A DNA stretch of 64,000 nucleotides from Achromobacter dolens (lineage in GTDB: Bacteria; Pseudomonadota; Gammaproteobacteria; Burkholderiales; Burkholderiaceae_B). The stretch spans positions 1 through 64,000 of the forward strand of contig NZ_CADIJW010000024.1 in the NCBI RefSeq assembly GCF_902859745.1. Direction: 5' to 3'. A program made the position numbers and the translations under genes. Positions 1 through 64,000 of the stretch are shown here, one piece after another (position 1 is the first letter of the stretch; the number at the start of each line of letters is the position of its first letter). The notes under the pieces are model-generated. The model ran no database searches. It was not told the DNA's origin and saw only the letters and a program-made list of their open reading frames with translations.

Positions 1-2
1 CC

Positions 3-1139
3 CTGGGCGGCGCGCCACCGCCAGGCATGCCGGCGCAGCCCGCCGCGCCCGCCCCCGTCGCGACCACCGCGGCGGCCGCGGCCGTGAACGCGGACGCCGC
101 CAACATCGTGTACGAGCGCTCGCGCCTGAACACCGACCTGACGTTCGAGAACTTCGTGACGGGTAAGGCCAATCAGTTGGCGCGCGCCGCCGCGCTGCAG
201 GTGGCCGAGAACCCGGGCACGTCGTACAACCCGCTGTTCCTGTACGGCGGCGTGGGCCTGGGCAAGACCCACCTGATCCACGCCATCGGCAACGCCATGG
301 TGGCGGCGGGCACCGGGGTGCGCGTGCGCTACGTGCATGCCGACCAGTACGTGTCCGACGTGGTCAAGGCGTACCAGCGCAAGGCGTTCGATGACTTCAA
401 GCGCTACTACCATTCGCTCGACCTGCTGCTGATCGACGATATCCAGTTCTTCTCCGGCAAGAACCGCACGCAGGAAGAATTCTTCTATGCGTTCGAAGCG
501 ATGGTGGCGCAGCGCAAGCAGATCATCATCACCAGCGATACCTATCCGAAGGAACTGTCGGGCATCGACAGCCGCCTGATCTCGCGCTTCGATTCCGGCC
601 TGACGGTCGCGATCGAGCCGCCCGAACTCGAAATGCGCGTGGCGATCCTGCTGCGCAAGGCCGAGTCCGAGGGCGTGCCGATGCCCGAGGAAGTGGCGTT
701 CTTCATCGCCAAGCACCTGCGCAGCAACGTGCGCGAGCTCGAAGGCGCGTTGCGCAAGGTGCTGGCCTACGCCCGCTTCCATGGCCGCGACGTGCTCACC
801 GTGGACGTCTGCAAGGAAGCCTTGAAGGATCTGCTGTCCGTGTCCAACGGCCAGATCACCGTCGAGAACATCCAGAAGACGGTGGCGGATTTCTACAAGA
901 TCAAGGTGGCCGACATGTATTCGAAACGCCGGCCGGCCAATATCGCTTTGCCGCGCCAGGTCGCCATGTACCTGGCCAAGGAGCTGACCCAGAAAAGCCT
1001 GCCGGAAATCGGCGATCTGTTCGGTGGCCGTGACCACACCACCGTGCTGCACGCCGTACGCAAGATTTCCGACGCCCGCGCCAAGCAAGCGGAGCTCAAC
1101 CATACCCTGCACGTGTTGGAACAAACTCTAAAAGGATGA
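3..1139 (+). CDS. dnaA: Chromosomal replication initiator DnaA, 5' end outside window
   Basis: DnaA is the AAA+ ATPase that binds DnaA boxes and melts the origin. The frame is open from the first bases, so the N-terminal domain I is cut off by the window edge and the ATG at 27 is internal. Visible parts are an Ala/Pro-rich domain II linker, the ATPase core with Walker [10 protein letters not shown] and Walker [11 protein letters not shown], and the C-terminal box-binding signature [15 protein letters not shown]. The stop lies three bases before the preferred dnaN start. The gene order dnaA-dnaN-gyrB is the usual one, so oriC is expected just upstream of the window. Confidence 0.97.
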
Positions 1140-1141
1140 CC

Positions 1142-2251
1142 ATGCAACTCGTACAAACCACACGCGATGCATTGCTGAAACCGCTGTCGACCGTGGCGGG
1201 CATCGTCGAAAGACGCCATACCCTGCCCATCCTGGCGAACATCCTGATGCGCAAGGAAGGCAACAAGGTTGCCTTCATTGCGACCGACCTGGAAGTGCAG
1301 ATCACCACGCACGCCGACTTCGGCGTGGGTCACGACAACGAGTCCACCACGGTGGCGGCGCGCAAGCTGCTGGACATCCTGAAAGCCCTGCCGGACACCG
1401 GCGACGTGCGCCTGGCGCTGGCCAGCAACAAGCTGTCGGTGCAGTCGGCCAAGAGCCGCTTCGCGCTGCAGACGCTGGCCGCCAGCGAATTCCCCACCGT
1501 GGCCCAGCCCGAGCAGTGGGACGTGTCGCTGACCATGCCGCAACGCACGCTGCGACACCTGTTCAACATGGTGCACTTCGCCATGGCGCAACAGGACATC
1601 CGCTACTACCTGAACGGCATGCTGCTGGTGTTCGAACCGGGCCGCGTGCGCGCGGTCGCCACCGACGGCCACCGCCTGGCGCACTGCTCCACCGAAGCCG
1701 ACGGCATCAGCGAGCGCCACGAAGTGATCGTGCCGCGCAAGACCGTGCTGGAAATGCAGCGCCTGCTGGAAGACTCCGACGAACCCGTCTCGATCGACGT
1801 GGCGCCGGGCCAGATCCGTTTCCGCTTCGGCGACGTCGAGCTGGTGTCCAAGCTGGTCGAAGGCAAGTTCCCCGACTTCACCCGCGTCATCCCGACCAAC
1901 TACACGCGCCACTTCCTGGTGGGCCGCGAAGCCCTGCAGGGCAGCCTGCAGCGCGCCGCCATCCTGACCACCGACAAGTTCAAGGGCGTGCGCCTGCAAC
2001 TGGCGCAGAACCAGATGAAGATTTCTTCTTCCAACGCCGAGCAGGAAGAGGCGCAGGAAGAAATCGACATCGATTACGGCCACGAGCCGCTGGACGTGGG
2101 CTTCAACGTCGGCTACCTGCTCGACGTGCTGTCCAACGTCAAGGTGGACAACATCCAGTGGTCGGTCATGCCCGATGCCAACGCGTCGGCGCTCATCACC
2201 CTGCCCGAAGACGACCAGTTCAAGTACGTCGTCATGCCCATGCGGATCTGA
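1142..2251 (+). CDS. dnaN: DNA polymerase III sliding clamp (beta subunit)
   Basis: Forms the ring-shaped dimer that tethers polymerase III to DNA. The product is 369 residues beginning MQLVQTTRD, the usual clamp length, with the three repeated clamp folds and the C-terminal YVVMPMRI. Two in-frame ATGs exist, at 1136 and 1142. I choose 1142 because AAAGG at 1131-1135 then sits six bases upstream, whereas it abuts the first ATG with no spacing. The gene follows dnaA with essentially no gap, so the two are co-transcribed and probably translationally coupled. Confidence 0.97.
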
Positions 2252-2328
2252 GTCCGCGCAACCGTGGGTTTGTGCCGCCTGCGGGCCCGATGGCCCGCCG
2301 GCGGTCCGGCCGCCAGGCCGTTCTTTAA

Positions 2329-4794
<2,466 letters not shown>

Positions 4795-4840
4795 TCGGCA
4801 GGGTTGCCCGCAAGCCCGACGGGGCTTCGCGGCGTGCATG

Positions 4841-4874
4841 AAAAAGGGGCTGCCTTGCGCAGCCCCTTTTTTAT
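4841..4874. terminator. Bidirectional rho-independent terminator after gyrB
   Basis: A 13-bp perfect stem (AAAAAGGGGCTGC / GCAGCCCCTTTTT) around a short loop, flanked by A-tract and T-tract, sits between the convergent gyrB and the LysR gene. The A/T arms give it the form of a terminator on both strands. Confidence 0.92.
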
Positions 4875-4915
4875 TTGCCGGCGCCTTTGCATGGGGCGCC
4901 AGCCCGGCCCGTTGC

Positions 4916-5839
4916 CTAGCCCTGCACGTCACTCGCCCAAGGTTCCGCCGTCAATCGTTCCGCCAGGTATTCGATCAGCGCCTGCACCCGCGCCGGCCGC
5001 CGGCGGCCCGGCGGCGTGACGATGTGCAGCGCGATGGGGTCGACACGCCAGTCGTCCATGGCGGTTTCCAGCGCGCCCGATTGCAGGTCTTCCCAGGCCA
5101 GGAATTCCGGTTGCAGCGCCAGGCCCAGGCCGGCCTGCAGCGCGGGTGACAGGGCTTCTGCGTTGTTGACGTTCAACTGCACCGGCAGCGACTGCGAGAA
5201 CTCGCCGTGCTTGTCGTGGCGGAAGCGCCAGCTCGAGCCGTTGCGCGCGTACATGTATTGCAGCGCGGTGTGCTGCGCCAGGTCGCGCGGATGCTTGGGC
5301 TTGCCCGCGCGCTTGAAGTAGCTGGGCGCGCCCACCAGCAGGATGCGCACCGAGCACAGCCGCCGCGCCAGCAGCGTCGAGTCCACCAGGTTGGAGATGC
5401 GCAGGGCCAGGTCGAAGCGTTCGGACACCAGGTCCGACTGCTTGTCGTTGAATTCGATCTCCAGGTCCACGTCGGGATGCGCCTGCATGAAGGGCGGCAG
5501 CATCGGCGCCAGGTGCGTGACGCCGAAGGACATGGGCGCGGCCAGGCGGATCTTGCCGCGCAGGCTGGTGGATTTTTCCGTGACCTCGGCCTCGACCGCC
5601 TCGCCCTCTTCCAGGATGCGGGCGGCGCGCTCCAGCGCCGCGTAGCCAGATTCCGTCAACGACATGCTGCGCGAGGTGCGGTGGAACAGCATGGTCTTCA
5701 TCTTGGTTTCCAGACGGGTGATGGTCTTGGACACCGTGGCCTGGGACAGGGACAGTTCGGCCGCCGCCTTGGCGAACGAGCCCGTGTCGGCGACCTTGGC
5801 GAAGATCGCCCAGCCTTCCAGATCCGGCAGTTTGTTCAT
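4916..5839 (-). CDS. LysR-family transcriptional regulator
   Basis: A 307-residue LysR-type regulator. The N-terminal winged helix-turn-helix is clear (FAKVADTGSFAKAAAELSLS, about residues 13-32) and is followed by the effector-binding domain with MSFGVTHLAPMLPPF and the pattern LAQHTALQYMY. It closely resembles the large DsdC/AaeR-like group that regulates a divergent metabolic gene. Here the divergent neighbour, 315 bases away, is a YcaC-like hydrolase, the most likely target. The effector cannot be predicted. Confidence 0.9.
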   Translation of the reverse strand: MNKLPDLEGWAIFAKVADTGSFAKAAAELSLSQATVSKTITRLETKMKTMLFHRTSRSMSLTESGYAALERAARILEEGEAVEAEVTEKSTSLRGKIRLAAPMSFGVTHLAPMLPPFMQAHPDVDLEIEFNDKQSDLVSERFDLALRISNLVDSTLLARRLCSVRILLVGAPSYFKRAGKPKHPRDLAQHTALQYMYARNGSSWRFRHDKHGEFSQSLPVQLNVNNAEALSPALQAGLGLALQPEFLAWEDLQSGALETAMDDWRVDPIALHIVTPPGRRRPARVQALIEYLAERLTAEPWASDVQG

Positions 5840-6154
5840 GATGATTCTCGCAAAGAAAGTGGCGTCGATGATAGCGGCTGGCTATGTGACGAACAAGAAC
5901 GCCCGGGGAAGGCCGGGCCGGAAACACCCGGGTCATGGGGATCATGCAAAAAATGGAAAGGATGCAATTCCCGGTTGCGGATTCTCAGGCGAAGGGCGGA
6001 TCCCTAATATGCCCATACCGACAGACGACGTGAACGAAACCCCTCAAGCGGCATTCGGACACGACGGCAGCGGGGCAGGCCGGAACGGTTTGCGCAGTGC
6101 CCGAATTCACCTAGCCGCATTTCCTTGAACGATTCCTTGAAAGAGAGAGCCACC
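5840..6154. promoter_or_regulatory. Divergent control region, LysR gene / hydrolase
   Basis: A 315-base gene-free interval between divergent genes. It should hold both promoters and the LysR binding site. I see TAATAT at 6005 as a possible -10 toward the hydrolase, but no -35 at good spacing. The ribosome-binding run GAAAGAGAGAG directly before the ATG at 6155 is convincing; no precise operator could be picked. Confidence 0.45.
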
Positions 6155-6841
6155 ATGTCCGCCAACAAGTACCTCGAAGTCCTGACCCCGCAAAACAGCC
6201 AGATCATCTTCATCGATCAGCAGCCGCAGATGGCTTTCGGCGTGCAGTCGATCGATCGCCAGACGCTCAAGAACAACGTGGTGGGCCTGGCCAAGGCCGC
6301 GCGCACCTTCAACATCCCGACCACCATCACCACCGTGGAAACCGACGGCTTCTCGGGCAACACCTTTCCCGAGCTGCTGGCCGTGTTCCCCGAGAACAAG
6401 ATCCTGGAACGCACCTCGATGAATTCGTGGGACGACCAGAACGTGCGCGATGCGCTGGCCGCCAACGGCCGCAAGAAGATCGTGGTGGCGGGCCTGTGGA
6501 CCGAAGTCTGCAACACCACCTTCGCCCTGTGCGCCATGCTGGAAGGCGACTACGAGATCTACATGGTGGCCGACGCCTCGGGCGGCACCTCGGCCGACGC
6601 GCACAAGTACGCGATGGACCGCATGATCCAGGCCGGCGTGGTGCCGGTGACCTGGCAGCAGGTGATGCTGGAATGGCAGCGCGACTGGGCCCGCAAGGAG
6701 ACCTATGACGCCGTGACCGGCATCGCCAAGGAACACTCGGGCGCCTACGGCATGGGCATCGACTACGCCGTCACCCATGTGCACAAGCTGGCCGAGCGCG
6801 TGACGCACGGCGAACGCATCGGCCCCAACCCGGCCAAGTAA
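6155..6841 (+). CDS. Isochorismatase-superfamily hydrolase, YcaC-like
   Basis: A 228-residue cysteine hydrolase of the YcaC/isochorismatase-like group, whose substrates are usually unknown amides or related compounds. The nucleophile segment GLWTEVCN places Cys119, and the acid is Asp21 in IIFIDQQ; VADASGGTSADAH is typical of YcaC-like members. The start at 6155 is preferred over an upstream in-frame TTG (6125) because a purine-rich ribosome site precedes it. It is the probable target of the divergent LysR regulator. A specific reaction is not assignable from sequence. Confidence 0.85.
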   Translation: MSANKYLEVLTPQNSQIIFIDQQPQMAFGVQSIDRQTLKNNVVGLAKAARTFNIPTTITTVETDGFSGNTFPELLAVFPENKILERTSMNSWDDQNVRDALAANGRKKIVVAGLWTEVCNTTFALCAMLEGDYEIYMVADASGGTSADAHKYAMDRMIQAGVVPVTWQQVMLEWQRDWARKETYDAVTGIAKEHSGAYGMGIDYAVTHVHKLAERVTHGERIGPNPAK

Positions 6842-6848
6842 GCCGCGT

Positions 6849-6890
6849 GCCGGGCCGGCGGCGGTAGCGCCCCGGCCGGCCCGGCGTGAT
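6849..6890 (+). terminator. GC-rich hairpin, possible terminator
   Basis: A 10-bp perfect stem (GCCGGGCCGG / CCGGCCCGGC) immediately follows the hydrolase stop and is followed by a poor pyrimidine tail (GTGATTCTCTTT). It may end transcription or stabilise the 3' end; the weak T-tract keeps confidence low. Confidence 0.45.
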
Positions 6891-6958
6891 TCTCTTTCGA
6901 ACACGGCAGGCGGCATGATGAACGCCCCTGGCGAGCCCGAGCGATCCAGGAGCGTTCC

Positions 6959-8551
6959 ATGCCGAACAACCCCCCCCATTCCCCGGGCAGCGGCTTCGCG
7001 CCGCTGCGCCAACCCGTCTTCGCCGTACTGTGGGCGGCCGCGGTGCTGGGCAACGTCGGCAGCTTCATGCGCGACGTCGCCAGCTCCTGGCTGGTGACCG
7101 ATCTGTCGGCCAGCCCGGCGGCGGTGGCGCTGATCCAGACGGCGGCGACGCTGCCGATCTTCCTGCTGGCGATTCCCGCCGGCGTGCTGTCGGACATCCT
7201 GGACCGCCGGCGTTTCCTCATTTTCGTGCAGTTGCTGCTGGCATCGGTCAGCGGCACGTTGCTGCTGCTGTCGCACTTTGGCGCGTTGACGGTGGACTAC
7301 CTGATCGCCCTGACGTTCGTCGGCGGCATCGGCGCGGCGCTGATGGGCCCGACGTGGCAGTCGATCGTGCCGGAGCTGGTGCCGCGCGAGGACCTCAAGG
7401 GCGCCGTGGCGCTCAATTCCCTGGGCATCAACATCGCGCGCGCCATCGGTCCGGCGGCGGGCGGCCTGATCCTGGCCAGCTTCGGCGCGGCGGTGACCTA
7501 CGGGATGGACGTCTTGAGCTATGTGTTCGTGATCGCGGCCCTGCTGTGGTGGAAGCGGCCGGCCAAGGTCGATAGCGCCCTGTCAGAGAATTTCTTCGGC
7601 GCGTTCCGTGCCGGCCTGCGCTACACGCGGGCCAGCAAGGAACTGCATCGCGTGCTGCTGCGCGCCGCCGTGTTCTTCCTGTTCGCCAGCGCGGTCTGGG
7701 CCCTGCTGCCGCTGGTGGCGCGGCAGATGCTGGGCGGCTCCTCGGGCTTCTATGGCGTGCTGCTGGGCGCCGTGGGCGCGGGGGCCATCATCGGCGCGCT
7801 GGTCATGCCCAAGCTGGGCGCCAAGCTCAATGCGGACGGCCTGGTGTTGCTGGCCTCGGTCGTCAGCGCGGTGGTGATGGGCGTGCTGGTGTTCGCGCCG
7901 CCCAAGTGGCTGGCGGTGCTGATGCTGGTGCTGCTGGGCATGGGCTGGATTACCGCGTTGACCACGTTCAATGGCGTGGCCCAGGCGATTCTGCCCAACT
8001 GGGTGCGGGGCCGCGGCCTGGCGGTGTACCTGATGGTGTTCAACGGCGCGATGGCGGCGGGCAGCCTGGGCTGGGGCCTGGTGGCGCGGGAGATCGGCGT
8101 GCCGTATGCGCTGGTGGTGAGCGCGGTCGGCCTGGTGGCCGTGGCGCTGCTGTTCCACCGGGCGCGGCTGCCGGTGGGCGAGGCCGACCTGCAGGCGTCG
8201 AACCACTGGCCCGAGCCGCTGGTGTCCGCGCCGGTGGCCAATGACCGCGGTCCGGTGCTGATCCAGGTCGAGTATCGCGTTCGGCAGGCGGATCGTCCCG
8301 CCTTCCTGGAGGCGATGCAGCGCCTGTCGCAGGAGCGACTGCGCGACGGCGCCTACGCCTGGGGCGTGGTCGAGCATACCGGCGACCCGGAGCGCGTGAT
8401 GGAGTGGTTCTTCGTGGAGTCGTGGGCCGAGCATCTGCGCCAGCATCACCGCGTCTCGCATGCCGACGCCGACCTGCAGGCCGAGGCGCTGCGCTTCCAT
8501 ATCGGCCCCGACAAGCCCGAAGTCCATCACTTCCTGGCGTTGAAACGCTGA
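6959..8551 (+). CDS. MFS exporter (EntS-like MFS_3 family) with C-terminal ABM-like domain
   Basis: A 530-residue major facilitator of the MFS_3 (DUF894/EntS-like) type. The first 400 residues are about 11-12 hydrophobic helices, with the loop motif PAGVLSDILDRRRF after helix 2 and NSLGINIARAIGPAAGG typical of this family. After about residue 415 the chain becomes soluble (VLIQVEYRVRQADRPAFLEA...), resembling an antibiotic-biosynthesis-monooxygenase (ABM) ferredoxin-like domain. AGGAG lies upstream of the ATG. It is probably co-transcribed with the pirin and XapX genes. The exported compound is unknown. Confidence 0.85.
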   Translation: MPNNPPHSPGSGFAPLRQPVFAVLWAAAVLGNVGSFMRDVASSWLVTDLSASPAAVALIQTAATLPIFLLAIPAGVLSDILDRRRFLIFVQLLLASVSGTLLLLSHFGALTVDYLIALTFVGGIGAALMGPTWQSIVPELVPREDLKGAVALNSLGINIARAIGPAAGGLILASFGAAVTYGMDVLSYVFVIAALLWWKRPAKVDSALSENFFGAFRAGLRYTRASKELHRVLLRAAVFFLFASAVWALLPLVARQMLGGSSGFYGVLLGAVGAGAIIGALVMPKLGAKLNADGLVLLASVVSAVVMGVLVFAPPKWLAVLMLVLLGMGWITALTTFNGVAQAILPNWVRGRGLAVYLMVFNGAMAAGSLGWGLVAREIGVPYALVVSAVGLVAVALLFHRARLPVGEADLQASNHWPEPLVSAPVANDRGPVLIQVEYRVRQADRPAFLEAMQRLSQERLRDGAYAWGVVEHTGDPERVMEWFFVESWAEHLRQHHRVSHADADLQAEALRFHIGPDKPEVHHFLALKR

Positions 8552-8593
8552 CCGCATCGCGCCGCACCCATCCACCCGACCTGGAGTCTCGTC

Positions 8594-9298
8594 ATGATCG
8601 AGCGCCGTCCCCTTACTACCCTGGGCCATGCCCGCCGTGGCTGGCTCGACGTGAAGCACCATTTCTCCTTTGCCAACTACCAGGATCCCGCGCGCATGCG
8701 CTGGGGGGCGGTACGGGCCTGGAACGACGAGACCATCGCGCCAGGCGCGGGCTTTGAACCGTTGCTGCACACGGATGTGGAAATCATTACCTGCGTGCGC
8801 GAAGGCGCGCTGACGCACGAGGATGACCTGGGCAACCGCGGCCGCACGCGTGCCGGCGACGTGCAGGTCATGAGCGCCGGCAGCGGCGTGACGCACGCCG
8901 AATTCAATATGGAAGGCGGCCCCGCGCGGGTGTTCCAGATCTGGCTGGAGCCGGACCGCCGCGGCGTGCCGCCTAGCTGGGGCCGCAAGTCGTTCGCCCG
9001 CGAGGCCTGCAACGGCCGCTTCGTCACGCTGGCCAGCGGCATCGAGGGTGACGACGACGCCCTGCCGATCCGCAGCGACGCGCGGCTGCTGGCCGTGGCG
9101 CTCAAGGCCGGCGAAGCCGCCACGTATCGCTTTGCGCACGGACGGCGCCGTGGCTACCTGGTGTCTTCCAAGGGACGGCTGACCATCAACGATGTCGAGA
9201 TCGGCAGCGGCGACGGCGCCGCGATCCTGGACGAGACCGACGTGCGCATCACCGCGCTGGACGATGCCGAGCTGCTGTTGGCCGATACCCATGCATGA
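8594..9298 (+). CDS. Pirin-family cupin protein (YhhW-like)
   Basis: A 234-residue bicupin of the pirin family; characterised relatives are metal-binding and can show quercetin dioxygenase activity. The N-terminal cupin has DVEIITCVREGALTHEDDLG and the GSGVTHAEFN segment supplying His101 and Glu103. The usual first ligand motif PHPHxD reads PLLHTD here, so one histidine ligand appears replaced by leucine (residue 59) while His60 remains. GGAG precedes the ATG. It sits 42 bases after the MFS gene and 22 before the XapX gene, so an operon is likely. Confidence 0.88.
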   Translation: MIERRPLTTLGHARRGWLDVKHHFSFANYQDPARMRWGAVRAWNDETIAPGAGFEPLLHTDVEIITCVREGALTHEDDLGNRGRTRAGDVQVMSAGSGVTHAEFNMEGGPARVFQIWLEPDRRGVPPSWGRKSFAREACNGRFVTLASGIEGDDDALPIRSDARLLAVALKAGEAATYRFAHGRRRGYLVSSKGRLTINDVEIGSGDGAAILDETDVRITALDDAELLLADTHA

Positions 9299-9320
9299 CC
9301 CATCACACACGAGGACGTAC

Positions 9321-9581
9321 ATGAAGATCTATCTACTTTCCCTGGGCGCCGGCCTGCTGGTCGGCGTGGTGTACAGCCTGCTGCAGGTGCGTTCGCCCGC
9401 GCCGCCGCTGGTGGCGCTGATCGGCCTGCTCGGCATCCTGGTCGGCGAGCAGATCGTGCCGGTAGGCAAGCAACTGCTCAACGGCACGGCGTTCGTTGCC
9501 GCCTGCGACAAGGAGAAGGCGGTCAGCCACGTATTCGGGCAACTGCCCGGCCGACAGGGGAAAGACAAGGACCATAGCTGA
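9321..9581 (+). CDS. XapX-domain small membrane protein
   Basis: An 86-residue protein starting MKIYLLSLGAGLLVGVVYS, with two hydrophobic segments separated by LQVRSPAPPLVALIG and a short charged tail ending KDKDHS. This pattern matches the XapX domain found in small proteins next to amidohydrolases and hydrolases. The GAGGA ribosome site at 9311 supports the start. It lies immediately before the amidohydrolase gene, the common arrangement for this domain. Biochemical role unknown. Confidence 0.85.
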   Translation: MKIYLLSLGAGLLVGVVYSLLQVRSPAPPLVALIGLLGILVGEQIVPVGKQLLNGTAFVAACDKEKAVSHVFGQLPGRQGKDKDHS

Positions 9582-9611
9582 TTCCCTTCCCGCACCAGAG
9601 GAGATAATCGT

Positions 9612-11606
9612 ATGCCGACCCGCCGCGACCTTATCGGTGTTGCTTCCACGCTTGCTCTGAACAGCCTGTTGGGCGGATGTGCCACTGCCCGTTCCAAAGG
9701 AGAACCCCCCATGTCAAATGCCTCGAACGCCACTCCCGATGTCATCTTCCACAACGGCCGCATCACCACGCTGGACCGCGCCAAGCCGCTGGCCAGCGCC
9801 GTGGCCATCAAGGACGGCCGCTTCGTCGCCGTCGGCACCGACGCCGAGGTCATGGCGCTGGCCGGGCCCGGCACCCGGCGCGTCGACCTCAAGCAGCGCA
9901 GCGCCCTGCCCGGCCTGTTCGACAACCACACCCACGTGGTGCGCGGCGGCCTGAACTACAACATGGAACTGCGCTGGGACGGCGTGCGCTCGCTGGCCGA
10001 CGCCATGGCGATGCTCAAGCGCCAGGTCGCCATCACGCCGGCGCCGCAATGGGTGCGGGTGGTGGGCGGTTTCACCGAGCACCAGTTCGCCGAAAAGCGC
10101 CTGCCCACGATCGAAGAAATCAACGCCATCGCGCCCGACACGCCGGTGTTCCTGCTGCACCTGTATGACCGCGCCCTGCTCAACGGCGCCGCGCTGCGCG
10201 CGGTGGGCTACACCAAGACCACGCCCAATCCGCCGGGCGGCGAGATCATCCGCGATGCGCAGGGCAACCCCACCGGGCTGCTGCTGGCCAAGCCGAATGC
10301 GACCATCCTGTACGCCACGCTGGCGAAGGGCCCCAAGCTGCCGTTCGACTACCAGGTCAATTCCACGCGCCATTTCATGCGCGAGCTGAACCGCCTGGGC
10401 GTGACCGGCGTGATCGACGCGGGCGGCGGCTTCCAGAACTATCCCGACGACTACGCCGTGATCCAGAAGCTGGCCGACGAGGGCCAGATGACGGTGCGGC
10501 TGGCCTACAACCTGTTCACGCAGAAGCCCAAGCAGGAAAAGGAAGACTTCCTCAAGTGGACTTCGAGCGTGAAGTACAAGCAGGGCACCGACTACTTCCG
10601 CCACAACGGCGCCGGCGAGATGCTGGTGTTCTCGGCCGCCGACTTCGAGGACTTCCGCGTCGAGCGCCCGGACATGCCGCCCGAGATGGAAGGCGAGCTG
10701 GAGGAAGTGGTGCGCGTGCTGGTGCAGAACAAGTGGCCGTGGCGGCTGCATGCCACCTATGACGAGACCATTTCGCGCGCGCTGGACGTGTTCGAGAAGG
10801 TCAACCAGGACACGCCGCTGACCGGCCTGAACTGGTTCTTCGACCATGCCGAGACCATTTCCGACAAGTCGATCGATCGCATCGCCGCGCTGGGCGGCGG
10901 CATCGCCGTGCAGCACCGCATGGCCTACCAGGGCGAGTATTTCATCGAGCGCTACGGCGCGGTCGCGGCCGAGGCCACGCCGCCCATTGCCAAGATGCTG
11001 GATCGCGGCGTGAAGGTCTCGGCCGGCACCGACGCCACCCGGGTCGCGTCCTATAACCCGTGGGTGTCGCTGTCGTGGATGGTGACGGGCAAGACCGTGG
11101 GCGGCACCCGCCTCTACCCGGCGCGCAACTGCCTGGACCGCGAGACCGCGCTGCGCATGTGGACCGAGAACGTGGCCTGGTTCGCCAACGAGGAAGGCAA
11201 GCGCGGCCGCATCCAGCCGGGCCAGTTGGCCGACTTCATCGTGCCGAGCAAGGATTACTTCCGGTGCAGCGAGGACGAGATCTCGTTCCTGACCTCGGAC
11301 CTGACGGTGGTCGGCGGCCGCGTGGTCTACGGCGCGGGCGAATTCGGGGCCGAGGACGACAACGCGCTGCCGCCGGCCATGCCGGACTGGTCGCCCACGC
11401 GCCTGTTCGGCGGCTATGCCGCCTGGGGCGACCCTGACGGCGCCGGCCGCAATTCGCTGGGCTATCGCAACATGGCGGCCTGCGCGTGCGCCACCAACTG
11501 CGGACTGCACGGGCATGACCATGCCAAGGCCTGGGCCTCGAACGCGCCCAGTTCCGACCTCCAGGGCTTCTTCGGCGCCCTGGGTTGTTCCTGCTGGGCT
11601 GTCTGA
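9612..11606 (+). CDS. Amidohydrolase (YtcJ-like) with Tat/lipoprotein-type leader and Cys/His tail
   Basis: A 664-residue amidohydrolase_3 (YtcJ-like) metal-dependent hydrolase. The catalytic part begins near residue 45 (DVIFHNGRITTLD) and includes the FDNHTHVVRGG metal-site motif. From the start at 9612 the chain begins MPTRRDLIGVASTLALNSLL and runs to a lipobox-like LGGC (Cys23), suggesting Tat export and lipid anchoring. A second start at 9711 (MSNASNATPD) has an excellent AAAGGAG site and would give a cytosolic enzyme; both are plausible. The C-terminus is unusual: Cys624, Cys626, Cys630, His633, His635, His637, Cys659 and Cys661 form a possible extra metal site. Substrate unknown. Confidence 0.85.
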   Translation: MPTRRDLIGVASTLALNSLLGGCATARSKGEPPMSNASNATPDVIFHNGRITTLDRAKPLASAVAIKDGRFVAVGTDAEVMALAGPGTRRVDLKQRSALPGLFDNHTHVVRGGLNYNMELRWDGVRSLADAMAMLKRQVAITPAPQWVRVVGGFTEHQFAEKRLPTIEEINAIAPDTPVFLLHLYDRALLNGAALRAVGYTKTTPNPPGGEIIRDAQGNPTGLLLAKPNATILYATLAKGPKLPFDYQVNSTRHFMRELNRLGVTGVIDAGGGFQNYPDDYAVIQKLADEGQMTVRLAYNLFTQKPKQEKEDFLKWTSSVKYKQGTDYFRHNGAGEMLVFSAADFEDFRVERPDMPPEMEGELEEVVRVLVQNKWPWRLHATYDETISRALDVFEKVNQDTPLTGLNWFFDHAETISDKSIDRIAALGGGIAVQHRMAYQGEYFIERYGAVAAEATPPIAKMLDRGVKVSAGTDATRVASYNPWVSLSWMVTGKTVGGTRLYPARNCLDRETALRMWTENVAWFANEEGKRGRIQPGQLADFIVPSKDYFRCSEDEISFLTSDLTVVGGRVVYGAGEFGAEDDNALPPAMPDWSPTRLFGGYAAWGDPDGAGRNSLGYRNMAACACATNCGLHGHDHAKAWASNAPSSDLQGFFGALGCSCWAV

Positions 11607-11617
11607 GGGGGCCGGCC

Positions 11618-12073
11618 ATGAACGCGACCTTTCAATGGGAGCGGCGGCTGGCCAGCCTGGCCCGGCCGCTGTTCGGCTCCTGCGCCGTGCGGTTCCTGGC
11701 CTACCTGGGCCTGTGCGCCGCGTACCTGCAGGGCGGGCTGGTCAAGCTGACCGACTTTCCCGGCGCGCTGGCGGAGATGGCGCATTTCGGGCTGGCGCCC
11801 GGACCGTTGTTCGCGGTGCTGGTGATCGCGCTGGAACTGACGGCCTCCGCCATGATCCTGAGCGGCCGCCTGCGCTGGCTGGGGGCGCTGGCGCTGGCCG
11901 CCTTCACGCTGGTGGCCACGGGCATTGCGTTGCGCTATTGGGAAATGGCGCCCGGGCAGGAGCGCTTCATGGCCGCCAATGCGTTCTATGAGCATCTTGG
12001 GCTGGCGGGGGGATTGCTGCTGGTGGCGTGGCTGGATCTGCGCGAGCCGCGCCCGGAAGGCGCGACCGCCTGA
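11618..12073 (+). CDS. DoxX-family membrane protein
   Basis: A 151-residue integral membrane protein with four hydrophobic helices and the DoxX-type motifs GGLVKLTDFPGALAEMAHFG and FYEHLGLAGGLLLVAW. The ATG at 11618, 11 bases after the amidohydrolase stop, is preferred over an overlapping TTG upstream; GAGGGG lies before it. DoxX proteins are often quinone- or thiol-redox partners, which would fit the preceding Cys-rich enzyme, but that link is inference. It is the last gene of the plus-strand run that starts with the MFS exporter. Confidence 0.85.
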   Translation: MNATFQWERRLASLARPLFGSCAVRFLAYLGLCAAYLQGGLVKLTDFPGALAEMAHFGLAPGPLFAVLVIALELTASAMILSGRLRWLGALALAAFTLVATGIALRYWEMAPGQERFMAANAFYEHLGLAGGLLLVAWLDLREPRPEGATA

Positions 12074-12090
12074 CGGCGGGCCGCCGTGGG

Positions 12091-12118
12091 CAAAAAAAGG
12101 CCCCGATTCCGGGGCCTT
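12091..12118 (-). terminator. Rho-independent terminator of the LysR gene (minus strand)
   Basis: An 8-bp stem AAGGCCCC / GGGGCCTT with a 6-base loop. Read on the minus strand it ends in a run of seven T, so it best serves the LysR gene at 12147-13079, but it may also stop plus-strand transcription from the DoxX gene. Confidence 0.85.
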
Positions 12119-12146
12119 GTCGTTTCCAGGCGAGGGGCCGCTGCCC

Positions 12147-13079
12147 TCACCGCCCCGGCCGCGCCTTCAGGTCCGCCATTTCCTCCTGCATCAGCTGGTG
12201 CGCATAGCGCGAGAACACGCTCACCAGCCGGGTACGGGTATGGTACGGCGGGTACAGCAGCGCCACCGTGACCGGCACCGCCGGGCTGAAGGGGCGGACC
12301 TCGACGCCGTTGGCTTCGTATTCCTCGCGCGCCGCCAGCGGGTTGATCAGCGCCACGCCCAGGCCGGCGCCGACCAGCGCACAGACCGACGATCCCAGTC
12401 CGGCCTCGGCCACCGTCTGGCGCTCGACCTTGGCGGCCTTGAAGACCGCGTCGATCTTCTCCCGCAGCGGCGTGGCGCTGGGGAAGGCGATGAAGGGTTC
12501 GCCGGCGAAGTCGGCGGGCTTGAGCTTTTTCAGCTTGGTCAGCCGGTGGCCCTTGGGCAGCACCGCCACGCAGTTCATGGTCAGCACCGGTTCGACCTGG
12601 ATGCCGGGGCTGTCGCCCGACAGCATGGCCAGGCCGGTGTCGCAGAAGCCCGAGCTGATCCAGTTGTGCACCGCGCTGGCGTTGCCGGAGTGGATCGAGA
12701 CCATGACGTCCGGGTATTCGGTCTTGAAGGCGGCCACGATGCGCGCCAGCAGGCCGCCGGCCAGGCGCGGCATGGCGGCCACGCTCAGGCGGCTGGCGCT
12801 GAACGAGCGGATGCTGGCCGCCGCCGATTCCAGGCCGGCCAGGCCGATGAAGGTCTTTTCCACCTCTTGAAAGAAGCGCGAGCCGTCCTGGGTGGGGGTC
12901 AGGCGGCTGCCATTGCGGTCGAACAGGGGAAACTGGGTGATTGCTTCCAATTGCGCGATTAAGCGGCTAACGTGCGGCTGCGAGGTGTGCACTCGTCGCG
13001 CCGCCGCCGTCATGGATCCGGTCATCATGACAGCACGGAAAGCCTCGATGTGTCGCAAGCCCATTCGTGTAATGGCCAT
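12147..13079 (-). CDS. LysR-family transcriptional regulator
   Basis: A 310-residue LysR-type regulator with the N-terminal helix-turn-helix FRAVMMTGSMTAAARRVHTS followed by QPHVSRLIAQLE, then an effector domain (PRLAGGLLARIVAAF, GAGLGVALINPLAA). It resembles LysR proteins linked to amino-acid metabolism. A start six codons downstream (MGLRHIEAF) is possible. It is divergent from the GltI-like binding-protein gene across 171 bases, so it probably controls the amino-acid transporter and threonine aldolase operon; the inducer is unknown. Confidence 0.9.
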   Translation of the reverse strand: MAITRMGLRHIEAFRAVMMTGSMTAAARRVHTSQPHVSRLIAQLEAITQFPLFDRNGSRLTPTQDGSRFFQEVEKTFIGLAGLESAAASIRSFSASRLSVAAMPRLAGGLLARIVAAFKTEYPDVMVSIHSGNASAVHNWISSGFCDTGLAMLSGDSPGIQVEPVLTMNCVAVLPKGHRLTKLKKLKPADFAGEPFIAFPSATPLREKIDAVFKAAKVERQTVAEAGLGSSVCALVGAGLGVALINPLAAREEYEANGVEVRPFSPAVPVTVALLYPPYHTRTRLVSVFSRYAHQLMQEEMADLKARPGR

Positions 13080-13250
13080 ATCAAATCCGTATAGAGGAAT
13101 ACCCGATTGGAACTGGATAAAACCATAACGCTAGTTGATACTTTTTGCCAGCCGCGGGGCTCATCGCGGGACGCGGCGGTTCGCATGCAATCCGGCACCG
13201 CTGTTCGTGAACATAAACACGCGCCGCACGACCGGCGCCAAGGGAATACG

Positions 13251-14159
13251 ATGAAAGCATTTGCCGCGATTTCGGTCGCCGCCGCCCTGTTCGGCAGCGC
13301 CGCCGCCCACGCCGAAGGCCCCAGCCGCCTGGACAAGATCCGCGACACCGGCGTGATCACCATCGGCCACCCCGAGACCTCGGTGCCGTTCGCCTACCTG
13401 GACGGCAACCAGAAGCCGATCGGCTATACCGTCGAGATCTGCCAGGAAATCGCCCAGCACATCAAGACCGCGCTGAAACTGCCCAAGCTGGACGTGCGCT
13501 ACAACCCGACCACGTCCGCCACCCGTATCCCGCTGCTGGCCAACGGCACCATCGACCTGGAATGCGGCAACACCACCAACAACCTCGAACGCCACAAGCT
13601 GGTGTCGTTCGCGCCCACCACGTTCGTGGCGCAGGTGGTGCTGGTGGCGCGCAAGGACGGCGGCGTCGATCCCAACAACCTGGCGTCGTTCCGCGGCAAG
13701 ACCATCGCCGCGCAGGCCGGCGGCCAGACCTTCAAGCTGATCTCGCGCCTGAACGCCGAGGGCAACCTGGGCATCAGCATGGCGCCCACCAAGGATACGG
13801 CGGAAACGCTGCTGATGGTGGAATCCGGACGCGCCGCCGGGTCGGCCAACGATGACGGCATCGCCTATGGCGTGGTGGCCTCGTCCAAGAACCCGGACGC
13901 TTTCGTGATCGGCACCAAGGGCCTGGAACTGGCGCCCTACGGCATCATGCAGCCCAAGGACGATCCGGCCTTCAAGAAAGTGGTGGACGAGGCCGTGCTG
14001 GACTTGATGAAGAGCGGCCGCGTCGCCGCGATCTACGACAAGTACTTCAACTCGCCGATCCCGCCCAAGCAGATCAACCTGAAGTACCCGATGAGCGACG
14101 CGCTCAAGCGCGCGCTGGCGCATCCGACCGACTCCGGCGACCCCAAGGCCTACGAGTAA
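13251..14159 (+). CDS. gltI: GltI-like amino-acid ABC transporter substrate-binding protein
   Basis: A 302-residue periplasmic binding protein. The signal peptide is MKAFAAISVAAALFGSAAAHA (cleavage before EG). The mature protein follows GltI (glutamate/aspartate binding protein) closely: LDKIRDTGVITIGHPETSVP, IPLLANGTIDLECGNTTNN and the terminal NSPIPPKQINLKYPMSD. It is the first gene of an operon with two permeases, an ATPase and threonine aldolase, so the real ligand may be threonine, serine or another small amino acid rather than glutamate. The next gene is 103 bases downstream, with a hairpin between them. Confidence 0.88.
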   Translation: MKAFAAISVAAALFGSAAAHAEGPSRLDKIRDTGVITIGHPETSVPFAYLDGNQKPIGYTVEICQEIAQHIKTALKLPKLDVRYNPTTSATRIPLLANGTIDLECGNTTNNLERHKLVSFAPTTFVAQVVLVARKDGGVDPNNLASFRGKTIAAQAGGQTFKLISRLNAEGNLGISMAPTKDTAETLLMVESGRAAGSANDDGIAYGVVASSKNPDAFVIGTKGLELAPYGIMQPKDDPAFKKVVDEAVLDLMKSGRVAAIYDKYFNSPIPPKQINLKYPMSDALKRALAHPTDSGDPKAYE

Positions 14160-14210
14160 GCCGGCCCGCCGCGGCGGCCCTGTCATGGGCGTCGCGGCGC
14201 CGCGCGACCC

Positions 14211-14240
14211 GGGGCGCCGCCCGCCGGCGCCCTCTTCTTT
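14211..14240 (+). terminator. Intra-operon hairpin after binding-protein gene
   Basis: GGGCGCC / GGCGCCC, a 7-bp stem with a 7-base loop, is followed by TCTTCTTT. It lies between the binding-protein gene and the permease genes. In many ABC operons such a structure attenuates read-through or protects the 3' end, giving more binding protein than membrane subunits; that role is inferred here. Confidence 0.5.
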
Positions 14241-14256
14241 GGTTGTCCACAGGTCC
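14241..14256 (+). repeat. 16-base leader motif, copy 1 (DnaA-box-like)
   Basis: GGTTGTCCACAGGTCC directly precedes the start region of the first permease gene. The same motif with one change (GGTTATCCACAGGTCC) precedes the ATPase gene at 15721. The inner TTGTCCACA is one base from a DnaA box; AGGT may act as the ribosome site. Confidence 0.6.
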
Positions 14257-14262
14257 TGAAGC

Positions 14263-15015
14263 ATGAATTACAACTGGAACTGGAGCATCTTCCTGGAGAT
14301 GTCGCCCGACGGCGTGCATACCTTCCTGGAGACGATCCTGATCGGCGTGGGCTGGACCCTGGCGCTGGCCCTGACGGCGTGGGTGTTCTCGCTGTTGCTG
14401 GGGTCGTGCCTGGGCGTGATGCGCACCGCCTCGTCGCGCCTGGCCAATGCCGTCGGCGCGACCTATGTCGAGATTTTCCGCAACGTGCCGCTGCTGGTGC
14501 AGATGTTCCTGTGGTACTTCGTGCTGCCCGAGCTGCTGCCGCACGCCTGGGGGCTGGCCATGAAGCAGATGCCGCAGCCCTGGGGGCAGTTCCTGCCGGC
14601 GGTGCTGTGCCTGGGCTTCTACGGTTCGGCGCGCGTGGCCGAGCAGCTGCGCGCCGGCATCCAGTCGCTGCCGCGCGGCCAGTTCCAGGCGGGCACGGCG
14701 CTGGGGCTGACCGAGACGCAGGTGTACCGCTACATCATCCTGCCCGAGGCCTATCGCATCGTGCTGCCGCCCCTGACCTCGGAGTTCATGGGCACGATCA
14801 AGTATTCGTCGGTGGCGCTGACCATCGGCCTGCTGGAACTGACCGGCCAGACCCGCTCGATGGCCGAGTTCAGCTTCCATATCTTCGAGGCCTTCACGGC
14901 CGCGACCGTGATCTACCTGATCCTGAACGGCATCGTGGTCCTGGGCATGCGCCTGCTTGAACGCCATGTGGCGGTTCCCGGCCTGATCGGCGCGGCGGCC
15001 AGGAACGGGCGCTAG
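14263..15015 (+). CDS. gltJ: Amino-acid ABC transporter permease, GltJ-like
   Basis: A 250-residue inner-membrane permease of the His/Glu/Gln family. It has about five to six membrane segments, the early ETILIGVGWTLALALTAWVF helix, VEIFRNVPLLVQMFLWYFVL, and the cytoplasmic EAA loop near ALGLTETQVYRYIILPEA that contacts the ATPase. It is followed after eight bases by the partner permease. The membrane topology and neighbours make the transporter assignment firm; substrate specificity is set by the binding protein. Confidence 0.9.
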   Translation: MNYNWNWSIFLEMSPDGVHTFLETILIGVGWTLALALTAWVFSLLLGSCLGVMRTASSRLANAVGATYVEIFRNVPLLVQMFLWYFVLPELLPHAWGLAMKQMPQPWGQFLPAVLCLGFYGSARVAEQLRAGIQSLPRGQFQAGTALGLTETQVYRYIILPEAYRIVLPPLTSEFMGTIKYSSVALTIGLLELTGQTRSMAEFSFHIFEAFTAATVIYLILNGIVVLGMRLLERHVAVPGLIGAAARNGR

Positions 15016-15023
15016 GAATCGAC

Positions 15024-15713
15024 ATGGGCAAATTCGATTTCGACGTCATCGGCAGCGCGCTGCCGTACCTGTTCCAGACCGGCATGACCTTCACGCTGAC
15101 CCTGACGCTGCTGGCGGCGGTGATGGGGCTGGCGCTGGGCACGGTGCTGGCCATGATGCGGCTGTCGCGCTTCCGGATCCTGTCGGTGCCGGCGGGCATC
15201 TACGTGAACGTGATGCGTTCGGTGCCGCTGCTGCTGGTGATCTTCTGGTTCTACTTCCTGGTGCCCTACATCGCCGCCTGGATCGTGGGTTCGCCCACGC
15301 CGCTGCGGGTGGGAGCGTTCAATTCGGCGGTGGTCACGTTCACGCTGTTCGAGGCCGCGTACTTCTGCGAGATCATGCGCGCCGGCATCCAGTCGATCTC
15401 GCGCGGCCAGGTCTCGGCCAGCATGGCGCTGGGCCTGAACCACTGGCAGGGCATGCGCTACGTGATCCTGCCGCAGGCCATCCGCAACATGGTGCCGGCG
15501 CTGCTGACGCGGGTCATCATCCTGTTCCAGGACACCTCGCTGGTGTACGTGCTGTCGCTGACCGACTTCCTGGGCGCGGCGTCCAAGATCGGCCAGCGCG
15601 ACGGCCGGCTGGTGGAACTCTATCTCTTCGTGGCGGTGGTGTATTTCGTGATCTGCTTCACGGCATCCCGTCTGGTCAAACGGCTGGAAAAGCGCGTGCG
15701 GGTGCTGCGCTAG
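15024..15713 (+). CDS. gltK: Amino-acid ABC transporter permease, GltK-like
   Basis: A 229-residue second permease, paired with the preceding gene. It shows the same family features: TGMTFTLTLTLLAAVMGLAL, VMRSVPLLLVIFWFYFLVP, and an EAA loop at MALGLNHWQGMRYVILPQAI. The two permeases are expected to form the heterodimeric channel. The start at 15024 is preceded by GGAATCGAC, a weak ribosome site consistent with coupling to the upstream gene. Confidence 0.9.
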   Translation: MGKFDFDVIGSALPYLFQTGMTFTLTLTLLAAVMGLALGTVLAMMRLSRFRILSVPAGIYVNVMRSVPLLLVIFWFYFLVPYIAAWIVGSPTPLRVGAFNSAVVTFTLFEAAYFCEIMRAGIQSISRGQVSASMALGLNHWQGMRYVILPQAIRNMVPALLTRVIILFQDTSLVYVLSLTDFLGAASKIGQRDGRLVELYLFVAVVYFVICFTASRLVKRLEKRVRVLR

Positions 15714-15720
15714 GCGCCCA

Positions 15721-15736
15721 GGTTATCCACAGGTCC
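15721..15736 (+). repeat. 16-base leader motif, copy 2 (perfect DnaA box inside)
   Basis: GGTTATCCACAGGTCC lies four bases before the ATPase start codon. It contains TTATCCACA, a perfect consensus DnaA box, and matches the motif at 14241-14256 at 15 of 16 positions. Confidence 0.65.
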
Positions 15737-15740
15737 AACG

Positions 15741-16499
15741 ATGCAACTCTCTTCGAAACCCCCGATGATCGAGATCAAGCAGGTCAGCAAGTGGTATGGC
15801 GACTTCCAGGTGCTGGATGACTGCTCCACCACCGTTGGCCGGGGCGAGGTCGTGGTGGTGTGCGGCCCGTCCGGGTCGGGCAAGTCGACCCTGATCAAGA
15901 CCGTCAACGCGCTCGAACCCTTCCAGAAGGGCGACATCGTGGTCAACGGCATCCATGTGGGCGATCCACGCACCGACCTGCCCAAGCTGCGTTCGGTGGC
16001 CGGCATGGTGTTCCAGCACTTCGAACTGTTCCCGCACCTGACGGTGACCGAGAACCTGTGCCTGGGCCAGCTCAAGGTGCTCAAGCGCGGCAAGGACGAG
16101 GCGCGCGCACGCGCCCTGGCGCTGCTGGAGCGGGTCGGCCTGTCGGCGCACAAGGACAAGCATCCGGGCGAGCTGTCCGGCGGCCAGCAGCAGCGCGTGG
16201 CGATCGCCCGCGCCCTGTCGATGGATCCGGTGGTGATGCTGTTCGACGAGCCGACCTCGGCGCTGGATCCGGAGATGGTCAACGAAGTGCTGGACGTGAT
16301 GACCGACCTGGCCGGCGAAGGCATGACGATGATGGTGGTGACCCATGAAATGGGGTTCGCCCGCCGCGTCGCCGACCGTGTGATTTTCATGGACGGCGGC
16401 AAGATCGTCGAAGACTGCCCGAAGACGGCCTTCTTCGACGATGTCGAGGCGCGCGCGCCGCGCACGCGCCAGTTTCTTTCCAAAATTCTGCAGCACTGA
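15741..16499 (+). CDS. gltL: Amino-acid ABC transporter ATP-binding protein, GltL-like
   Basis: A 252-residue ATPase that powers the GltIJK-like transporter. Walker A is GPSGSGKST, the ABC signature [15 protein letters not shown], Walker [16 protein letters not shown], and the switch histidine lies in [22 protein letters not shown], eight codons in, is an alternative start; the ATG at 15741 is kept because AGGTCC lies at a suitable distance. Threonine aldolase follows five bases after the stop. Confidence 0.92.
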
Positions 16500-16504
16500 T
16501 TGTT

Positions 16505-17563
16505 ATGACCCAGCGGATTTCCGTCGACTCCTCCAGCGCACTCGTCGACCTGCGCAGCGACACGGTGACCCACCCCACCGCCGCCATGTACGAGCGCATG
16601 CGCACCGCCCCGATCGGTGACGACGGGCTCGATGGCGACCCCAGCGTGCGCGCGTTGGAGGCCCACGTTGCCGCGCGCCTGGGCAAGGAAGCCGGGCTGT
16701 TCGTGCCCAGTTGCACCATGGCGAACCTGCTGGCGGTGCTGGCGCAGACCCAGCGCAATGAGCAGGTGGTGCTGGAATCGGCCGCGCACATGTATACGTC
16801 CGAGCGCGGCGCCGCCACCTTCACCGGCCTGTTCTACCAGGGCGTGCCGGGCACCGATGGCGCCATGGACCTGAACCGCCTGGAAGAGGCGCTGCAGTCC
16901 GGTGGCCACAAGCTCAAGACCGCGCTGGTGGCAATGGAGACCTCGCACAACAACGCCGGTGGCACGGTGCTGCCGCTGGACCACATGCAGGCGGTTCACG
17001 GCATGGCGCAGGCTTGCGGCGTGCCGGTGCACCTGGATGGCGCGCGCCTGTTCAACGCCGCGGTGGCGCTGGGCGTGGCGCCGGCCGAGATCACGCGCCA
17101 TGCCGACACGGTGTCGCTGTGCCTGTCCAAGGGCCTGAGCGCGCCGGTGGGCGCGGTGCTGACCGGCGCGCGGCCGGTGATGGCGCGCGCCCGCATGCTG
17201 CGCCGCATGCTTGGCGGCACCCAGCGCCAGGCCGGCATCATGGCCGCGGCCGGGCTGGAAGGCGTGCAGACCATGGGCGACCGCCTGGTCGAGGACCACG
17301 CGCGCGCGCGTCGCCTGAGCGATGGCCTGAACCGGCTCGACCCGTCCTTGGCGGCGACGGTGCCGCAGACCAACATCGTGCAGGTCGAGACCGCCGATAC
17401 CGGCATGACCAATGCGCACTGGGTCACCGCGCTGGAGGCCGCGGGCCTGTTGACCCGTCCGTGGGGCCGCACGCGGCTGCGCTGCGTGACGCATCGCCAT
17501 ATCGACGACGAGGATATCGACCGCGCCATCGAGGCCTTCAAAAAGGTGCTGGCAAGCCGCTGA
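16505..17563 (+). CDS. ltaE: Low-specificity threonine aldolase
   Basis: A 352-residue PLP enzyme of the beta-eliminating lyase family that cleaves threonine or allo-threonine to glycine and acetaldehyde. The start VDLRSDTVTHPTAAMYERM is the family hallmark, HLDGARLFNA (residues 176-185) holds the PLP aspartate, and Lys209 in SLCLSKGLSAPVG is the Schiff-base lysine. It directly follows the ABC ATPase, suggesting the imported amino acid is a beta-hydroxy amino acid degraded by this enzyme. It is shared regulation with the divergent LysR gene by inference. Confidence 0.92.
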   Translation: MTQRISVDSSSALVDLRSDTVTHPTAAMYERMRTAPIGDDGLDGDPSVRALEAHVAARLGKEAGLFVPSCTMANLLAVLAQTQRNEQVVLESAAHMYTSERGAATFTGLFYQGVPGTDGAMDLNRLEEALQSGGHKLKTALVAMETSHNNAGGTVLPLDHMQAVHGMAQACGVPVHLDGARLFNAAVALGVAPAEITRHADTVSLCLSKGLSAPVGAVLTGARPVMARARMLRRMLGGTQRQAGIMAAAGLEGVQTMGDRLVEDHARARRLSDGLNRLDPSLAATVPQTNIVQVETADTGMTNAHWVTALEAAGLLTRPWGRTRLRCVTHRHIDDEDIDRAIEAFKKVLASR

Positions 17564-17602
17564 ATCGGCGTTTTTCGGGGGCGGGCAATGCGATAATGGG
17601 CG

Positions 17603-18511
17603 ATGTCCGCCGCTACCCCACTTTCCAAGAAAGACTATCTCTGCGCCCTGACGGTGGTGGTGATCTGGGGCCTGAACTTCGTCATCATGAAGATCGGCCT
17701 CAAGGGCCTCTCCCCCATGATGCTGGGCGCCCTGCGATTCGCCCTGGCGGCCTTCCCCCTGGTGCTGTTCGTGCGTCCGCCGCGCCTGCCGTGGCAGTGG
17801 ATCGCCGCCTACGGGCTGGTGCAGGGGCTGGGCCAGTTCGGCCTGCTGTTCACGGCCCTGAAATTCGGCATGCCGGCGGGCATGGCCTCGCTGGTGATCC
17901 AGACCCAAGCCTTCTTCACGCTGCTGCTGGCCGCGCCGGTGCTGCGCGAGCGCGCGCGGCCGCATCACTGGATTGGGCTGGGCGTGGCTGCGCTGGGGTT
18001 GGCGGTGATTGCCGCCGGCCGTGGCGAGGGGCCGGGCCAGATGCCCATGCTGGGATTCGTGCTGACGCTGGGCGGCGCCTCGATGTGGGCGGTGTCGAAC
18101 ATCATCGTGCGGCTGGCCAGCCGCACGGCGCCCGGCTACGACCCGTTTGCCTTCATTGCCTGGAGCAGCGCCGCGCCGGTGCTGCCGTTCGTGGGACTGG
18201 CGGTGCTGGCCGACGGCTGGGACGCGGTGGCGGGCATGATCCTGGGGATCGGCTGGGGCGAGGCGCTGTCGGTGCTGTACCTGGCGGTGCTGGCCACGCT
18301 GTTGGCGTATACGCTGTGGACGCAGCTCCTGACGCGTCATCCGGCCGCCAAGATCGCGCCCTTCTCGCTGCTGGTGCCGGTGGTGGGCCTGTGGGCGGCG
18401 TCGGCCGCCTTCGGCGAGCGGCTGCAGCCGCTGCAATGGCTGGGCGCGGGCTGCGTGCTCGCCGGCCTGATCATCAACCAGGTCGGCGGGCGTTGGCTGC
18501 GCAACCGCTGA
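17603..18511 (+). CDS. EamA-family (DMT) transporter
   Basis: A 302-residue drug/metabolite transporter with ten predicted membrane helices in two EamA repeats. The first repeat begins LTVVVIWGLNFVIMKIGLKG; the second ends FSLLVPVVGLWAASAAFGE, both typical of amino-acid and metabolite exporters such as RhtA/YdcZ-type proteins. The gene starts 39 bases after ltaE; GATAATGG shortly before the ATG could be a -10 box of its own promoter. Export of an amino acid would fit the neighbourhood, but substrate is unproven. Confidence 0.87.
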   Translation: MSAATPLSKKDYLCALTVVVIWGLNFVIMKIGLKGLSPMMLGALRFALAAFPLVLFVRPPRLPWQWIAAYGLVQGLGQFGLLFTALKFGMPAGMASLVIQTQAFFTLLLAAPVLRERARPHHWIGLGVAALGLAVIAAGRGEGPGQMPMLGFVLTLGGASMWAVSNIIVRLASRTAPGYDPFAFIAWSSAAPVLPFVGLAVLADGWDAVAGMILGIGWGEALSVLYLAVLATLLAYTLWTQLLTRHPAAKIAPFSLLVPVVGLWAASAAFGERLQPLQWLGAGCVLAGLIINQVGGRWLRNR

Positions 18512-18579
18512 GCTCATCCTTCTTCGCGCCGCGTCTCCTACCCGCTTTCGGATGAGCGTCGCAGGCCGCGGCGCGCGCC

Positions 18580-18864
18580 CTACAGCTGTTCGAAATGGGC
18601 ATAGCGCTTATCGGTGTACTCCCGTCGCGTGACCATTTCGACGACCTCGGCCCCGGGCGGGCCGCGCCGCAGCCATTCCAGCATGTGATCGACCTGGTCG
18701 GGAGTGCCCTGCACCAGGGCTTCGACCGTGCCGTCCAGCATGTTCTGCACCCAGCCGCGGGCGCCCAGCAGGTGCGCGCGCCGCACCGCCGCATGGCGGT
18801 AGCCCACGCCCTGCACGGTACCGCTGACGGTGACGTGGACGGTCTCGATATGGGTGTCTTGCAT
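18580..18864 (-). CDS. acyP: Acylphosphatase
   Basis: A 94-residue acylphosphatase, hydrolysing carboxyl-phosphate bonds. The two signature motifs are present: GTVQGVGYRHAAVRRA with the phosphate-binding Arg23, and GWVQNMLDGTVEALVQG with the catalytic Asn41. Length is normal. It is a single minus-strand gene convergent with the EamA gene and divergent from the dioxygenase gene at 19026; no functional link to either is apparent. Confidence 0.93.
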   Translation of the reverse strand: MQDTHIETVHVTVSGTVQGVGYRHAAVRRAHLLGARGWVQNMLDGTVEALVQGTPDQVDHMLEWLRRGPPGAEVVEMVTRREYTDKRYAHFEQL

Positions 18865-19025
18865 TGGTTTTCCTTCGGATGATGCGCCGCGGCGCGCGGG
18901 TGACCTAGGCGGTTCCGGCTACAGCGGATGGTCGATAGGCCCCTCGGGCATCGAAGCGATACGTTAGAGCACATGTCAAAACGTGCCAACGGGAACGCCC
19001 GCAAGCAAAGCTTGGAGAAGCCATT

Positions 19026-19922
19026 ATGGAAGAGACCAGTTTGTTGTCGGAAGCAGAAACAGCGCGCTACAGGGACCAGGGATACCTGGCTCTGCAAGAT
19101 ATGTGCCCGCAGGACGAAGTGGGCTATATCCGGCGCACGCTGCTGGAACTGTTCGCGAACAAGACGGGCTACAACGAGGGGGCGCAATACGACTTCATCA
19201 GCCGCGACGACCCGTCCAAGCCGGCCAAGTTTCCCAGTTTGCACGATCCGCGCCATTATGCCCCGGGCCTGCTGAAGACCACCTATCACGAGCGCACGCT
19301 GGAGCTGGCGCGCCAGTTGCTGGGCGAGGACGCCGCGCTGTACGGCGAGCACGCGTTGCTCAAGCCGGCGCTGGTCGGCCCCGAGACGCCGTGGCACCAG
19401 GACGAGGCGTTCCGCTCGCCCGATTTCGTCTACAACGAACTGAGCATCTGGCTGGCGCTGCAGCCGGCCACGCTGGAGAACGGCTGCATGCAGTTCATCC
19501 CGGGCTCGAACAAAGGCGAGGTGCTGGAGCACCGCTCGCCCGGCGGCGACAAGACGCTGCACCCGCTTGAATGCTGCGCCGATTTTCCGCGCGAGCAGGC
19601 GGTGGCCGAGCCGCTGCAACCCGGCGGCTGCACCGTGCACGATGCGCGCACGCTGCATTTCACGGGCGCCAATACCTCGCCGCAGCCGCGGCTGGCGTAC
19701 ATCCTGATCTACAACACGCCGCCGGTCTACAAGCCGGGGCGGCGCGAATTTCCGTGGCTCGAAGGCCGCTGGACCGACAGCCAGACCCGCAAGAAGGAAT
19801 GGCACCGGCGCGGCGGCCTGGCGGTGGACGTGCTGCGGCGCCTGCCGGGGGCGCGCCTGACCAGCCCGCGCTGGGTGGCATGGGCCACGATCCGGGCGGT
19901 GAGCAAGGTCTGGCCGCGCTAG
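19026..19922 (+). CDS. Phytanoyl-CoA dioxygenase (PhyH) family protein
   Basis: A 298-residue Fe(II)/2-oxoglutarate oxygenase of the PhyH family. The facial triad is visible: His124 and Asp126 in TPWHQDEAF, and His211 in LHFTGANTS, with Arg222 (PQPRLAY) for the co-substrate carboxylate. GGAGAAG precedes the ATG. It is transcribed alone, 219 bases ahead of the lactate-type dehydrogenase. PhyH proteins hydroxylate very varied substrates, so no reaction is named. Confidence 0.88.
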   Translation: MEETSLLSEAETARYRDQGYLALQDMCPQDEVGYIRRTLLELFANKTGYNEGAQYDFISRDDPSKPAKFPSLHDPRHYAPGLLKTTYHERTLELARQLLGEDAALYGEHALLKPALVGPETPWHQDEAFRSPDFVYNELSIWLALQPATLENGCMQFIPGSNKGEVLEHRSPGGDKTLHPLECCADFPREQAVAEPLQPGGCTVHDARTLHFTGANTSPQPRLAYILIYNTPPVYKPGRREFPWLEGRWTDSQTRKKEWHRRGGLAVDVLRRLPGARLTSPRWVAWATIRAVSKVWPR

Positions 19923-19980
19923 CGGCAGGGACGGCGGCCGCGTCGGCAGCGGCGCAAAGCGGTCGCGATGAAGGGGGGAA

Positions 19981-20013
19981 CCGGGGCCGGCAAGGGGCGC
20001 TTGCCGGCCCCGG
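19981..20013. terminator. Strong GC hairpin without T-tract
   Basis: A 13-bp perfect stem (CCGGGGCCGGCAA / TTGCCGGCCCCGG) with a 7-base loop lies between the PhyH gene and the dehydrogenase gene. No T-run follows. TATACT at 20018, just after it, could be a -10 box for the dehydrogenase gene. Confidence 0.45.
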
Positions 20014-20141
20014 CGCGTATACTGGGCGGCGCCGCGGGCCTTGCCGCCCGGCGTGAACGGCGGGTGTCTGGACGACGCATGCGGGTTCGCGCGGGGCTGG
20101 CCGCCGCGGGATCGCGTCCCACTTTCCCCAGAAAAATAACC

Positions 20142-21305
20142 ATGACCGCTGACCTCTCCACGATCACCTGCATCGAAGACCTGCGTGCGATTGCGCGCAA
20201 GCGCGTGCCGCGCATGTTCTACGACTACGCCGATTCGGGCGCCTGGACGGAAGGCACCTACCGCGCCAACGAAAGCGATTTCCAGAAGATCAAGCTGCGC
20301 CAGCGCGTGGCGGTGAACATGGAAGGCCGTTCGCTGCGCACCACGCTGGTGGGCCAGGACGCGGTGATGCCGCTGGCGATTTCGCCGACGGGCCTGACCG
20401 GCATGCAGCATGCCGATGGCGAGATCCTGGCGGCCAAGGCGGCGGCCGATTTCGGCGTGCCGTTCACGCTGTCGACCATGAGCATCTGCTCGCTGGAAGA
20501 CGTGGCGGCGGCCACCGGCAAGCCGTTCTGGTTCCAGCTCTACGTGATGCGCGACCGCGAGTTCGTCGGCAACCTGATCGACCGGGCCAAGGCGGCGGGC
20601 TGCTCGGCGCTGGTGCTGACGCTGGACCTGCAGATCCTGGGCCAGCGCCACAAGGACATCAAGAACGGGCTGTCGACGCCGCCCAAGCCGACGATCCGCA
20701 ACCTGATCAACCTGGCGACCAAGCCGCGCTGGTGCCTGGGCATGCTGGGCACCAAGCGCCGCACTTTCGGCAACATCGTCGGCCACGCCAAGGGCGTGAG
20801 CGACCTGTCGTCGCTGTCGTCGTGGACGGCCGAGCAGTTCGATCCGCGGTTGAGCTGGGACGATGTGGAATGGATCAAGCAGCGTTGGGGCGGCAAGCTG
20901 ATCATCAAGGGCATCCTGGATGTCGAGGATGCGCAGTTGGCGGCCAACAGCGGCGCGGATGCGCTGATCGTCAGCAACCACGGCGGGCGCCAGCTCGATG
21001 GCGCGATGTCGTCGATCGCGGCGCTGCCGTCGATCGCGGATGCGGTGGGGTCGAAGATCGAAGTGTGGATGGATGGCGGTGTGCGCTCGGGGCAGGACAT
21101 CCTCAAGGCGGTGGCGCTGGGCGCGCGCGGGGCGATGATCGGGCGGGCGTTCCTTTACGGCCTGGGCGCATATGGGCAGGCGGGCGTCAAGCGCGTGCTG
21201 GAGATCCTGTACAAGGAAATGGATACGACGATGGCGCTTTGCGGGCGGCGCAATATCGAAGTCGGGGATCGGAGCATCTTGCTGCCGGGGACTTATCCCG
21301 TTTGA
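20142..21305 (+). CDS. lldD: FMN-dependent alpha-hydroxy-acid dehydrogenase (L-lactate dehydrogenase type)
   Basis: A 387-residue member of the FMN alpha-hydroxy-acid oxidase family that oxidises L-lactate or a similar 2-hydroxy acid, normally at the inner membrane with quinone. The active-site signature SNHGGRQLD (278-286) contains the catalytic His280 and Arg283; Lys256 (LIIKGI) binds FMN and LTLDLQILGQR carries the Asp/Arg pair. The start MTADLSTITC at 20142 fits family length; the open frame extends upstream but without homology. It is followed by a terminator. Substrate could be another hydroxy acid. Confidence 0.88.
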   Translation: MTADLSTITCIEDLRAIARKRVPRMFYDYADSGAWTEGTYRANESDFQKIKLRQRVAVNMEGRSLRTTLVGQDAVMPLAISPTGLTGMQHADGEILAAKAAADFGVPFTLSTMSICSLEDVAAATGKPFWFQLYVMRDREFVGNLIDRAKAAGCSALVLTLDLQILGQRHKDIKNGLSTPPKPTIRNLINLATKPRWCLGMLGTKRRTFGNIVGHAKGVSDLSSLSSWTAEQFDPRLSWDDVEWIKQRWGGKLIIKGILDVEDAQLAANSGADALIVSNHGGRQLDGAMSSIAALPSIADAVGSKIEVWMDGGVRSGQDILKAVALGARGAMIGRAFLYGLGAYGQAGVKRVLEILYKEMDTTMALCGRRNIEVGDRSILLPGTYPV

Positions 21306-21325
21306 GCGTTTCTCTGATCGGCTGG

Positions 21326-21366
21326 AAGCCGGTGGGTCGCGGATTGCGGCTTGCCGGCTTTTTTGT
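21326..21366 (+). terminator. Rho-independent terminator after the dehydrogenase gene
   Basis: AAGCCGG (21326-21332) pairs with CCGGCTT (21354-21360), directly followed by TTTTG. The loop is long (21 bases) but contains further pairing. It is well placed 20 bases after the stop codon. Confidence 0.65.
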
Positions 21367-21412
21367 TTTCTTGCTTTGGGGTTTTTGCTTGGCGAGTCGT
21401 GCTTCGTAGGTC

Positions 21413-21577
21413 GGCCGGCGCGGCGAGGGGCGGGCGGGGCGCGCCTACGATTGCGGTCCGGAGCTTTCGCTCCGGACTGCCCCATCGTCATCCTCGTTGC
21501 CGCCTGAGGCGGCTGCCTACGGATTCCCTCGGGCGCATCTACACGGCGCGCCCCGCCCGCCCCTCGCCGCGCCGGCC
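21413..21577. repeat. Long inverted-repeat element, copy 1 (33-bp perfect arms, 99-nt core)
   Basis: The arms at 21413-21445 and 21545-21577 are perfect reverse complements over 33 bp; the left arm is G-rich. The 99-nt core begins TACGATTGCGGTCCGGAGC, forms an inner hairpin (GTCCGGAGC-TTTC-GCTCCGGAC), a second small hairpin (GCCGCC-TGA-GGCGGC), and ends GCGCATCTACAC. The same core, with quite different arms, recurs at 63602-63761. It sits between two convergent genes. It encodes no convincing protein and resembles no insertion sequence I know. Confidence 0.9.
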
Positions 21578-21639
21578 TGCGGGTGTCGAGAGTTGAGGCG
21601 TTGTTGGAGCGGAGGGGGCATGAAGAGTGTGTGTTGCCC

Positions 21640-21701
21640 GTCATGGCCGGCTGCGCGGGCAGCCGGCCATGACTTACGCGGTGTCTTGTGGTGGCGCGAT
21701 G
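21640..21701. repeat. GCGG-loop hairpin and conserved 22-nt tail, copy 1
   Basis: A 15-bp perfect stem (GTCATGGCCGGCTGC / GCAGCCGGCCATGAC) with loop GCGG occupies 21640-21673. Six bases later the segment 21680-21701 begins GGTGTCTTG and matches 63893-63914 at 18 of 22 positions. The same hairpin-tail order follows the second inverted-repeat element, so this looks like the downstream half of one composite repeat. No T-tract, so a simple terminator is unlikely. Confidence 0.75.
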
Positions 21702-21776
21702 TGCGCTGCGCGGCGTTGACGCGGGGCTGGGTTGGCCCGGCCTTGGGGGGGAGAGGGGGCGGTTTGGCTGGCCGTT

Positions 21777-22619
21777 TCAGTCGCGGTTGCCGGTTCCAAG
21801 GAATTGGCTGGGGCGTCTTAGCGCCGGGTCGAAGGGGTTGAGTTGGGCGCTGATGCCGGCGGCTTCGCGGCGCAGGATCTCTACGATGAGGGGCAGGCGT
21901 TCGTCGCTGATGCGTTCGACGGGGGCGGCGATGCTGAGGGCGGCGACGGTGACGCCGTTGGGGTCGTGCACGGGGACGGCGAGGCCGGCGATGTTGGGGA
22001 AGATGCCCTGGCCCTTGCTGCGGGCGTATTGGAGTTCCTGGCATTCCTTGATGCCGGCGCGCATCGAGATTTCGTCGACGAAGCCCAGGTGGTGCAGGCG
22101 CGGGATGTTGAAGCGCAGGACTTCCTCGCGTTCGGCTTCGGGCAGGTTGGCCAGCAGCAGCAGGCCGGCCTGGCCCAGGCCAAGCGGGACGCGGCCGCCG
22201 ATGTCGCCGGTGTGCGAGCGGACCGGGAAGGCGCCGTCGATGCGGTCCAGGCAGACGGCGTCGAAGCCGCTGCGCACCAGCAGGAAGATGGTGTCGTTGA
22301 GCATGCCGCTCAGGCGCAGCATGGCGGGACGGTAGATCGAACGCAGGGTCGATTGGTGGTTGCCGGCGTTGGCCGCGAGCGAGAAGAAGGCGACGGTGAG
22401 TTGGTAGCCCTTGCTCTGCGCGGGCTGTTCGACCATGCCCTCCTGCACCAGGCCCTGCAGCACGCGGTGCACGGTGGCCTGGGCCTGGCCGGTGCGGGCG
22501 GCGATGTCGGTCAGGCGCAATTTTTCGCCCTTGGCGTCGGACAGGACACGCAGCACGGCGAAGGCGCGTTGCAGGACGCCCTGGGCGCCGGCGTCGTCGG
22601 CGGCTTCTGATTTCTTCAT
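21777..22619 (-). CDS. IclR-family transcriptional regulator
   Basis: A 280-residue IclR regulator: N-terminal winged helix (VLQRAFAVLRVLSDAKGEKL, LTDIAARTGQAQATVHRVLQ) and a C-terminal effector-binding GAF-like domain ending PVHDPNGVTVAALSIAAP. It is divergent from the ABC-oxidase module A across 197 AT-rich bases and is the likely regulator of that operon. Family members usually repress catabolic genes until a small aromatic or organic acid binds; the effector here is unknown. Confidence 0.92.
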   Translation of the reverse strand: MKKSEAADDAGAQGVLQRAFAVLRVLSDAKGEKLRLTDIAARTGQAQATVHRVLQGLVQEGMVEQPAQSKGYQLTVAFFSLAANAGNHQSTLRSIYRPAMLRLSGMLNDTIFLLVRSGFDAVCLDRIDGAFPVRSHTGDIGGRVPLGLGQAGLLLLANLPEAEREEVLRFNIPRLHHLGFVDEISMRAGIKECQELQYARSKGQGIFPNIAGLAVPVHDPNGVTVAALSIAAPVERISDERLPLIVEILRREAAGISAQLNPFDPALRRPSQFLGTGNRD

Positions 22620-22626
22620 TGTTCAA

Positions 22627-22750
22627 TTCCGATAATCAAAATATACGACTGTATTTTTATCAGAAAATTCAGTTATACGGAAATAATAAGTAAAAAATTC
22701 GATTGTTCGGAAAACCCTAATTGACCGGCCTTTTCGGCCCCTCCTAGACT
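22627..22750 (+). promoter_or_regulatory. Module A promoter with candidate IclR half-sites
   Basis: An AT-rich stretch unlike its surroundings. A sigma70-type promoter toward module A is visible: TTGACC at 22721-22726 and TAGACT at 22745-22750, 18 bases apart. Three related half-sites share CGGAA: TTCCGATAAT (22627, inverted), GTTATACGGAAA (22672) and GATTGTTCGGAAAA (22701), the last just upstream of the -35 box. They are candidate IclR operators for both genes. Confidence 0.6.
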
Positions 22751-22816
22751 GCCCTGCATCGATTGCATCGCGGGCGGGTCCCGCGCACCGCGCCTTACCG
22801 GGCAGGGGGTTGGAAT

Positions 22817-23887
22817 ATGTCATTTCTGCGGCTGGACAACGTCTCCAAGAATTACGGCGACCTGCGGGTGGTCTCGGACCTGAGCCTGGCGGTCGAGAAA
22901 GGGGAATTCGTGTCCTTGCTGGGGCCGTCGGGCTGCGGCAAGACCACCACGCTGCAGATGATCGCGGGCTTTGCCGACGTGACGCGCGGCAGCATCACGC
23001 TCGATGGCCGCGACATCACCCATGCCAAGCCGAACACGCGCGGGCTGGGCATCGTGTTCCAGAGCTATGCGCTGTTTCCGCACCTGACGGTGGCGGACAA
23101 CGTGGCGTTCGGGCTGAAGATGCGCAAGGTCGAGCGCGCCGAGCGCCAGGCGCGGGTGCGCGAGGCGCTGGCGCTGGTGAAGCTGGACAAGCACGCCGAC
23201 CGCTTTCCGCGCGAGCTGTCGGGCGGGCAGCGGCAGCGGGTGGCGCTGGCGCGCGCGCTGGTGATCCGGCCGCCGGTGCTGCTGCTGGACGAGCCGTTGT
23301 CGAACCTGGACGCCAAGCTGCGCGAGGACATGCAGTTCGAGCTGCGCAGCATCCAGAAGCAGATCGGCACCACCACCGTGATGGTGACGCACGACCAGGC
23401 GGAGGCGCTGTCGATCAGCGACCGCGTGGTGGTGATGCAGGACGGCCGCGCCACGCAGGTGGATGCGCCCTACCGCATGTACGAGCATCCGCAGAGCGAG
23501 TTCATCTCGCGTTTCGTCGGCAAGACCAACCTGCTGCCGGGCCGCGTGACGCGCTGCGGCGCGCAGGCCGAGGTGGAGACCGGCGCGCTGCGCGTGCTGG
23601 TCGACGGCGCGGGGCTGCGCCATGGCGACAGTGTGCAGTTGTCGCTGCGGCCGGAGAAGCTGGTGCCGGTGCCGGCGGGCCAGGGCAAGCTGTCCTGTGT
23701 GGTCAGCACCCGCTACTTCCTGGGCAGCCAGTGGATGTACGGGCTGGATTCGCCGGTGGGGGCGCTGACGGTGCTGACGCCCAACGACGGCCGCCCGCCG
23801 CACGACGATGGCGAACAGATCGGCCTGGACTGGGCCGAGGGGGTGCTGCGCGTGCTGCCCGTCGCGGCCGTTGCCGAAGAGGCCTGA
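22817..23887 (+). CDS. Polyamine-type ABC transporter ATP-binding protein (module A)
   Basis: A 356-residue ATPase of the PotA/FbpC group. Walker A is GPSGCGKTT, the signature LSGGQRQRVALARAL, Walker B LLLDEPLSNLDAKL, and the switch VTHDQAEAL. After about residue 240 a TOBE-type C-terminal domain follows (FVGKTNLLPG). The start MSFLRLDNVSKNYGD is chosen over an upstream frame extension because GGGGGTTGGA precedes it and family alignment begins there. It is the first gene of module A; the permease start overlaps closely (ATG two bases after the stop). Confidence 0.92.
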   Translation: MSFLRLDNVSKNYGDLRVVSDLSLAVEKGEFVSLLGPSGCGKTTTLQMIAGFADVTRGSITLDGRDITHAKPNTRGLGIVFQSYALFPHLTVADNVAFGLKMRKVERAERQARVREALALVKLDKHADRFPRELSGGQRQRVALARALVIRPPVLLLDEPLSNLDAKLREDMQFELRSIQKQIGTTTVMVTHDQAEALSISDRVVVMQDGRATQVDAPYRMYEHPQSEFISRFVGKTNLLPGRVTRCGAQAEVETGALRVLVDGAGLRHGDSVQLSLRPEKLVPVPAGQGKLSCVVSTRYFLGSQWMYGLDSPVGALTVLTPNDGRPPHDDGEQIGLDWAEGVLRVLPVAAVAEEA

Positions 23888-23888
23888 C

Positions 23889-24776
23889 ATGGCGACGCTG
23901 ACCCAACCCGGCGCCGCCAGCGCGCCCAAGCCGCGCACCGACGGGCTGCTGGCCATCCTCGGTTCGATTCCGCTGGCGATCGTGTTCCTGACGCTGGTGC
24001 TGACGCCGCTGGCGTTGACGCTGGTGCTGTCGTTCCGTCCGTTCGATTACAGCGCGGGCATCCTGCCCGGGCACACCTTCGAACACTACCTGGCGGTGGT
24101 GACCGACGGCTATTTCCTGGAGATCTTCTGGCGCACGTTCTGGATCGCGGGCGTGACCACGCTGATCTGCGTGCTGATCGGCGCGCCCGAGGCCTACATC
24201 CTGTCGCGCATGGGCAAGCCGTGGCGCTCGATCTTCCTGCTGGTGGTGCTGTCGCCGCTCTTGATCTCGCTGGTGGTGCGCGCCTTCGGCTGGAGCATGC
24301 TGCTGGGGCCGGGCGGGGCCATCGGCCGCGCGGCCGCGGCGCTGGGCCTGGGGCCGTTGCTGTACACGCCTACCGCCGTCATCATCGGCCTGGTGCACGT
24401 GATGCTGCCGTTCATGGTGATCCCGGTGTGGACCTCGCTGCAGAAGCTGGACCCGACCGTGGAGCACGCGGCGCTGTCGCTCAACGCCTCGCGCTTGCAG
24501 ACGCTGCTGCGCATCGTGCTGCCGCAGGCCATGCCGGGCATCCTGTCGGGCAGCCTGATCGTGTTCGGGCTGTCGGCCAGTTCGTTCGCGATTCCCGCGC
24601 TGCTGGGCGGACGCCGCCTGAAGATGGTGGCCACGGTGGTCTACGACGAATTCCTGACCGAATTGAACTGGCCGCTGGGCGCGGCCATCGCCATCGTGCT
24701 GCTGGTGGTCAACGTCGTCATCATGATGGCGTACAACCGCGTGGTGGAACGTTCCTACCGGCGCAGCCTGGGTTGA
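23889..24776 (+). CDS. Polyamine-type ABC permease, PotB-like (module A)
   Basis: A 295-residue permease with about six membrane helices. The EAA loop is at EHAALSLNASRLQTLLRIVL followed by PQAMPG, and LGGRRLKMVATVVYDEF is typical of the PotB subgroup. The short polar N-terminus (MATLTQPGAASAPKPRTDG) precedes the first helix. It starts one base after the ATPase stop, implying coupled translation. Confidence 0.9.
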   Translation: MATLTQPGAASAPKPRTDGLLAILGSIPLAIVFLTLVLTPLALTLVLSFRPFDYSAGILPGHTFEHYLAVVTDGYFLEIFWRTFWIAGVTTLICVLIGAPEAYILSRMGKPWRSIFLLVVLSPLLISLVVRAFGWSMLLGPGGAIGRAAAALGLGPLLYTPTAVIIGLVHVMLPFMVIPVWTSLQKLDPTVEHAALSLNASRLQTLLRIVLPQAMPGILSGSLIVFGLSASSFAIPALLGGRRLKMVATVVYDEFLTELNWPLGAAIAIVLLVVNVVIMMAYNRVVERSYRRSLG

Positions 24777-24791
24777 GCGAGGACAGCGATC

Positions 24792-25586
24792 ATGCAGAAA
24801 AACGGTCCCTTCGCTCTCCTCTTCAATGCCCTGGTGGTGCTGTTCGTGCTGGCGCCGCTGGCCATCGTGTGCCTGGTGGCGTTCACGCCCGAGTCGACGC
24901 TGACGGTGCCGACCACGCAGTTTTCGCTGCGCTGGTTCCACGCGGTGTTCGAGCATCCCAACTTCATGCAGGCGTTCAAGAACAGCCTGTGGCTGGCGTT
25001 CCTGTCGGCCAGCATCGCCGTGTGCCTGGCGGTGCCGGCGGCCATCGCCATTACGCGTTACCGCTTTCCGGGACGCGATGCGCTCAACGGCCTGTTCCTG
25101 TCGCCGCTGATGATCCCGCACCTGGTGCTGGGCGTGGCGCTGCTGCGCTTTTTCGCGCTGTTGGGCACGACCGGCAGCTTCGGCTGGCTGGTGTTCAGCC
25201 ACGTGGTGGTGATCACGCCGTATGTGATGCGGCTGGTGATCGGCGCGCTGGTGGGCTTTGACCGCTCGGTCGAGCATGCCGCGCTGTCGCTGGGCGCGAG
25301 CCGCGCCACGGTGTTCTTCCAGGTGACGCTGCCGCTCATCATTCCGGGCGTGTCGGGCGGCTGGCTGCTGGCCTTCATCAACAGTTTCGACGAGCTGACC
25401 ATGTCGGTGTTCATCACCGCGCCGTCGACCATCACGCTGCCGGTGCGCATGTACATGTACGCCACCGAGTCGATCGACCCGATGATGGCGGCCGTGTCGG
25501 CGCTGGTGATCGGCCTGACCGCGGTGACCATGCTGCTGCTGGACCGTGTCTACGGCCTGGACCGCGTGCTGGTGGGACAGAAATGA
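24792..25586 (+). CDS. Polyamine-type ABC permease, PotC-like (module A)
   Basis: A 264-residue partner permease. The N-terminal helix LLFNALVVLFVLAPLAIVCL, the EAA loop EHAALSLGASRATVFFQVTL and the FDELTMSVFITAPSTITLPV segment are characteristic of PotC-like proteins. GAGGA precedes the start. Together with the ATPase, the PotB-like protein and the binding protein at 28501 it completes the module A importer. Confidence 0.9.
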   Translation: MQKNGPFALLFNALVVLFVLAPLAIVCLVAFTPESTLTVPTTQFSLRWFHAVFEHPNFMQAFKNSLWLAFLSASIAVCLAVPAAIAITRYRFPGRDALNGLFLSPLMIPHLVLGVALLRFFALLGTTGSFGWLVFSHVVVITPYVMRLVIGALVGFDRSVEHAALSLGASRATVFFQVTLPLIIPGVSGGWLLAFINSFDELTMSVFITAPSTITLPVRMYMYATESIDPMMAAVSALVIGLTAVTMLLLDRVYGLDRVLVGQK

Positions 25587-25623
25587 CGATCACGCCGGGT
25601 ACGCAACGGGAGACCCCGCCATC

Positions 25624-25953
25624 ATGGCAATACTGAAACGCCTGGCCGAATCGGCCCGGCCCGCCGTCGCCTTCACGCTGGACGGCAAACCCTGCAGCGC
25701 GCTGGCCGGCGATACCGTGCTGACGGCGGTGCTGACGCAGGCCGAACGCCTGCGCGTCTCGGAATTCGGCGGCGGGCCGCGCGCCGGCTTCTGCATGATG
25801 GGCGCCTGCCAGGACTGCTGGATGCAGCGCGAGGACGGCACGCGGCTGCGCGCCTGTTCCACCTACATCGAAGCGGGCATGCGCCTGCGCAGCGCGCCGC
25901 CGCGCGCCGAGCAGGTGCCGGGCACGCTGGCGGCGGAGGGCGAGGCATCATGA
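25624..25953 (+). CDS. [2Fe-2S] small subunit of flavoprotein oxidase (module A)
   Basis: A 109-residue ferredoxin-like subunit. Cys57, Cys62, Cys65 and Cys78 (CMMGACQDC...C) have the spacing of the plant-type [2Fe-2S] centre found in HcnA and in small subunits of opine and sarcosine-type oxidases. The start MAILKRLAES at 25624 is preceded by GGGAGAC. It overlaps the FAD subunit gene by four bases. Its likely role is electron transfer between the two FAD subunits or to quinone. Confidence 0.87.
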   Translation: MAILKRLAESARPAVAFTLDGKPCSALAGDTVLTAVLTQAERLRVSEFGGGPRAGFCMMGACQDCWMQREDGTRLRACSTYIEAGMRLRSAPPRAEQVPGTLAAEGEAS

Positions 25954-27335
25954 ACCTGATCCTGCCCGTGATCGTGGGCGCCGGCCCCGCCGGCATCCGC
26001 GCCGCGCAGACGCTGGCGGCCCAGGGCCTGCGGCCGGTGGTGCTGGACGAGGCGCCGCGCGCCGGCGGCCAGATCTACCGCCAGCCGCCGCCGGGCTTCG
26101 CGCGATCCAAGGCGGCGTTGTACGGCTTCGAGCACCGCAAGGCCGATGCGCTGCACCGCAAGATGGACGAGCTGGCGCCGCAACTGGACTACCGGCCCGG
26201 CAGCCTGGTGTGGAACGCCGAAGGCAAGACGCTCGATGTGCTGCGCGACGGCAAGAGCGCGCCCGTGCCCTACACCCATTTGATCCTGGCCACCGGCGCC
26301 ACCGACCGCGTGCTGCCGTTCCCGGGCTGGCTGACGCCGGGCGTGTACACGCTGGGCGGTTCGCAGGTGGCGTTGAAGCACCAGGGCTGCGCCATCGGCG
26401 AGCGCGTCGCGTTCCTGGGCACCGGCCCCCTGCTCTATCTGGTCGCCTATCAGTACGCCAAGGCCGGCGCCCGTGTTGTCGCGGTGCTGGATACCTCGCG
26501 CTTCGCCGACCGCCTGGCGGCCTTGCCCGCCATGTTGCGCGCGCCGGGCCTGCTGGCCAAGGGGCTGTACTACATGGCCTGGCTGCGCGCGCATGGCGTG
26601 CCGATGGCCAGCGGCGTGCGGCCGGTGCGGGCCGAGGGCGAGACGCGCGTCACCGGGCTGGTCTACCGCCAGGGATCGCGGCAGCGGCGCGTCGATTGCG
26701 ATGCCTTGGGCTACGGCCTGTCGCTGCGCTCCGAAACGCAACTGGCCAGCCTGGCGGGCTGCCAGTTCATTTTCAACGCGCGTGACCGTGCCTGGACGCC
26801 GCGCCTGGACGCGGCTGGACGCAGCAGCGTGGCCGGCGTGTACGTGGCCGGCGACGGCGCCGGCATCGGCGGCGCCGACGCGGCCGAGCTCGCCGGCGAG
26901 CGCGCCGCGCTCGCCTTGCTGGAGGATGCGGGCCATGCGCAGCCGGCGCAGCGGGCGCGCGAACTCGAAGCCCGCCTGGCCGCCAACGGCCGCGTGCGCG
27001 ACGCGCTCGAACGCGCCTTTCCGTTTCCCGAGGATTGGGCCGCCGACATCGCCGACGACACCGTGGTGTGCCGCTGCGAGGAAGTCACCGCCGGCACGTT
27101 GCGCGCGGCGGTCCACGGCACCGGCGCGCGCGAACTGAACCGCCTGAAGGCGCTGACGCGTGTCGGCATGGGACGCTGCCAGGGCCGCATGTGCGGCGCC
27201 GGCGCGGCCGAAGTGCTGGCGCAGGCCTGCGGCGCCGGGCCAGACGGCGTCGGCCGCCTGCGTGGCCAGCCGCCGGTCAAGCCGATCCCTGTGGATATCG
27301 TCTGTCTCGACCGCACGGAGAAGGCCGCGCCATGA
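25950..27335 (+). CDS. FAD/NAD(P)-type oxidase subunit with BFD iron-sulfur tail (module A)
   Basis: A 461-residue flavoprotein like HcnB and the A subunit of opine oxidase. The FAD motif is VGAGPAG (9-15), a second nucleotide-binding GTGP is at 157-160, and VAGDGAGIGG (299-308) closes the FAD site. The C-terminal BFD-like domain carries Cys374, Cys376, Cys410 and Cys415 (CRCEE...CQGRMC), a second [2Fe-2S] centre. It overlaps both neighbours by four bases, as expected for subunits of one complex. Confidence 0.9.
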   Translation: MNLILPVIVGAGPAGIRAAQTLAAQGLRPVVLDEAPRAGGQIYRQPPPGFARSKAALYGFEHRKADALHRKMDELAPQLDYRPGSLVWNAEGKTLDVLRDGKSAPVPYTHLILATGATDRVLPFPGWLTPGVYTLGGSQVALKHQGCAIGERVAFLGTGPLLYLVAYQYAKAGARVVAVLDTSRFADRLAALPAMLRAPGLLAKGLYYMAWLRAHGVPMASGVRPVRAEGETRVTGLVYRQGSRQRRVDCDALGYGLSLRSETQLASLAGCQFIFNARDRAWTPRLDAAGRSSVAGVYVAGDGAGIGGADAAELAGERAALALLEDAGHAQPAQRARELEARLAANGRVRDALERAFPFPEDWAADIADDTVVCRCEEVTAGTLRAAVHGTGARELNRLKALTRVGMGRCQGRMCGAGAAEVLAQACGAGPDGVGRLRGQPPVKPIPVDIVCLDRTEKAAP

Positions 27336-28504
27336 CCGAACGCATCGACACCGAAGTCGCCATTCTCGGCGGCGGCATCGTCGGCGGCAGCGCCGCGCTG
27401 TTCCTGCGCCGGCTGGGCGTGCCGGTGGTGCTGCTGGAGGCCGCGCTGTGCGGCGCCCGCGCCAGCGGCGTCAACTACGGCGGCGTGCGCCGCCAGGGCC
27501 GTGGCCTGGAGCAGATGCCGCTGGCGCGCCGCGCGCACGAGCTTTGGGGCCAGTTGCCGCAACTGATCGGCATCGACGGCGAATACGTGCGCTCGGGCCA
27601 CTTGAAGTTGGCGTGCTCGAATGCGGACCTGGACGCCTTGCACGCCTATCGCGCGCAGACCCGTGGCTTCGGCATGAACCTCGAAATGCTGGACCGCGCC
27701 GCCCTGGCGCGGCGCTTCGGCTGGCTGGGCGCGCACGTGGTGGGCGGCTCGTTCTGCCCCGAGGATGGCCACGCCAACCCGCGCCTGGTGTCGCCGGCTT
27801 TCGGCCGCGCCGCCCGCGCGCTGGGCGCCGATGTGCGCGAAGGCACCCCCGTCACGCAGGCCATCCACGACGGCGACCGCTTTATCCTGCGCGCCGGCGA
27901 CGCGCTGGAGGTGCGTTCGCGCTTCCTGCTCAATTGCGCCGGCGCCTGGGCCGGACGCTTCGCGCAGGATTTCGGCGAAACCGTGCCCGAGACCGCGATC
28001 CATCCGCTGATGATGGTGACCGAGCCGCTGCCGCTGTTCATGGATGTCAGCCTCGGCATGCAGGGCGGCGGCATCTACGCGCGCCAGGTGGCGCGCGGCA
28101 ACTGCGTCATCGGTGGGGGCCGCGCCGTGTCCGCCGGCCCCGATTACGCCCGTCCCGGCCGCGAGGCGCTGGGCCCGCTGATGGCCAACGCCGCGCGCCT
28201 GCTGCCGCCATTGCGCGGCGCGCAGGTCATCCGCTTCTGGACCGGGGTCGAGGGCAACATGCCCGACCACAACCCGGTGCTGGGCCCCAGCGCCACCGTG
28301 CCGGGCCTGTTCCATGCCTTCGGCCTGTCCGGCGCGGGCTTCCAGATCGGCCCCGCCGTGGGCGAAGTGCTTTCCGAACTGGTCGTTAACGGCCGGTCTT
28401 CCATTCCCATCGACGCCTTCGGCATCGGACGATACACGGGGGCCGCTCACGGCCCCGTGGCTCGGTTGGGGCCTGTTCGTGAGCAAACGCTGGAGTCACC
28501 ATGA
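27332..28504 (+). CDS. DadA-like FAD oxidoreductase subunit (module A)
   Basis: A 390-residue DAO/DadA-fold flavoprotein, equivalent to HcnC or the B subunit of opine oxidase. The FAD motif GGGIVGGSAALFLRRLG lies near the N-terminus (start MTERIDTEVAIL), and GLSGAGFQIGPAVGEVLSEL is the C-terminal FAD contact. It shares ATGA overlaps with both the upstream FAD subunit and the downstream binding-protein gene. In this enzyme family the DadA-like subunit oxidises the C-N bond of a secondary amine or N-substituted amino acid; substrate here unknown. Confidence 0.9.
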   Translation: MTERIDTEVAILGGGIVGGSAALFLRRLGVPVVLLEAALCGARASGVNYGGVRRQGRGLEQMPLARRAHELWGQLPQLIGIDGEYVRSGHLKLACSNADLDALHAYRAQTRGFGMNLEMLDRAALARRFGWLGAHVVGGSFCPEDGHANPRLVSPAFGRAARALGADVREGTPVTQAIHDGDRFILRAGDALEVRSRFLLNCAGAWAGRFAQDFGETVPETAIHPLMMVTEPLPLFMDVSLGMQGGGIYARQVARGNCVIGGGRAVSAGPDYARPGREALGPLMANAARLLPPLRGAQVIRFWTGVEGNMPDHNPVLGPSATVPGLFHAFGLSGAGFQIGPAVGEVLSELVVNGRSSIPIDAFGIGRYTGAAHGPVARLGPVREQTLESP

Positions 28505-29568
28505 AGCACAACAAACAGGGCGTTCGCCGCCCGTCCAAGGGGAAGTGGCTGCTGGGCCTGGCGCTGGCCGCGCTGTCGGCGGGCGCCATGGCGCAGCAGA
28601 AGACGCTGTACGTCGGCATGAACGGCGGCGACATGGAGCGCGCCTTCACGCAGTACGTGTTCCCGGATTTCGAGAAGGCCAACAACGTCAAGATCGTGGT
28701 GGTGCCCGGCACGTCCACCGACGTGCTGGCCAAGGCCCAGGCGTTCAAGGACAAGCCGCAGATGCACGTCATGTTCCTGGACGACGGCATCATGGCGCGC
28801 GCCATCTCCATGGGCCTGTGCGAGCCGCTCAACGACGATCCGGTGCTCAAGGACCTGTACCCCACCGCCGTCATGAAGGACCGCATGGCCGCCGGCATCG
28901 ACATCGGCATGACCGGCCTGGGCTACAACACCCGCCTGTTCAAGGAGAAAGGCTGGGCCGCGCCGACCTCGTGGATGGACCTGGCCGATCCCAAGTTCAA
29001 GGGCAAGGTGGTGTTCCAGTCGGCCTCGGGCAGCACCTTCGGCCTGCACGGCTTCCTGATGTTCAACCGCATCCAGGGCGGCAATGACCAGAACACCGAG
29101 CCCGGCTTCAAGCAGTGGCCGTCCACCATCGGCCCCAACGTGCTGGAATACATCCCCAACTCGGCCAAGCTGGCCGAGATGATCCAGTCCAACGAAGCCG
29201 CCATCTTCCCGCTCACGCCCACCGCCATCGCCCGCCTGAAGAAGCGCGACATCCCGGTGGAATACGCCCAGCCCAAGGAAGGCTCGGTGATCCTGATGGT
29301 GGCCGAGTGCGTCATCGCCAAGAACAGCGAGCCGGAACTGGCGCAGAAGCTGGCGCTGTACCTGCTGTCGCCGCAGGCGCAGGCCAAGGCACTGGAAATG
29401 GGCGGCCATTTCCCGTCCAATAAGAACGTTCAACCGCCGGCCGGCACCGAAGAGGCGCTCAAGCGCTTCCAGGGCTACATGGCCAACGCCAAGATCCTGG
29501 ACTGGGACCAGATCAACGCCACCCGTCCCGCCTTCAACGCGCGCTGGAACCGCACGGTCGAACGCTGA
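28501..29568 (+). CDS. Polyamine-type ABC substrate-binding protein (module A)
   Basis: A 355-residue periplasmic binding protein of the PotD/AfuA type. A long positively charged leader and hydrophobic segment (KWLLGLALAALSAGAMAQ) form the signal peptide. The mature start TLYVGMNGGDMERAFTQYVF and the DLADPKFKGKVV motif are typical. Unusually for an ABC operon the binding-protein gene is near the end, after the oxidase genes, and overlaps the previous gene by four bases. A hairpin follows at 29584. Confidence 0.9.
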   Translation: MKHNKQGVRRPSKGKWLLGLALAALSAGAMAQQKTLYVGMNGGDMERAFTQYVFPDFEKANNVKIVVVPGTSTDVLAKAQAFKDKPQMHVMFLDDGIMARAISMGLCEPLNDDPVLKDLYPTAVMKDRMAAGIDIGMTGLGYNTRLFKEKGWAAPTSWMDLADPKFKGKVVFQSASGSTFGLHGFLMFNRIQGGNDQNTEPGFKQWPSTIGPNVLEYIPNSAKLAEMIQSNEAAIFPLTPTAIARLKKRDIPVEYAQPKEGSVILMVAECVIAKNSEPELAQKLALYLLSPQAQAKALEMGGHFPSNKNVQPPAGTEEALKRFQGYMANAKILDWDQINATRPAFNARWNRTVER

Positions 29569-29583
29569 GGACAGGCACGCCTT

Positions 29584-29612
29584 CGTCCGCGACGCTGCGC
29601 GCGTCGCGGACG
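29584..29612 (+). terminator. GC hairpin after binding-protein gene
   Basis: A 12-bp perfect stem (CGTCCGCGACGC / GCGTCGCGGACG) with a 5-base loop, no T-tract. It is probably a 3'-stabilising or attenuating hairpin between the binding-protein and GhrA-like genes. Confidence 0.5.
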
Positions 29613-29665
29613 GCAAGGCACCGATCACACCCAGGGCGCGCGCGCCCTTCACGCAGGAGCGAGGC

Positions 29666-30604
29666 ATGCGGCTCATCATCAGGTCTGGCGGCCACTCGGC
29701 CATGGAAGAATGGCGCGAGCAGTTCAAGCGCCACGCGCCCGATCTGGAGATCGTCAGTTGGTTCGACGACGTCGACCCCGCCTCGATCGACTACGCCCTG
29801 GTCTGGGCGCCCGAGCCTGGCCGCCTGGCCACCTTCCCCAACCTCAAGCTCATCATCAGCGCCGGCGCCGGCGTTGACCACATCGTCTCCGACCCCGCCT
29901 GGCCGCGCCACCTGCGCATCGCGCGCATGGTCACCCCGCGCACCGAAACCGAGATGGCCGAGTTCGTGCTGACCAGCGCCCTGATGCTGACCCGCGACCT
30001 CAAGCGCGCCATCGACCAGCAGGCCCGTCGCCACTGGGAACTGTACGACTCGCTGCGCGTGGCCGCCGACATGCGCGTCGGCATCATGGGCCTGGGCCAC
30101 CTCGGCATCGCCGCCGCCCGCCTGCTGGCCAAGGTCGGTTTCCCCGTCAGCGGCTGGTCGCGCGGCGCGACCACCTTGCCCGACGGCCTGCCCTCCTACG
30201 CCGGTCCCGACCAGTTCCCCGAATTCCTGTCCCGCACCGACCTGCTGGTCTGCCTGCTGCCCGCCACCGAAGCCACCCGCGGCATCCTCAACCGCGACAC
30301 CTTTGCCGGCCTCCCACGCGGCGCCAGCCTCATCAACGCCGGCCGCGGTAGCCACATGGTCACGCAGGACCTCCTCGACGCCCTGGACGGCGGCCACCTG
30401 CACCAGGCCCTGCTGGACGTCTTCGACCCCGAACCCCTGCCGCCCGAATCCCCCCTCTGGACCCACCCCAACATCATCATCACCCCGCATTGCGCCGCCA
30501 TCCCCGACCGCCAGGAACGCGCCCGCCACACCGCCTGGCTCATCACCGCCAACGAACGCGGCGAGGCCTTACCCAACATCTACGACCCCGTTCGCGGCTA
30601 CTGA
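29666..30604 (+). CDS. ghrA: 2-hydroxyacid dehydrogenase, GhrA-like (module A)
   Basis: A 312-residue NAD(P)-dependent D-2-hydroxyacid dehydrogenase, closest to glyoxylate/hydroxypyruvate reductase A. The dinucleotide motif GLGHLG is at 142-147, and the catalytic residues are Arg227 (NAGRGS), Glu256 (DPEPLP) and His275 (TPHCAA). As the last gene of module A it could reduce the 2-oxo acid (for example glyoxylate or pyruvate) released by the oxidase. CAGGAGCGAGG precedes the start. Confidence 0.88.
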   Translation: MRLIIRSGGHSAMEEWREQFKRHAPDLEIVSWFDDVDPASIDYALVWAPEPGRLATFPNLKLIISAGAGVDHIVSDPAWPRHLRIARMVTPRTETEMAEFVLTSALMLTRDLKRAIDQQARRHWELYDSLRVAADMRVGIMGLGHLGIAAARLLAKVGFPVSGWSRGATTLPDGLPSYAGPDQFPEFLSRTDLLVCLLPATEATRGILNRDTFAGLPRGASLINAGRGSHMVTQDLLDALDGGHLHQALLDVFDPEPLPPESPLWTHPNIIITPHCAAIPDRQERARHTAWLITANERGEALPNIYDPVRGY

Positions 30605-30846
30605 AAACACCGCAAAGCAGTTGTCCACAGCTTGCGCTTTGCGCCAAAATCCCAAGGCCTGTGGAAAACTCGATTTCGTCCCCAGCATCCGCGAAGTGAA
30701 ATCAATCGTAGCCCCGCACCGCCATGCCACGGCGCCCCGGGCGTCTAAAGAACCCCGTTCCCCGCCAGCAAAAAACGGTTCAACAAAAAAACCGCAAAAT
30801 CTGCAAACCAAGGCCGCCTACATTTGCTCCCCAAGGAGCCACGCAC

Positions 30847-31680
30847 TTGAAACCCCAAACCCGCACCACCTACGCCCACCGCCTGGACCCCGTCCTGCGC
30901 TGGCTGGCAAGCCACCCCGACGCCGACCCCGACCTGTATCAGTTGGCCGATCTGGCTTGCCTCTCGCCCTATCACTTCCACCGCGTCTACCGCGCCGTGA
31001 TGGGCGAAACCGTGAACGCCACCGTGCAGCGCATCCGCATGCACCGCGCGGCCGTTTCATTGGGCAGCACCGGGGATTCCTTGCGTGACGTTGCGCAGCG
31101 CGCCGGCTACGAGTCGGACGCCGCCTTCAACCGCGCGTTCGGCGCGACCTTCGGCATCCCGCCGGGGCGCTACCGCGCGACCCGCTCCCGACCCTTCGAC
31201 CCCAAGGAGCCAGGCATGTACCCCATCACCATCGAGACTTTCCCCGGCGCCGTGCTGGCCGCCCTGCCGCACCGTGGCAGCTACCAGGAAATCGGCCCGG
31301 TCTTCTCCCGCGCTTTCATGCTCGCCGCCAGCCGCGGCCTGGCGCGTCCCGAGGCCATCGGCTTCGGCATCTACTTCGACGACCCCGAGCAGGTGCCGCC
31401 GGCCCAGTTGCGTTCGATGGCAGGCGTATCGGTCGCGCCCGACGCCGAGCTGGGCGACGAACTGGAACGCTTCGAGATCCCCGCCACCCGTTGTGCGATG
31501 CTGACCTACACCGGCCCGTACAACGAGATGGACAAGCCCTACAACTGGATGTTCTCGGAATGGCTGCCCGCCAGCGGCATGGTGCCGGCGGACTTCCCCA
31601 TGTTCGAGCAGTACCTGAATGATCCGCGCACCACGCCGCCCGCGCAATTGCAGACGCGCATCTGCATGCCGTTGAAGTAA
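30847..31680 (+). CDS. AraC-type regulator with GyrI-like effector domain (TTG start)
   Basis: An AraC-family DNA-binding domain (LADLACLSPYHFHRVYRAVM and DVAQRAGYESDAAFNRAFGA, both helix-turn-helix units) fused to a GyrI-like small-molecule-binding domain from about residue 120 (MYPITIETFPGAVLAALPHR). This is the Rob/SbmC-type layout. I start it at the TTG at 30847 because AAGGAG lies eight bases upstream and family homology begins just after; an ATG at 30724 would add 41 low-complexity residues. The product is about 277 residues. The 242-base gap before it includes TTGTCCACA at 30620. Confidence 0.8.
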   Translation: MKPQTRTTYAHRLDPVLRWLASHPDADPDLYQLADLACLSPYHFHRVYRAVMGETVNATVQRIRMHRAAVSLGSTGDSLRDVAQRAGYESDAAFNRAFGATFGIPPGRYRATRSRPFDPKEPGMYPITIETFPGAVLAALPHRGSYQEIGPVFSRAFMLAASRGLARPEAIGFGIYFDDPEQVPPAQLRSMAGVSVAPDAELGDELERFEIPATRCAMLTYTGPYNEMDKPYNWMFSEWLPASGMVPADFPMFEQYLNDPRTTPPAQLQTRICMPLK

Positions 31681-31753
31681 GCGCCGCAAGCCGCGCGATG
31701 GCCCGCGTTGACGTGGCCGTCGCGCGCGGCACGGGCTTGGCTTCGCGCCGCCG

Positions 31754-32650
31754 CTACCCCAGCACGCCCGCCAGGTACTGCCGCAGCCATGCATGCGCCG
31801 GGTCATCCTGGTAGCGCTCGTGCCAGTACAGCGACACGGTGATCGCCGGCAGGCTCAGCGGCGCCTTGAGCGTGACGATGCGCGCGCTGCCCGACATGGC
31901 CTTGGCGATGCTCACCGGCATCGTGGCGATGAGGTCCGAGGCCTCGACGATGAACGGGCACACCATGTAGCTCGACAGCGTCGCCACGATGCGGCGGCTG
32001 CGGTTCTGTCCCATCAGGATGCGGTCGATGGCCTTGCTGAAGTAGCGCGTGTGGGCCGCCAGGTCCAGGTGGCCGTAGCTCAGGTAGGCGTCCAGGTTCC
32101 AGCGCTTGCGCAGACAGGGATGGCCTTCGCGCACGATGCACACCGCCGGTTCCTGGTACAGGAAGCGCGTGCGCAGATCCGGCGCCGGATCCGGAAAATA
32201 GCCAGCGATCAGTTCGACATGATTGGTGTCCAGCATGCTCAGGCCGTGCTGCGGCCGCGCCGGCACGATCAGCAATTGGAAGTGCGGCGCATCCACCGCC
32301 AGGCGCGGGATCAGCTTGGGCAGCAGCGTGTACTGCACGTAATCGGTGGCGTAGAACGACAGGCTGCGCGCCGAGTGTGCCGGGTCGAACACCTCGCGCG
32401 TGCGGGTGGCGCGGCGCCAACCTTCCAATAGCGGCAGAAAGCCCTGGTGCAGTTCGTGCGCGCGCTGCGTCGGCTGCCACGCGCCGCCTTCGCGCACCAG
32501 CAGCGGATCGCCGAACAGTTGCCGCAGACGGTTCATCGCGGCGCTCATGGCGGGTTGGCTGATGCCGAGTTGCTCGGCCGCGCGCGACACATTGCGGCAG
32601 GTCATCAACGCGTCGAAATGCACAAGCAGATTCAGGTCCGGATGCTTCAC
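31754..32650 (-). CDS. LysR-family regulator, NodD/NahR-like
   Basis: A 298-residue LysR regulator with the N-terminal pattern LNLLVHFDALMTCRNVSRAA and QPAMSAAMNRLRQLFGDPLL that marks the NodD/NahR/LinR branch. The effector domain follows. It is divergent from the Bug binding-protein gene at 32820 and convergent with the GyrI-like gene. The 169-base intergenic region has the AT-rich palindrome-like ATCTATATCAATAT, a plausible LysR site. Likely controls the Bug/hydantoinase block. Confidence 0.9.
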   Translation of the reverse strand: MKHPDLNLLVHFDALMTCRNVSRAAEQLGISQPAMSAAMNRLRQLFGDPLLVREGGAWQPTQRAHELHQGFLPLLEGWRRATRTREVFDPAHSARSLSFYATDYVQYTLLPKLIPRLAVDAPHFQLLIVPARPQHGLSMLDTNHVELIAGYFPDPAPDLRTRFLYQEPAVCIVREGHPCLRKRWNLDAYLSYGHLDLAAHTRYFSKAIDRILMGQNRSRRIVATLSSYMVCPFIVEASDLIATMPVSIAKAMSGSARIVTLKAPLSLPAITVSLYWHERYQDDPAHAWLRQYLAGVLG

Positions 32651-32819
32651 CGCCGCCCACCTATAAATGGCATCTATATCAATATAAACCGCAAGGACTG
32701 CTGGCGCGCGCCGGCCAGGCCTAGGATGTTCCCGTTGTTGCAGTGAACCCGAGGCAATGCCTCTCAGGTCCGGCGTCCATGATCGGGCCGCAAGGAAGTT
32801 CTATCAACAAGGGGAAGTC

Positions 32820-33800
32820 ATGAACGCAGCGTTCATTCGCAGTTGCTGTCTTGCATTCGGGGCGGCCGCGCTGGCCGCCGCCGCGCTACCGGCCCGCGCC
32901 GAGTGGCCCGACAAGGTGATCCGCATCGTGGTGCCGTTCGCGGCGGGCGGGTCCACCGACCTGATCGCGCGCAAGATCGCGGAGGGCCTGGGCCAGCGCC
33001 TGTCGGCCAATGTCATTGTCGAGAACCGGCCCGGCGCGGGCGGCACCGTCGGCACCGAGTACGTGGCGCGCCAGCCGGCCGATGGCTACACCATCCTGAT
33101 GGGTTCGGTCAGCACGCACGGCAGCGCGCCCTGCGTGTATTCGAAGCTGCCGTACGACGCGCTCAAGGATTTCACGCCGCTGACCGTCGTCGCCACCATT
33201 CCCAACGTCATGTCGGTGAACCAGTCGGTGCCGGCCAACAACCTGCAGGAATTCGTGGCGCTGCTCAAGAAGGAGCCCGAGAAATACTCGTTCGCCTCCA
33301 ATGGCCAGGGCACATCGAACCATCTGGCCGCCGAGCTGTTCAAGAGCACCGCCGGCGTGTCGATGGTGCACGTGCCCTACCGCGGTTCGGGCCCGGCGCT
33401 GATCGACCTGGTGGGCGGCCAGATCAACATGATGATGGACGTGGTGATGACGTCCTATCCGTACATCAAGGACGGCAAGATCAAGGCGCTGGCGGTGACC
33501 TCGCCGCAGCGCTCGCCCATGCTGCCCGACGTGCCGACGGTGGCCGAGTCCGGCTACCCCGGCTACGAGGCCATGGTGTGGTTCGGCATGCTGGCGCCGG
33601 CCAAGCTGCCCGAGCCGCTGCGCGCCAAGCTCACCGACGCGCTGGTGCAGACGCTGCACGCGCCCGCCATGAAGACCTATCTGGAACAACAGGGCGCGCA
33701 GGTCTCGGACGTGGCCGGCCCGGCCTTCGACACCATGATCAAGAGCGAAATCGACAAATGGTGCGGCGTGGTCAAGCAGGCCGGCATCAAGCTGGACTGA
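32820..33800 (+). CDS. Tripartite tricarboxylate transporter binding protein (Bug family)
   Basis: A 326-residue periplasmic Bug protein. The signal peptide ends near LPARAEWPDK; the mature part has IRIVVPFAAGGSTDLIARKI, VENRPGAGGTVGTEYVA, and YRGSGPALIDLVGGQINMMM, all diagnostic. No TctA/TctB membrane genes are adjacent, so it is an orphan, as is common in Bordetella and Achromobacter. AAGGGGAAG precedes the ATG. Its ligand is probably the substrate of the hydantoinase encoded next. Confidence 0.92.
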   Translation: MNAAFIRSCCLAFGAAALAAAALPARAEWPDKVIRIVVPFAAGGSTDLIARKIAEGLGQRLSANVIVENRPGAGGTVGTEYVARQPADGYTILMGSVSTHGSAPCVYSKLPYDALKDFTPLTVVATIPNVMSVNQSVPANNLQEFVALLKKEPEKYSFASNGQGTSNHLAAELFKSTAGVSMVHVPYRGSGPALIDLVGGQINMMMDVVMTSYPYIKDGKIKALAVTSPQRSPMLPDVPTVAESGYPGYEAMVWFGMLAPAKLPEPLRAKLTDALVQTLHAPAMKTYLEQQGAQVSDVAGPAFDTMIKSEIDKWCGVVKQAGIKLD

Positions 33801-33840
33801 GCGCCGCCGCGCCCTTCTTTTCTTTCAGGGAAGCACAAGC

Positions 33841-35898
33841 ATGTATCGCATAGGGATAGACGTCGGAGGCACGTTTACCGACTTCACGATGATCGACGAA
33901 GATCAAGGCATCGTGCATTTTCACAAGGTGCCGTCGACACCGTCCGATCCGTCGGAAGCCATCGCCACCGGCATCGGGCAGATGCTCAAGGACCATGGCG
34001 TTTCGCCGTCGCAGGTGTCGCACGTGGGCCATGGCACCACGGTCGCGACCAACCTCATCATCGAGCGCAAGGGCGCGCGCGTCGGCCTGATCACCACGCA
34101 AGGCTTTCGCGACGTGCTGGAGATCGGCCGGCAGACGCGGCCGCACCTGTACGACTACAGCGTCGGCAAGCCGCCGGTGGCGGTGCCGCGCGAGTTCCGC
34201 GCCGAGGTCAATGAACGCGTCAATGCGCAGGGCGAGGTGCTGGCGCCGCTGGATGCGGACGCGGTGCGCGCGGCGGCGCGGCGCTTTGCCGCCGCCGGCA
34301 TCGACGCGGTCACGATCTGCTTCCTGCATGCCTACCGCAACCCCGCGCACGAGCAGCAGGCCGCGCGCATCGTGACCGAGGAAATGCCCGACGCCTACAT
34401 CAGCCTGTCGTCGGACGTGCTGCCGGAGTTCCGCGAATACGAACGCCTGTCGACCACGGTGCTGAACGCGGCGGTGGGGCCGAAGATGGCGCGTTACCTG
34501 GAACGCTTCCTGCAGCGCGTGCGCGAGCTGGATATCGGCCACGAGCCGCACACCATCCATTCCAACGGCGGCCTGATGTCGATCGCCACGGTGCGCCAGT
34601 ATCCGGTGCGCACCTGCCTGTCGGGGCCGGCCGCCGGCGTGGTGGGCGCGGCCGCGGTGGGTCGCGCCATCGGCAGCCTGAACCTGGTGACGTTCGACGT
34701 CGGCGGCACCAGCACCGACGTGTCGCTGATCTGCGATGGCCGACCGTTGTTCACCTCGCACCGCCAGGTGGCGGGCTATCCGGTGAAGACGCCGATGGTG
34801 GACATCCACGTGATCGGCGCGGGCGGCGGCAGCATCGCCTGGCTCGACGACGCGGGCGCGCTGAAGGTCGGGCCGCACAGCGCCGGCGCGGTGCCGGGGC
34901 CGGTGGGCTACGGCCGCGGCGGCACCGAGCCGACCATCACCGATGCCGAGATCGCCTTGCAGCGCCTGAATCCGGTGGCGCTGCTGAATGGCCGCATGCC
35001 GGTGCACGCCGAGGCCGCGCGCCAGGTGATCGACGAACGCGTGGCGCGGCTGCTGGGCCTGACGCGCGAGGCCGCGGCCGAAGGCATCCTGCGCATCGCG
35101 GCGGCCAACATGAGCCGTGCCATCCGCGCCGTGTCGACCGAGCGCGGCCACGACCTGTCGCAATTCGCCCTGTATGCCTATGGCGGCGCGGGCCCGCTGC
35201 ACGCGGTCGAGGTGGCCGAGGAATGCGGCATCCCCACGGTGATCGTGCCGCAGGAGCCGGGCACCATGTGCGCGCGCGGCATCCTGCTTAGCGACATCTC
35301 GTTCGACTTCGTGCGCAGCGAGATCGCGCTGGCCAGCGCGGAAAGCTGGGACGGCGTATCGACGATCTTCGACGGGCTGCGCGATCAGGCCGAGCGCTGG
35401 CTGGAGGAGGAACGCGTGGAACCGGCGCTGCGCCTGTACCGCAGCGCCATCGACGCGCGCTACGAGGGCCAGAACTTCGAGGTGCAGGTGGCGCTGGACG
35501 ACACCGGCGCCGGCGGCTACGCCGAGTTCGCGCGCCGCTTCGCCGAGGCGCACGAGCGCGAGTACGGCTACACCGTCGACGACCGCAAGGTGCAGATCAT
35601 CAACTGCCGCATGCAGGCGGTGGGCCAGGTGGTGAAGGCGCCGCTGGCGCCGCGCCAGGTCGATGGCACGCTGGACGGCGCCCGCATCGGCGAACGCCGC
35701 GCCTATTTCGGCGAGCGCCACGGCTGGCTGGACACGCCGGTCTATGACCGCGACCGCGTGCCCACCGGGGCGCGCTTCCGCGGCCCGGCGCTGCTGGAGG
35801 AAATGAGTTCGACCACCGTGGTCGGCGCCGGCCAGGACGTCGAGGTCGACGCCTACGGCAACCTGATCATCCATTTGCAAGGAGGCTCGCATGCGTGA
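33841..35898 (+). CDS. hyuA: Hydantoinase/oxoprolinase subunit A
   Basis: A 685-residue ATP-dependent amidohydrolase subunit of the N-methylhydantoinase / 5-oxoprolinase / acetophenone carboxylase family. The N-terminal phosphate-binding motif GIDVGGTFTDFTMI and the VGHGTTVATNLIIERKGA segment are intact, as is FDVGGTSTDVSLI in the second ATPase lobe. It overlaps the B-subunit gene by eight bases. The substrate is probably a cyclic amide, but carboxylase activity on a ketone cannot be excluded. Confidence 0.9.
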   Translation: MYRIGIDVGGTFTDFTMIDEDQGIVHFHKVPSTPSDPSEAIATGIGQMLKDHGVSPSQVSHVGHGTTVATNLIIERKGARVGLITTQGFRDVLEIGRQTRPHLYDYSVGKPPVAVPREFRAEVNERVNAQGEVLAPLDADAVRAAARRFAAAGIDAVTICFLHAYRNPAHEQQAARIVTEEMPDAYISLSSDVLPEFREYERLSTTVLNAAVGPKMARYLERFLQRVRELDIGHEPHTIHSNGGLMSIATVRQYPVRTCLSGPAAGVVGAAAVGRAIGSLNLVTFDVGGTSTDVSLICDGRPLFTSHRQVAGYPVKTPMVDIHVIGAGGGSIAWLDDAGALKVGPHSAGAVPGPVGYGRGGTEPTITDAEIALQRLNPVALLNGRMPVHAEAARQVIDERVARLLGLTREAAAEGILRIAAANMSRAIRAVSTERGHDLSQFALYAYGGAGPLHAVEVAEECGIPTVIVPQEPGTMCARGILLSDISFDFVRSEIALASAESWDGVSTIFDGLRDQAERWLEEERVEPALRLYRSAIDARYEGQNFEVQVALDDTGAGGYAEFARRFAEAHEREYGYTVDDRKVQIINCRMQAVGQVVKAPLAPRQVDGTLDGARIGERRAYFGERHGWLDTPVYDRDRVPTGARFRGPALLEEMSSTTVVGAGQDVEVDAYGNLIIHLQGGSHA

Positions 35899-37621
35899 AG
35901 CCCATGAAGCCAATCAAGACACCGGCGTGGCCCTGGCCGATCCGGTCGGCATGGAGGTGTTCTGCAACCGCCTGCTGTCGATCACCGAAGACATGAACAA
36001 CACGCTGGTGCGGGCCTCGTTCTCGACCAACATCAAGGAACGCAAGGACTGCTCGGTGGCGCTGTTCGACGCCGCCGGCCGGCTGGTGGCGCAGGGCACG
36101 CAGATCCCGCTGCACCTGGGCTCGCTGGACGGCGCCATGGGCGCGATACTGCGCGCCTTCCCGCTCGATCAGATCCGCGACGGCGACGTGTTCATCTGCA
36201 ACGACCCCTACCTGGCCGATGGCAGCCACCTGCCCGACATCAACATCGTCACGCCAGTGTTCTGGGAAGGCACGCTGCGCTTTTTCGCCGCCAACATCGC
36301 GCACCATTCGGACGTGGGCGGCGCGGTGCCCGGCTCGATCGCCGGCGGCCTGAAGTCGATCTTCGAGGAGGGCATCCGCATTCCCGCCAGCCGCATCGCG
36401 CGCGCCGGCGAGGTGGACGAGGATTTGCTGCGCCTGATCTGCGCCAACACCCGCGACCCCGAGGAACGGGTGCTGGACCTGCGCGTGCAGATGGCCACCA
36501 ACCGCCGTGGCGCGGCCGCGGTGCAGGGCCTGATCCGGCAGATGGGGCTGGCGGCGGTGCTGCGCTCGGTCGATGACGTCATCACCTACACGCGCCGCCG
36601 CCTGCTCAACCGCATCGGCGAGCTGGCGCAGGGCAGCTACACCTTCCGCAGCGACCTGGACGATGACGGCATGGGCGGCGATCCGGTGCCGATCCAGGTG
36701 ACGCTGACGGTCAGCCGCGACCGCCTGCATTTCGATTTCGAGGGTTCCGGCAAGCAGGCGCGCGGCGCCATGAACCTGCCGTTCAACGCGCTGCGGGCCT
36801 GCGTGTATTACGCGGTCAAGGCGCTGCTGGATCCGGACCTGGCGCCCAACGCCGGCCTGTTCGACCCGATCAGCGTATCGGCGCCGGTGGGCACCATCAC
36901 CAACCCCGAGCATCCGGCGGCGGTGGGCGCGCGCTCGATCACCGCGCAGAAGGTCGCGGGCGCCATCTTCGGCGCGTTCCGCGGCCTGCTGCCGGCGGAA
37001 AAGACCATGGCGTCCAGCAACGACTGCTGCCCGGCCATCGTGTTCTCGGGCCGCTGGCGTGAGCGCGCCGGGCACTTCGTCTACCTGGAGACGCTGGGCG
37101 GCGGGGCCGGCGCGCGCTACGACAGCGATGGCATGGACGCGGTGCACGTGCACATGACCAACACGTCCAACCTGCCGGTGGAAGCGCTGGAAAACGAGTA
37201 TCCGCTGCTGATGGACGAGTACGCCATGATCCCCGATTCCGGCGGCGCCGGCCGCACCCGCGGCGGCATGGGTATCGCCAAGCAGATCCGCGCGGTCGGA
37301 CCCGGCATCGTCTTCTCGGCGCGCTCGGACAGCCACACGGTGGGCGTGGCCGCCGGTGTCGATGGCGGCGCCGACGGCCGCCGAGCGCGGCTGGTGCGCA
37401 ATTTCGGCACGCCCGCCCAAGAGGAGCTGTTCTCCAAGACCGCCAACATTACGCTGGCGCCGGGCGAGAGCGTGCGCATCGAGACCCCGGGTGCGGGCGG
37501 CTACGGCCCCGCGGCCGAGCGGGCCCGCAACCGCATCGAGCGCGACCTGGCCGACGGCAAGATCAGCCCGGAAGCGGCGCGCGCGGCCTATGGCTACGAA
37601 GCCCCCGCTACGCCACGTTGA
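35891..37621 (+). CDS. hyuB: Hydantoinase/oxoprolinase subunit B
   Basis: A 576-residue HyuB-family subunit, the partner of HyuA in ATP-dependent ring opening. Diagnostic segments are FSTNIKERKDCSVALFDAAG, QIPLHLGSLDGAMGAIL, GDVFICNDPY and the C-terminal GAGGYGPAAER. GGAGG lies just before the ATG, within the end of hyuA. Its 3' end overlaps the convergent GntR gene by 14 bases, so neither gene has room for a terminator between them. Confidence 0.92.
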   Translation: MREAHEANQDTGVALADPVGMEVFCNRLLSITEDMNNTLVRASFSTNIKERKDCSVALFDAAGRLVAQGTQIPLHLGSLDGAMGAILRAFPLDQIRDGDVFICNDPYLADGSHLPDINIVTPVFWEGTLRFFAANIAHHSDVGGAVPGSIAGGLKSIFEEGIRIPASRIARAGEVDEDLLRLICANTRDPEERVLDLRVQMATNRRGAAAVQGLIRQMGLAAVLRSVDDVITYTRRRLLNRIGELAQGSYTFRSDLDDDGMGGDPVPIQVTLTVSRDRLHFDFEGSGKQARGAMNLPFNALRACVYYAVKALLDPDLAPNAGLFDPISVSAPVGTITNPEHPAAVGARSITAQKVAGAIFGAFRGLLPAEKTMASSNDCCPAIVFSGRWRERAGHFVYLETLGGGAGARYDSDGMDAVHVHMTNTSNLPVEALENEYPLLMDEYAMIPDSGGAGRTRGGMGIAKQIRAVGPGIVFSARSDSHTVGVAAGVDGGADGRRARLVRNFGTPAQEELFSKTANITLAPGESVRIETPGAGGYGPAAERARNRIERDLADGKISPEAARAAYGYEAPATPR

Positions 37622-38405
37622 GCGACATCGAGTACTTCATCTTGTCATGCGGAAAAGTGGTGATCGTGGCCAGCAGCAGCACCCCGCCGCTGCCGTAGTA
37701 GCGGCGGGTGATGACAAAGCCCGCCGTCTGCGGTTCGACCTGGAGCTGTCTGGCGATCCCCGCCGCGATGGGCGTGGCCGAGAATTCCTGGTTGACCTCG
37801 TGGATGCGGTTGCCGAAATGATCTTCGATCAGCCGCAGCAGCGAAATGCGCGGCTGGATGTCGGCGCGCAGATCGGAATGCGCCGGATCGGCGTAGATCA
37901 GCGTGCACGCCACCGGTGTGTCCTGGTCGCCCAGCGTCTTGATGGAGTTGATGTGCAGCCACGGCTGGCCGGCTTCGGCGCCCAGGCTCTCGGCCAGCCG
38001 CTTGGTGAGCTTGATGGTGCGCACGTCCTGCACCAGCAGCGCGGCGTTGCGCGCGTACTGCAGCAGGTCGGGAAACTGCGAGATGCGTTGGGTGAAGCGG
38101 GTGCTGGCGTGGGCGGTCTCGACGCGCGTGCCGACGCCGGGTCGCCGCGACACCATGCCGGCCACCGTCAGCATGCGGATGGCCTCGCGGATGGTGTGGC
38201 GGCTGGCGCCGAATTGTTCGCACAGTTCGTGTTCGGTCGGCAGCAACGTCATGACCGGGTAGCGGCCGCTACCGATGTCGCGCGCCAACTGCTGGTAGAT
38301 GCTCTTGTAGCGTGGACCGCCAGCCTCGTCGTCCGGCCCCGTGGCCTGGCCGCGGGCCTCGCGCGCGGCGGCCGGGTCGGGCGCGCGTTCGGAGGATCGG
38401 GTCAT
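37608..38405 (-). CDS. GntR-family regulator, HutC subfamily
   Basis: A 265-residue GntR regulator. After a disordered Ala/Gly-rich N-terminus comes the winged helix (YKSIYQQLARDIGSGRYPVM, LPTEHELCEQFGASRHTIRE), then a UTRA effector domain (INSIKTLGDQDTPVACTLIY and later residues) typical of HutC-like proteins. It is divergent from module B and its probable regulator; repeated TGTACGGACA sites lie between them. HutC-type proteins usually repress catabolic genes and are released by a pathway metabolite. Confidence 0.92.
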   Translation of the reverse strand: MTRSSERAPDPAAAREARGQATGPDDEAGGPRYKSIYQQLARDIGSGRYPVMTLLPTEHELCEQFGASRHTIREAIRMLTVAGMVSRRPGVGTRVETAHASTRFTQRISQFPDLLQYARNAALLVQDVRTIKLTKRLAESLGAEAGQPWLHINSIKTLGDQDTPVACTLIYADPAHSDLRADIQPRISLLRLIEDHFGNRIHEVNQEFSATPIAAGIARQLQVEPQTAGFVITRRYYGSGGVLLLATITTFPHDKMKYSMSLNVA

Positions 38406-38435
38406 GGGGTGGCTCCTTTTCTCGTTCTATCGGGG

Positions 38436-38526
38436 TTTGTACGGACAATAACCCATTGACAGGGCCCGCCTCGCGGATCCATTATTTGTCCGGACATTCA
38501 TGTACGGACAAATTGTACGGCGGACA
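38436..38526 (+). promoter_or_regulatory. Module B promoter with GntR operator cluster
   Basis: Four copies of a TGTACGGACA-type site: 38439-38448, TGTCCGGACA (a perfect palindrome) at 38487-38496, 38501-38510, and a split form TTGTACGGCGGACA at 38513-38526. Between the first two lies a promoter pointing to module B: TTGACA at 38456-38461 and CATTAT at 38480-38485, spacing 18. Sites flanking the promoter are the arrangement expected for GntR repression. Confidence 0.75.
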
Positions 38527-38635
38527 TGAGGTCGCGGGGCAAGCGGGTCCGCATTTTTTTCTGCGGCGAGTCCATCCCCGGATTCAGGCAGCACCGGCAG
38601 TTCTTGCAGTTCTCTTCCAATAAACGGGGGTTTTC

Positions 38636-39667
38636 ATGGGCAAGGTACTCGCAGTCCTGGCGGCGGCCACAGTGGCCGTCGGTGTAAGCGCCACGGCGCA
38701 GGCGCAGCAGAAGTTGGTGGTGGCCGGCTACGGCGGCTCGTTCGAAGACATCATGCGCAAGGACATCTTCCCGCCCTTCGCCAAGCAGCACGGCGTCGAG
38801 CTGGATTACGTGGCCGGCAACTCCACCAATACGGTGGCGCGCCTGCAGGCGCAGAAAAGCAACCAGCAGATCGACGTCGCCATCATCGACGACGGTCCCA
38901 TGTACCAGGCCATCGCGCTGGGATTCTGCGCGCCCATCCAGGGCCTGCCGGCCGACGACATCTACGGCACCGCGCGCTACAAGGACGACAAGGCGGTTGC
39001 CATCGGCATCGTCGCCACCGGCATCATGTACAACAAGAAGGTCTTCGACGAGCGCAAGTGGGCCGCGCCCACCTCGTGGAAGGACCTGAAGGATCCCAAG
39101 TACAAAAAGCAATTGGTGGTGCCGCCGCTGAACAACACCTACGGCCTGCACGCGCTGGTGGAATACGCCCGGGAGGGCGGCGGCGGCGAGAAGAAGATCG
39201 ACGCCGGCTTCAAGACCTTCAAGGACGAGGTCGGCCCCAACGTGCTGGTGTACGAACCGTCGCCGGGCAAGATGACCGAGCTGTTCTCCAGTGGCCAGGC
39301 CACCATCGCCGTGTGGGGCAGTGGCCGCGTCAAGGCCTTCGCCGACACTGGCTTCCCGGTGGGCTTCGTCTATCCGCAGGAAGGCGCCTACGCGCTGCTG
39401 TCGTCGGTATGCCCGGTGGCCAAGGCCAATGCCAATCCGCTGGCGCAGGCCTTCGTCAACTACCTGGTCAGCCCGAAGGTGCAGGAGCAGTTGGCCAGCG
39501 CCTACGGCTATGGCCCGGTCAACAAGCAGGCCAAGGTGGCCGACGATCCGCGCGTGCCGCTGCCGATCGGCAAGCGCGCCGCCGACCTGATCGTGATCGA
39601 CTGGGACACGGTCAACCAGAACCGGGACGACTGGAACAAGCGCTGGACGCGTGAAATCGAGCGTTGA
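38636..39667 (+). CDS. Polyamine-type ABC substrate-binding protein (module B)
   Basis: A 343-residue periplasmic binding protein with signal peptide (VLAVLAAATVAVGVSATAQA) and mature start QKLVVAGYGGSFEDIMRKDI. It is paralogous to the module A binding protein (shared VxGxxxDxxARxQAxKxxxQIDVAIIDDG layout and KDLKDPKYKKQ), but here it is the first gene. Strong expression is expected from the operator-flanked promoter upstream. Confidence 0.9.
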   Translation: MGKVLAVLAAATVAVGVSATAQAQQKLVVAGYGGSFEDIMRKDIFPPFAKQHGVELDYVAGNSTNTVARLQAQKSNQQIDVAIIDDGPMYQAIALGFCAPIQGLPADDIYGTARYKDDKAVAIGIVATGIMYNKKVFDERKWAAPTSWKDLKDPKYKKQLVVPPLNNTYGLHALVEYAREGGGGEKKIDAGFKTFKDEVGPNVLVYEPSPGKMTELFSSGQATIAVWGSGRVKAFADTGFPVGFVYPQEGAYALLSSVCPVAKANANPLAQAFVNYLVSPKVQEQLASAYGYGPVNKQAKVADDPRVPLPIGKRAADLIVIDWDTVNQNRDDWNKRWTREIER

Positions 39668-39723
39668 CGTTTCGTACACCAGGACGCAACGGCGGCGCGG
39701 GCGCGCCGCCAGCGGGAGCATCC

Positions 39724-40775
<1,052 letters not shown>

Positions 40776-40779
<4 letters not shown>

Positions 40780-41642
40780 GCGCGCGCGCCAACCCCTGGC
40801 TGCTGAGCGCGCCGGCGCTGGCGGTGTACGCCACCTTCCTGGTGGTGCCGATGGCGCTGGTGCTGCTGATCAGCTTCTTCGACTTCCAGTTCTACGGCGG
40901 CATGCAGGTCACCTTCACCTGGAAGAACTACATCGAGATTTTCAGCGACGGCTATTACTACGAGATCTACGCCCGCACCTTCGGCGTGGCGGCGCTGGTG
41001 ACGCTGGCCTGCCTGGTGCTGGGCACGGCCGAGGCCTACGTGCTGTCGCGCATGGCCAATCCGTGGAAGGGCCTGTTCCTGATGGTGGTGCTGGGGCCGC
41101 TGCTGATCTCGGTGGTGGTGCGCACGCTGGGCTGGGCGCTGCTGTTCGGGTCCACCGGACTCATCAACAAGGCGCTCATGGGCATCGGCCTGATCGCCAC
41201 GCCGATCGACCTGATGTACAGCAACCTGGGCGTGGGCATCGCGCTCACGCATGTGCTGGTGCCGTTCATGGTGATCGCGGTGTGGGCGTCGTTGCAGCGG
41301 ATCAATCCGTCGACCGAGGCCGCCGCGCTGTCGCTGGGCGCCAGCCAGTTCACCGTGATCCGTCGCGTGATCGTGCCGCAGGTCATGCCGGGCATCCTGT
41401 CGGGGTCGATCATGGTGTTCGCGATGGCCGCCAGTTCCTTCGCCACGCCCGCCATTATTGGCGGCCGGCGCCTGAAGAACGTGGCCACCGCGGCCTACGA
41501 CGAGTTCCTGAACACACTCAACTGGCCGCTGGGCGCGGCGCTGGCGGTGGTGCTGCTGGTGGCGACCGTGGTGGTGCTGTTGTCGGCCAACCGGCTGATC
41601 GAGCGCCGCTATGGCGCGGTCTTCAATCCGTCGGGGGCCTGA
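40776..41642 (+). CDS. Polyamine-type ABC permease, PotB-like (module B)
   Basis: A 288-residue permease beginning MSARANPWLLSAPALAVYAT. The EAA loop is TEAAALSLGASQFTVIRRVI followed by PQVMPG, and GGRRLKNVATAAYDEFLNTL matches the module A PotB-like protein. About six membrane helices. ATGA overlap with the ATPase gene upstream; the next permease begins one base after its stop. Confidence 0.9.
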
Positions 41643-41643
41643 C

Positions 41644-42444
41644 ATGAACTTCCGCAACGGTCCCATCGGCCTGCTGTTCCATACGCTTTTCATCCTGTTC
41701 ATCCTGGCGCCCATCGTGATGGTGTGCGCGGTGGCGTTCACGTCCGAAGGCTTCATTTCGCTGCCCAGCGGGGGGCTGTCGCTGCGCTGGTTCCGCGCCA
41801 TTCTCGACAACCCGCGCTTCATCGAGGCGTTCTGGTTCAGCCTGGGGCTGGGCACGCTGTCGGCCACGCTGGCGATCGCGCTGGCGGTGCCGAGCGCGCT
41901 GGCGCTGTCGCGCAACCGCTTCCGCGGCCGCGAGGCGCTGGTGGCGTTCTTCCTGTCGCCGCTGATGATTCCGCACGTGGTGCTGGGGCTGGCCTTCCTG
42001 AAGTTCTTCACCACGGTGGACCTGGCCGGCACCTACGTGGGGCTGGTGGTGGCGCACGTGATCCTGGTGATGCCCTATGCGCTGCGGCTGGTGCTGGCCT
42101 CGGCCACCGGCATCGATCCGGCGCTGGAGCGCGCGGCGCAGTCGTTGGGCGCCTCACATTGGACGGCATTCCGGCGCGTGGTGCTGCCGTTGCTGCTGCC
42201 GGGCGTGGTCAGCGGCTGGGTGATCGCCTTCATCACCAGCTTCGACGAGTTGACCATGTCGATCTTCATCGCCTCGCCGTCCACCACCACGCTGCCGGTG
42301 CGCATCTTCCTGCACATCGAGGACACCATCGACCCGCTGGTGACGGCGGTGTCGGCCGTGCTGATCTATGTGACCATCATCGCCATCTTCATCCTGGACC
42401 GCCTGGTCGGCCTGGAAAAGCTGTTTGTCGGAAAGGGACGCTAA
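41644..42444 (+). CDS. Polyamine-type ABC permease, PotC-like (module B)
   Basis: A 266-residue permease starting MNFRNGPIGLLFHTLFILFI, with EAA loop LERAAQSLGASHWTAFRRVV and FDELTMSIFIASPSTTTLPV. It completes the module B importer. Its stop codon overlaps the start of the first oxidase gene (TAATG), tying uptake and oxidation together. Confidence 0.9.
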   Translation: MNFRNGPIGLLFHTLFILFILAPIVMVCAVAFTSEGFISLPSGGLSLRWFRAILDNPRFIEAFWFSLGLGTLSATLAIALAVPSALALSRNRFRGREALVAFFLSPLMIPHVVLGLAFLKFFTTVDLAGTYVGLVVAHVILVMPYALRLVLASATGIDPALERAAQSLGASHWTAFRRVVLPLLLPGVVSGWVIAFITSFDELTMSIFIASPSTTTLPVRIFLHIEDTIDPLVTAVSAVLIYVTIIAIFILDRLVGLEKLFVGKGR

Positions 42445-43601
42445 TGACGGAAGAAATACAACAGGCGCCGCGCGCGCCGGCGCATCGCGGCGTCTACGAC
42501 GCCGTGGTGATCGGCGGCGGCCTGGTCGGCTCGGCCGTGGCCTACGGGCTGCGGCGCGAACTGGACCACGTCGCGGTATTGGACGAAGGCGACGTGGCCT
42601 ATCGCGCCTCGCGCGGCAACTTCGGGCTGGTCTGGGTGCAGAGCAAGGGCATGGGCCTGCCGCGCTACGGCGTGTGGACCATGACCTCGGCCGGCGCCTG
42701 GCCGCAACTGGCGGCCGAGCTGCGGGAGCAGACCGGCGTGGACGTGCACCTGGAGCAGCGCGGCGGCCTGCACGCGTTGTTGAGCGACGAGGAAATGGAA
42801 GCGCGCGCCAACTTCATGCGCACGCTGCTGGCGCAGCCCGGCATGGCGCAGTACGACTGGAAAATGCTGGACCGCCACGAGCTTGCCGACATGGTGCCCG
42901 GCATCGGCCCCGAGGTGCGCGGCGCCACCTGGACGCCGGTCGACGGCATCGCCAATCCGCTCAAGCTGCTGCGGGCCCTGCACATGAGTTTTGCACAGCG
43001 GGCTGTGGATTACCTGCCGCGCTGCCCGGCGCAGCAGATCCGCCAGCGCGATGGCGTGTTCGAGGTGACCACGCCCACCGGCACGGTGCGGGCGCGCAAG
43101 CTGGTGCTGGCCAGTGGACTGTCGAACAAGGCGCTGGGCGAACAGGTCGGCCTGACGGTGCCGGTGCGGCCGCAGCGCGGCCAGATCGTGGTGCTGGAGC
43201 GCACCCGACGCCTGCTGGAAACGCCACTGTCCACGCTGCGCCAGACCGACGAAGGCACCTGGCTGATCGGCGATTCGCAGGAAGAGGCCGGCTATGTGGA
43301 CAACCAGGTGGGCCTGCCGATCCTGGGCACGCTGGCCGACCGCGCCGTGCGCACCCTGCCCGCCCTGCGCGAGGTGCGGGTGGTGCGTAGCTGGGCCGCG
43401 CTGCGGGTGATGTCCAAGGACGGTTTCCCCATCTATCAACAATCCGAGACGTGCCCTGGCGCCTTCGTCGCCACCTGTCACAGCGGCGTCACCCTGGCGG
43501 CCGCGCACGCGCTCAAACTGGCGCCCATGATCGCCGCCGGCCAGTTGGCCGACGACATGGCGCCCTTCTCGACCCGGAGGTTTCATGTTCAAGAGGCTTG
43601 A
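42444..43601 (+). CDS. DadA-like FAD oxidoreductase, first copy (module B)
   Basis: A 385-residue DAO-fold flavoprotein. FAD motif VVIGGGLVGSAVAYGL follows a short N-terminus; the active-site-like SRGNFGLVWVQSKGMGLP is shared with HcnC/opine-oxidase B proteins. It overlaps the [2Fe-2S] gene by 17 bases. Module B has two DadA-like subunits, this one and the one at 45342, whereas module A has one. Confidence 0.9.
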   Translation: MTEEIQQAPRAPAHRGVYDAVVIGGGLVGSAVAYGLRRELDHVAVLDEGDVAYRASRGNFGLVWVQSKGMGLPRYGVWTMTSAGAWPQLAAELREQTGVDVHLEQRGGLHALLSDEEMEARANFMRTLLAQPGMAQYDWKMLDRHELADMVPGIGPEVRGATWTPVDGIANPLKLLRALHMSFAQRAVDYLPRCPAQQIRQRDGVFEVTTPTGTVRARKLVLASGLSNKALGEQVGLTVPVRPQRGQIVVLERTRRLLETPLSTLRQTDEGTWLIGDSQEEAGYVDNQVGLPILGTLADRAVRTLPALREVRVVRSWAALRVMSKDGFPIYQQSETCPGAFVATCHSGVTLAAAHALKLAPMIAAGQLADDMAPFSTRRFHVQEA

Positions 43602-43893
43602 CGAGGCGCAGCGCCAGGCGCAGGGCGCGCCGGTGCGGGTGACGGTGAATGGCGCCGAACTGCAGTGCCGCGCCGGCGACAGCGTGGCCGCGGCATTGTT
43701 CGCCGGCGGCATGCAGGCCTGTCGCGACACCGCGGTGGGTGAGGTGCCGCGCGGCCCCTATTGCATGATGGGCGTGTGCTACGACTGCCTGGTCACGATC
43801 GATGGCCAGGCCAACCAGCAGGGCTGCATGACGGCCGTGCGTGACGGCATGAAGATCGAGCGCCAGCTTGGCGCGCGCAAGGTGCAGGCATGA
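43585..43893 (+). CDS. [2Fe-2S] small subunit of flavoprotein oxidase (module B)
   Basis: A 102-residue ferredoxin-like subunit with Cys60, Cys65, Cys68 and Cys81 (CMMGVCYDC...C), the same centre as the module A protein. GGAGG lies before the ATG, inside the preceding gene. It overlaps the FAD/BFD subunit gene by four bases. Confidence 0.88.
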   Translation: MFKRLDEAQRQAQGAPVRVTVNGAELQCRAGDSVAAALFAGGMQACRDTAVGEVPRGPYCMMGVCYDCLVTIDGQANQQGCMTAVRDGMKIERQLGARKVQA

Positions 43894-45332
43894 TCGAGAC
43901 GACGCAATGCGATTTGCTGGTGGTGGGCGCCGGCCCCGCCGGATTGGCAGCCGCCACCACGGCCGCGCGGCTGGGCGTGGACACGGTGCTGCTGGACGAA
44001 CAGGCGGCGCCGGGCGGACAGATCTACCGCGCCATCACAACCACGCCGGTCACCGACCGCGCGGTGCTGGGACCGGATTACTGGCACGGCGCCTCCCTGG
44101 TCGAGCCGTTCCGGCAGTCGGGCGCGCGTTATGTGCCGGGCGCGACCGTGTGGGCGGTGGCCGAGCGCACCGCGCCCGAACCGCAGCGCGGTTTCGAGGT
44201 GGCGTATTCGGTGGCGGGCGAGGCGCGCATCCTGCATGCGCGGCGCCTGCTGCTGGCCACCGGCGCGCAGGAACGGCCGTTCCCGATTCCGGGCTGGACG
44301 CTGCCCGGCGTCATCACCGCCGGCGCGGCGCAGATCCTGCTGAAGTCCGCCGGCGTGGTGCCGGCCGACCGTACCGTGCTGGCCGGCTGCGGCCCGCTGC
44401 TGTACCTGGTGGCCTGGCAATACCTGAACGCCGGCGTCAAGGTCGACGCGCTGCTCGAAACCACGCCGCCGGGCCGCCTGCGTCAGGCCTTGCCAAAGGT
44501 GTGGGACTTCCTGCGCTCGCCCTATCTGGGCAAGGGGCTGTCGCTGCTGCGCGCCGTCAAGGCGGCAATACCCATCATCAAGGGCGTGACGGCGCTGGAA
44601 GCGTTGGGGCAGGACAAGCTGGAAAGCCTGCGCTACACCGCCGGCGGCATCACCAAGACGCTGCCGGTGCAACAGTTGATGCTGCATCAGGGCGTGGTGC
44701 CCAACGTCAACCTGTCGCGCGCCATCGGCGCCGAGCATCGCTGGAACGCGGCGCTCGATTGCTGGGAACCGGACGTGGATGACTGGGGCCTGACCTCGGT
44801 GGACGGCGTCGGCATGGCGGGCGACGGCGCCGGCATCGCGGGCGCGTTGGCCGCCGAACAGCGCGGCCGGCTGGCGGCATTGCAGGCCGCGCATCTGCTG
44901 GGCCGCATCGACGCGGCGCGGCGCGACAGCGAGGCCGCCGCGCCCCGCGCCGCGCTGGCGCGGGCGGTGCGCGGACGCGATTTCTTCGATGCCTTGTACA
45001 AGGTGCCCGAGGCTTTCCGCCGCCCCACCGGCGACACGATTGTCTGCCGCTGCGAGGAAGTGACGGCGGCGCAGGTGCGCGACACCGTCAAGCTCGGCTG
45101 CAGCGGCCCGAACCAGATGAAGGCCTTCCTGCGCTGCGGCATGGGCCCGTGCCAGGGCCGCTTCTGCGGCCTGACGGTGTCGGAGATCATCGCCGAGGAA
45201 CGCGGCGTGCCGGTGCCCGAGGTCGGCTACTACCGCCTGCGCTTCCCGACCAAGCCGTTGACGCTGGGCGAGCTGGCCTCGCTGCCGCAGACCGACGAAT
45301 CGCGCCAGGCGGTGGTGCGGCTGAAGAAATAG
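43890..45332 (+). CDS. FAD/NAD(P)-type oxidase subunit with BFD iron-sulfur tail (module B)
   Basis: A 480-residue HcnB/opine-oxidase-A-like flavoprotein. FAD motif VVGAGPAGLA (11-20), second nucleotide site GCGP (167-169 region), VGMAGDGAGIAGAL (307-320), and a C-terminal BFD domain with Cys386, Cys388, Cys421 and Cys426 (CRCEE...CQGRFC). Paralogue of the module A subunit at 25950. The downstream DadA-like gene starts nine bases after its stop, with AGGAG between. Confidence 0.9.
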   Translation: MIETTQCDLLVVGAGPAGLAAATTAARLGVDTVLLDEQAAPGGQIYRAITTTPVTDRAVLGPDYWHGASLVEPFRQSGARYVPGATVWAVAERTAPEPQRGFEVAYSVAGEARILHARRLLLATGAQERPFPIPGWTLPGVITAGAAQILLKSAGVVPADRTVLAGCGPLLYLVAWQYLNAGVKVDALLETTPPGRLRQALPKVWDFLRSPYLGKGLSLLRAVKAAIPIIKGVTALEALGQDKLESLRYTAGGITKTLPVQQLMLHQGVVPNVNLSRAIGAEHRWNAALDCWEPDVDDWGLTSVDGVGMAGDGAGIAGALAAEQRGRLAALQAAHLLGRIDAARRDSEAAAPRAALARAVRGRDFFDALYKVPEAFRRPTGDTIVCRCEEVTAAQVRDTVKLGCSGPNQMKAFLRCGMGPCQGRFCGLTVSEIIAEERGVPVPEVGYYRLRFPTKPLTLGELASLPQTDESRQAVVRLKK

Positions 45333-45341
45333 GAGCCCGCC

Positions 45342-46505
45342 ATGACGGACGCTTCGCGCTCGGCCGCCGTCATCATCATCGGCGGCGGCCTGCACGGCAG
45401 TTCGGCGGCGCTGCACCTGGCGCGCGCCGGCGTGCCGGCGCTGGTGATCGAAAAGAACTACGTCGGCCGCCACGCCTCGGGCGTGAACGCCGGGGGCGTG
45501 CGCACCCTGGCGCGGCACCTGGCCGAAGTGCCGCTGGCGCTGGCCTCGCGCGAGCTCTGGTATCGCATTGGCGAGCTGGTCGATGACGATTGCGGTTTCG
45601 AACAGCATGGGCAGGTGCGCGTGGCCGAGAACGAGGCCGACGCGGCGGCGCTGCGCGCGCGCCTGGCGACCATGCAACAGCATGGCTACACGCATGAACA
45701 ATGGATCGACCGTGACGAATTGCTGGCGATGATTCCCGCGCTGACGCCCACGGTGCAAGGCGGCCTGATCGCGCGCGAGGACGCCGCCGCCGATCCCTAC
45801 CGCACCACGCTGGCGTTCCGCCGCAAGGCCGCCAGCCTGGGGGCGCGCTTCGTGGAAGGCGTGCGCGTGCTGCGCACCGTGCATGAGCATGGGCAATGGC
45901 GGGTCGAAACCGACGCCGGCGTCTACACCGCGCCGCAGGTGCTCAACTGCGCCGGCGCCTGGGCGGACCGCATCGCCGCCGAATGGGGCGAGCCGGTGCC
46001 GCTAATCGCAATCAGCCCGATGATGCTGGTGACGCTGCGCATGGATCATTTCCTGGATGCGGTGGTGCTGGGCACCGGCCGGCCGCTGTCGTTCAAGCAG
46101 CGCGCCAACGGCACCGTGCTGATCGGCGGTGGCCGCCGCGCCTGGGTCGATCGCGACGCGGAATGGACCGAGCTGGACTTCCGTTCACTGGCCGAGGGCG
46201 CGCGCACCGTCTGCGACCTGTTTCCGCACATGCGGCAAGCGGTCGTGAACCGCGGCTGGGCCGGCATCGAGGCCGCCATGCCCGACGAGATCCCGGTGAT
46301 CGGGCGCAGCCAGCGTTACGACAGCGCCTTCCACGCCTTCGGCTTCTCGGCCCACGGCTTCGAGTTGGGCCCGATCGTCGGCCGTATCATGGCCGATCTG
46401 ATCACCACTGGCGTGACCGATCTACCGATCGCGCCGTTCGCCATCGATCGTTTCGCCGGCGCCGCGGGCGCGCCGGCATCCACTTCAAAGGAGCAGCACT
46501 CATGA
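45342..46505 (+). CDS. DadA-like FAD oxidoreductase, second copy (module B)
   Basis: A 387-residue DAO-fold flavoprotein with FAD motif IIIGGGLHGSSAALHLARAG and the ASGVNAGGVRTLARH segment that parallels ASGVNYGGVRRQGRG of the module A subunit, so this copy, not the one at 42444, is the direct counterpart of the module A protein. It overlaps the RidA gene by four bases. Confidence 0.9.
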   Translation: MTDASRSAAVIIIGGGLHGSSAALHLARAGVPALVIEKNYVGRHASGVNAGGVRTLARHLAEVPLALASRELWYRIGELVDDDCGFEQHGQVRVAENEADAAALRARLATMQQHGYTHEQWIDRDELLAMIPALTPTVQGGLIAREDAAADPYRTTLAFRRKAASLGARFVEGVRVLRTVHEHGQWRVETDAGVYTAPQVLNCAGAWADRIAAEWGEPVPLIAISPMMLVTLRMDHFLDAVVLGTGRPLSFKQRANGTVLIGGGRRAWVDRDAEWTELDFRSLAEGARTVCDLFPHMRQAVVNRGWAGIEAAMPDEIPVIGRSQRYDSAFHAFGFSAHGFELGPIVGRIMADLITTGVTDLPIAPFAIDRFAGAAGAPASTSKEQHS

Positions 46506-46888
46506 ATGACATCGTGCGCAAGGATTCCAACGAGCGCCTGAGCCGCATCGTGATTCACGGCAACACCGTGTACGTCGCGGGCGTGACCTCGTCGGCCGAA
46601 GGCGGCATCGCCGCGCAGACGCGCGACGTGCTGGCCAAGATCGACGGCTATCTGGCGCGGGCCGATTCGGACAAGACCCGGCTGCTGTCGGTGCAGATCT
46701 GGCTCCAGGACATCGAGCGCGATTTCGCCGGCATGAACGCGGTGTGGGCCGAGTGGGCCCCGGCCAATGCGCTGCCGACGCGCGCGACCTGCGAGGCCAA
46801 GCTGGCCTCGCCCGATCTGCTGGTCGAGATCATCGTCACGGCCGCGAAGCGGCCGGGATACGTCGGCGGGCCGGCGTCGGAAGCCTGA
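46502..46888 (+). CDS. RidA-family imine/enamine deaminase (module B)
   Basis: A 128-residue RidA/YjgF-family protein. Arg94 (PTRATCEA) and Glu109 (LLVEIIVTA) occupy the positions of the catalytic Arg/Glu pair, with the usual 15-residue spacing, and VAGVTSSAEGGIAAQTRDVL is the N-terminal family motif. RidA hydrolyses reactive imines. Placed directly after an amine-oxidising flavoprotein, it most likely speeds hydrolysis of the imine product. GGAGCAG precedes the start. Confidence 0.9.
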   Translation: MNDIVRKDSNERLSRIVIHGNTVYVAGVTSSAEGGIAAQTRDVLAKIDGYLARADSDKTRLLSVQIWLQDIERDFAGMNAVWAEWAPANALPTRATCEAKLASPDLLVEIIVTAAKRPGYVGGPASEA

Positions 46889-46899
46889 CCGGCCACAAC

Positions 46900-46927
46900 G
46901 ATCCGGCAGCGTGCTGCCGGATCTTTC
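46900..46927 (+). terminator. Rho-independent terminator after module B
   Basis: A 10-bp stem GATCCGGCAG / CTGCCGGATC with a CGTG loop, followed by TTTC, 11 bases after the RidA stop codon. It marks the end of the module B operon. Confidence 0.75.
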
Positions 46928-47189
46928 GAGTGGCCTCCCGTCGCGACCCTGACAGCGGCGGGTGAAGGCGAGGTCCGGCCTCGGACACGCCTTATTTCGT
47001 TACTCCGCGATGCATTTTCCCGGTATTGCGCTTCCTCGCTGTTGATAATCGGCGCGTTGACAAGGAAGTGCTTTGGATGGGCCGGCAAGTCCGGCCCTCG
47101 GGAATTCGTAGCGTGCCAGCCGGTCAGGTTTTCATCCGCAATATCGAGCCCTCTTGCCGCGGCCATCATGGTGCGCGGCGAGGCTGGCG
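46928..47189. other. Unassigned intergenic stretch before the secretion-gene remnants
   Basis: No gene, RNA or repeat could be recognised. TTGACA at 47056 could be a -35 box but I see no matching -10. Together with the following remnant it forms a stretch of more than 500 bases without an intact gene. Confidence 0.4.
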
Positions 47190-47363
47190 GCGTCACAAGC
47201 GGGCCGCCGCGCACAGCGCCGCCAGCCTGACGCTGTGCCCTGGGTTCGCCGCCGCCGCGCGCCCGGCCCTGAACTGGGCGACTCCGACATCATCATCATC
47301 AAGCCCGGCACGGGCAAGCGCTGGCGCGCCTATGTGGGCGGGGACGACGCCGGAACCCCGCCG
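47190..47363 (+). pseudogene. Remnant of a two-partner-secretion outer-membrane transporter (FhaC/ShlB-like)
   Basis: A short decayed fragment. The peptide ELGDSDIIIIKPGTGKRWRA followed by YVGGDDAGTPP (47271-47363) fits the junction of the POTRA and barrel regions of TpsB proteins, where SD(I/L)-x-I...WR...DD(S/A)GT is typical. An upstream piece AASLTLCPG in another frame could be the preceding segment, separated by a frameshift. It sits immediately upstream of the TpsA-like remnant, the normal order for such loci. The match is short, so the call is tentative. Confidence 0.4.
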
Positions 47364-47420
47364 CCTTGCGTTGTCGAGACATTCACAACGCCAGCCCATC
47401 CTCGGTTCAACCGAGTACGC

Positions 47421-48080
47421 ATGATGTCCAAGTTCCGTTCCCTGATCGTATGGTCCGTGGTCTTCTCGCAGGTCTGGACTCCCGTGCTGGCGCAGACCCT
47501 GCCGATCTCGGTGGCCAGGCGGCGGGCGGGGCCGACAAGGCGCGGGACCCGGGCGACAAGAGCGGGGCGTCGGCGGGCCTGCCTGTTGTCGCGCGCGCTT
47601 CCGGCAATGCCAGCTCGACCACGCGCAGCGCGATCAGCGGCGGCAGCGTCGTGATCCGTGATGAGGCCGCGCAGCAGGATTTGACGGGGATGACGGCGGT
47701 GCAAACGGTCGCCGCGCTGAATCGCGACACGTCGTCGGATACGTTGAATGCGCTCAAGCCGATCTTCGACAAGGAGAAGATCGAGGCGGGGTTCGAGATT
47801 GCGTCGGAGGCTCAGAAGCAGGTCGGGCAGTTCCTGGAAACGCGGGCCAGGATTCGGTGTCGGGCAACGTCGCCCAAGGCCGGATGAACAGCGACTTTCG
47901 ATCCGCCAGCGAGCAGGTCGGCCTGAAGGCGGGCGACGGCGGCTTCCAACTGGATATCGCGCGAAACACGACCTTGGTCGGCGCGGCGATATCCAGCAGC
48001 GAGCGCGCGGCGCTGGAAGGCCGAAACGCGCTCGGGACGGGCACGCTGGATGTTCGGGAGGTAAAGAACACGGCCCCCCC
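47421..48080 (+). pseudogene. Scrambled remnant of a large exoprotein (FhaB/CdiA-like TpsA)
   Basis: Three pieces of a filamentous-haemagglutinin-type protein lie in three different frames. Piece 1 (47421 on) is a signal-like start, MMSKFRSLIVWSVVFSQVWT followed by PVLAQTLPISV. Piece 2 (about 47515-47850) has GGSVVIRDEAAQQDLTG, TVAALNRDTSSDTLN and PIFDKEKIEAGFEI, as found before the C-terminal toxin region of CdiA-like proteins. Piece 3 (about 47857-48070) has SASEQVGLKAGDGGF and TTLVGAAISSSERAA, as in FHA repeat blocks. Intact proteins of this type have thousands of residues, so most of the gene is deleted and the order is disturbed. Confidence 0.65.
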
Positions 48081-48101
48081 ACCGTCGGTACGCAGGCTGC
48101 A

Positions 48102-48737
48102 CTACTCGCTGGCCGACAACGAGGCCTCAACGAGCGGCTTCGCCCAATCGGGCGTGTCCCGCATCTCCGCTAGCGAAGTGGGATAGAGCACCTGGCCATC
48201 GTCCACGTAGAGGACCAGAGCCGGCTCAGGTACGGCCTCGCCAGGCTCTACGTCCACGCTGTTGTCGTAGACCCGCAGACTGACCAGGTGCGGCATCAAT
48301 TTCAGCAGATTGCGGTAGGACGTCTTACAGCGCTCGCGGATGCGTTCTTCGGGGATGTCGTGGCCACCGCGCGCCACCCGGGCCTGCACACGCGCAATAT
48401 GGTGCTCGGCGTCGCGCAGGCCGCAGTACCAGACCAGCACATCGTGGGTCGACGCCGCGGCGATGAGCTTTTCCACGATAGTCTGGCCGCCCAGGGTGGT
48501 CTCGAAGGCGAACGACCCGCCCGCCGCGACTGCCGCGTCCAGCCGCCGCACCCCTTCCGCCCACGCTTCCGCATTGGCCTGATCTTGGGACCGGCCCAAG
48601 CGCTGTACAAGCTCACGAGCGAAGGTGTCAGGGTTGAACCAGGCCATGCCGGCCTGAGTCAGGATATGGCCGCCCACTGAGCTTTTGCCGGCGCCATTCA
48701 CTCCCGCCAGCACATACAGAATTGGGCGTTCCATCAA
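48102..48737 (-). CDS. Zeta-toxin-like P-loop kinase
   Basis: A 211-residue P-loop protein of the zeta-toxin/AAA type. The Walker A motif AGVNGAGKSS (11-20) lies at the N-terminus, followed by WFNPDTFARELVQRLG and SFAFETTLGGQTIVEKLIAA, characteristic of the zeta family; well-studied members phosphorylate UDP-N-acetylglucosamine and block wall synthesis. The start overlaps the antitoxin stop by four bases. The 3' end runs to the secretion-gene remnant. Its target is not known from sequence. Confidence 0.82.
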   Translation of the reverse strand: MMERPILYVLAGVNGAGKSSVGGHILTQAGMAWFNPDTFARELVQRLGRSQDQANAEAWAEGVRRLDAAVAAGGSFAFETTLGGQTIVEKLIAAASTHDVLVWYCGLRDAEHHIARVQARVARGGHDIPEERIRERCKTSYRNLLKLMPHLVSLRVYDNSVDVEPGEAVPEPALVLYVDDGQVLYPTSLAEMRDTPDWAKPLVEASLSASE

Positions 48738-49096
48738 AACGTGGAGCCGGCCTTAACTCGGCCAGCCAACGGGCCTGGGTTGCGCATAACGCTTCGCAGG
48801 CGCTCAGCCGCGTCGGGGGCGGACAGCGCGGCAAGTCGTTGATCGAAGCTGCGGCGCAGTTCTTCGACCGGGTCCGGCACGGCGGCCTGGGCAGCGTTCA
48901 GCGCGTCTATGATGCGCGTGTACTCGGCCACCGTCATGATCACGGCCTCCGGCTCATCGTGGTTCGTGACGACGAGCTTTCCTTCGGCGGCGGCAAGACT
49001 GCGGACGACACCCCGCCAGCCGTCCTTCTTGACTGCCGAAGCAGGCTTCGCCGGCAGGCGGGCGATAGGTTCAGCGAGCAATGCGGAAGCAGCCAT
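48734..49096 (-). CDS. Phd/YefM-type antitoxin
   Basis: A 120-residue protein whose central part GKLVVTNHDEPEAVIMTVAE, then YTRIIDAL, is the Phd/YefM antitoxin signature, with a proline/alanine-rich N-terminus and a charged C-terminal tail (PVEELRRSFDQRLAAL) that may wrap the toxin. GGGAGAA precedes the ATG on the minus strand. It is first in a two-gene operon with the zeta-like kinase and probably autoregulates a promoter in the AT-rich stretch 49140-49180. Confidence 0.82.
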   Translation of the reverse strand: MAASALLAEPIARLPAKPASAVKKDGWRGVVRSLAAAEGKLVVTNHDEPEAVIMTVAEYTRIIDALNAAQAAVPDPVEELRRSFDQRLAALSAPDAAERLRSVMRNPGPLAGRVKAGSTF

Positions 49097-49444
49097 GATC
49101 GTTCTCCCAACGAGGGCTTTCGAATCGGCCTTGATGGCCTATTGGTCAATTTTACCCTTTTTGGCCTTTTATCACTAATTGCCCTCTGGGACCGCGCATG
49201 CGGACCCCTTCTTATATGGGGACGGATAAACCGTGCCGCGTCACCATGTCGCGATTGGTTGCGGTGACCCAAGACACCGTCTTGAGCGTGTCGGGTTTGA
49301 GCACCATGGCGGAGAATACGGGTGCCCCCACGTCAACGCCGCGGGCCTGTTCTGACGCAAAGGCTTCTGTCGGTTGGTCGCTGTTCCATTCGGAGGGGGA
49401 CAGCACAAAGCCGAAGCCGCCATGGGCCAGTCCCCCCTACATCC
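49097..49444. other. Antitoxin promoter region and unassigned remnant
   Basis: Bases 49140-49185 are AT-rich (TCAATTTTACCC, TTTTATCACTAATT) and likely hold the promoter of the antitoxin operon. The rest carries a minus-strand frame at 49212-49406 (64 codons, containing APVFSAMVLKPDTLKTVSWV) that reads like a fragment of a larger protein without start context or recognised family. I cannot assign it. Confidence 0.4.
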
Positions 49445-50719
49445 TCAGCGCACCTGAAAACTCACCTGCCCCGGTCGCCCCGGCAGGTTCAACGTCGCCG
49501 TGGCCGGCGGCGTCGTCGCCACCACCTGCCCGGCGCGCAACACCATCAGGCGCGTGGCGCGCAGGCGCAGCGCCTCGACCGGGTCGCGGGCCTGCAGCAG
49601 CACCATGTCGGCGCGCTTGCCCACTTCCAGCCCGGTCTCGTCCAGGCCCAGGATCTTCGCCGGCGTGGCCGTGACGGCCTGGAAACAGGCGCGCATGGCG
49701 TCCTGCCCGGTCATCTGCGCCACGTGCAGGCCCATGTGCGCCACTTCCAGCATGTCGCCCGAACCCAGGCTGTACCAGGGGTCCATCACGCAGTCGTGGC
49801 CGAAGGCCACCGGCACGCCGGCGGCCAGCAGCTCGGGCACGCGGGTCATGCCGCGGCGCTTCGGATAGGTGTCGTGGCGGCCCTGCAGCGTGATGTTGAT
49901 GAGCGGGTTGGCGATGGCCGACACGCCGGCCTCGCGCATCAGCGGGATCAGCTTGGACACGTAGTAGTTGTCCATCGAGTGCATCGAGGTCAGGTGCGAG
50001 CCCGTGACGCGGCCCTGCAGGCCCAGGCGTTGCGTGTGATAGGCCAGCGTCTCGATGTGGCGCGACAGCGGGTCGTCGCTTTCGTCGCAGTGCATGTCCA
50101 CGCGCAGGCCGCGCTCGGCCGCAAGTTCGCACAGGATGCGCACCGATTCGGCGCCGTCCTGCATGGTGCGCTCGAAGTGCGGAATGCCGCCGACCACGTC
50201 CACGCCCATGTCCAGCGCGCGCTTCAGGTTATCGAGCGCGCCAGGCGCGCGCAGCACGCCGTCTTGCGGGAAGGCGACCAGTTGCAGGTCCAGGTACGGC
50301 TTGACCTGCTCGCGCACGTGCAGCAGCGCTTCCACCGCCAGCAGGCGCGGGTCGCACACGTCGACGTGCGAGCGGATCGCCAGCAGGCCGCGCGCCACCG
50401 CCCAGTCGCAATAGGCCAGCGCGCGCTCGACCAGCGCTTCCTGCGTCAGCAGCGGCTTGAGTTCACCCCACAGCGCGATGCCTTCGAGCAGCGTGCCCGA
50501 CTGGTTCACGCGCGGCAGCCCGAACGACAGGGTCGAGTCCATGTGGAAGTGGGCGTCGACGAACGGCGAAGTCACCAGTTGGCCGGCGGCGTCGATGGTC
50601 TGCGCGGCCTCGGCCTTCAGCGCCGGTTCGAGCGCCGCGATGCGGCCCTGGGCCACGCCGATGTCGATGTGCTGGCGGCCGTCCGGCAGCGTGCAGTTCT
50701 TGAGGATCAGATCGAGCAT
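49445..50719 (-). CDS. codA: Cytosine deaminase family amidohydrolase
   Basis: A 424-residue amidohydrolase of the CodA type, which deaminates cytosine (some relatives use other azines). The metal motif FVDAHFHMDSTL, the LRVDMHCDESDDP site, GSHLTSMHSMDNYY and FGHDCVMDPWYSLGSGDML are all characteristic of cytosine deaminase. I start at the ATG at 50719, which has AAGG seven bases upstream, rather than at a TTG two codons earlier. It is the last gene of a nucleoside-type ABC operon on the minus strand. Confidence 0.9.
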   Translation of the reverse strand: MLDLILKNCTLPDGRQHIDIGVAQGRIAALEPALKAEAAQTIDAAGQLVTSPFVDAHFHMDSTLSFGLPRVNQSGTLLEGIALWGELKPLLTQEALVERALAYCDWAVARGLLAIRSHVDVCDPRLLAVEALLHVREQVKPYLDLQLVAFPQDGVLRAPGALDNLKRALDMGVDVVGGIPHFERTMQDGAESVRILCELAAERGLRVDMHCDESDDPLSRHIETLAYHTQRLGLQGRVTGSHLTSMHSMDNYYVSKLIPLMREAGVSAIANPLINITLQGRHDTYPKRRGMTRVPELLAAGVPVAFGHDCVMDPWYSLGSGDMLEVAHMGLHVAQMTGQDAMRACFQAVTATPAKILGLDETGLEVGKRADMVLLQARDPVEALRLRATRLMVLRAGQVVATTPPATATLNLPGRPGQVSFQVR

Positions 50720-50735
50720 AGTCAAACCTTGTGGA

Positions 50736-51686
50736 TCACCGTTCGCCCTTGCGGTAGGGCTTCATCAGGGCCTGCGGGTAGGCGGCGCGGCGCGCCATCA
50801 CCACCAGGGCCAGGATGGACAGAATATAGGGCAGCATCAGGTAGACCTGATAGGGCAGCTCGGGCAGCCCCGGCAGCGCCGCCCCACCCTGCTGCAGCCG
50901 CAGTTGCAGCGCGTCGAAGAAGGCGAAGATCAACGCGCCCAGCAGCGCCTTGCCAGGCCGCCACGAGGCGAACACCACTAGCGCCACGCAGACCCAGCCG
51001 CGGCCGTTGACCATGTTGAAGAAGAAGGCGTTGAAGGCCGCCAGCGTCAGGAAGCTGCCGGCCACGCCCATCAGCGCCGAGCCGGCGACGATGGCGCCCA
51101 TGCGCAGCTTGGTCACCGACAGGCCCTGGCCCTCGGCGGCGGCGGGGTTCTCGCCCACCATGCGGATCGCCAGGCCGACCGGGGTGCGGTTCAGTACCCA
51201 GGCCAGGATCGGCACCGCGGCCAGCGCCAGCAGCGTCATCGGCGTCTGCCCGGCCAGCACCGGGCCGATCAGCGGAATGCCGTCCAGGAATTTCATTTCG
51301 GCGAACGGCGTGATGGTGGGCGGCGTGTTCACGCTGGGAAACGTGACGCGGTAGGCGAAGTAGCTCAGGCTGGTGGCCAGCAGTGTCACGCCCAGGCCCG
51401 AGACGTGCTGCGACAGGCCCAGCGGCACCGTCAGCACCGCGTGCAGCAGGCCGAATACGGCGCCAGCCAGCGCGGCGGCCAGCACGCCCACGTACAGCGG
51501 CGCGCCCAGGTACACCACCAGCCAGCCGGTGAAGGCGCCGGCGGCCATGATGCCTTCGATGCCCAGGTTCAGCACGCCGGCGCGCTCGCACAGCAGCACG
51601 CCCAGCGTGCCCAGGATCAGCGGCGTCGCCAGCCGCAACACCGCGACCCAGAAGGCCGCGGAACTCAACAGGTCCATCCATTCCAT
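50736..51686 (-). CDS. BMP-type nucleoside ABC permease 2
   Basis: A 316-residue permease of the branched-chain/nucleoside superfamily (YufQ/NupQ-like). Segments LCERAGVLNLGIEGIMAAGA and GLAIRMVGENPAAAEGQG are typical of the second permease of guanosine/nucleoside importers. About eight to nine helices. It lies between permease 1 and codA, 10 and 16 bases away respectively. Confidence 0.9.
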   Translation of the reverse strand: MEWMDLLSSAAFWVAVLRLATPLILGTLGVLLCERAGVLNLGIEGIMAAGAFTGWLVVYLGAPLYVGVLAAALAGAVFGLLHAVLTVPLGLSQHVSGLGVTLLATSLSYFAYRVTFPSVNTPPTITPFAEMKFLDGIPLIGPVLAGQTPMTLLALAAVPILAWVLNRTPVGLAIRMVGENPAAAEGQGLSVTKLRMGAIVAGSALMGVAGSFLTLAAFNAFFFNMVNGRGWVCVALVVFASWRPGKALLGALIFAFFDALQLRLQQGGAALPGLPELPYQVYLMLPYILSILALVVMARRAAYPQALMKPYRKGER

Positions 51687-51696
51687 GGCGTGCTCC

Positions 51697-52770
51697 TCAA
51701 GCCCGGTTGCGGCGCAGGCGGTACTGCGCGAATAGCGTCGCGACCAGCATGGCGAGCAACGAGGTGGCGACGATGACGTCGGCGATGTAGTTCGGCACCG
51801 CGATGGCGCGGCTCATGCTGTCCGCGCCCACCAGCATGCCGGCCACGAAGACGCTGGCCAGGATCACGCCCAGCGGATGCAGGCCGGCCAGCATGGCCAC
51901 CACCACGCCGGTGTAGCCGTAGCCCGGCGACATGTCGAGCGTGACGTAGCCGGTGCGGCCGGCCACCTCGATGGCGCCGGCCAGTCCGGCCAGCGCGCCC
52001 GACAGCATGGCCGTGCCCAGCATCACGCGGTTGACCGGCAGGCCCAGGAAGCGCGAGGCGTGGGCGTTGGCGCCGACCGCGCGCATCTGGAAGCCGAACA
52101 CCGTGTAGCGGTTCAGCAGCCACAGGCCCAGCGCCAGGCCGGCGGCCCACAGCAGGCCGGTGTGGGCGCGGGTGCGCTCGATCAGCTTGCCCAGCTCCAG
52201 GTCGGGGTTGAGCGCGACCGATTGCGGCCAGCCCATCGCCATCGGGTCCTTCATGGGGCCGTCCAGCATCATCGAGACGAACAGCAGCACGATGAAGTTG
52301 CCCAGCAGCGTGGTCACCACTTCGTCCACGCCCAGGCGCGTCTTGAGCAGCGCCGGGATCAGCAGCAGCAAGGCGCCGGCCAGCGCCGCCGCCAGCATCA
52401 TGCCGCCGAACAGCGCCGGCAGGGGCAGATCGAAGCCGGTGCCGTCATGCAGGCCGCCCACCGCCACCGCGGCCAGCGCGCCCAGGTACAACTGGCCTTC
52501 GGCGCCGATGTTGTAGAAGCGCGCGCGAAACGCCACGGCGCAGGCCAGGCCGGTCAGCATCAGCGGCGTGGCGCGCGTCAGGGTTTCGGACAGTGCGAAC
52601 TTGGAGCCGAACGCGCCTTCGAACAGCAGCGCGTAGGTGCGGCCCACCGGCGCGCCGGCCCAGGCCACCAGCAGCGTGCACACCGCCAGCGTAAAGAGGA
52701 TGGCCGCGATCGGGGCCAGGGCCAGCGCGGCGCGGCTGGGCTCGGGGCGGCGTTCCAGGATCAGTTTCAT
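51697..52770 (-). CDS. BMP-type nucleoside ABC permease 1
   Basis: A 357-residue permease (YufP/NupP-like) with ATPLMLTGLACAVAFRARFY, NIGAEGQLYLGALAAVAVGG and LGNFIVLLFVSMMLDGPMKD, the signature of permease 1 in nucleoside BMP systems. The ATG at 52770 is preferred; a GTG at 52797 in frame would place the start only four bases after the ATPase stop but has no ribosome site. Confidence 0.88.
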   Translation of the reverse strand: MKLILERRPEPSRAALALAPIAAILFTLAVCTLLVAWAGAPVGRTYALLFEGAFGSKFALSETLTRATPLMLTGLACAVAFRARFYNIGAEGQLYLGALAAVAVGGLHDGTGFDLPLPALFGGMMLAAALAGALLLLIPALLKTRLGVDEVVTTLLGNFIVLLFVSMMLDGPMKDPMAMGWPQSVALNPDLELGKLIERTRAHTGLLWAAGLALGLWLLNRYTVFGFQMRAVGANAHASRFLGLPVNRVMLGTAMLSGALAGLAGAIEVAGRTGYVTLDMSPGYGYTGVVVAMLAGLHPLGVILASVFVAGMLVGADSMSRAIAVPNYIADVIVATSLLAMLVATLFAQYRLRRNRA

Positions 52771-52801
52771 TCGAGAAATGCTCAGTAGAGGGGGCACGGC
52801 G

Positions 52802-54331
52802 TCAGGCGCGCGTGCCCGTCATGGCCAGCCCGACGGTGGCGGGCGTCCATTGTGCGACCGGCTTGTCGGCGACCAGCTTGCCGCCGCACAGCACCGCGAT
52901 GCGGTCGGCCAGCGCGAAAATCTCTTCCAGGTCTTCCGACACCAGCAGGATGCCGGCGCCGCGCCGGCGCGCGGCCAGCAACTGTTCGCGCACGTAGGCC
53001 ACCGCGCCGATGTCCAGGCCCCAGGTGGGCTGGTCGGCGACGATGAAGCGCGGTTCGCGCGCCAGGGTGCGGCCCAGGATCAGCTTCTGCATGTTGCCGC
53101 CCGACAGGCTGCGGGTGCGCACATCCAGCGAGGCGGCGCGCACGTCGAACTGCTTGGCCAGCGCCGCCGCATAGGCGCGGCCGGCCTTGGCGCGGATCAG
53201 CCCGAAGCGCGAGAAGCGCGGGTCCTTCAGGTCTTCGACGATGGCGTTTTCCCACAGCGGGCTGTCGCCGATCATGCCTTCGCCGTGGCGGTCCTCGGGG
53301 ATGCGGCCCACGTGCGCGGCGGTCCAGCCGGCCGGCGTGGTGGGGGCGGCCGCGTGCTCCGGACCCAGGCGGATGGTGCCGTCGGCGGGCTGGCGCAGGC
53401 CGGTCAGCACCGACACGAGCGCCTGCTGGCCGTTGCCGGCGACGCCGGCGATGGCCACGATCTCATGCTTGTGCACCACCAGGTCCAGGCTGTCCAGGCG
53501 CGGCGCGCCGCCGCGCGGGTCGCGCACGGTGACCTGCGACAGCGTCACCACCGGCGCGGCCTGGCCGGCCGCCGCCATGGCTTCGGCGCGCGGCATGGCG
53601 ACTTTGCGGCCCACCATCAGCTCGGCCAGCTCGGCCGGCGTGGTGGCGGCGGTGTCGCGCTCGGCCACCAGCTTGCCCTGGCGCAGCACCGCGACGCGGC
53701 GCGACACGGCCATGACCTCGTCCAGCTTGTGCGAAATGAAGATGACGGCCAGGCCCTCGTCGACGAAGCCGCGCAGCGTGGCGAACAGGTCCTGCACTTC
53801 CTGCGGCGTGAGGACGGCGGTGGGCTCGTCCAGGATCAGCACCTTGGCGCCGCGGTACAGCGCCTTGAGGATCTCGACGCGCTGCTTCTCGCCCACCGAC
53901 AGGCTGCCGACGCGCGCGTCCGGATCCACCCCCAGGCCGAAGCGCTGGCCCAGTTCCACCAGGCGGCGGCGCGCCGGGCCGCGGCCCGAGGCCAGCTTCC
54001 ACAGCGACTCGGTGCCGACCATGATGTTGTCCAGCACGGTCAGGTTGTCGGCCAGCGTGAAGTGCTGGTGCACCATGCCGACCCCCGCCGCCAGCGCGGC
54101 GTCGGGCCGGCCCGGCGGCAAGGGTTGGCCGAAGACTTCGATGCTGCCGGCGTCGGCCACGTAATGGCCGAACAGGATCGACACCAGGGTCGATTTGCCG
54201 GCGCCGTTCTCGCCCAGCAGGGCCAGCACTTCGCCTTGCGCCAGCGTCAGCGAGACATCGTCATTGGCCGTCAGGCTGCCGAAGCGTTTGGTGATCCCTG
54301 CCAGCCGCAGGGCGAGAGGCGCTTGATTCAT
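52802..54331 (-). CDS. Double-domain ABC ATPase of nucleoside importer
   Basis: A 509-residue ATPase with two ABC domains (RbsA/YufO type). Domain 1 has Walker A GENGAGKST, signature LSVGEKQRVEILKALYRGAK and VLILDEPTAVL. Domain 2 has the degenerate GVAGNGQQAL P-loop, signature LSGGNMQKLILGRTLAREPR and FIVADQPTWGLDIGA. It overlaps the binding-protein gene by four bases and serves both permeases downstream. Confidence 0.92.
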   Translation of the reverse strand: MNQAPLALRLAGITKRFGSLTANDDVSLTLAQGEVLALLGENGAGKSTLVSILFGHYVADAGSIEVFGQPLPPGRPDAALAAGVGMVHQHFTLADNLTVLDNIMVGTESLWKLASGRGPARRRLVELGQRFGLGVDPDARVGSLSVGEKQRVEILKALYRGAKVLILDEPTAVLTPQEVQDLFATLRGFVDEGLAVIFISHKLDEVMAVSRRVAVLRQGKLVAERDTAATTPAELAELMVGRKVAMPRAEAMAAAGQAAPVVTLSQVTVRDPRGGAPRLDSLDLVVHKHEIVAIAGVAGNGQQALVSVLTGLRQPADGTIRLGPEHAAAPTTPAGWTAAHVGRIPEDRHGEGMIGDSPLWENAIVEDLKDPRFSRFGLIRAKAGRAYAAALAKQFDVRAASLDVRTRSLSGGNMQKLILGRTLAREPRFIVADQPTWGLDIGAVAYVREQLLAARRRGAGILLVSEDLEEIFALADRIAVLCGGKLVADKPVAQWTPATVGLAMTGTRA

Positions 54332-55359
54332 CGTGCCGACGACTTGGGTTCTTTGTCGTTGACCTGCACGCTGAAGCTGCCGTCCAGGATGGCCTTCTGC
54401 TTGGCCTGCACCTTGGCGATCAGGTCAGCGGGGATCTTGCTTTCGAAGGTGCCCAGCGGCGCCAGCGACGAACCCTTGTATTTCATCAGCGAGTACTGGC
54501 CGAAGTCGGCGGCCTTGAAGGTGCCGGCCTTGACCTGCTTGAGCGCCTCGTCGATGGTCGGCTCCATGCTCCACAGCGCCGAGGCCACCACGGTCTCGGG
54601 GTACTGCGGCTGGGTGTCGATGACGTTGCCGATGGCCAGCTTGCCGCGTTCCTTGGCGGCGTCCGACACGCCGAAGCGCTCGGCGTACAGCACGTCCGCG
54701 CCCTTGTCGATCATGGCGAAGGCGGCTTCCTTGGCCTTCGGGGGATCGAACCACGAACCGATGAAGGTCACGGTGAATTCGGTCTTGGGGTTTATTTCCT
54801 TGGCGCCCTCGATGAAGGCCTGCATCAGGCGGTTCACTTCGGGGATGGGGTAGCCGCCCACCAGGCCGATCTTGCCGGTCTTGCTCATGCCGGCGGCGAT
54901 CATGCCGGTCAGGTAGGCCGGTTCCTGGATGTAGTTGTCGAACACCGAGAAGTTGGGCTGCTGCGGCTTGCCCGACGAACCCATCAGGAAGGCGGTCTGC
55001 GGGTAGTCCTTGGCCACCTTGCGGGCTGCGGCCTCGACCGCGAAGGCCTCGCCCACCACCAGCTTGTTGCCCTGCTCGGCGTACTGGCGCATGACGCGCT
55101 CGTAGTCGGCGTTGGTGACGTTTTCCGAGAACGTGTATTCGATTTCACCCCGGTCGCGCGCGGCGGTCAGCGCCTTGTGGATGCGCGACACCCATTGCTG
55201 TTCCACCGGCACCGTGTAGATGGCGGCAACCTTGGTCTTGGCGGGCGCCTGGGCCTGGGCGCCAGCCGACAGCAGCAGCGCGCCGGCGGCGGCCGCGGCC
55301 AGCTTCAGCAGGCCACGGCGGGCGATGCCGCCGGTGGCCGGGAGGGAAAGGGATTTCAT
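54328..55359 (-). CDS. BMP-family ABC substrate-binding protein with Tat-type leader
   Basis: A 343-residue binding protein of the BMP (purine nucleoside) family: VEQQWVSRIHKALTAARDRG, GEAFAVEAAARKVAKDYPQT and NVIDTQPQYPETVVASALW. The leader IARRGLLKLAAAAAGALLLS has an RRxLLK twin-arginine motif, so export is probably by Tat. The start at 55359 is set by GAAGGAGA just upstream; a longer in-frame extension is unlikely. First gene of the operon ending in codA. Confidence 0.9.
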   Translation of the reverse strand: MKSLSLPATGGIARRGLLKLAAAAAGALLLSAGAQAQAPAKTKVAAIYTVPVEQQWVSRIHKALTAARDRGEIEYTFSENVTNADYERVMRQYAEQGNKLVVGEAFAVEAAARKVAKDYPQTAFLMGSSGKPQQPNFSVFDNYIQEPAYLTGMIAAGMSKTGKIGLVGGYPIPEVNRLMQAFIEGAKEINPKTEFTVTFIGSWFDPPKAKEAAFAMIDKGADVLYAERFGVSDAAKERGKLAIGNVIDTQPQYPETVVASALWSMEPTIDEALKQVKAGTFKAADFGQYSLMKYKGSSLAPLGTFESKIPADLIAKVQAKQKAILDGSFSVQVNDKEPKSSAR

Positions 55360-55808
55360 GCGCAAGTCTCCTTCGCGGGGATGGAAAGGGAATGGGAGGA
55401 ATGGCGGCGATGTCCGGGCGTCGCGGTGCGGCACGCGTGGGCGGGCGGGGTCGAGGGCGTGGGATCGGTCATCGGATGGGGGAGCGCCGGGGCGGCGCGC
55501 CCCATCCGAATGGGCGGGTTCGCGGCCAGTCCTGGCGAAGCAAGTTGTATGCCATGCGGCATTCCCGCGACAAGTCGGGGGAATCCTGATGGCCGGGCGC
55601 GATTATAGGCACCCTGGCGGCCAAGCGTGGCACCAGCATGGTGCGCACCGTTGCGGTGCGTGGACACTTTTCGGCGTGGAACAGCCTGTTGCGGCTGAAA
55701 TGGGCCCGAAAGGCCCTGGAGGCCTATCGCCATGCGGCTATCGGCGCGGCCGCGGGCCTAAAATTCCCGCATAGCGCCGCGCCCGTGCGCGGCAAGCCGG
55801 AATCCATC
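55360..55808. promoter_or_regulatory. Intergenic region between binding-protein operon and DedA gene
   Basis: A 449-base gene-free stretch with divergent genes on either side, so both promoters should lie here. I see only a small hairpin ATGCC-ATGC-GGCAT near 55551. The frame of the DedA gene stays open upstream from 55638 but has no homology or ribosome site. Confidence 0.4.
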
Positions 55809-56723
55809 ATGCAAGACATTCAATTGCTGCTCGAGCAGTACGGCGGCTGGCTCGTCTTCGCCAACGTGCTGGTCGAGCAGGCGGGCCTGCCCGTGCCCGC
55901 CTATCCCATGCTGATCGCCGCCGGCGCCCTGGCCGGCGCGGCCGGCTGGCTGGTGCCGTGGCTGGCGGCCACCGTCGCCTGTCTGCTGGCCGACTCGCTC
56001 TGGTACGCGGCTGGCCAGCGCTACGGCTCGCGCCTGCTGGGCGTGATCTGCAGGATGTCGCTGTCGCAGGATTCCTGCATCCGCCAGACCCAGCGCCTGT
56101 ACCTGCGCATCGGCGTGCGCGCCCTGCTGGTGTGCAAGTTCCTGCCCGGCGCCGGCGCCCTGTCCACCGTGATGGCCGGCCTGACCGGCACGCCGTACCG
56201 CCGTTTCCTGGCCTATGACCTGGTGGGCGCCATGATCTGGGCGGGCTCGGCCCTGCTGCTGGGCGGCCTGTTCCACGGCGTGGTCAACGACGTGCTGGAC
56301 GTGCTGGGCACTTACGGCCCCATGGGGCTGGCCCTGCTGGCGGCGGTGCTGGCGCTGTACATCATCGCCCGCGCCCTGCGGCGCTGGGTTCTCAAGCGCC
56401 ACCTGCGCGTGATTCCGCGGCTGTCGGTGGACGAGCTGATGCAGTGGCGCCAGGACGGCCGCCAGGCGCTGGTGTTCGACGTGCGCCCCGAGGCGGTGCG
56501 CGAGGAAGACCGCATCCCCGGCGCCATCGCCGTCGACCTGCGCGCCCCGCTGCCGGCGCTTGAAGCCGGCAGCGAGGAGGCCGATATCGTGGTCTATTGC
56601 GCCTGCCCCAACGAGGTTTCGGCCGCGATGCTGGCCGCGCGCCTGCGCGCCGCCGGCTACCCCAAGACCTGGGCGCTGCGCGGCGGCTACGAAGCCTGGG
56701 CGCGCCACGCGCACTCGGCCTGA
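55809..56723 (+). CDS. DedA-family membrane protein fused to a rhodanese domain
   Basis: A 304-residue fusion. Residues 1-190 are a DedA/SNARE-associated membrane domain with LVEQAGLPVPAYPMLIAAGA and FLPGAGALSTVMAGLTGTPY motifs. After KRHLRVIPRLSVDELM (residues 197-211), residues 205-300 form a rhodanese domain whose loop VVYCACPNEVSA gives Cys264 as the probable persulfide cysteine. The start MQDIQLLLEQ at 55809 fits family length. DedA proteins act in membrane lipid or proton homeostasis; the rhodanese suggests a sulfur-linked role, unproven. Confidence 0.88.
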   Translation: MQDIQLLLEQYGGWLVFANVLVEQAGLPVPAYPMLIAAGALAGAAGWLVPWLAATVACLLADSLWYAAGQRYGSRLLGVICRMSLSQDSCIRQTQRLYLRIGVRALLVCKFLPGAGALSTVMAGLTGTPYRRFLAYDLVGAMIWAGSALLLGGLFHGVVNDVLDVLGTYGPMGLALLAAVLALYIIARALRRWVLKRHLRVIPRLSVDELMQWRQDGRQALVFDVRPEAVREEDRIPGAIAVDLRAPLPALEAGSEEADIVVYCACPNEVSAAMLAARLRAAGYPKTWALRGGYEAWARHAHSA

Positions 56724-56949
56724 CATCGTGCCGGGGGCCTGACGGCGGCAGCCGGTCGCAGGTCACGCGGGCGCTCCGCCCGCGATCGTTCCCCTCTACC
56801 TCCACCCACCTGGATGCGGGCCTTTGGCGGGCCGCGCCGGCGTCTGTCCGGGCCATGGGCGCCCGCGCGGTTTCGGTCCGCGCCCGGCGCCGCCACGGGC
56901 GCATAATGGCTCCATCGGCCCGCGCCTTTGACGGGCCAGGGAGACAGGC

Positions 56950-57876
56950 ATGAAGTTGTTGTTCTTGGGCGCCGGTGGAACCGGCGGCTATTTCGGCGGC
57001 CGCGCCGCCCAGGCGGGCGCGGACGTGACCTTCCTGGTGCGCGAGGCCCGCGCCGCGCGCCTGCGTGAGCAGGGCCTGCGCATCGAAAGCCCGTTCGGCG
57101 ACGCCACGCTGCAGCCGCAATTGGCCACCGCCGACACGCTGAAGGGCTTCTACGACGTGGTGGTGCTCAGCTGCAAGGCCTATGACCTGCAAAGCGCCAT
57201 CGACGCCATCCGCCCCGCCGTGGGCCCCGACACCGCGGTGCTGCCCATCATGAACGGCGTGCTGCAGTACGACGTGCTGGACCGCGAATTCGAGCCGCAC
57301 CGCGTGCTGGGCGGCCTGTGCCAGATCAACGCCACGCTCGGCCCCGAAGGCCAGGTGATCCACCTGGGCAAGCACGCCAGCATCGTCTTCGGCGAACGCG
57401 CCGGCCCGGCCCGCAGCGCCCGCTGCGAGGCGCTGGCAGAGGCCCTGGCCGGCGGCGAATACGTCAGCCGCCTGAGCGAAGGCATCTACCAGGACATCTG
57501 GGAAAAATACGTGTTCCTGACGACGCTGGCCGCCGCCACCTGCCTGATGCGCGGCACGGTCGGCCAGATCGCCGCCACCGACGACGGCGCCGACATCGTG
57601 CGCGGCCTGCTGCGCGAATCGCAGGCGGTTGCCGCCGCCAGCGGCCACGCGGTGCGGCCCGAGGCCGACGCCAACGCGCTCAAGATCCTGACCGACCCGT
57701 CCCAGGCCATGACCGCCTCGATGTTCCGCGACCTGCGCCAGGGCCTGCCGGTCGAGGCCGACCACATCGTCGGCGACATGGTGCGGCGCGCGCGCACGCT
57801 GGCGGTGGATGCCACCACGCTGCGCACGGCCTACGCGCATTTGCAGGTCTACCAGGCGCAGCGCGCCGCGGCTTGA
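56950..57876 (+). CDS. panE: Ketopantoate reductase family (2-dehydropantoate 2-reductase)
   Basis: A 308-residue ApbA/PanE-family NADPH-dependent reductase. The nucleotide motif LGAGGTGGYFGGRAAQAG opens the chain; VVLSCKAYDL and PIMNGVLQYD match the central site and WEKYVFLTTLAAATCLMRG carries the catalytic lysine. This family includes paralogues that do not act on ketopantoate, so pantothenate synthesis is probable but not certain. The gene is monocistronic in appearance. Confidence 0.82.
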   Translation: MKLLFLGAGGTGGYFGGRAAQAGADVTFLVREARAARLREQGLRIESPFGDATLQPQLATADTLKGFYDVVVLSCKAYDLQSAIDAIRPAVGPDTAVLPIMNGVLQYDVLDREFEPHRVLGGLCQINATLGPEGQVIHLGKHASIVFGERAGPARSARCEALAEALAGGEYVSRLSEGIYQDIWEKYVFLTTLAAATCLMRGTVGQIAATDDGADIVRGLLRESQAVAAASGHAVRPEADANALKILTDPSQAMTASMFRDLRQGLPVEADHIVGDMVRRARTLAVDATTLRTAYAHLQVYQAQRAAA

Positions 57877-58045
57877 GGCCAAAGGAACGGGAATCCGATT
57901 GGTGCATGGATTGCAAAAAACTCTTCCATGCCCGTGGGTTCCTGGATGCCGTCGGGCCGAATAGTATGGCTTTGCCTGAGCCCGGGCAGGCAAGGACCGC
58001 AACTCGCGGCCCCCGCCCGGCGCCCACCCTCCAAGGAGCAAGACC

Positions 58046-58657
58046 ATGAAAATCGCTTTGATCGGAATTACCGGCCGCGTGGGTTCCCGCGTGGCGGACG
58101 AACTACTCAAGCGCGGCCACCAGGTGACCGGCATCGCCCGCAACCCGGGCGACGTCAATCCCCAGCCCGGCCTGACCATCGCCCAGGGCGACGCCACCGA
58201 TCCGCACGGCCTGACGCCGCTGCTCAAGGGCCACGATGCGGTGGTCAGCGCCTCGCGCTTCGTGTCGGCCGACGCCAAGCCGCTGCTGGCCGCCGTGAAG
58301 GACGCGGGCGTGCCGCGCCTGCTGGTGGTCGGCGGCGCCGGCAGCCTGGAAGTGGCGCCGGGCAAGATGCTGATCGACACCCCCGAATTCCCCGACGCGT
58401 ACAAGCCGGAAGCCCGCGGCGGCGTGGTGTTCCTGGACGCCTTGCGTCAGGAAAAGGTTCTGAATTGGACGTTCCTGTCGCCTTCCGCGCTGTTCGAGCC
58501 GGGCGAGCGCACCGGCAAGTTCCGCATCGGCGACGACACGCTGCTGGTCGATGAGGCCGGCAAGAGCTGGATCTCGATGGAAGACTACGCCATCGCCCTG
58601 GCCGACGAAATCGAGACGCCCCGGCATTCCCGCCGCCGCTTCACCGTCGGTTATTGA
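58046..58657 (+). CDS. NAD(P)-binding protein (NmrA/YhfK-like short Rossmann)
   Basis: A 203-residue single-domain Rossmann protein starting KIALIGITGRVGSRVADELL with GDATDP and VVSASRF following, as in the NAD(P)H-binding_10 / YwnB group of atypical SDRs. There is no clear Tyr-x3-Lys pair, so catalysis is uncertain. AAGGAGCAAG precedes the start. No operon partner is evident; the redox substrate is unknown. Confidence 0.8.
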   Translation: MKIALIGITGRVGSRVADELLKRGHQVTGIARNPGDVNPQPGLTIAQGDATDPHGLTPLLKGHDAVVSASRFVSADAKPLLAAVKDAGVPRLLVVGGAGSLEVAPGKMLIDTPEFPDAYKPEARGGVVFLDALRQEKVLNWTFLSPSALFEPGERTGKFRIGDDTLLVDEAGKSWISMEDYAIALADEIETPRHSRRRFTVGY

Positions 58658-58837
58658 TATCCCGCAGGCCGTGGCGCGGTGTTGTTTGCATGCGATAGCC
58701 GGCCGCCCACGGCCCTCGCCCGCCCCGGGGGGGCGTCCGCTTTTCGGGCAAGGCCGCACTGGCGGCAGGGTCGATTCAGCCGGTTTTGTTTGTAAACTGG
58801 CAGGCCGCCAAACCGGCGCACGACCCGAGTAGTCAGT

Positions 58838-59293
58838 ATGAGCATGAAGTTGAAATCGTTGGCCCTGTGTTTGCTGCTGGCTGCCACCTGTCTGGCCCCG
58901 GTCCAGGCCGCCGCGCCGCAGTCGAACAAGGACATCGTGGTGGCGTTCTTCCGCATGATGTTCCAGGACCGCGAGATCGACGAGGCGGTGCGCCTGTATG
59001 TCGCCAGGAACAATTACACCCAGCACAATCCCTACATGCGCGACGGCGTCGAGCCGATGGTGGATTTCTTCCCCCATTACTTTGAGCAGCACCCGCAGGC
59101 CAGCGTCGACATCAAACGCGTCATCGCCGAGGGCGACCTGGTGGTGATCCACAACCTGTGGCGCGAATCGCCCGAAGACCGCGGCCAGGCCGTGGTCGAC
59201 ATCTTCCGCGTCGAGAACGGCAAGATCGTCGAGCACTGGGACGTGAGCCAGGAAATCCCTGAAAACCCCGCCAACAAGAACGGCATGTTCTGA
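58838..59293 (+). CDS. Exported NTF2-like (SnoaL/YybH-type) protein
   Basis: A 151-residue protein with a signal peptide (SLALCLLLAATCLAPVQAAA) and a small NTF2-like fold: FFRMMFQDREIDEAVRLYVA, YTQHNPYMRDGVEPMVDFFP and IVEHWDVSQEIPE. This matches the family of SnoaL-like proteins with predicted periplasmic location. Function unknown. It is followed after 11 bases by the flavin reductase gene and could share its transcript. Confidence 0.82.
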   Translation: MSMKLKSLALCLLLAATCLAPVQAAAPQSNKDIVVAFFRMMFQDREIDEAVRLYVARNNYTQHNPYMRDGVEPMVDFFPHYFEQHPQASVDIKRVIAEGDLVVIHNLWRESPEDRGQAVVDIFRVENGKIVEHWDVSQEIPENPANKNGMF

Positions 59294-59304
59294 ACAGGCT
59301 GCCC

Positions 59305-59874
59305 ATGTCCGCCATCGAACCCGTCGACCTGCCCCGCGCCTACCTGCTGTTGAACCACGGTCCCACCGTGCTGGTCACCAGCGCCTACGGCGGCGAACGC
59401 AACGTCATGGCCGCGGCGTGGGCCATGCCGCTGGATTTCAGCCCGCCCAAGATGCTGGTGGTGGTGGACAAGAACACCTACACCCGCACGCTGATCGAGG
59501 CTTCCGGCGAATTCGCGCTGTGCATCCCGTCGCGCGCGCAGGCCCAGGCCACCCTGCAGGTCGGCTCGCACTCGGGGCGCGATGAAGACAAGTTCAAGGC
59601 CAGCGGCCTGGGCACCTTCCCCGCCAGCAAGATCGGCGCGCCGCTGATCGAAGGCTGCCTCGGCTGGCTCGAATGCAAGGTGGTGCCCGAGCCGCACAAC
59701 CAGCAGGCCTATGACCTGTTCATCGGCGAGGTGGTGGCCGCCTGGGCCGCGCCCGACGTGTTCTCCGGCAACCGCTGGCACTTCGATGACGACGCGCGCC
59801 GCTCGGTGCACTACGTCGCGGGCGGTTCGTTCTTCGCCACCGGCGAAGCGTTCTCGGTTGCCGATCCGGAGTAA
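59305..59874 (+). CDS. Flavin reductase family protein
   Basis: A 189-residue FMN-binding flavin reductase-like domain protein: VLVTSAYGGERNVMAAAWAM, VDKNTYTRTLIEASGEFALC and LGTFPASKIGAPLIEGCLGW are typical of the family that supplies reduced flavin or acts directly as a reductase. The next gene starts four bases after the stop. The partner oxygenase, if any, is not evident nearby. Confidence 0.85.
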   Translation: MSAIEPVDLPRAYLLLNHGPTVLVTSAYGGERNVMAAAWAMPLDFSPPKMLVVVDKNTYTRTLIEASGEFALCIPSRAQAQATLQVGSHSGRDEDKFKASGLGTFPASKIGAPLIEGCLGWLECKVVPEPHNQQAYDLFIGEVVAAWAAPDVFSGNRWHFDDDARRSVHYVAGGSFFATGEAFSVADPE

Positions 59875-59878
59875 GCCC

Positions 59879-60376
59879 GTGCGCCGCGTCTACCTGGCCG
59901 GTTTCGACGTCTTCCTGCCCGATGCCGTGGCGCACGGCGAGCGGCTCAAGGCGCTGGCCGCCGCGCATGGTTTCGAAGGCCTGTACCCGCTGGACAACGC
60001 GGCGCCAGTCGGCCTGTCCGGCGCCGCCCTGGCGCAATGGATCTACCGGGCCAACGTGGCGATGATCCAGCGCGCCGACCTGGTCATGGCCAATCTCAAT
60101 ACGTTCCGCGGCGCAGAACCGGATTCGGGCACGGCCTTCGAGGTCGGCTATGCGATCGCCCTGGGCAAGCCGGTGTGGGGCTATACGGCGCAAGCCGGCA
60201 GCGTGCGCCAGCAGGTCGCGGTCGGCGTGGCCGCCGACGATCCGGACCGCGCGGTGGACGCACAGGGCTGCACGGTCGAAGACTTCGGCCTTAACCTGAA
60301 CCTGATGCTGGCGTGCAGCGCCCGCATCGTGGTGGGCGACGCGGCCGACTGCCTGGCGCGCATGGCGCGCGGCTAG
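59879..60376 (+). CDS. Nucleoside 2-deoxyribosyltransferase family protein (GTG start)
   Basis: A 165-residue nucleoside 2-deoxyribosyltransferase-like protein, transferring deoxyribose between bases or cleaving it. The start RRVYLAGFDVF and the motif DLVMANLNTFRGAEPDSGTA followed by FEVGYAIALGKPVWGY include the expected catalytic glutamate (in FEVGYA). I start at the GTG at 59879, four bases after the flavin reductase stop. A salvage role is likely given the family. Confidence 0.85.
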   Translation: MRRVYLAGFDVFLPDAVAHGERLKALAAAHGFEGLYPLDNAAPVGLSGAALAQWIYRANVAMIQRADLVMANLNTFRGAEPDSGTAFEVGYAIALGKPVWGYTAQAGSVRQQVAVGVAADDPDRAVDAQGCTVEDFGLNLNLMLACSARIVVGDAADCLARMARG

Positions 60377-60418
60377 GACGCCGGCGCCGCGCCGTCGGCG
60401 CGCGTTCCTCGCGTGGTG

Positions 60419-61090
60419 TCAGGCCGCGCCGGCCTTGCGGGCCGCCGCGCGCACGGGCCGGGCCTTGGCGGCGGGGGGCGGCATGCCCAGGTATCCCATC
60501 ACCGCATCCACCACCGCCCGCTCCAGTTGCTGCGGGCTCAAGCCGGCCGGCGGCTCCAGCGCCGCCGCGTGCACCAACGATTCCATGATGCGCAGCACCA
60601 CGTAGGTCGCCAGCTCGCGGTCCTGCTGCGCGATCTCCTCGCGATGCAGTTCCAGCAGGTGGCGCATGCGCCGGTGGATGTCCTGGTCGGCGCGGCTGTG
60701 TTCGCGCGGCTGGTCGAACAGCGGGAATTCCCGCTCCAGCACGCGGTGCAGCGCTGGCTCCAGCAGATGCGCATGCAGCGACGCGGCGACGATCGCCGCG
60801 ACCCGCTCGCGCAGCGTCGCCGCGGGACTGCCGTCCAACACCTCGTCGATGAGCGCCAGCATCTGCTGGTCATGGCGGTCGTGCAGCGCCGCGATCAGCG
60901 CATTCTTGTTGGGAAAGTACTGATACAGCGAGCCGACGCTGACGCCGGCGGTCTCGGCGATCAGGTTGGTGTTGGTGCCTGCGTAGCCGTGCTCGGCCAG
61001 AACGCGAGCTGTCGCCTGCAAAATGGTGTCCACGGTCTGTTGCGAACGCTGCTGGCGCGGCGATTTACGGGGCTGCGGGATGGATGTCAT
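60419..61090 (-). CDS. TetR-family transcriptional regulator
   Basis: A 223-residue TetR regulator: N-terminal helix-turn-helix TVDTILQATARVLAEHGYAG and LIAETAGVSVGSLYQYFPNK, then a ligand domain. The C-terminus is long and Ala/Arg-rich. It is divergent from the MFS exporter at 61242 and probably represses it, with the palindrome at 61145-61162 as the likely operator. The inducer is unknown. Confidence 0.9.
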   Translation of the reverse strand: MTSIPQPRKSPRQQRSQQTVDTILQATARVLAEHGYAGTNTNLIAETAGVSVGSLYQYFPNKNALIAALHDRHDQQMLALIDEVLDGSPAATLRERVAAIVAASLHAHLLEPALHRVLEREFPLFDQPREHSRADQDIHRRMRHLLELHREEIAQQDRELATYVVLRIMESLVHAAALEPPAGLSPQQLERAVVDAVMGYLGMPPPAAKARPVRAAARKAGAA

Positions 61091-61144
61091 TGGGTTCGGG
61101 GAAAGCGAGTTTCAAACCTGAGCACCGGCTCATAAAATTTCGAT

Positions 61145-61162
61145 ACGCAACTGGAATTGCGT
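61145..61162. promoter_or_regulatory. Candidate TetR operator palindrome
   Basis: ACGCAA-CTGGAA-TTGCGT is a perfect 6-bp inverted repeat with a 6-base spacer in the gap between the tetR-like and MFS genes. The direct repeat GAGCACCGGC also occurs on either side (near 61120 and 61164). Confidence 0.5.
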
Positions 61163-61241
61163 CGAGCACCGGCCGATTATGCCATCGTCGATTACGGCGA
61201 GCCGGCCATGCGGTGCCGCTTCCCCCTTTCAAGGAATCCTC

Positions 61242-62450
61242 ATGTCGAATGCATCGACGGCCACGGCGCTGCCCGCGGCCGGCGGGACCGCGCGTCCCGT
61301 TTTCATGCAGATATTGCCCCTGGCGCTGGCGGTCTTCGTCGGCTTTTTCATGGTCGGCCTGCCCATGCCGGTGCTGCCGCTGTACGTCGACGGCGTGCTG
61401 GCGCAGGGCGCGCTGGTGGTCGGCATCGTGGCCGGCCTGCAGTTCGCGGCGGCGCTGCTGTCGCGCGCCTGGTCCGGTTCGCTGGCCGATCGTCGCGGCG
61501 CCAGGCGCGCGGTGGTCACCGGTTTTCTGCTCGGGTCGGCGGCCGGCCTGCTCTACCTGCTGGCCGATACGCTGGCCCCGCAACCACGCGCGGCGCTGGC
61601 CGCGTTGATGGCCGGCCGCGCCCTCATGGGCTGCGCCGAAAGCCTGATCGTCACCGGCGCGCTGAGCTGGGGCGTGGGCCGCGTCGGACCGCAGAACGCG
61701 GGCCGAGTGATGGCCTGGATCGGCGTGGCGATCTACGCCGCTTTCGGGCTGGGCGCGCCCGCCGGCATGCGTCTCTACGGCGCAGCCGGTTTCGAAGGCA
61801 TCGCCTGGGCCACGGTGTTCATCCCGGTGCTGGCGTTGGCGCTGGTGCTGCCACAGCGCGGCGTGCCGGCGGCCGGCGGCTTGCGCACGCCGTTCTACCG
61901 TGTGCTGGGCATGGTGATGCTGCCGGGCCTGGGGCTGGCGCTGACCAGCGTGGGTTTCGGCGTCATCACCGCCTTCATCAGCCTGCTGTTCGCGCAGCGC
62001 GGCTGGGACGGCGCCGCGTGGATGTTCAGCCTGTTTGGGGTCGGCTTCATCGTGGCGCGGCTGTTCTTCGCGGGGTTGCCCGACAAGCTGGGCGGCGCGC
62101 GCGTGGCGTTGGTGTGCGTGCTGATCGAGGCGGCCGGCCAATGGCTGATCTGGATGGGCCCGACGCCGGCGTGGGCGTTTGCCGGCGCGCTGTTGAGCGG
62201 CGCGGGCTATTCGCTGGCGTTCCCGGCCTTCGGCGTGGAGGCGGTGCGGCGCGTGCCGCCGGCCAGCCGCGGCGCGGCCATGGGGGCGTATGTGGCGTTC
62301 CTGGACGTGGCGCTGGGCATCGCCAGTCCCGCGGCCGGCTGGTTGGCCGGGATGCGGGGCTATGGGGCGGTCTATGCGCTGGGGGGTGCGTGCGCGCTGG
62401 GCGCGGTGTTCGTGGCGATGGCGCTGCGGGGCCGGGTGGCCGCCGCCTAA
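61242..62450 (+). CDS. MFS transporter
   Basis: A 402-residue major facilitator with about 12 helices. AGSLADRRGARRAVVTGFLL-like loop (SGSLADRRGARRAVV) follows helix 2, and GRALMGCAESLIVTGALSWG is typical of the YfcJ/YhhS-like uncharacterised drug-transport group. The start MSNASTATALPAAGG at 61242 has AAGGAA upstream. It is the presumed target of the divergent TetR regulator. The exported compound is unknown. Confidence 0.87.
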   Translation: MSNASTATALPAAGGTARPVFMQILPLALAVFVGFFMVGLPMPVLPLYVDGVLAQGALVVGIVAGLQFAAALLSRAWSGSLADRRGARRAVVTGFLLGSAAGLLYLLADTLAPQPRAALAALMAGRALMGCAESLIVTGALSWGVGRVGPQNAGRVMAWIGVAIYAAFGLGAPAGMRLYGAAGFEGIAWATVFIPVLALALVLPQRGVPAAGGLRTPFYRVLGMVMLPGLGLALTSVGFGVITAFISLLFAQRGWDGAAWMFSLFGVGFIVARLFFAGLPDKLGGARVALVCVLIEAAGQWLIWMGPTPAWAFAGALLSGAGYSLAFPAFGVEAVRRVPPASRGAAMGAYVAFLDVALGIASPAAGWLAGMRGYGAVYALGGACALGAVFVAMALRGRVAAA

Positions 62451-62476
62451 GCGTCCGAAGACTGGTTTGACGATCG

Positions 62477-62504
62477 AGGCGCCCGCTATTGCGGGCGCCT
62501 TTTT
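62477..62504 (+). terminator. Rho-independent terminator after MFS gene
   Basis: A 10-bp perfect stem AGGCGCCCGC / GCGGGCGCCT with a TATT loop, followed by TTTT. It also lies just beyond the 3' end of the convergent ribB gene. Confidence 0.92.
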
Positions 62505-62507
62505 CGT

Positions 62508-63227
62508 TCAGACCGTGGCGGCCATTTCCAGCACTTCGTCATCGACCGGCTGGGCCTGGCCGTCACGCAGTTGCTGCAGGTGGTCGGCCAGTTCGGCGAT
62601 GGTCAGGGCGACCAGGCCGTGCTGGGCGGCATAGCGCTCCAGCGCAGCGCCGCGCATCATGGTGCCGTCGGCGTTCATCAGTTCGCACAGCACGCCGGCG
62701 GGACGCAGGCCGGCCAGCGTGGCCAGGTCGACCGAGCCTTCGGTGTGGCCGCGGCGGGTCAGCACGCCGCCGGGTTGGGCGCGCAGCGGGAAGACGTGGC
62801 CGGGGCTGACGATGTCCTCGGCCTGGGCGGTGGGCGAGATGGCGGCGCGGATGGTGGTGACGCGATCGACGGCCGACACGCCGGTGCTGACGCCTTCGCG
62901 CGCTTCGATCGAGACGGTGAAGGCGGTGGCGAAACGGCTCTGGTTGCGCTGGACCATGGGGGCCAGGTCGAGACGGTCGAGGGTTTCGCCGGGCAGGCAC
63001 AGGCAGACGATGCCGCTGCCGTCGCGGATCAACTGGGCCATGACGGGCACGGTCAGCTTGTCGGCGGCGACGATGAGGTCGGCTTCGTTTTCGCGGTCGA
63101 AGTCATCCATGAGGATGACGGGACGGCCCAGGCGCAGGTGATGCAGGGCGCGTTGCAGGCGCGCGGCGAAGGGCTGGGCGGCCAGGCTGGGGATGGGGGA
63201 CTGCGGGGTAAGGGTAACGTTGGACAT
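62508..63227 (-). CDS. ribB: 3,4-dihydroxy-2-butanone-4-phosphate synthase
   Basis: A 239-residue stand-alone RibB that forms the four-carbon riboflavin precursor from ribulose 5-phosphate. The metal/active-site motif [35 protein letters not shown] and [18 protein letters not shown] are intact. There is no RibA (GTP cyclohydrolase II) fusion. It is preceded by an FMN riboswitch, so its expression should fall when FMN is high. Confidence 0.94.
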
Positions 63228-63341
63228 TGAAACGCTCTCGCGAAAAAGTGGGCGAAAAACGTTTCAGGGCTAATCGACAGCCGAACGCAAACCGATTGCC
63301 CGCGCGTATGGGACGCGGACAGGGGGCGTGTGACGGCACAT

Positions 63342-63490
63342 CTTCTCTCATCCGGACTGTGACCGTCGGCCCTGGCATCTCACCAGATCTGCTGACCCCG
63401 GTGTCCTCCGTGAAGGACGCCGGGCGCTCGCGGGCTCGCCAAGTTGCTTGGCATACCGCCGGTGGGGAATTTCGCCCCGCCCTGAAGACG
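63342..63490 (-). ncRNA. FMN riboswitch (RFN element) upstream of ribB
   Basis: Read on the minus strand the segment begins with CAGGGCGGGGCGAAATTCCC, continues with CACCGGCGGTAT, and ends with GATCTGGTGAGATGCCAG, GGGCCGACGGT and GTCCGGATGAGAGAAG, which are the conserved blocks of the RFN fold. The variable stem around AGCCCGCGAGCGC lies between. It ends 114 bases before the ribB start, leaving room for the expression platform. A perfect 6-bp palindrome TGTCGT-GTTA-ACGACA lies just upstream at 63502-63517. Confidence 0.95.
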
Positions 63491-63601
63491 TACTGCTTGT
63501 TTGTCGTGTTAACGACATCGGGGATTTTACGCTGGTCTTGGGGGTGGTGCTGAATATGCTTGTTGCGGGTGGGGTTTTGGGTGGGGGTGGGTTCTTAAGA
63601 C

Positions 63602-63761
63602 GCCGGGGGTGGCGGGGCTTGGGGGGAGCGGGGCTACGATTGCGGTCCGGAGCGTTCGCTCCGGACTGCCCCTGCCTCAACCTCGTCCGCCTTCGGCTCC
63701 CTTCGGTTTCCGTTGGGCGCATCTACACGCCCCGCTCCCCCCAAGCCCCGCCACCCCCGGC
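63602..63761. repeat. Long inverted-repeat element, copy 2 (33-bp perfect arms, 94-nt core)
   Basis: The arms at 63602-63634 and 63729-63761 are perfect reverse complements over 33 bp, yet differ completely from the arms of copy 1. The core again begins TACGATTGCGGTCCGGAGC, forms the inner hairpin GTCCGGAGC-GTTC-GCTCCGGAC, and ends GCGCATCTACAC. The left arm is very G-rich with four runs of four or more G. It lies upstream of the ribB riboswitch, 111 bases away, in the same orientation as copy 1. Confidence 0.9.
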
Positions 63762-64000
63762 TCGGTCGGTGGTCACTTCACGGGCGTGGGGGCGGGTGGC
63801 TTGCTTGGCGTTTTGGCCAAGAGCCGGGGTGGGTCGGAGGGGGGTGCGGGGTCGCCAAAGGCGGCCGCGCGGGCGGCCTTCTTTGGCGTTTGGGTGTCTT
63901 GCGGCGGGGCGGTGCCGGGCTGGCGTGGCTGGCGGCCGGGTGTTGGGCGAGCGCGGCCGTTGTGGCTGCGCTGTTGGCGCCCTCGCCGCTTGCTTACTTC
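63762..64000. other. GC-rich stretch downstream of copy 2, window end
   Basis: No gene could be recognised to the end of the window. The hairpin and tail at 63853-63914 are listed separately; a small hairpin CTTGGC-GTTTTG-GCCAAG lies near 63804. The right edge of the composite element may lie within this stretch. Confidence 0.4.
63853..63914. repeat. GCGG-loop hairpin and conserved 22-nt tail, copy 2
   Basis: A 16-position stem (14 paired) from 63853 to 63888 with loop GCGG, CGCCAAAGGCGGCCGC against GCGGCCTTCTTTGGCG. Four bases later the tail at 63893-63914 matches the copy 1 tail at 18 of 22 positions. The loop-proximal stem matches copy 1 with one base-pair swap (GGCTGC/GCAGCC versus GGCCGC/GCGGCC). 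Confidence 0.7.

Follow-up and report, generated by a model that had tools for sequence, protein, structure and literature searches.

How does a long hairpin keep its two arms complementary when the sequence of the arms differs from one copy to the next? The question is raised by two inverted-repeat elements in a 64,000-nucleotide stretch of an Achromobacter dolens contig (hereafter the window). The original prediction, made from the letters of the window, described a conserved core between perfectly self-complementary 33-bp arms that are unrelated in sequence in the two copies, and proposed either that one arm is copied from the other or that structure is under strong selection. The elements belong to a family of structured repeats between genes, apparently undescribed, that occurs in Achromobacter and related bacteria; we say "apparently undescribed" because no description of the repeat was found in the open-licence literature, judged by titles and abstract openings of the matches listed.

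The two copies and their surroundings

The element consists of a stem of about 33 bp that closes a core with two smaller helices. In copy 1 the left arm (21413..21445, plus strand) and the right arm (21545..21577, plus), both delimited by inverted-repeat pairing, are 33 bp long, 100% complementary and separated by 99 nt, at exactly the positions predicted. Copy 2 likewise has 33-bp arms with 100% complementarity (63602..63634 and 63729..63761, plus, delimited in the same way), and its core ends are identical to those of copy 1, as had been claimed; its core is 94 nt long rather than 99, and the core interiors differ. The 19-nt end motif, with up to three mismatches allowed, has two matches in the window against 0.03 expected. 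Both cores were assigned to the minus strand (21446..21544 and 63635..63728). Model R1, which was built from minus-strand cores, matches copy 1 at 21441-21548 with 116.2 bits and copy 2 at 63630-63732 with 107.7 bits, whereas its top plus-strand matches reach just 16.8 and 17.9 bits, respectively. The inner hairpin H1 of copy 1 (GTCCGGAGC / GCTCCGGAC) lies at 21456..21477 on the minus strand.

Outside the arms, copy 1 begins with the left-end motif CTTCGTAGGTC (21402..21412, plus), a type B end recognised with a consensus of 70 type-B copies, and copy 2 with the motif GGTTCTTAAGAC (63590..63601, plus), a type A end. To the right of the arms follow parts with approximate ends, 21578..21720 (plus) in copy 1, which is partly conserved between copies, and 63762..63885 (plus) in copy 2, which includes one terminator-like hairpin (63863-63878, plus). 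The right part of copy 1 also holds a separate perfect inverted repeat of 15 bp with a 4-nt loop (21640-21673). Many copies have ATGCGC at the start of the minus strand, but protein coding through the element was set aside, as core lengths (94, 98, 99 and others) differ by non-multiples of three and some copies have no ATG.

Copy 1 is flanked by converging genes for an FMN-dependent dehydrogenase (plus) and an IclR-type regulator (minus). Copy 2 adjoins the 3' end of a SET-domain gene and an FMN riboswitch (RF00050, 63336-63493, minus, 108.9 bits) that lies outside the element. At the Rfam gathering cut-off, applied to the window, this riboswitch was the only match to pass and nothing was found within the element; a relaxed Rfam search with copy 2 returned mostly microRNA models far below their cut-offs, several of them on both strands.

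Genes beside the copies are for the most part directed toward them. By a simple ORF rule, the left gene is directed toward the element in 139 of 195 copies, at a median distance of 39 nt, and the right gene in 160 of 192; convergent gene pairs surround 110 of the 195 classified copies. Both selection against insertion close to promoters and a function at 3' ends would be in keeping with this orientation. Some elements stand as facing pairs, four in the A. dolens genome and 8 and 6 in two closed genomes. In 61 of 229 copies, compared with 7 for a control stretch, at least five consecutive T residues stand at a distance of 8-50 nt ahead of the arm. This run, whose most frequent end point is 23-28 nt from the left arm, is either part of the element or the terminator of the upstream gene. 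A strict terminator scan of the right part found sites in 14 of 124 copies on the plus strand and 6 on the minus strand, with 1 after shuffling, and a looser terminator motif was present in 84 of 129 copies; in the scanned stretch of copy 2 there was one terminator-like site against a shuffle average of 1.4.

Copies in the host genome and in related genera

The host genome (6.29 Mb, 114 contigs) has 40 matches to the core, and all 40 are flanked by self-complementary arms, so the pairing is no coincidence of two copies. The stem length, which had been expected to be fixed at 33 bp, ranges from 28 to 34 bp. Thirty of the 40 stems are perfect, eight have one mismatch and two have two; stems were found by maximising pairing, and mismatches past the detected stem go uncounted. 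The wider sample comprised 269 copies from several genomes, with stems below 20 bp left out (in an earlier unfiltered set of 189 there were six such stems, including a false match, a contig-edge copy and a truncated copy). These 269 copies yielded 229 distinct arm pairs, of which 109 are perfect, with 217 mismatches in 7274 cells overall.

Arms of different copies have a mean ungapped identity of 0.48. With gaps, the median identity between paralogous arms of the host genome is 0.67, compared with 0.97 and 0.94 between orthologous arms. Most loci thus do carry different arms, yet 12 of the 40 host copies have another copy in the same genome with arms at least 0.91 identical. To call the arms unrelated was therefore too strong; they are not wholly private to their loci. 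Two findings had been named beforehand as pointing to coincidence, namely arm sequences shared among copies and a majority of copies lacking complementary arms; the first was found for a minority of copies and the second was not found.

The core is present in 42 of 43 Achromobacter genomes. A core pattern with 30 specified bases gave, among the matches listed (at least 80 contig records), Achromobacter only. Among 268 genomes of the family, weak matches appeared in three from other genera (G128, G102 and G137), and the G128 match, in another genus of the same family, is real. An order-wide search, with filters strict enough that diverged members can be missed, matched 4 of 399 genomes, G345 being the sole one outside the family. 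The loci in G102 and G137 (L302 and L303) and in G345 (L337) were rejected as members, as they have no long stem (best 8-9 bp). Genome G128 has nine hairpins with 41-bp stems and 1-3 mismatches each; the arms are nearly identical in seven of the nine, with L323 and L327 differing more, and its H1 is unlike the Achromobacter H1 in sequence with pairing kept. In a third genus, G124 has five loci with stems of 42-43 bp whose arm sequences differ among loci and which each have a mismatched patch near the core; at one of them, L349, the stem lies at a neighbouring place, and the match that recruited the locus is cut by the locus end. The same architecture with other sequences is thus found in two further genera of the family.

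Five G128 loci (L328, L329, L330, L331 and L332) carry a nearly identical 1.38-kb insertion next to or between hairpins, encoding a Mutator-family transposase that we take to be of the IS256 type. The insertions are near-identical even though the element copies around them vary; it is as though the insertion sequence preferred this repeat. We read the transposase stretch as a later insertion and reject it as cargo between paired hairpins. A distant-mode search of phage and plasmid collections with copy 2 (window 63590-63960) gave no match in either. In the closed genomes G002 and G027 the copies crowd the dnaA half of the chromosome (28 of 31 and 26 of 32 sites, pairs merged), and gene conservation near the origin may explain this crowding.

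Arm change at orthologous sites

At the site of copy 2 the element is found in five lineages with differing arms (four aligned, and L199 from the table only). The arms pair perfectly in the clade of the host and in L187, with one mismatch in L208 and two in L199; ungapped pairing in L195 is only 13 bp because its arms differ by small gaps. Since several lineages have arms at the same site that are different and still pair, the change happens in place. The original prediction had offered copying during insertion as one route to matched arms, in which a mobile element would have its second arm copied from the first. The many copies per genome with largely locus-specific arms are what such an element would leave, but pairing arms that differ at one site in several lineages speak against it. 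Clean empty sites with a target-site duplication, as expected of a transposable element, were sought in alignments of two sites and one facing pair. The nearest relatives without the element have what look like deletion remnants there, not clean empty sites, and relatives further away gave no readable junction. We disfavour this explanation and consider it very improbable. In a facing pair of G002 compared with the A. dolens genome (L008 and L242), the latter lacks the second hairpin and retains just an outer piece of one of its arms, which reads as loss by deletion.

Paired change was counted in three comparisons, A. dolens with G027, A. dolens with G002, and G027 with G002, which reuse the same genomes, the only three with near-complete copy sets, and are therefore not independent. 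Loci whose arms needed different gaps were excluded; 916, 936 and 974 pairs were compared (here and below, values are in this order). Matched changes on both arms numbered 35, 35 and 48 against 24, 16 and 24 one-sided changes (at 28 of 29, 29 of 30 and 30 of 32 loci), with two more unmatched both-arm changes in the first comparison; flank divergence was 4.7, 6.7 and 7.7%. A coincidence test on 26 of 29, 27 of 30 and 26 of 32 loci found 29, 36 and 39 coincident arm changes, where shuffles within arms gave 5.0, 4.8 and 6.1 expected and at most 12, 12 and 16 in 5000 shuffles. These counts bear out the proposal that complementarity is kept as sequence changes, whether by copying or by selection on structure. 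In a wider count over 251 upstream-similar pairs, of which those with arms at least 0.8 alike were used and in which relatives recur many times, there were 196 paired, 115 single and 9 other changes in 4757 columns.

Some of the arm similarity is exchange between copies: arms are nearer to a paralog than to the ortholog in 8 of 29, 7 of 30 and 15 of 32 loci. Arm-core-arm units might then be copied whole between loci by ectopic recombination or transposition, and in this way matched arms would arrive together. The arm families common to several loci (the 12 of 40 host copies above) are in keeping with such exchange, as are orthologous core interiors, which reuse shared alleles, are identical in just 3 of 29, 1 of 30 and 1 of 32 loci and differ even beside identical arms. 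However, when every locus was dropped for which either genome has a similar arm at a different place (14 of 29, 14 of 30 and 16 of 32), 20, 26 and 35 coincident changes remained against 5.1, 3.2 and 6.5 expected. In several close pairs, moreover, the new arm patch has no 11-mer in common with any other sampled locus, while among all arm 11-mers a fraction of 0.48 is found again at a second locus. We therefore think it rather unlikely that whole-hairpin exchange accounts for the pairing. The comparison also qualifies the predicted contrast between conserved core and varying arms. That contrast describes the copies of a single genome; among orthologs, the core interior (median identity 0.90 and 0.84) is less well conserved than the arms (0.97 and 0.94).

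The kinds of paired change bear on whether second-site mutations under selection suffice. The main rival to copying is selection alone: the fold of the minus strand would be required, a mismatch would do harm, and pairing would be regained through mutation at a second site, with no copying between arms. Among both-arm changes, 27 of 37, 22 of 35 and 29 of 48 are transversions, with upstream flanks near 1:1; because transversions cannot pass through a G.U pair, both-arm changes that are mostly transversions count for copying and against compensatory selection alone. So do the paired changes at a single locus, which reach 7-8, and the identical indels found on both arms in 0 of 1, 2 of 3 and 3 of 5 indel loci of the filtered set, with the limit that indels are matched in just 5 of 9 indel loci overall and several lie in G runs. 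On the other side, arms changed by 5.3, 4.6 and 6.2% per site, each both-arm change being counted twice, compared with 8.1, 11.1 and 11.5% in the adjoining intergenic stretch. The arms thus changed less than their intergenic neighbour, which argues for constraint and not copying alone. The variance-to-mean ratio over loci was 4.0, 2.0 and 2.7 for paired changes and 3.3, 3.7 and 2.8 for upstream flanks, so that clustering is no greater than in the flanks in two of the three comparisons, as compensatory selection would have it; the mean-corrected excess is larger for the arms (2.4, 0.8 and 1.1 vs 0.16, 0.13 and 0.08). The uneven spread of paired changes over loci does not decide between the readings.

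The probable folding strand and comparison with known systems

For the strand analysis one copy was taken from each of 129 locus groups, and 70 of the 129 stems are perfect. Read on the plus strand, the mismatches in 4115 cells are C:A (44), A:C (23), T:C (28), T:G (5), G:T (2) and others (5), that is, 67 C:A or A:C against 7 T:G or G:T. Seen from the minus strand, the persisting mismatches are therefore for the most part G.U(T) or G.A, and this is probably the strand that folds. The same signal could also arise from a bias toward C-to-T mutation on the minus strand. In 126 of 129 groups the minus strand has the lower RNA folding energy, and the number is again 126 of 129 for the core with six bases of each arm. 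Next to the inner 4-bp helix the bases GGA and GA are conserved; in our reading of the alignment, they could form tandem G.A pairs on the minus strand. The folded minus strand may be RNA or single-stranded DNA.

The inner helices also keep their pairing. The 4-bp helix has few alleles (ATCC/GGAT, ATCT/AGAT, AACC/GGTT and ATCG/CGAT), with 4 true breaks in 263 parsed copies and 6 copies unparsed; a further 18 rows marked as broken are, in our reading, ATCG/CGAT parsed out of register. The AACC allele occurs in 15 of 40 host copies and in none of those sampled from A. deleyi (17 copies), A. kerstersii (8), A. mucicolens (6) and A. marplatensis (8), a distribution that looks like core exchange within lineages. 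In 28 minus-strand cores RNAalifold, whose consensus covered neither hairpin H2 nor the outer stem, found six pairs changed on both sides, none of them with a one-sided standard pair; pair 24-101 is changed on both sides in 7 and pair 31-95 in 13 of the 28. In some cores, among them L039 (1026-1138) and L040 (1084-1196), about 14-18 additional nucleotides that include a C run are inserted after H1.

Covariation of the inner helices and tolerated mismatches of the G.U and G.A kind on the minus strand are both expected from compensatory selection, but intermediates in which like faces like (C:C, A:A, T:T) are few, 4 of 107 mismatches. Taking these points with the transversions, indels and per-site rates, we hold compensatory selection alone to be possible, and lean against it. 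One further observation concerns orientation: in L011 of the A. dolens genome (C50:27650-27749) the core is inverted between the arms relative to the element end motifs, the only such case among 247 copies with a readable end motif (22 more were unreadable). Inversion as a normal state was rejected, since 246 of the 247 are in one orientation.

We marginally favour the explanation that pairing is kept by arm-to-arm template-switch copying together with selection on minus-strand folding. As DNA is synthesised, template switching within the hairpin (quasipalindrome correction) would either transfer a mutation from one arm to its partner or remove it, and selection would favour the folded minus strand, as RNA or single-stranded DNA. 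Such selection seems to be needed too, given that per-site change is lower in the arms than in the intergenic stretch beside them. The transversion-rich and sometimes indel-bearing paired changes, and the one inverted core, fit template switching as patterns in the alignments. Cores may in addition be exchanged between copies by ectopic gene conversion, and the element might conceivably serve as a structured module at 3' ends or boundaries, in most cases where two genes converge.

Several known systems resemble the element in part. Type B ends carry GTAG, as do REPs. REP/BIME elements are associated with RAYT, the REP-associated Y1 transposase. In REP/BIME and ERIC families the stem or palindrome sequence is common to the copies, whereas Achromobacter stems differ between most loci (mean ungapped identity 0.48) with pairing kept. 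Terminal inverted repeats common to copies, as in MITEs, were not found among the inner arms; short end motifs outside the arms are shared. Integron attC sites are folded, single-stranded sites with variable but complementary arms in which one strand matters; the element is like them in its probable single-strand folding and in its variable complementary arms, and unlike them in length and core motifs. A core with several helices and covariation is like that of Rfam structured RNA families. In being intergenic, multicopy and foldable, the element is like REP/BIME and ERIC, and like the bacterial stem-loop repeat families described in PMC2267715.

The closest likeness in process is to quasipalindromes. 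Template switching makes quasipalindrome arms identical in E. coli and yeast (PMC7202029, PMC3820800, PMC8604942), spacer inversion is named among its outcomes together with arm homogenisation (PMC8604942), and it has been proposed to maintain RNA stems (PMC8794818). Equalised arms, multi-base compensatory changes and an occasional spacer inversion are features that the repeat has in common with quasipalindrome correction (PMC8794818, PMC8604942, PMC7202029, PMC3820800). The concerted changes that keep or restore arm identity, by which such correction is recognised, were found in the ortholog comparisons. As presented there, for E. coli, yeast and RNA genes, quasipalindrome correction is a type of mutation at single sites or short stems; here it would extend to an entire family of repeats whose stems are about 33 bp long and whose spacers measure near 95-110 nt, as deduced from sequence.

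The persistence of pairing in long stems whose sequence is changing is an old problem. Double mutation through wobble intermediates, the usual answer, has been hard to separate in rRNA from template switching, the newer one. A single genus provides about 40 replicate long stems per genome in the three genomes counted, most with a sequence of their own, and the stems common to sister species at known divergence make the rate and spectrum of paired change measurable. The hairpins are a natural test bed for the upkeep of palindromes and a ready substrate for a reporter. It is also conceivable, and in our view decidedly unlikely, that the element goes through a dedicated cycle: one strand, be it RNA or single-stranded DNA, would fold, and one arm would serve as the template for rewriting its partner. 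Each locus would thereby keep its own matched stem around a common core, with the hairpin serving as a structured marker of gene 3' ends. If that were true, this would be a repeat family with a built-in rule for copying its arms.
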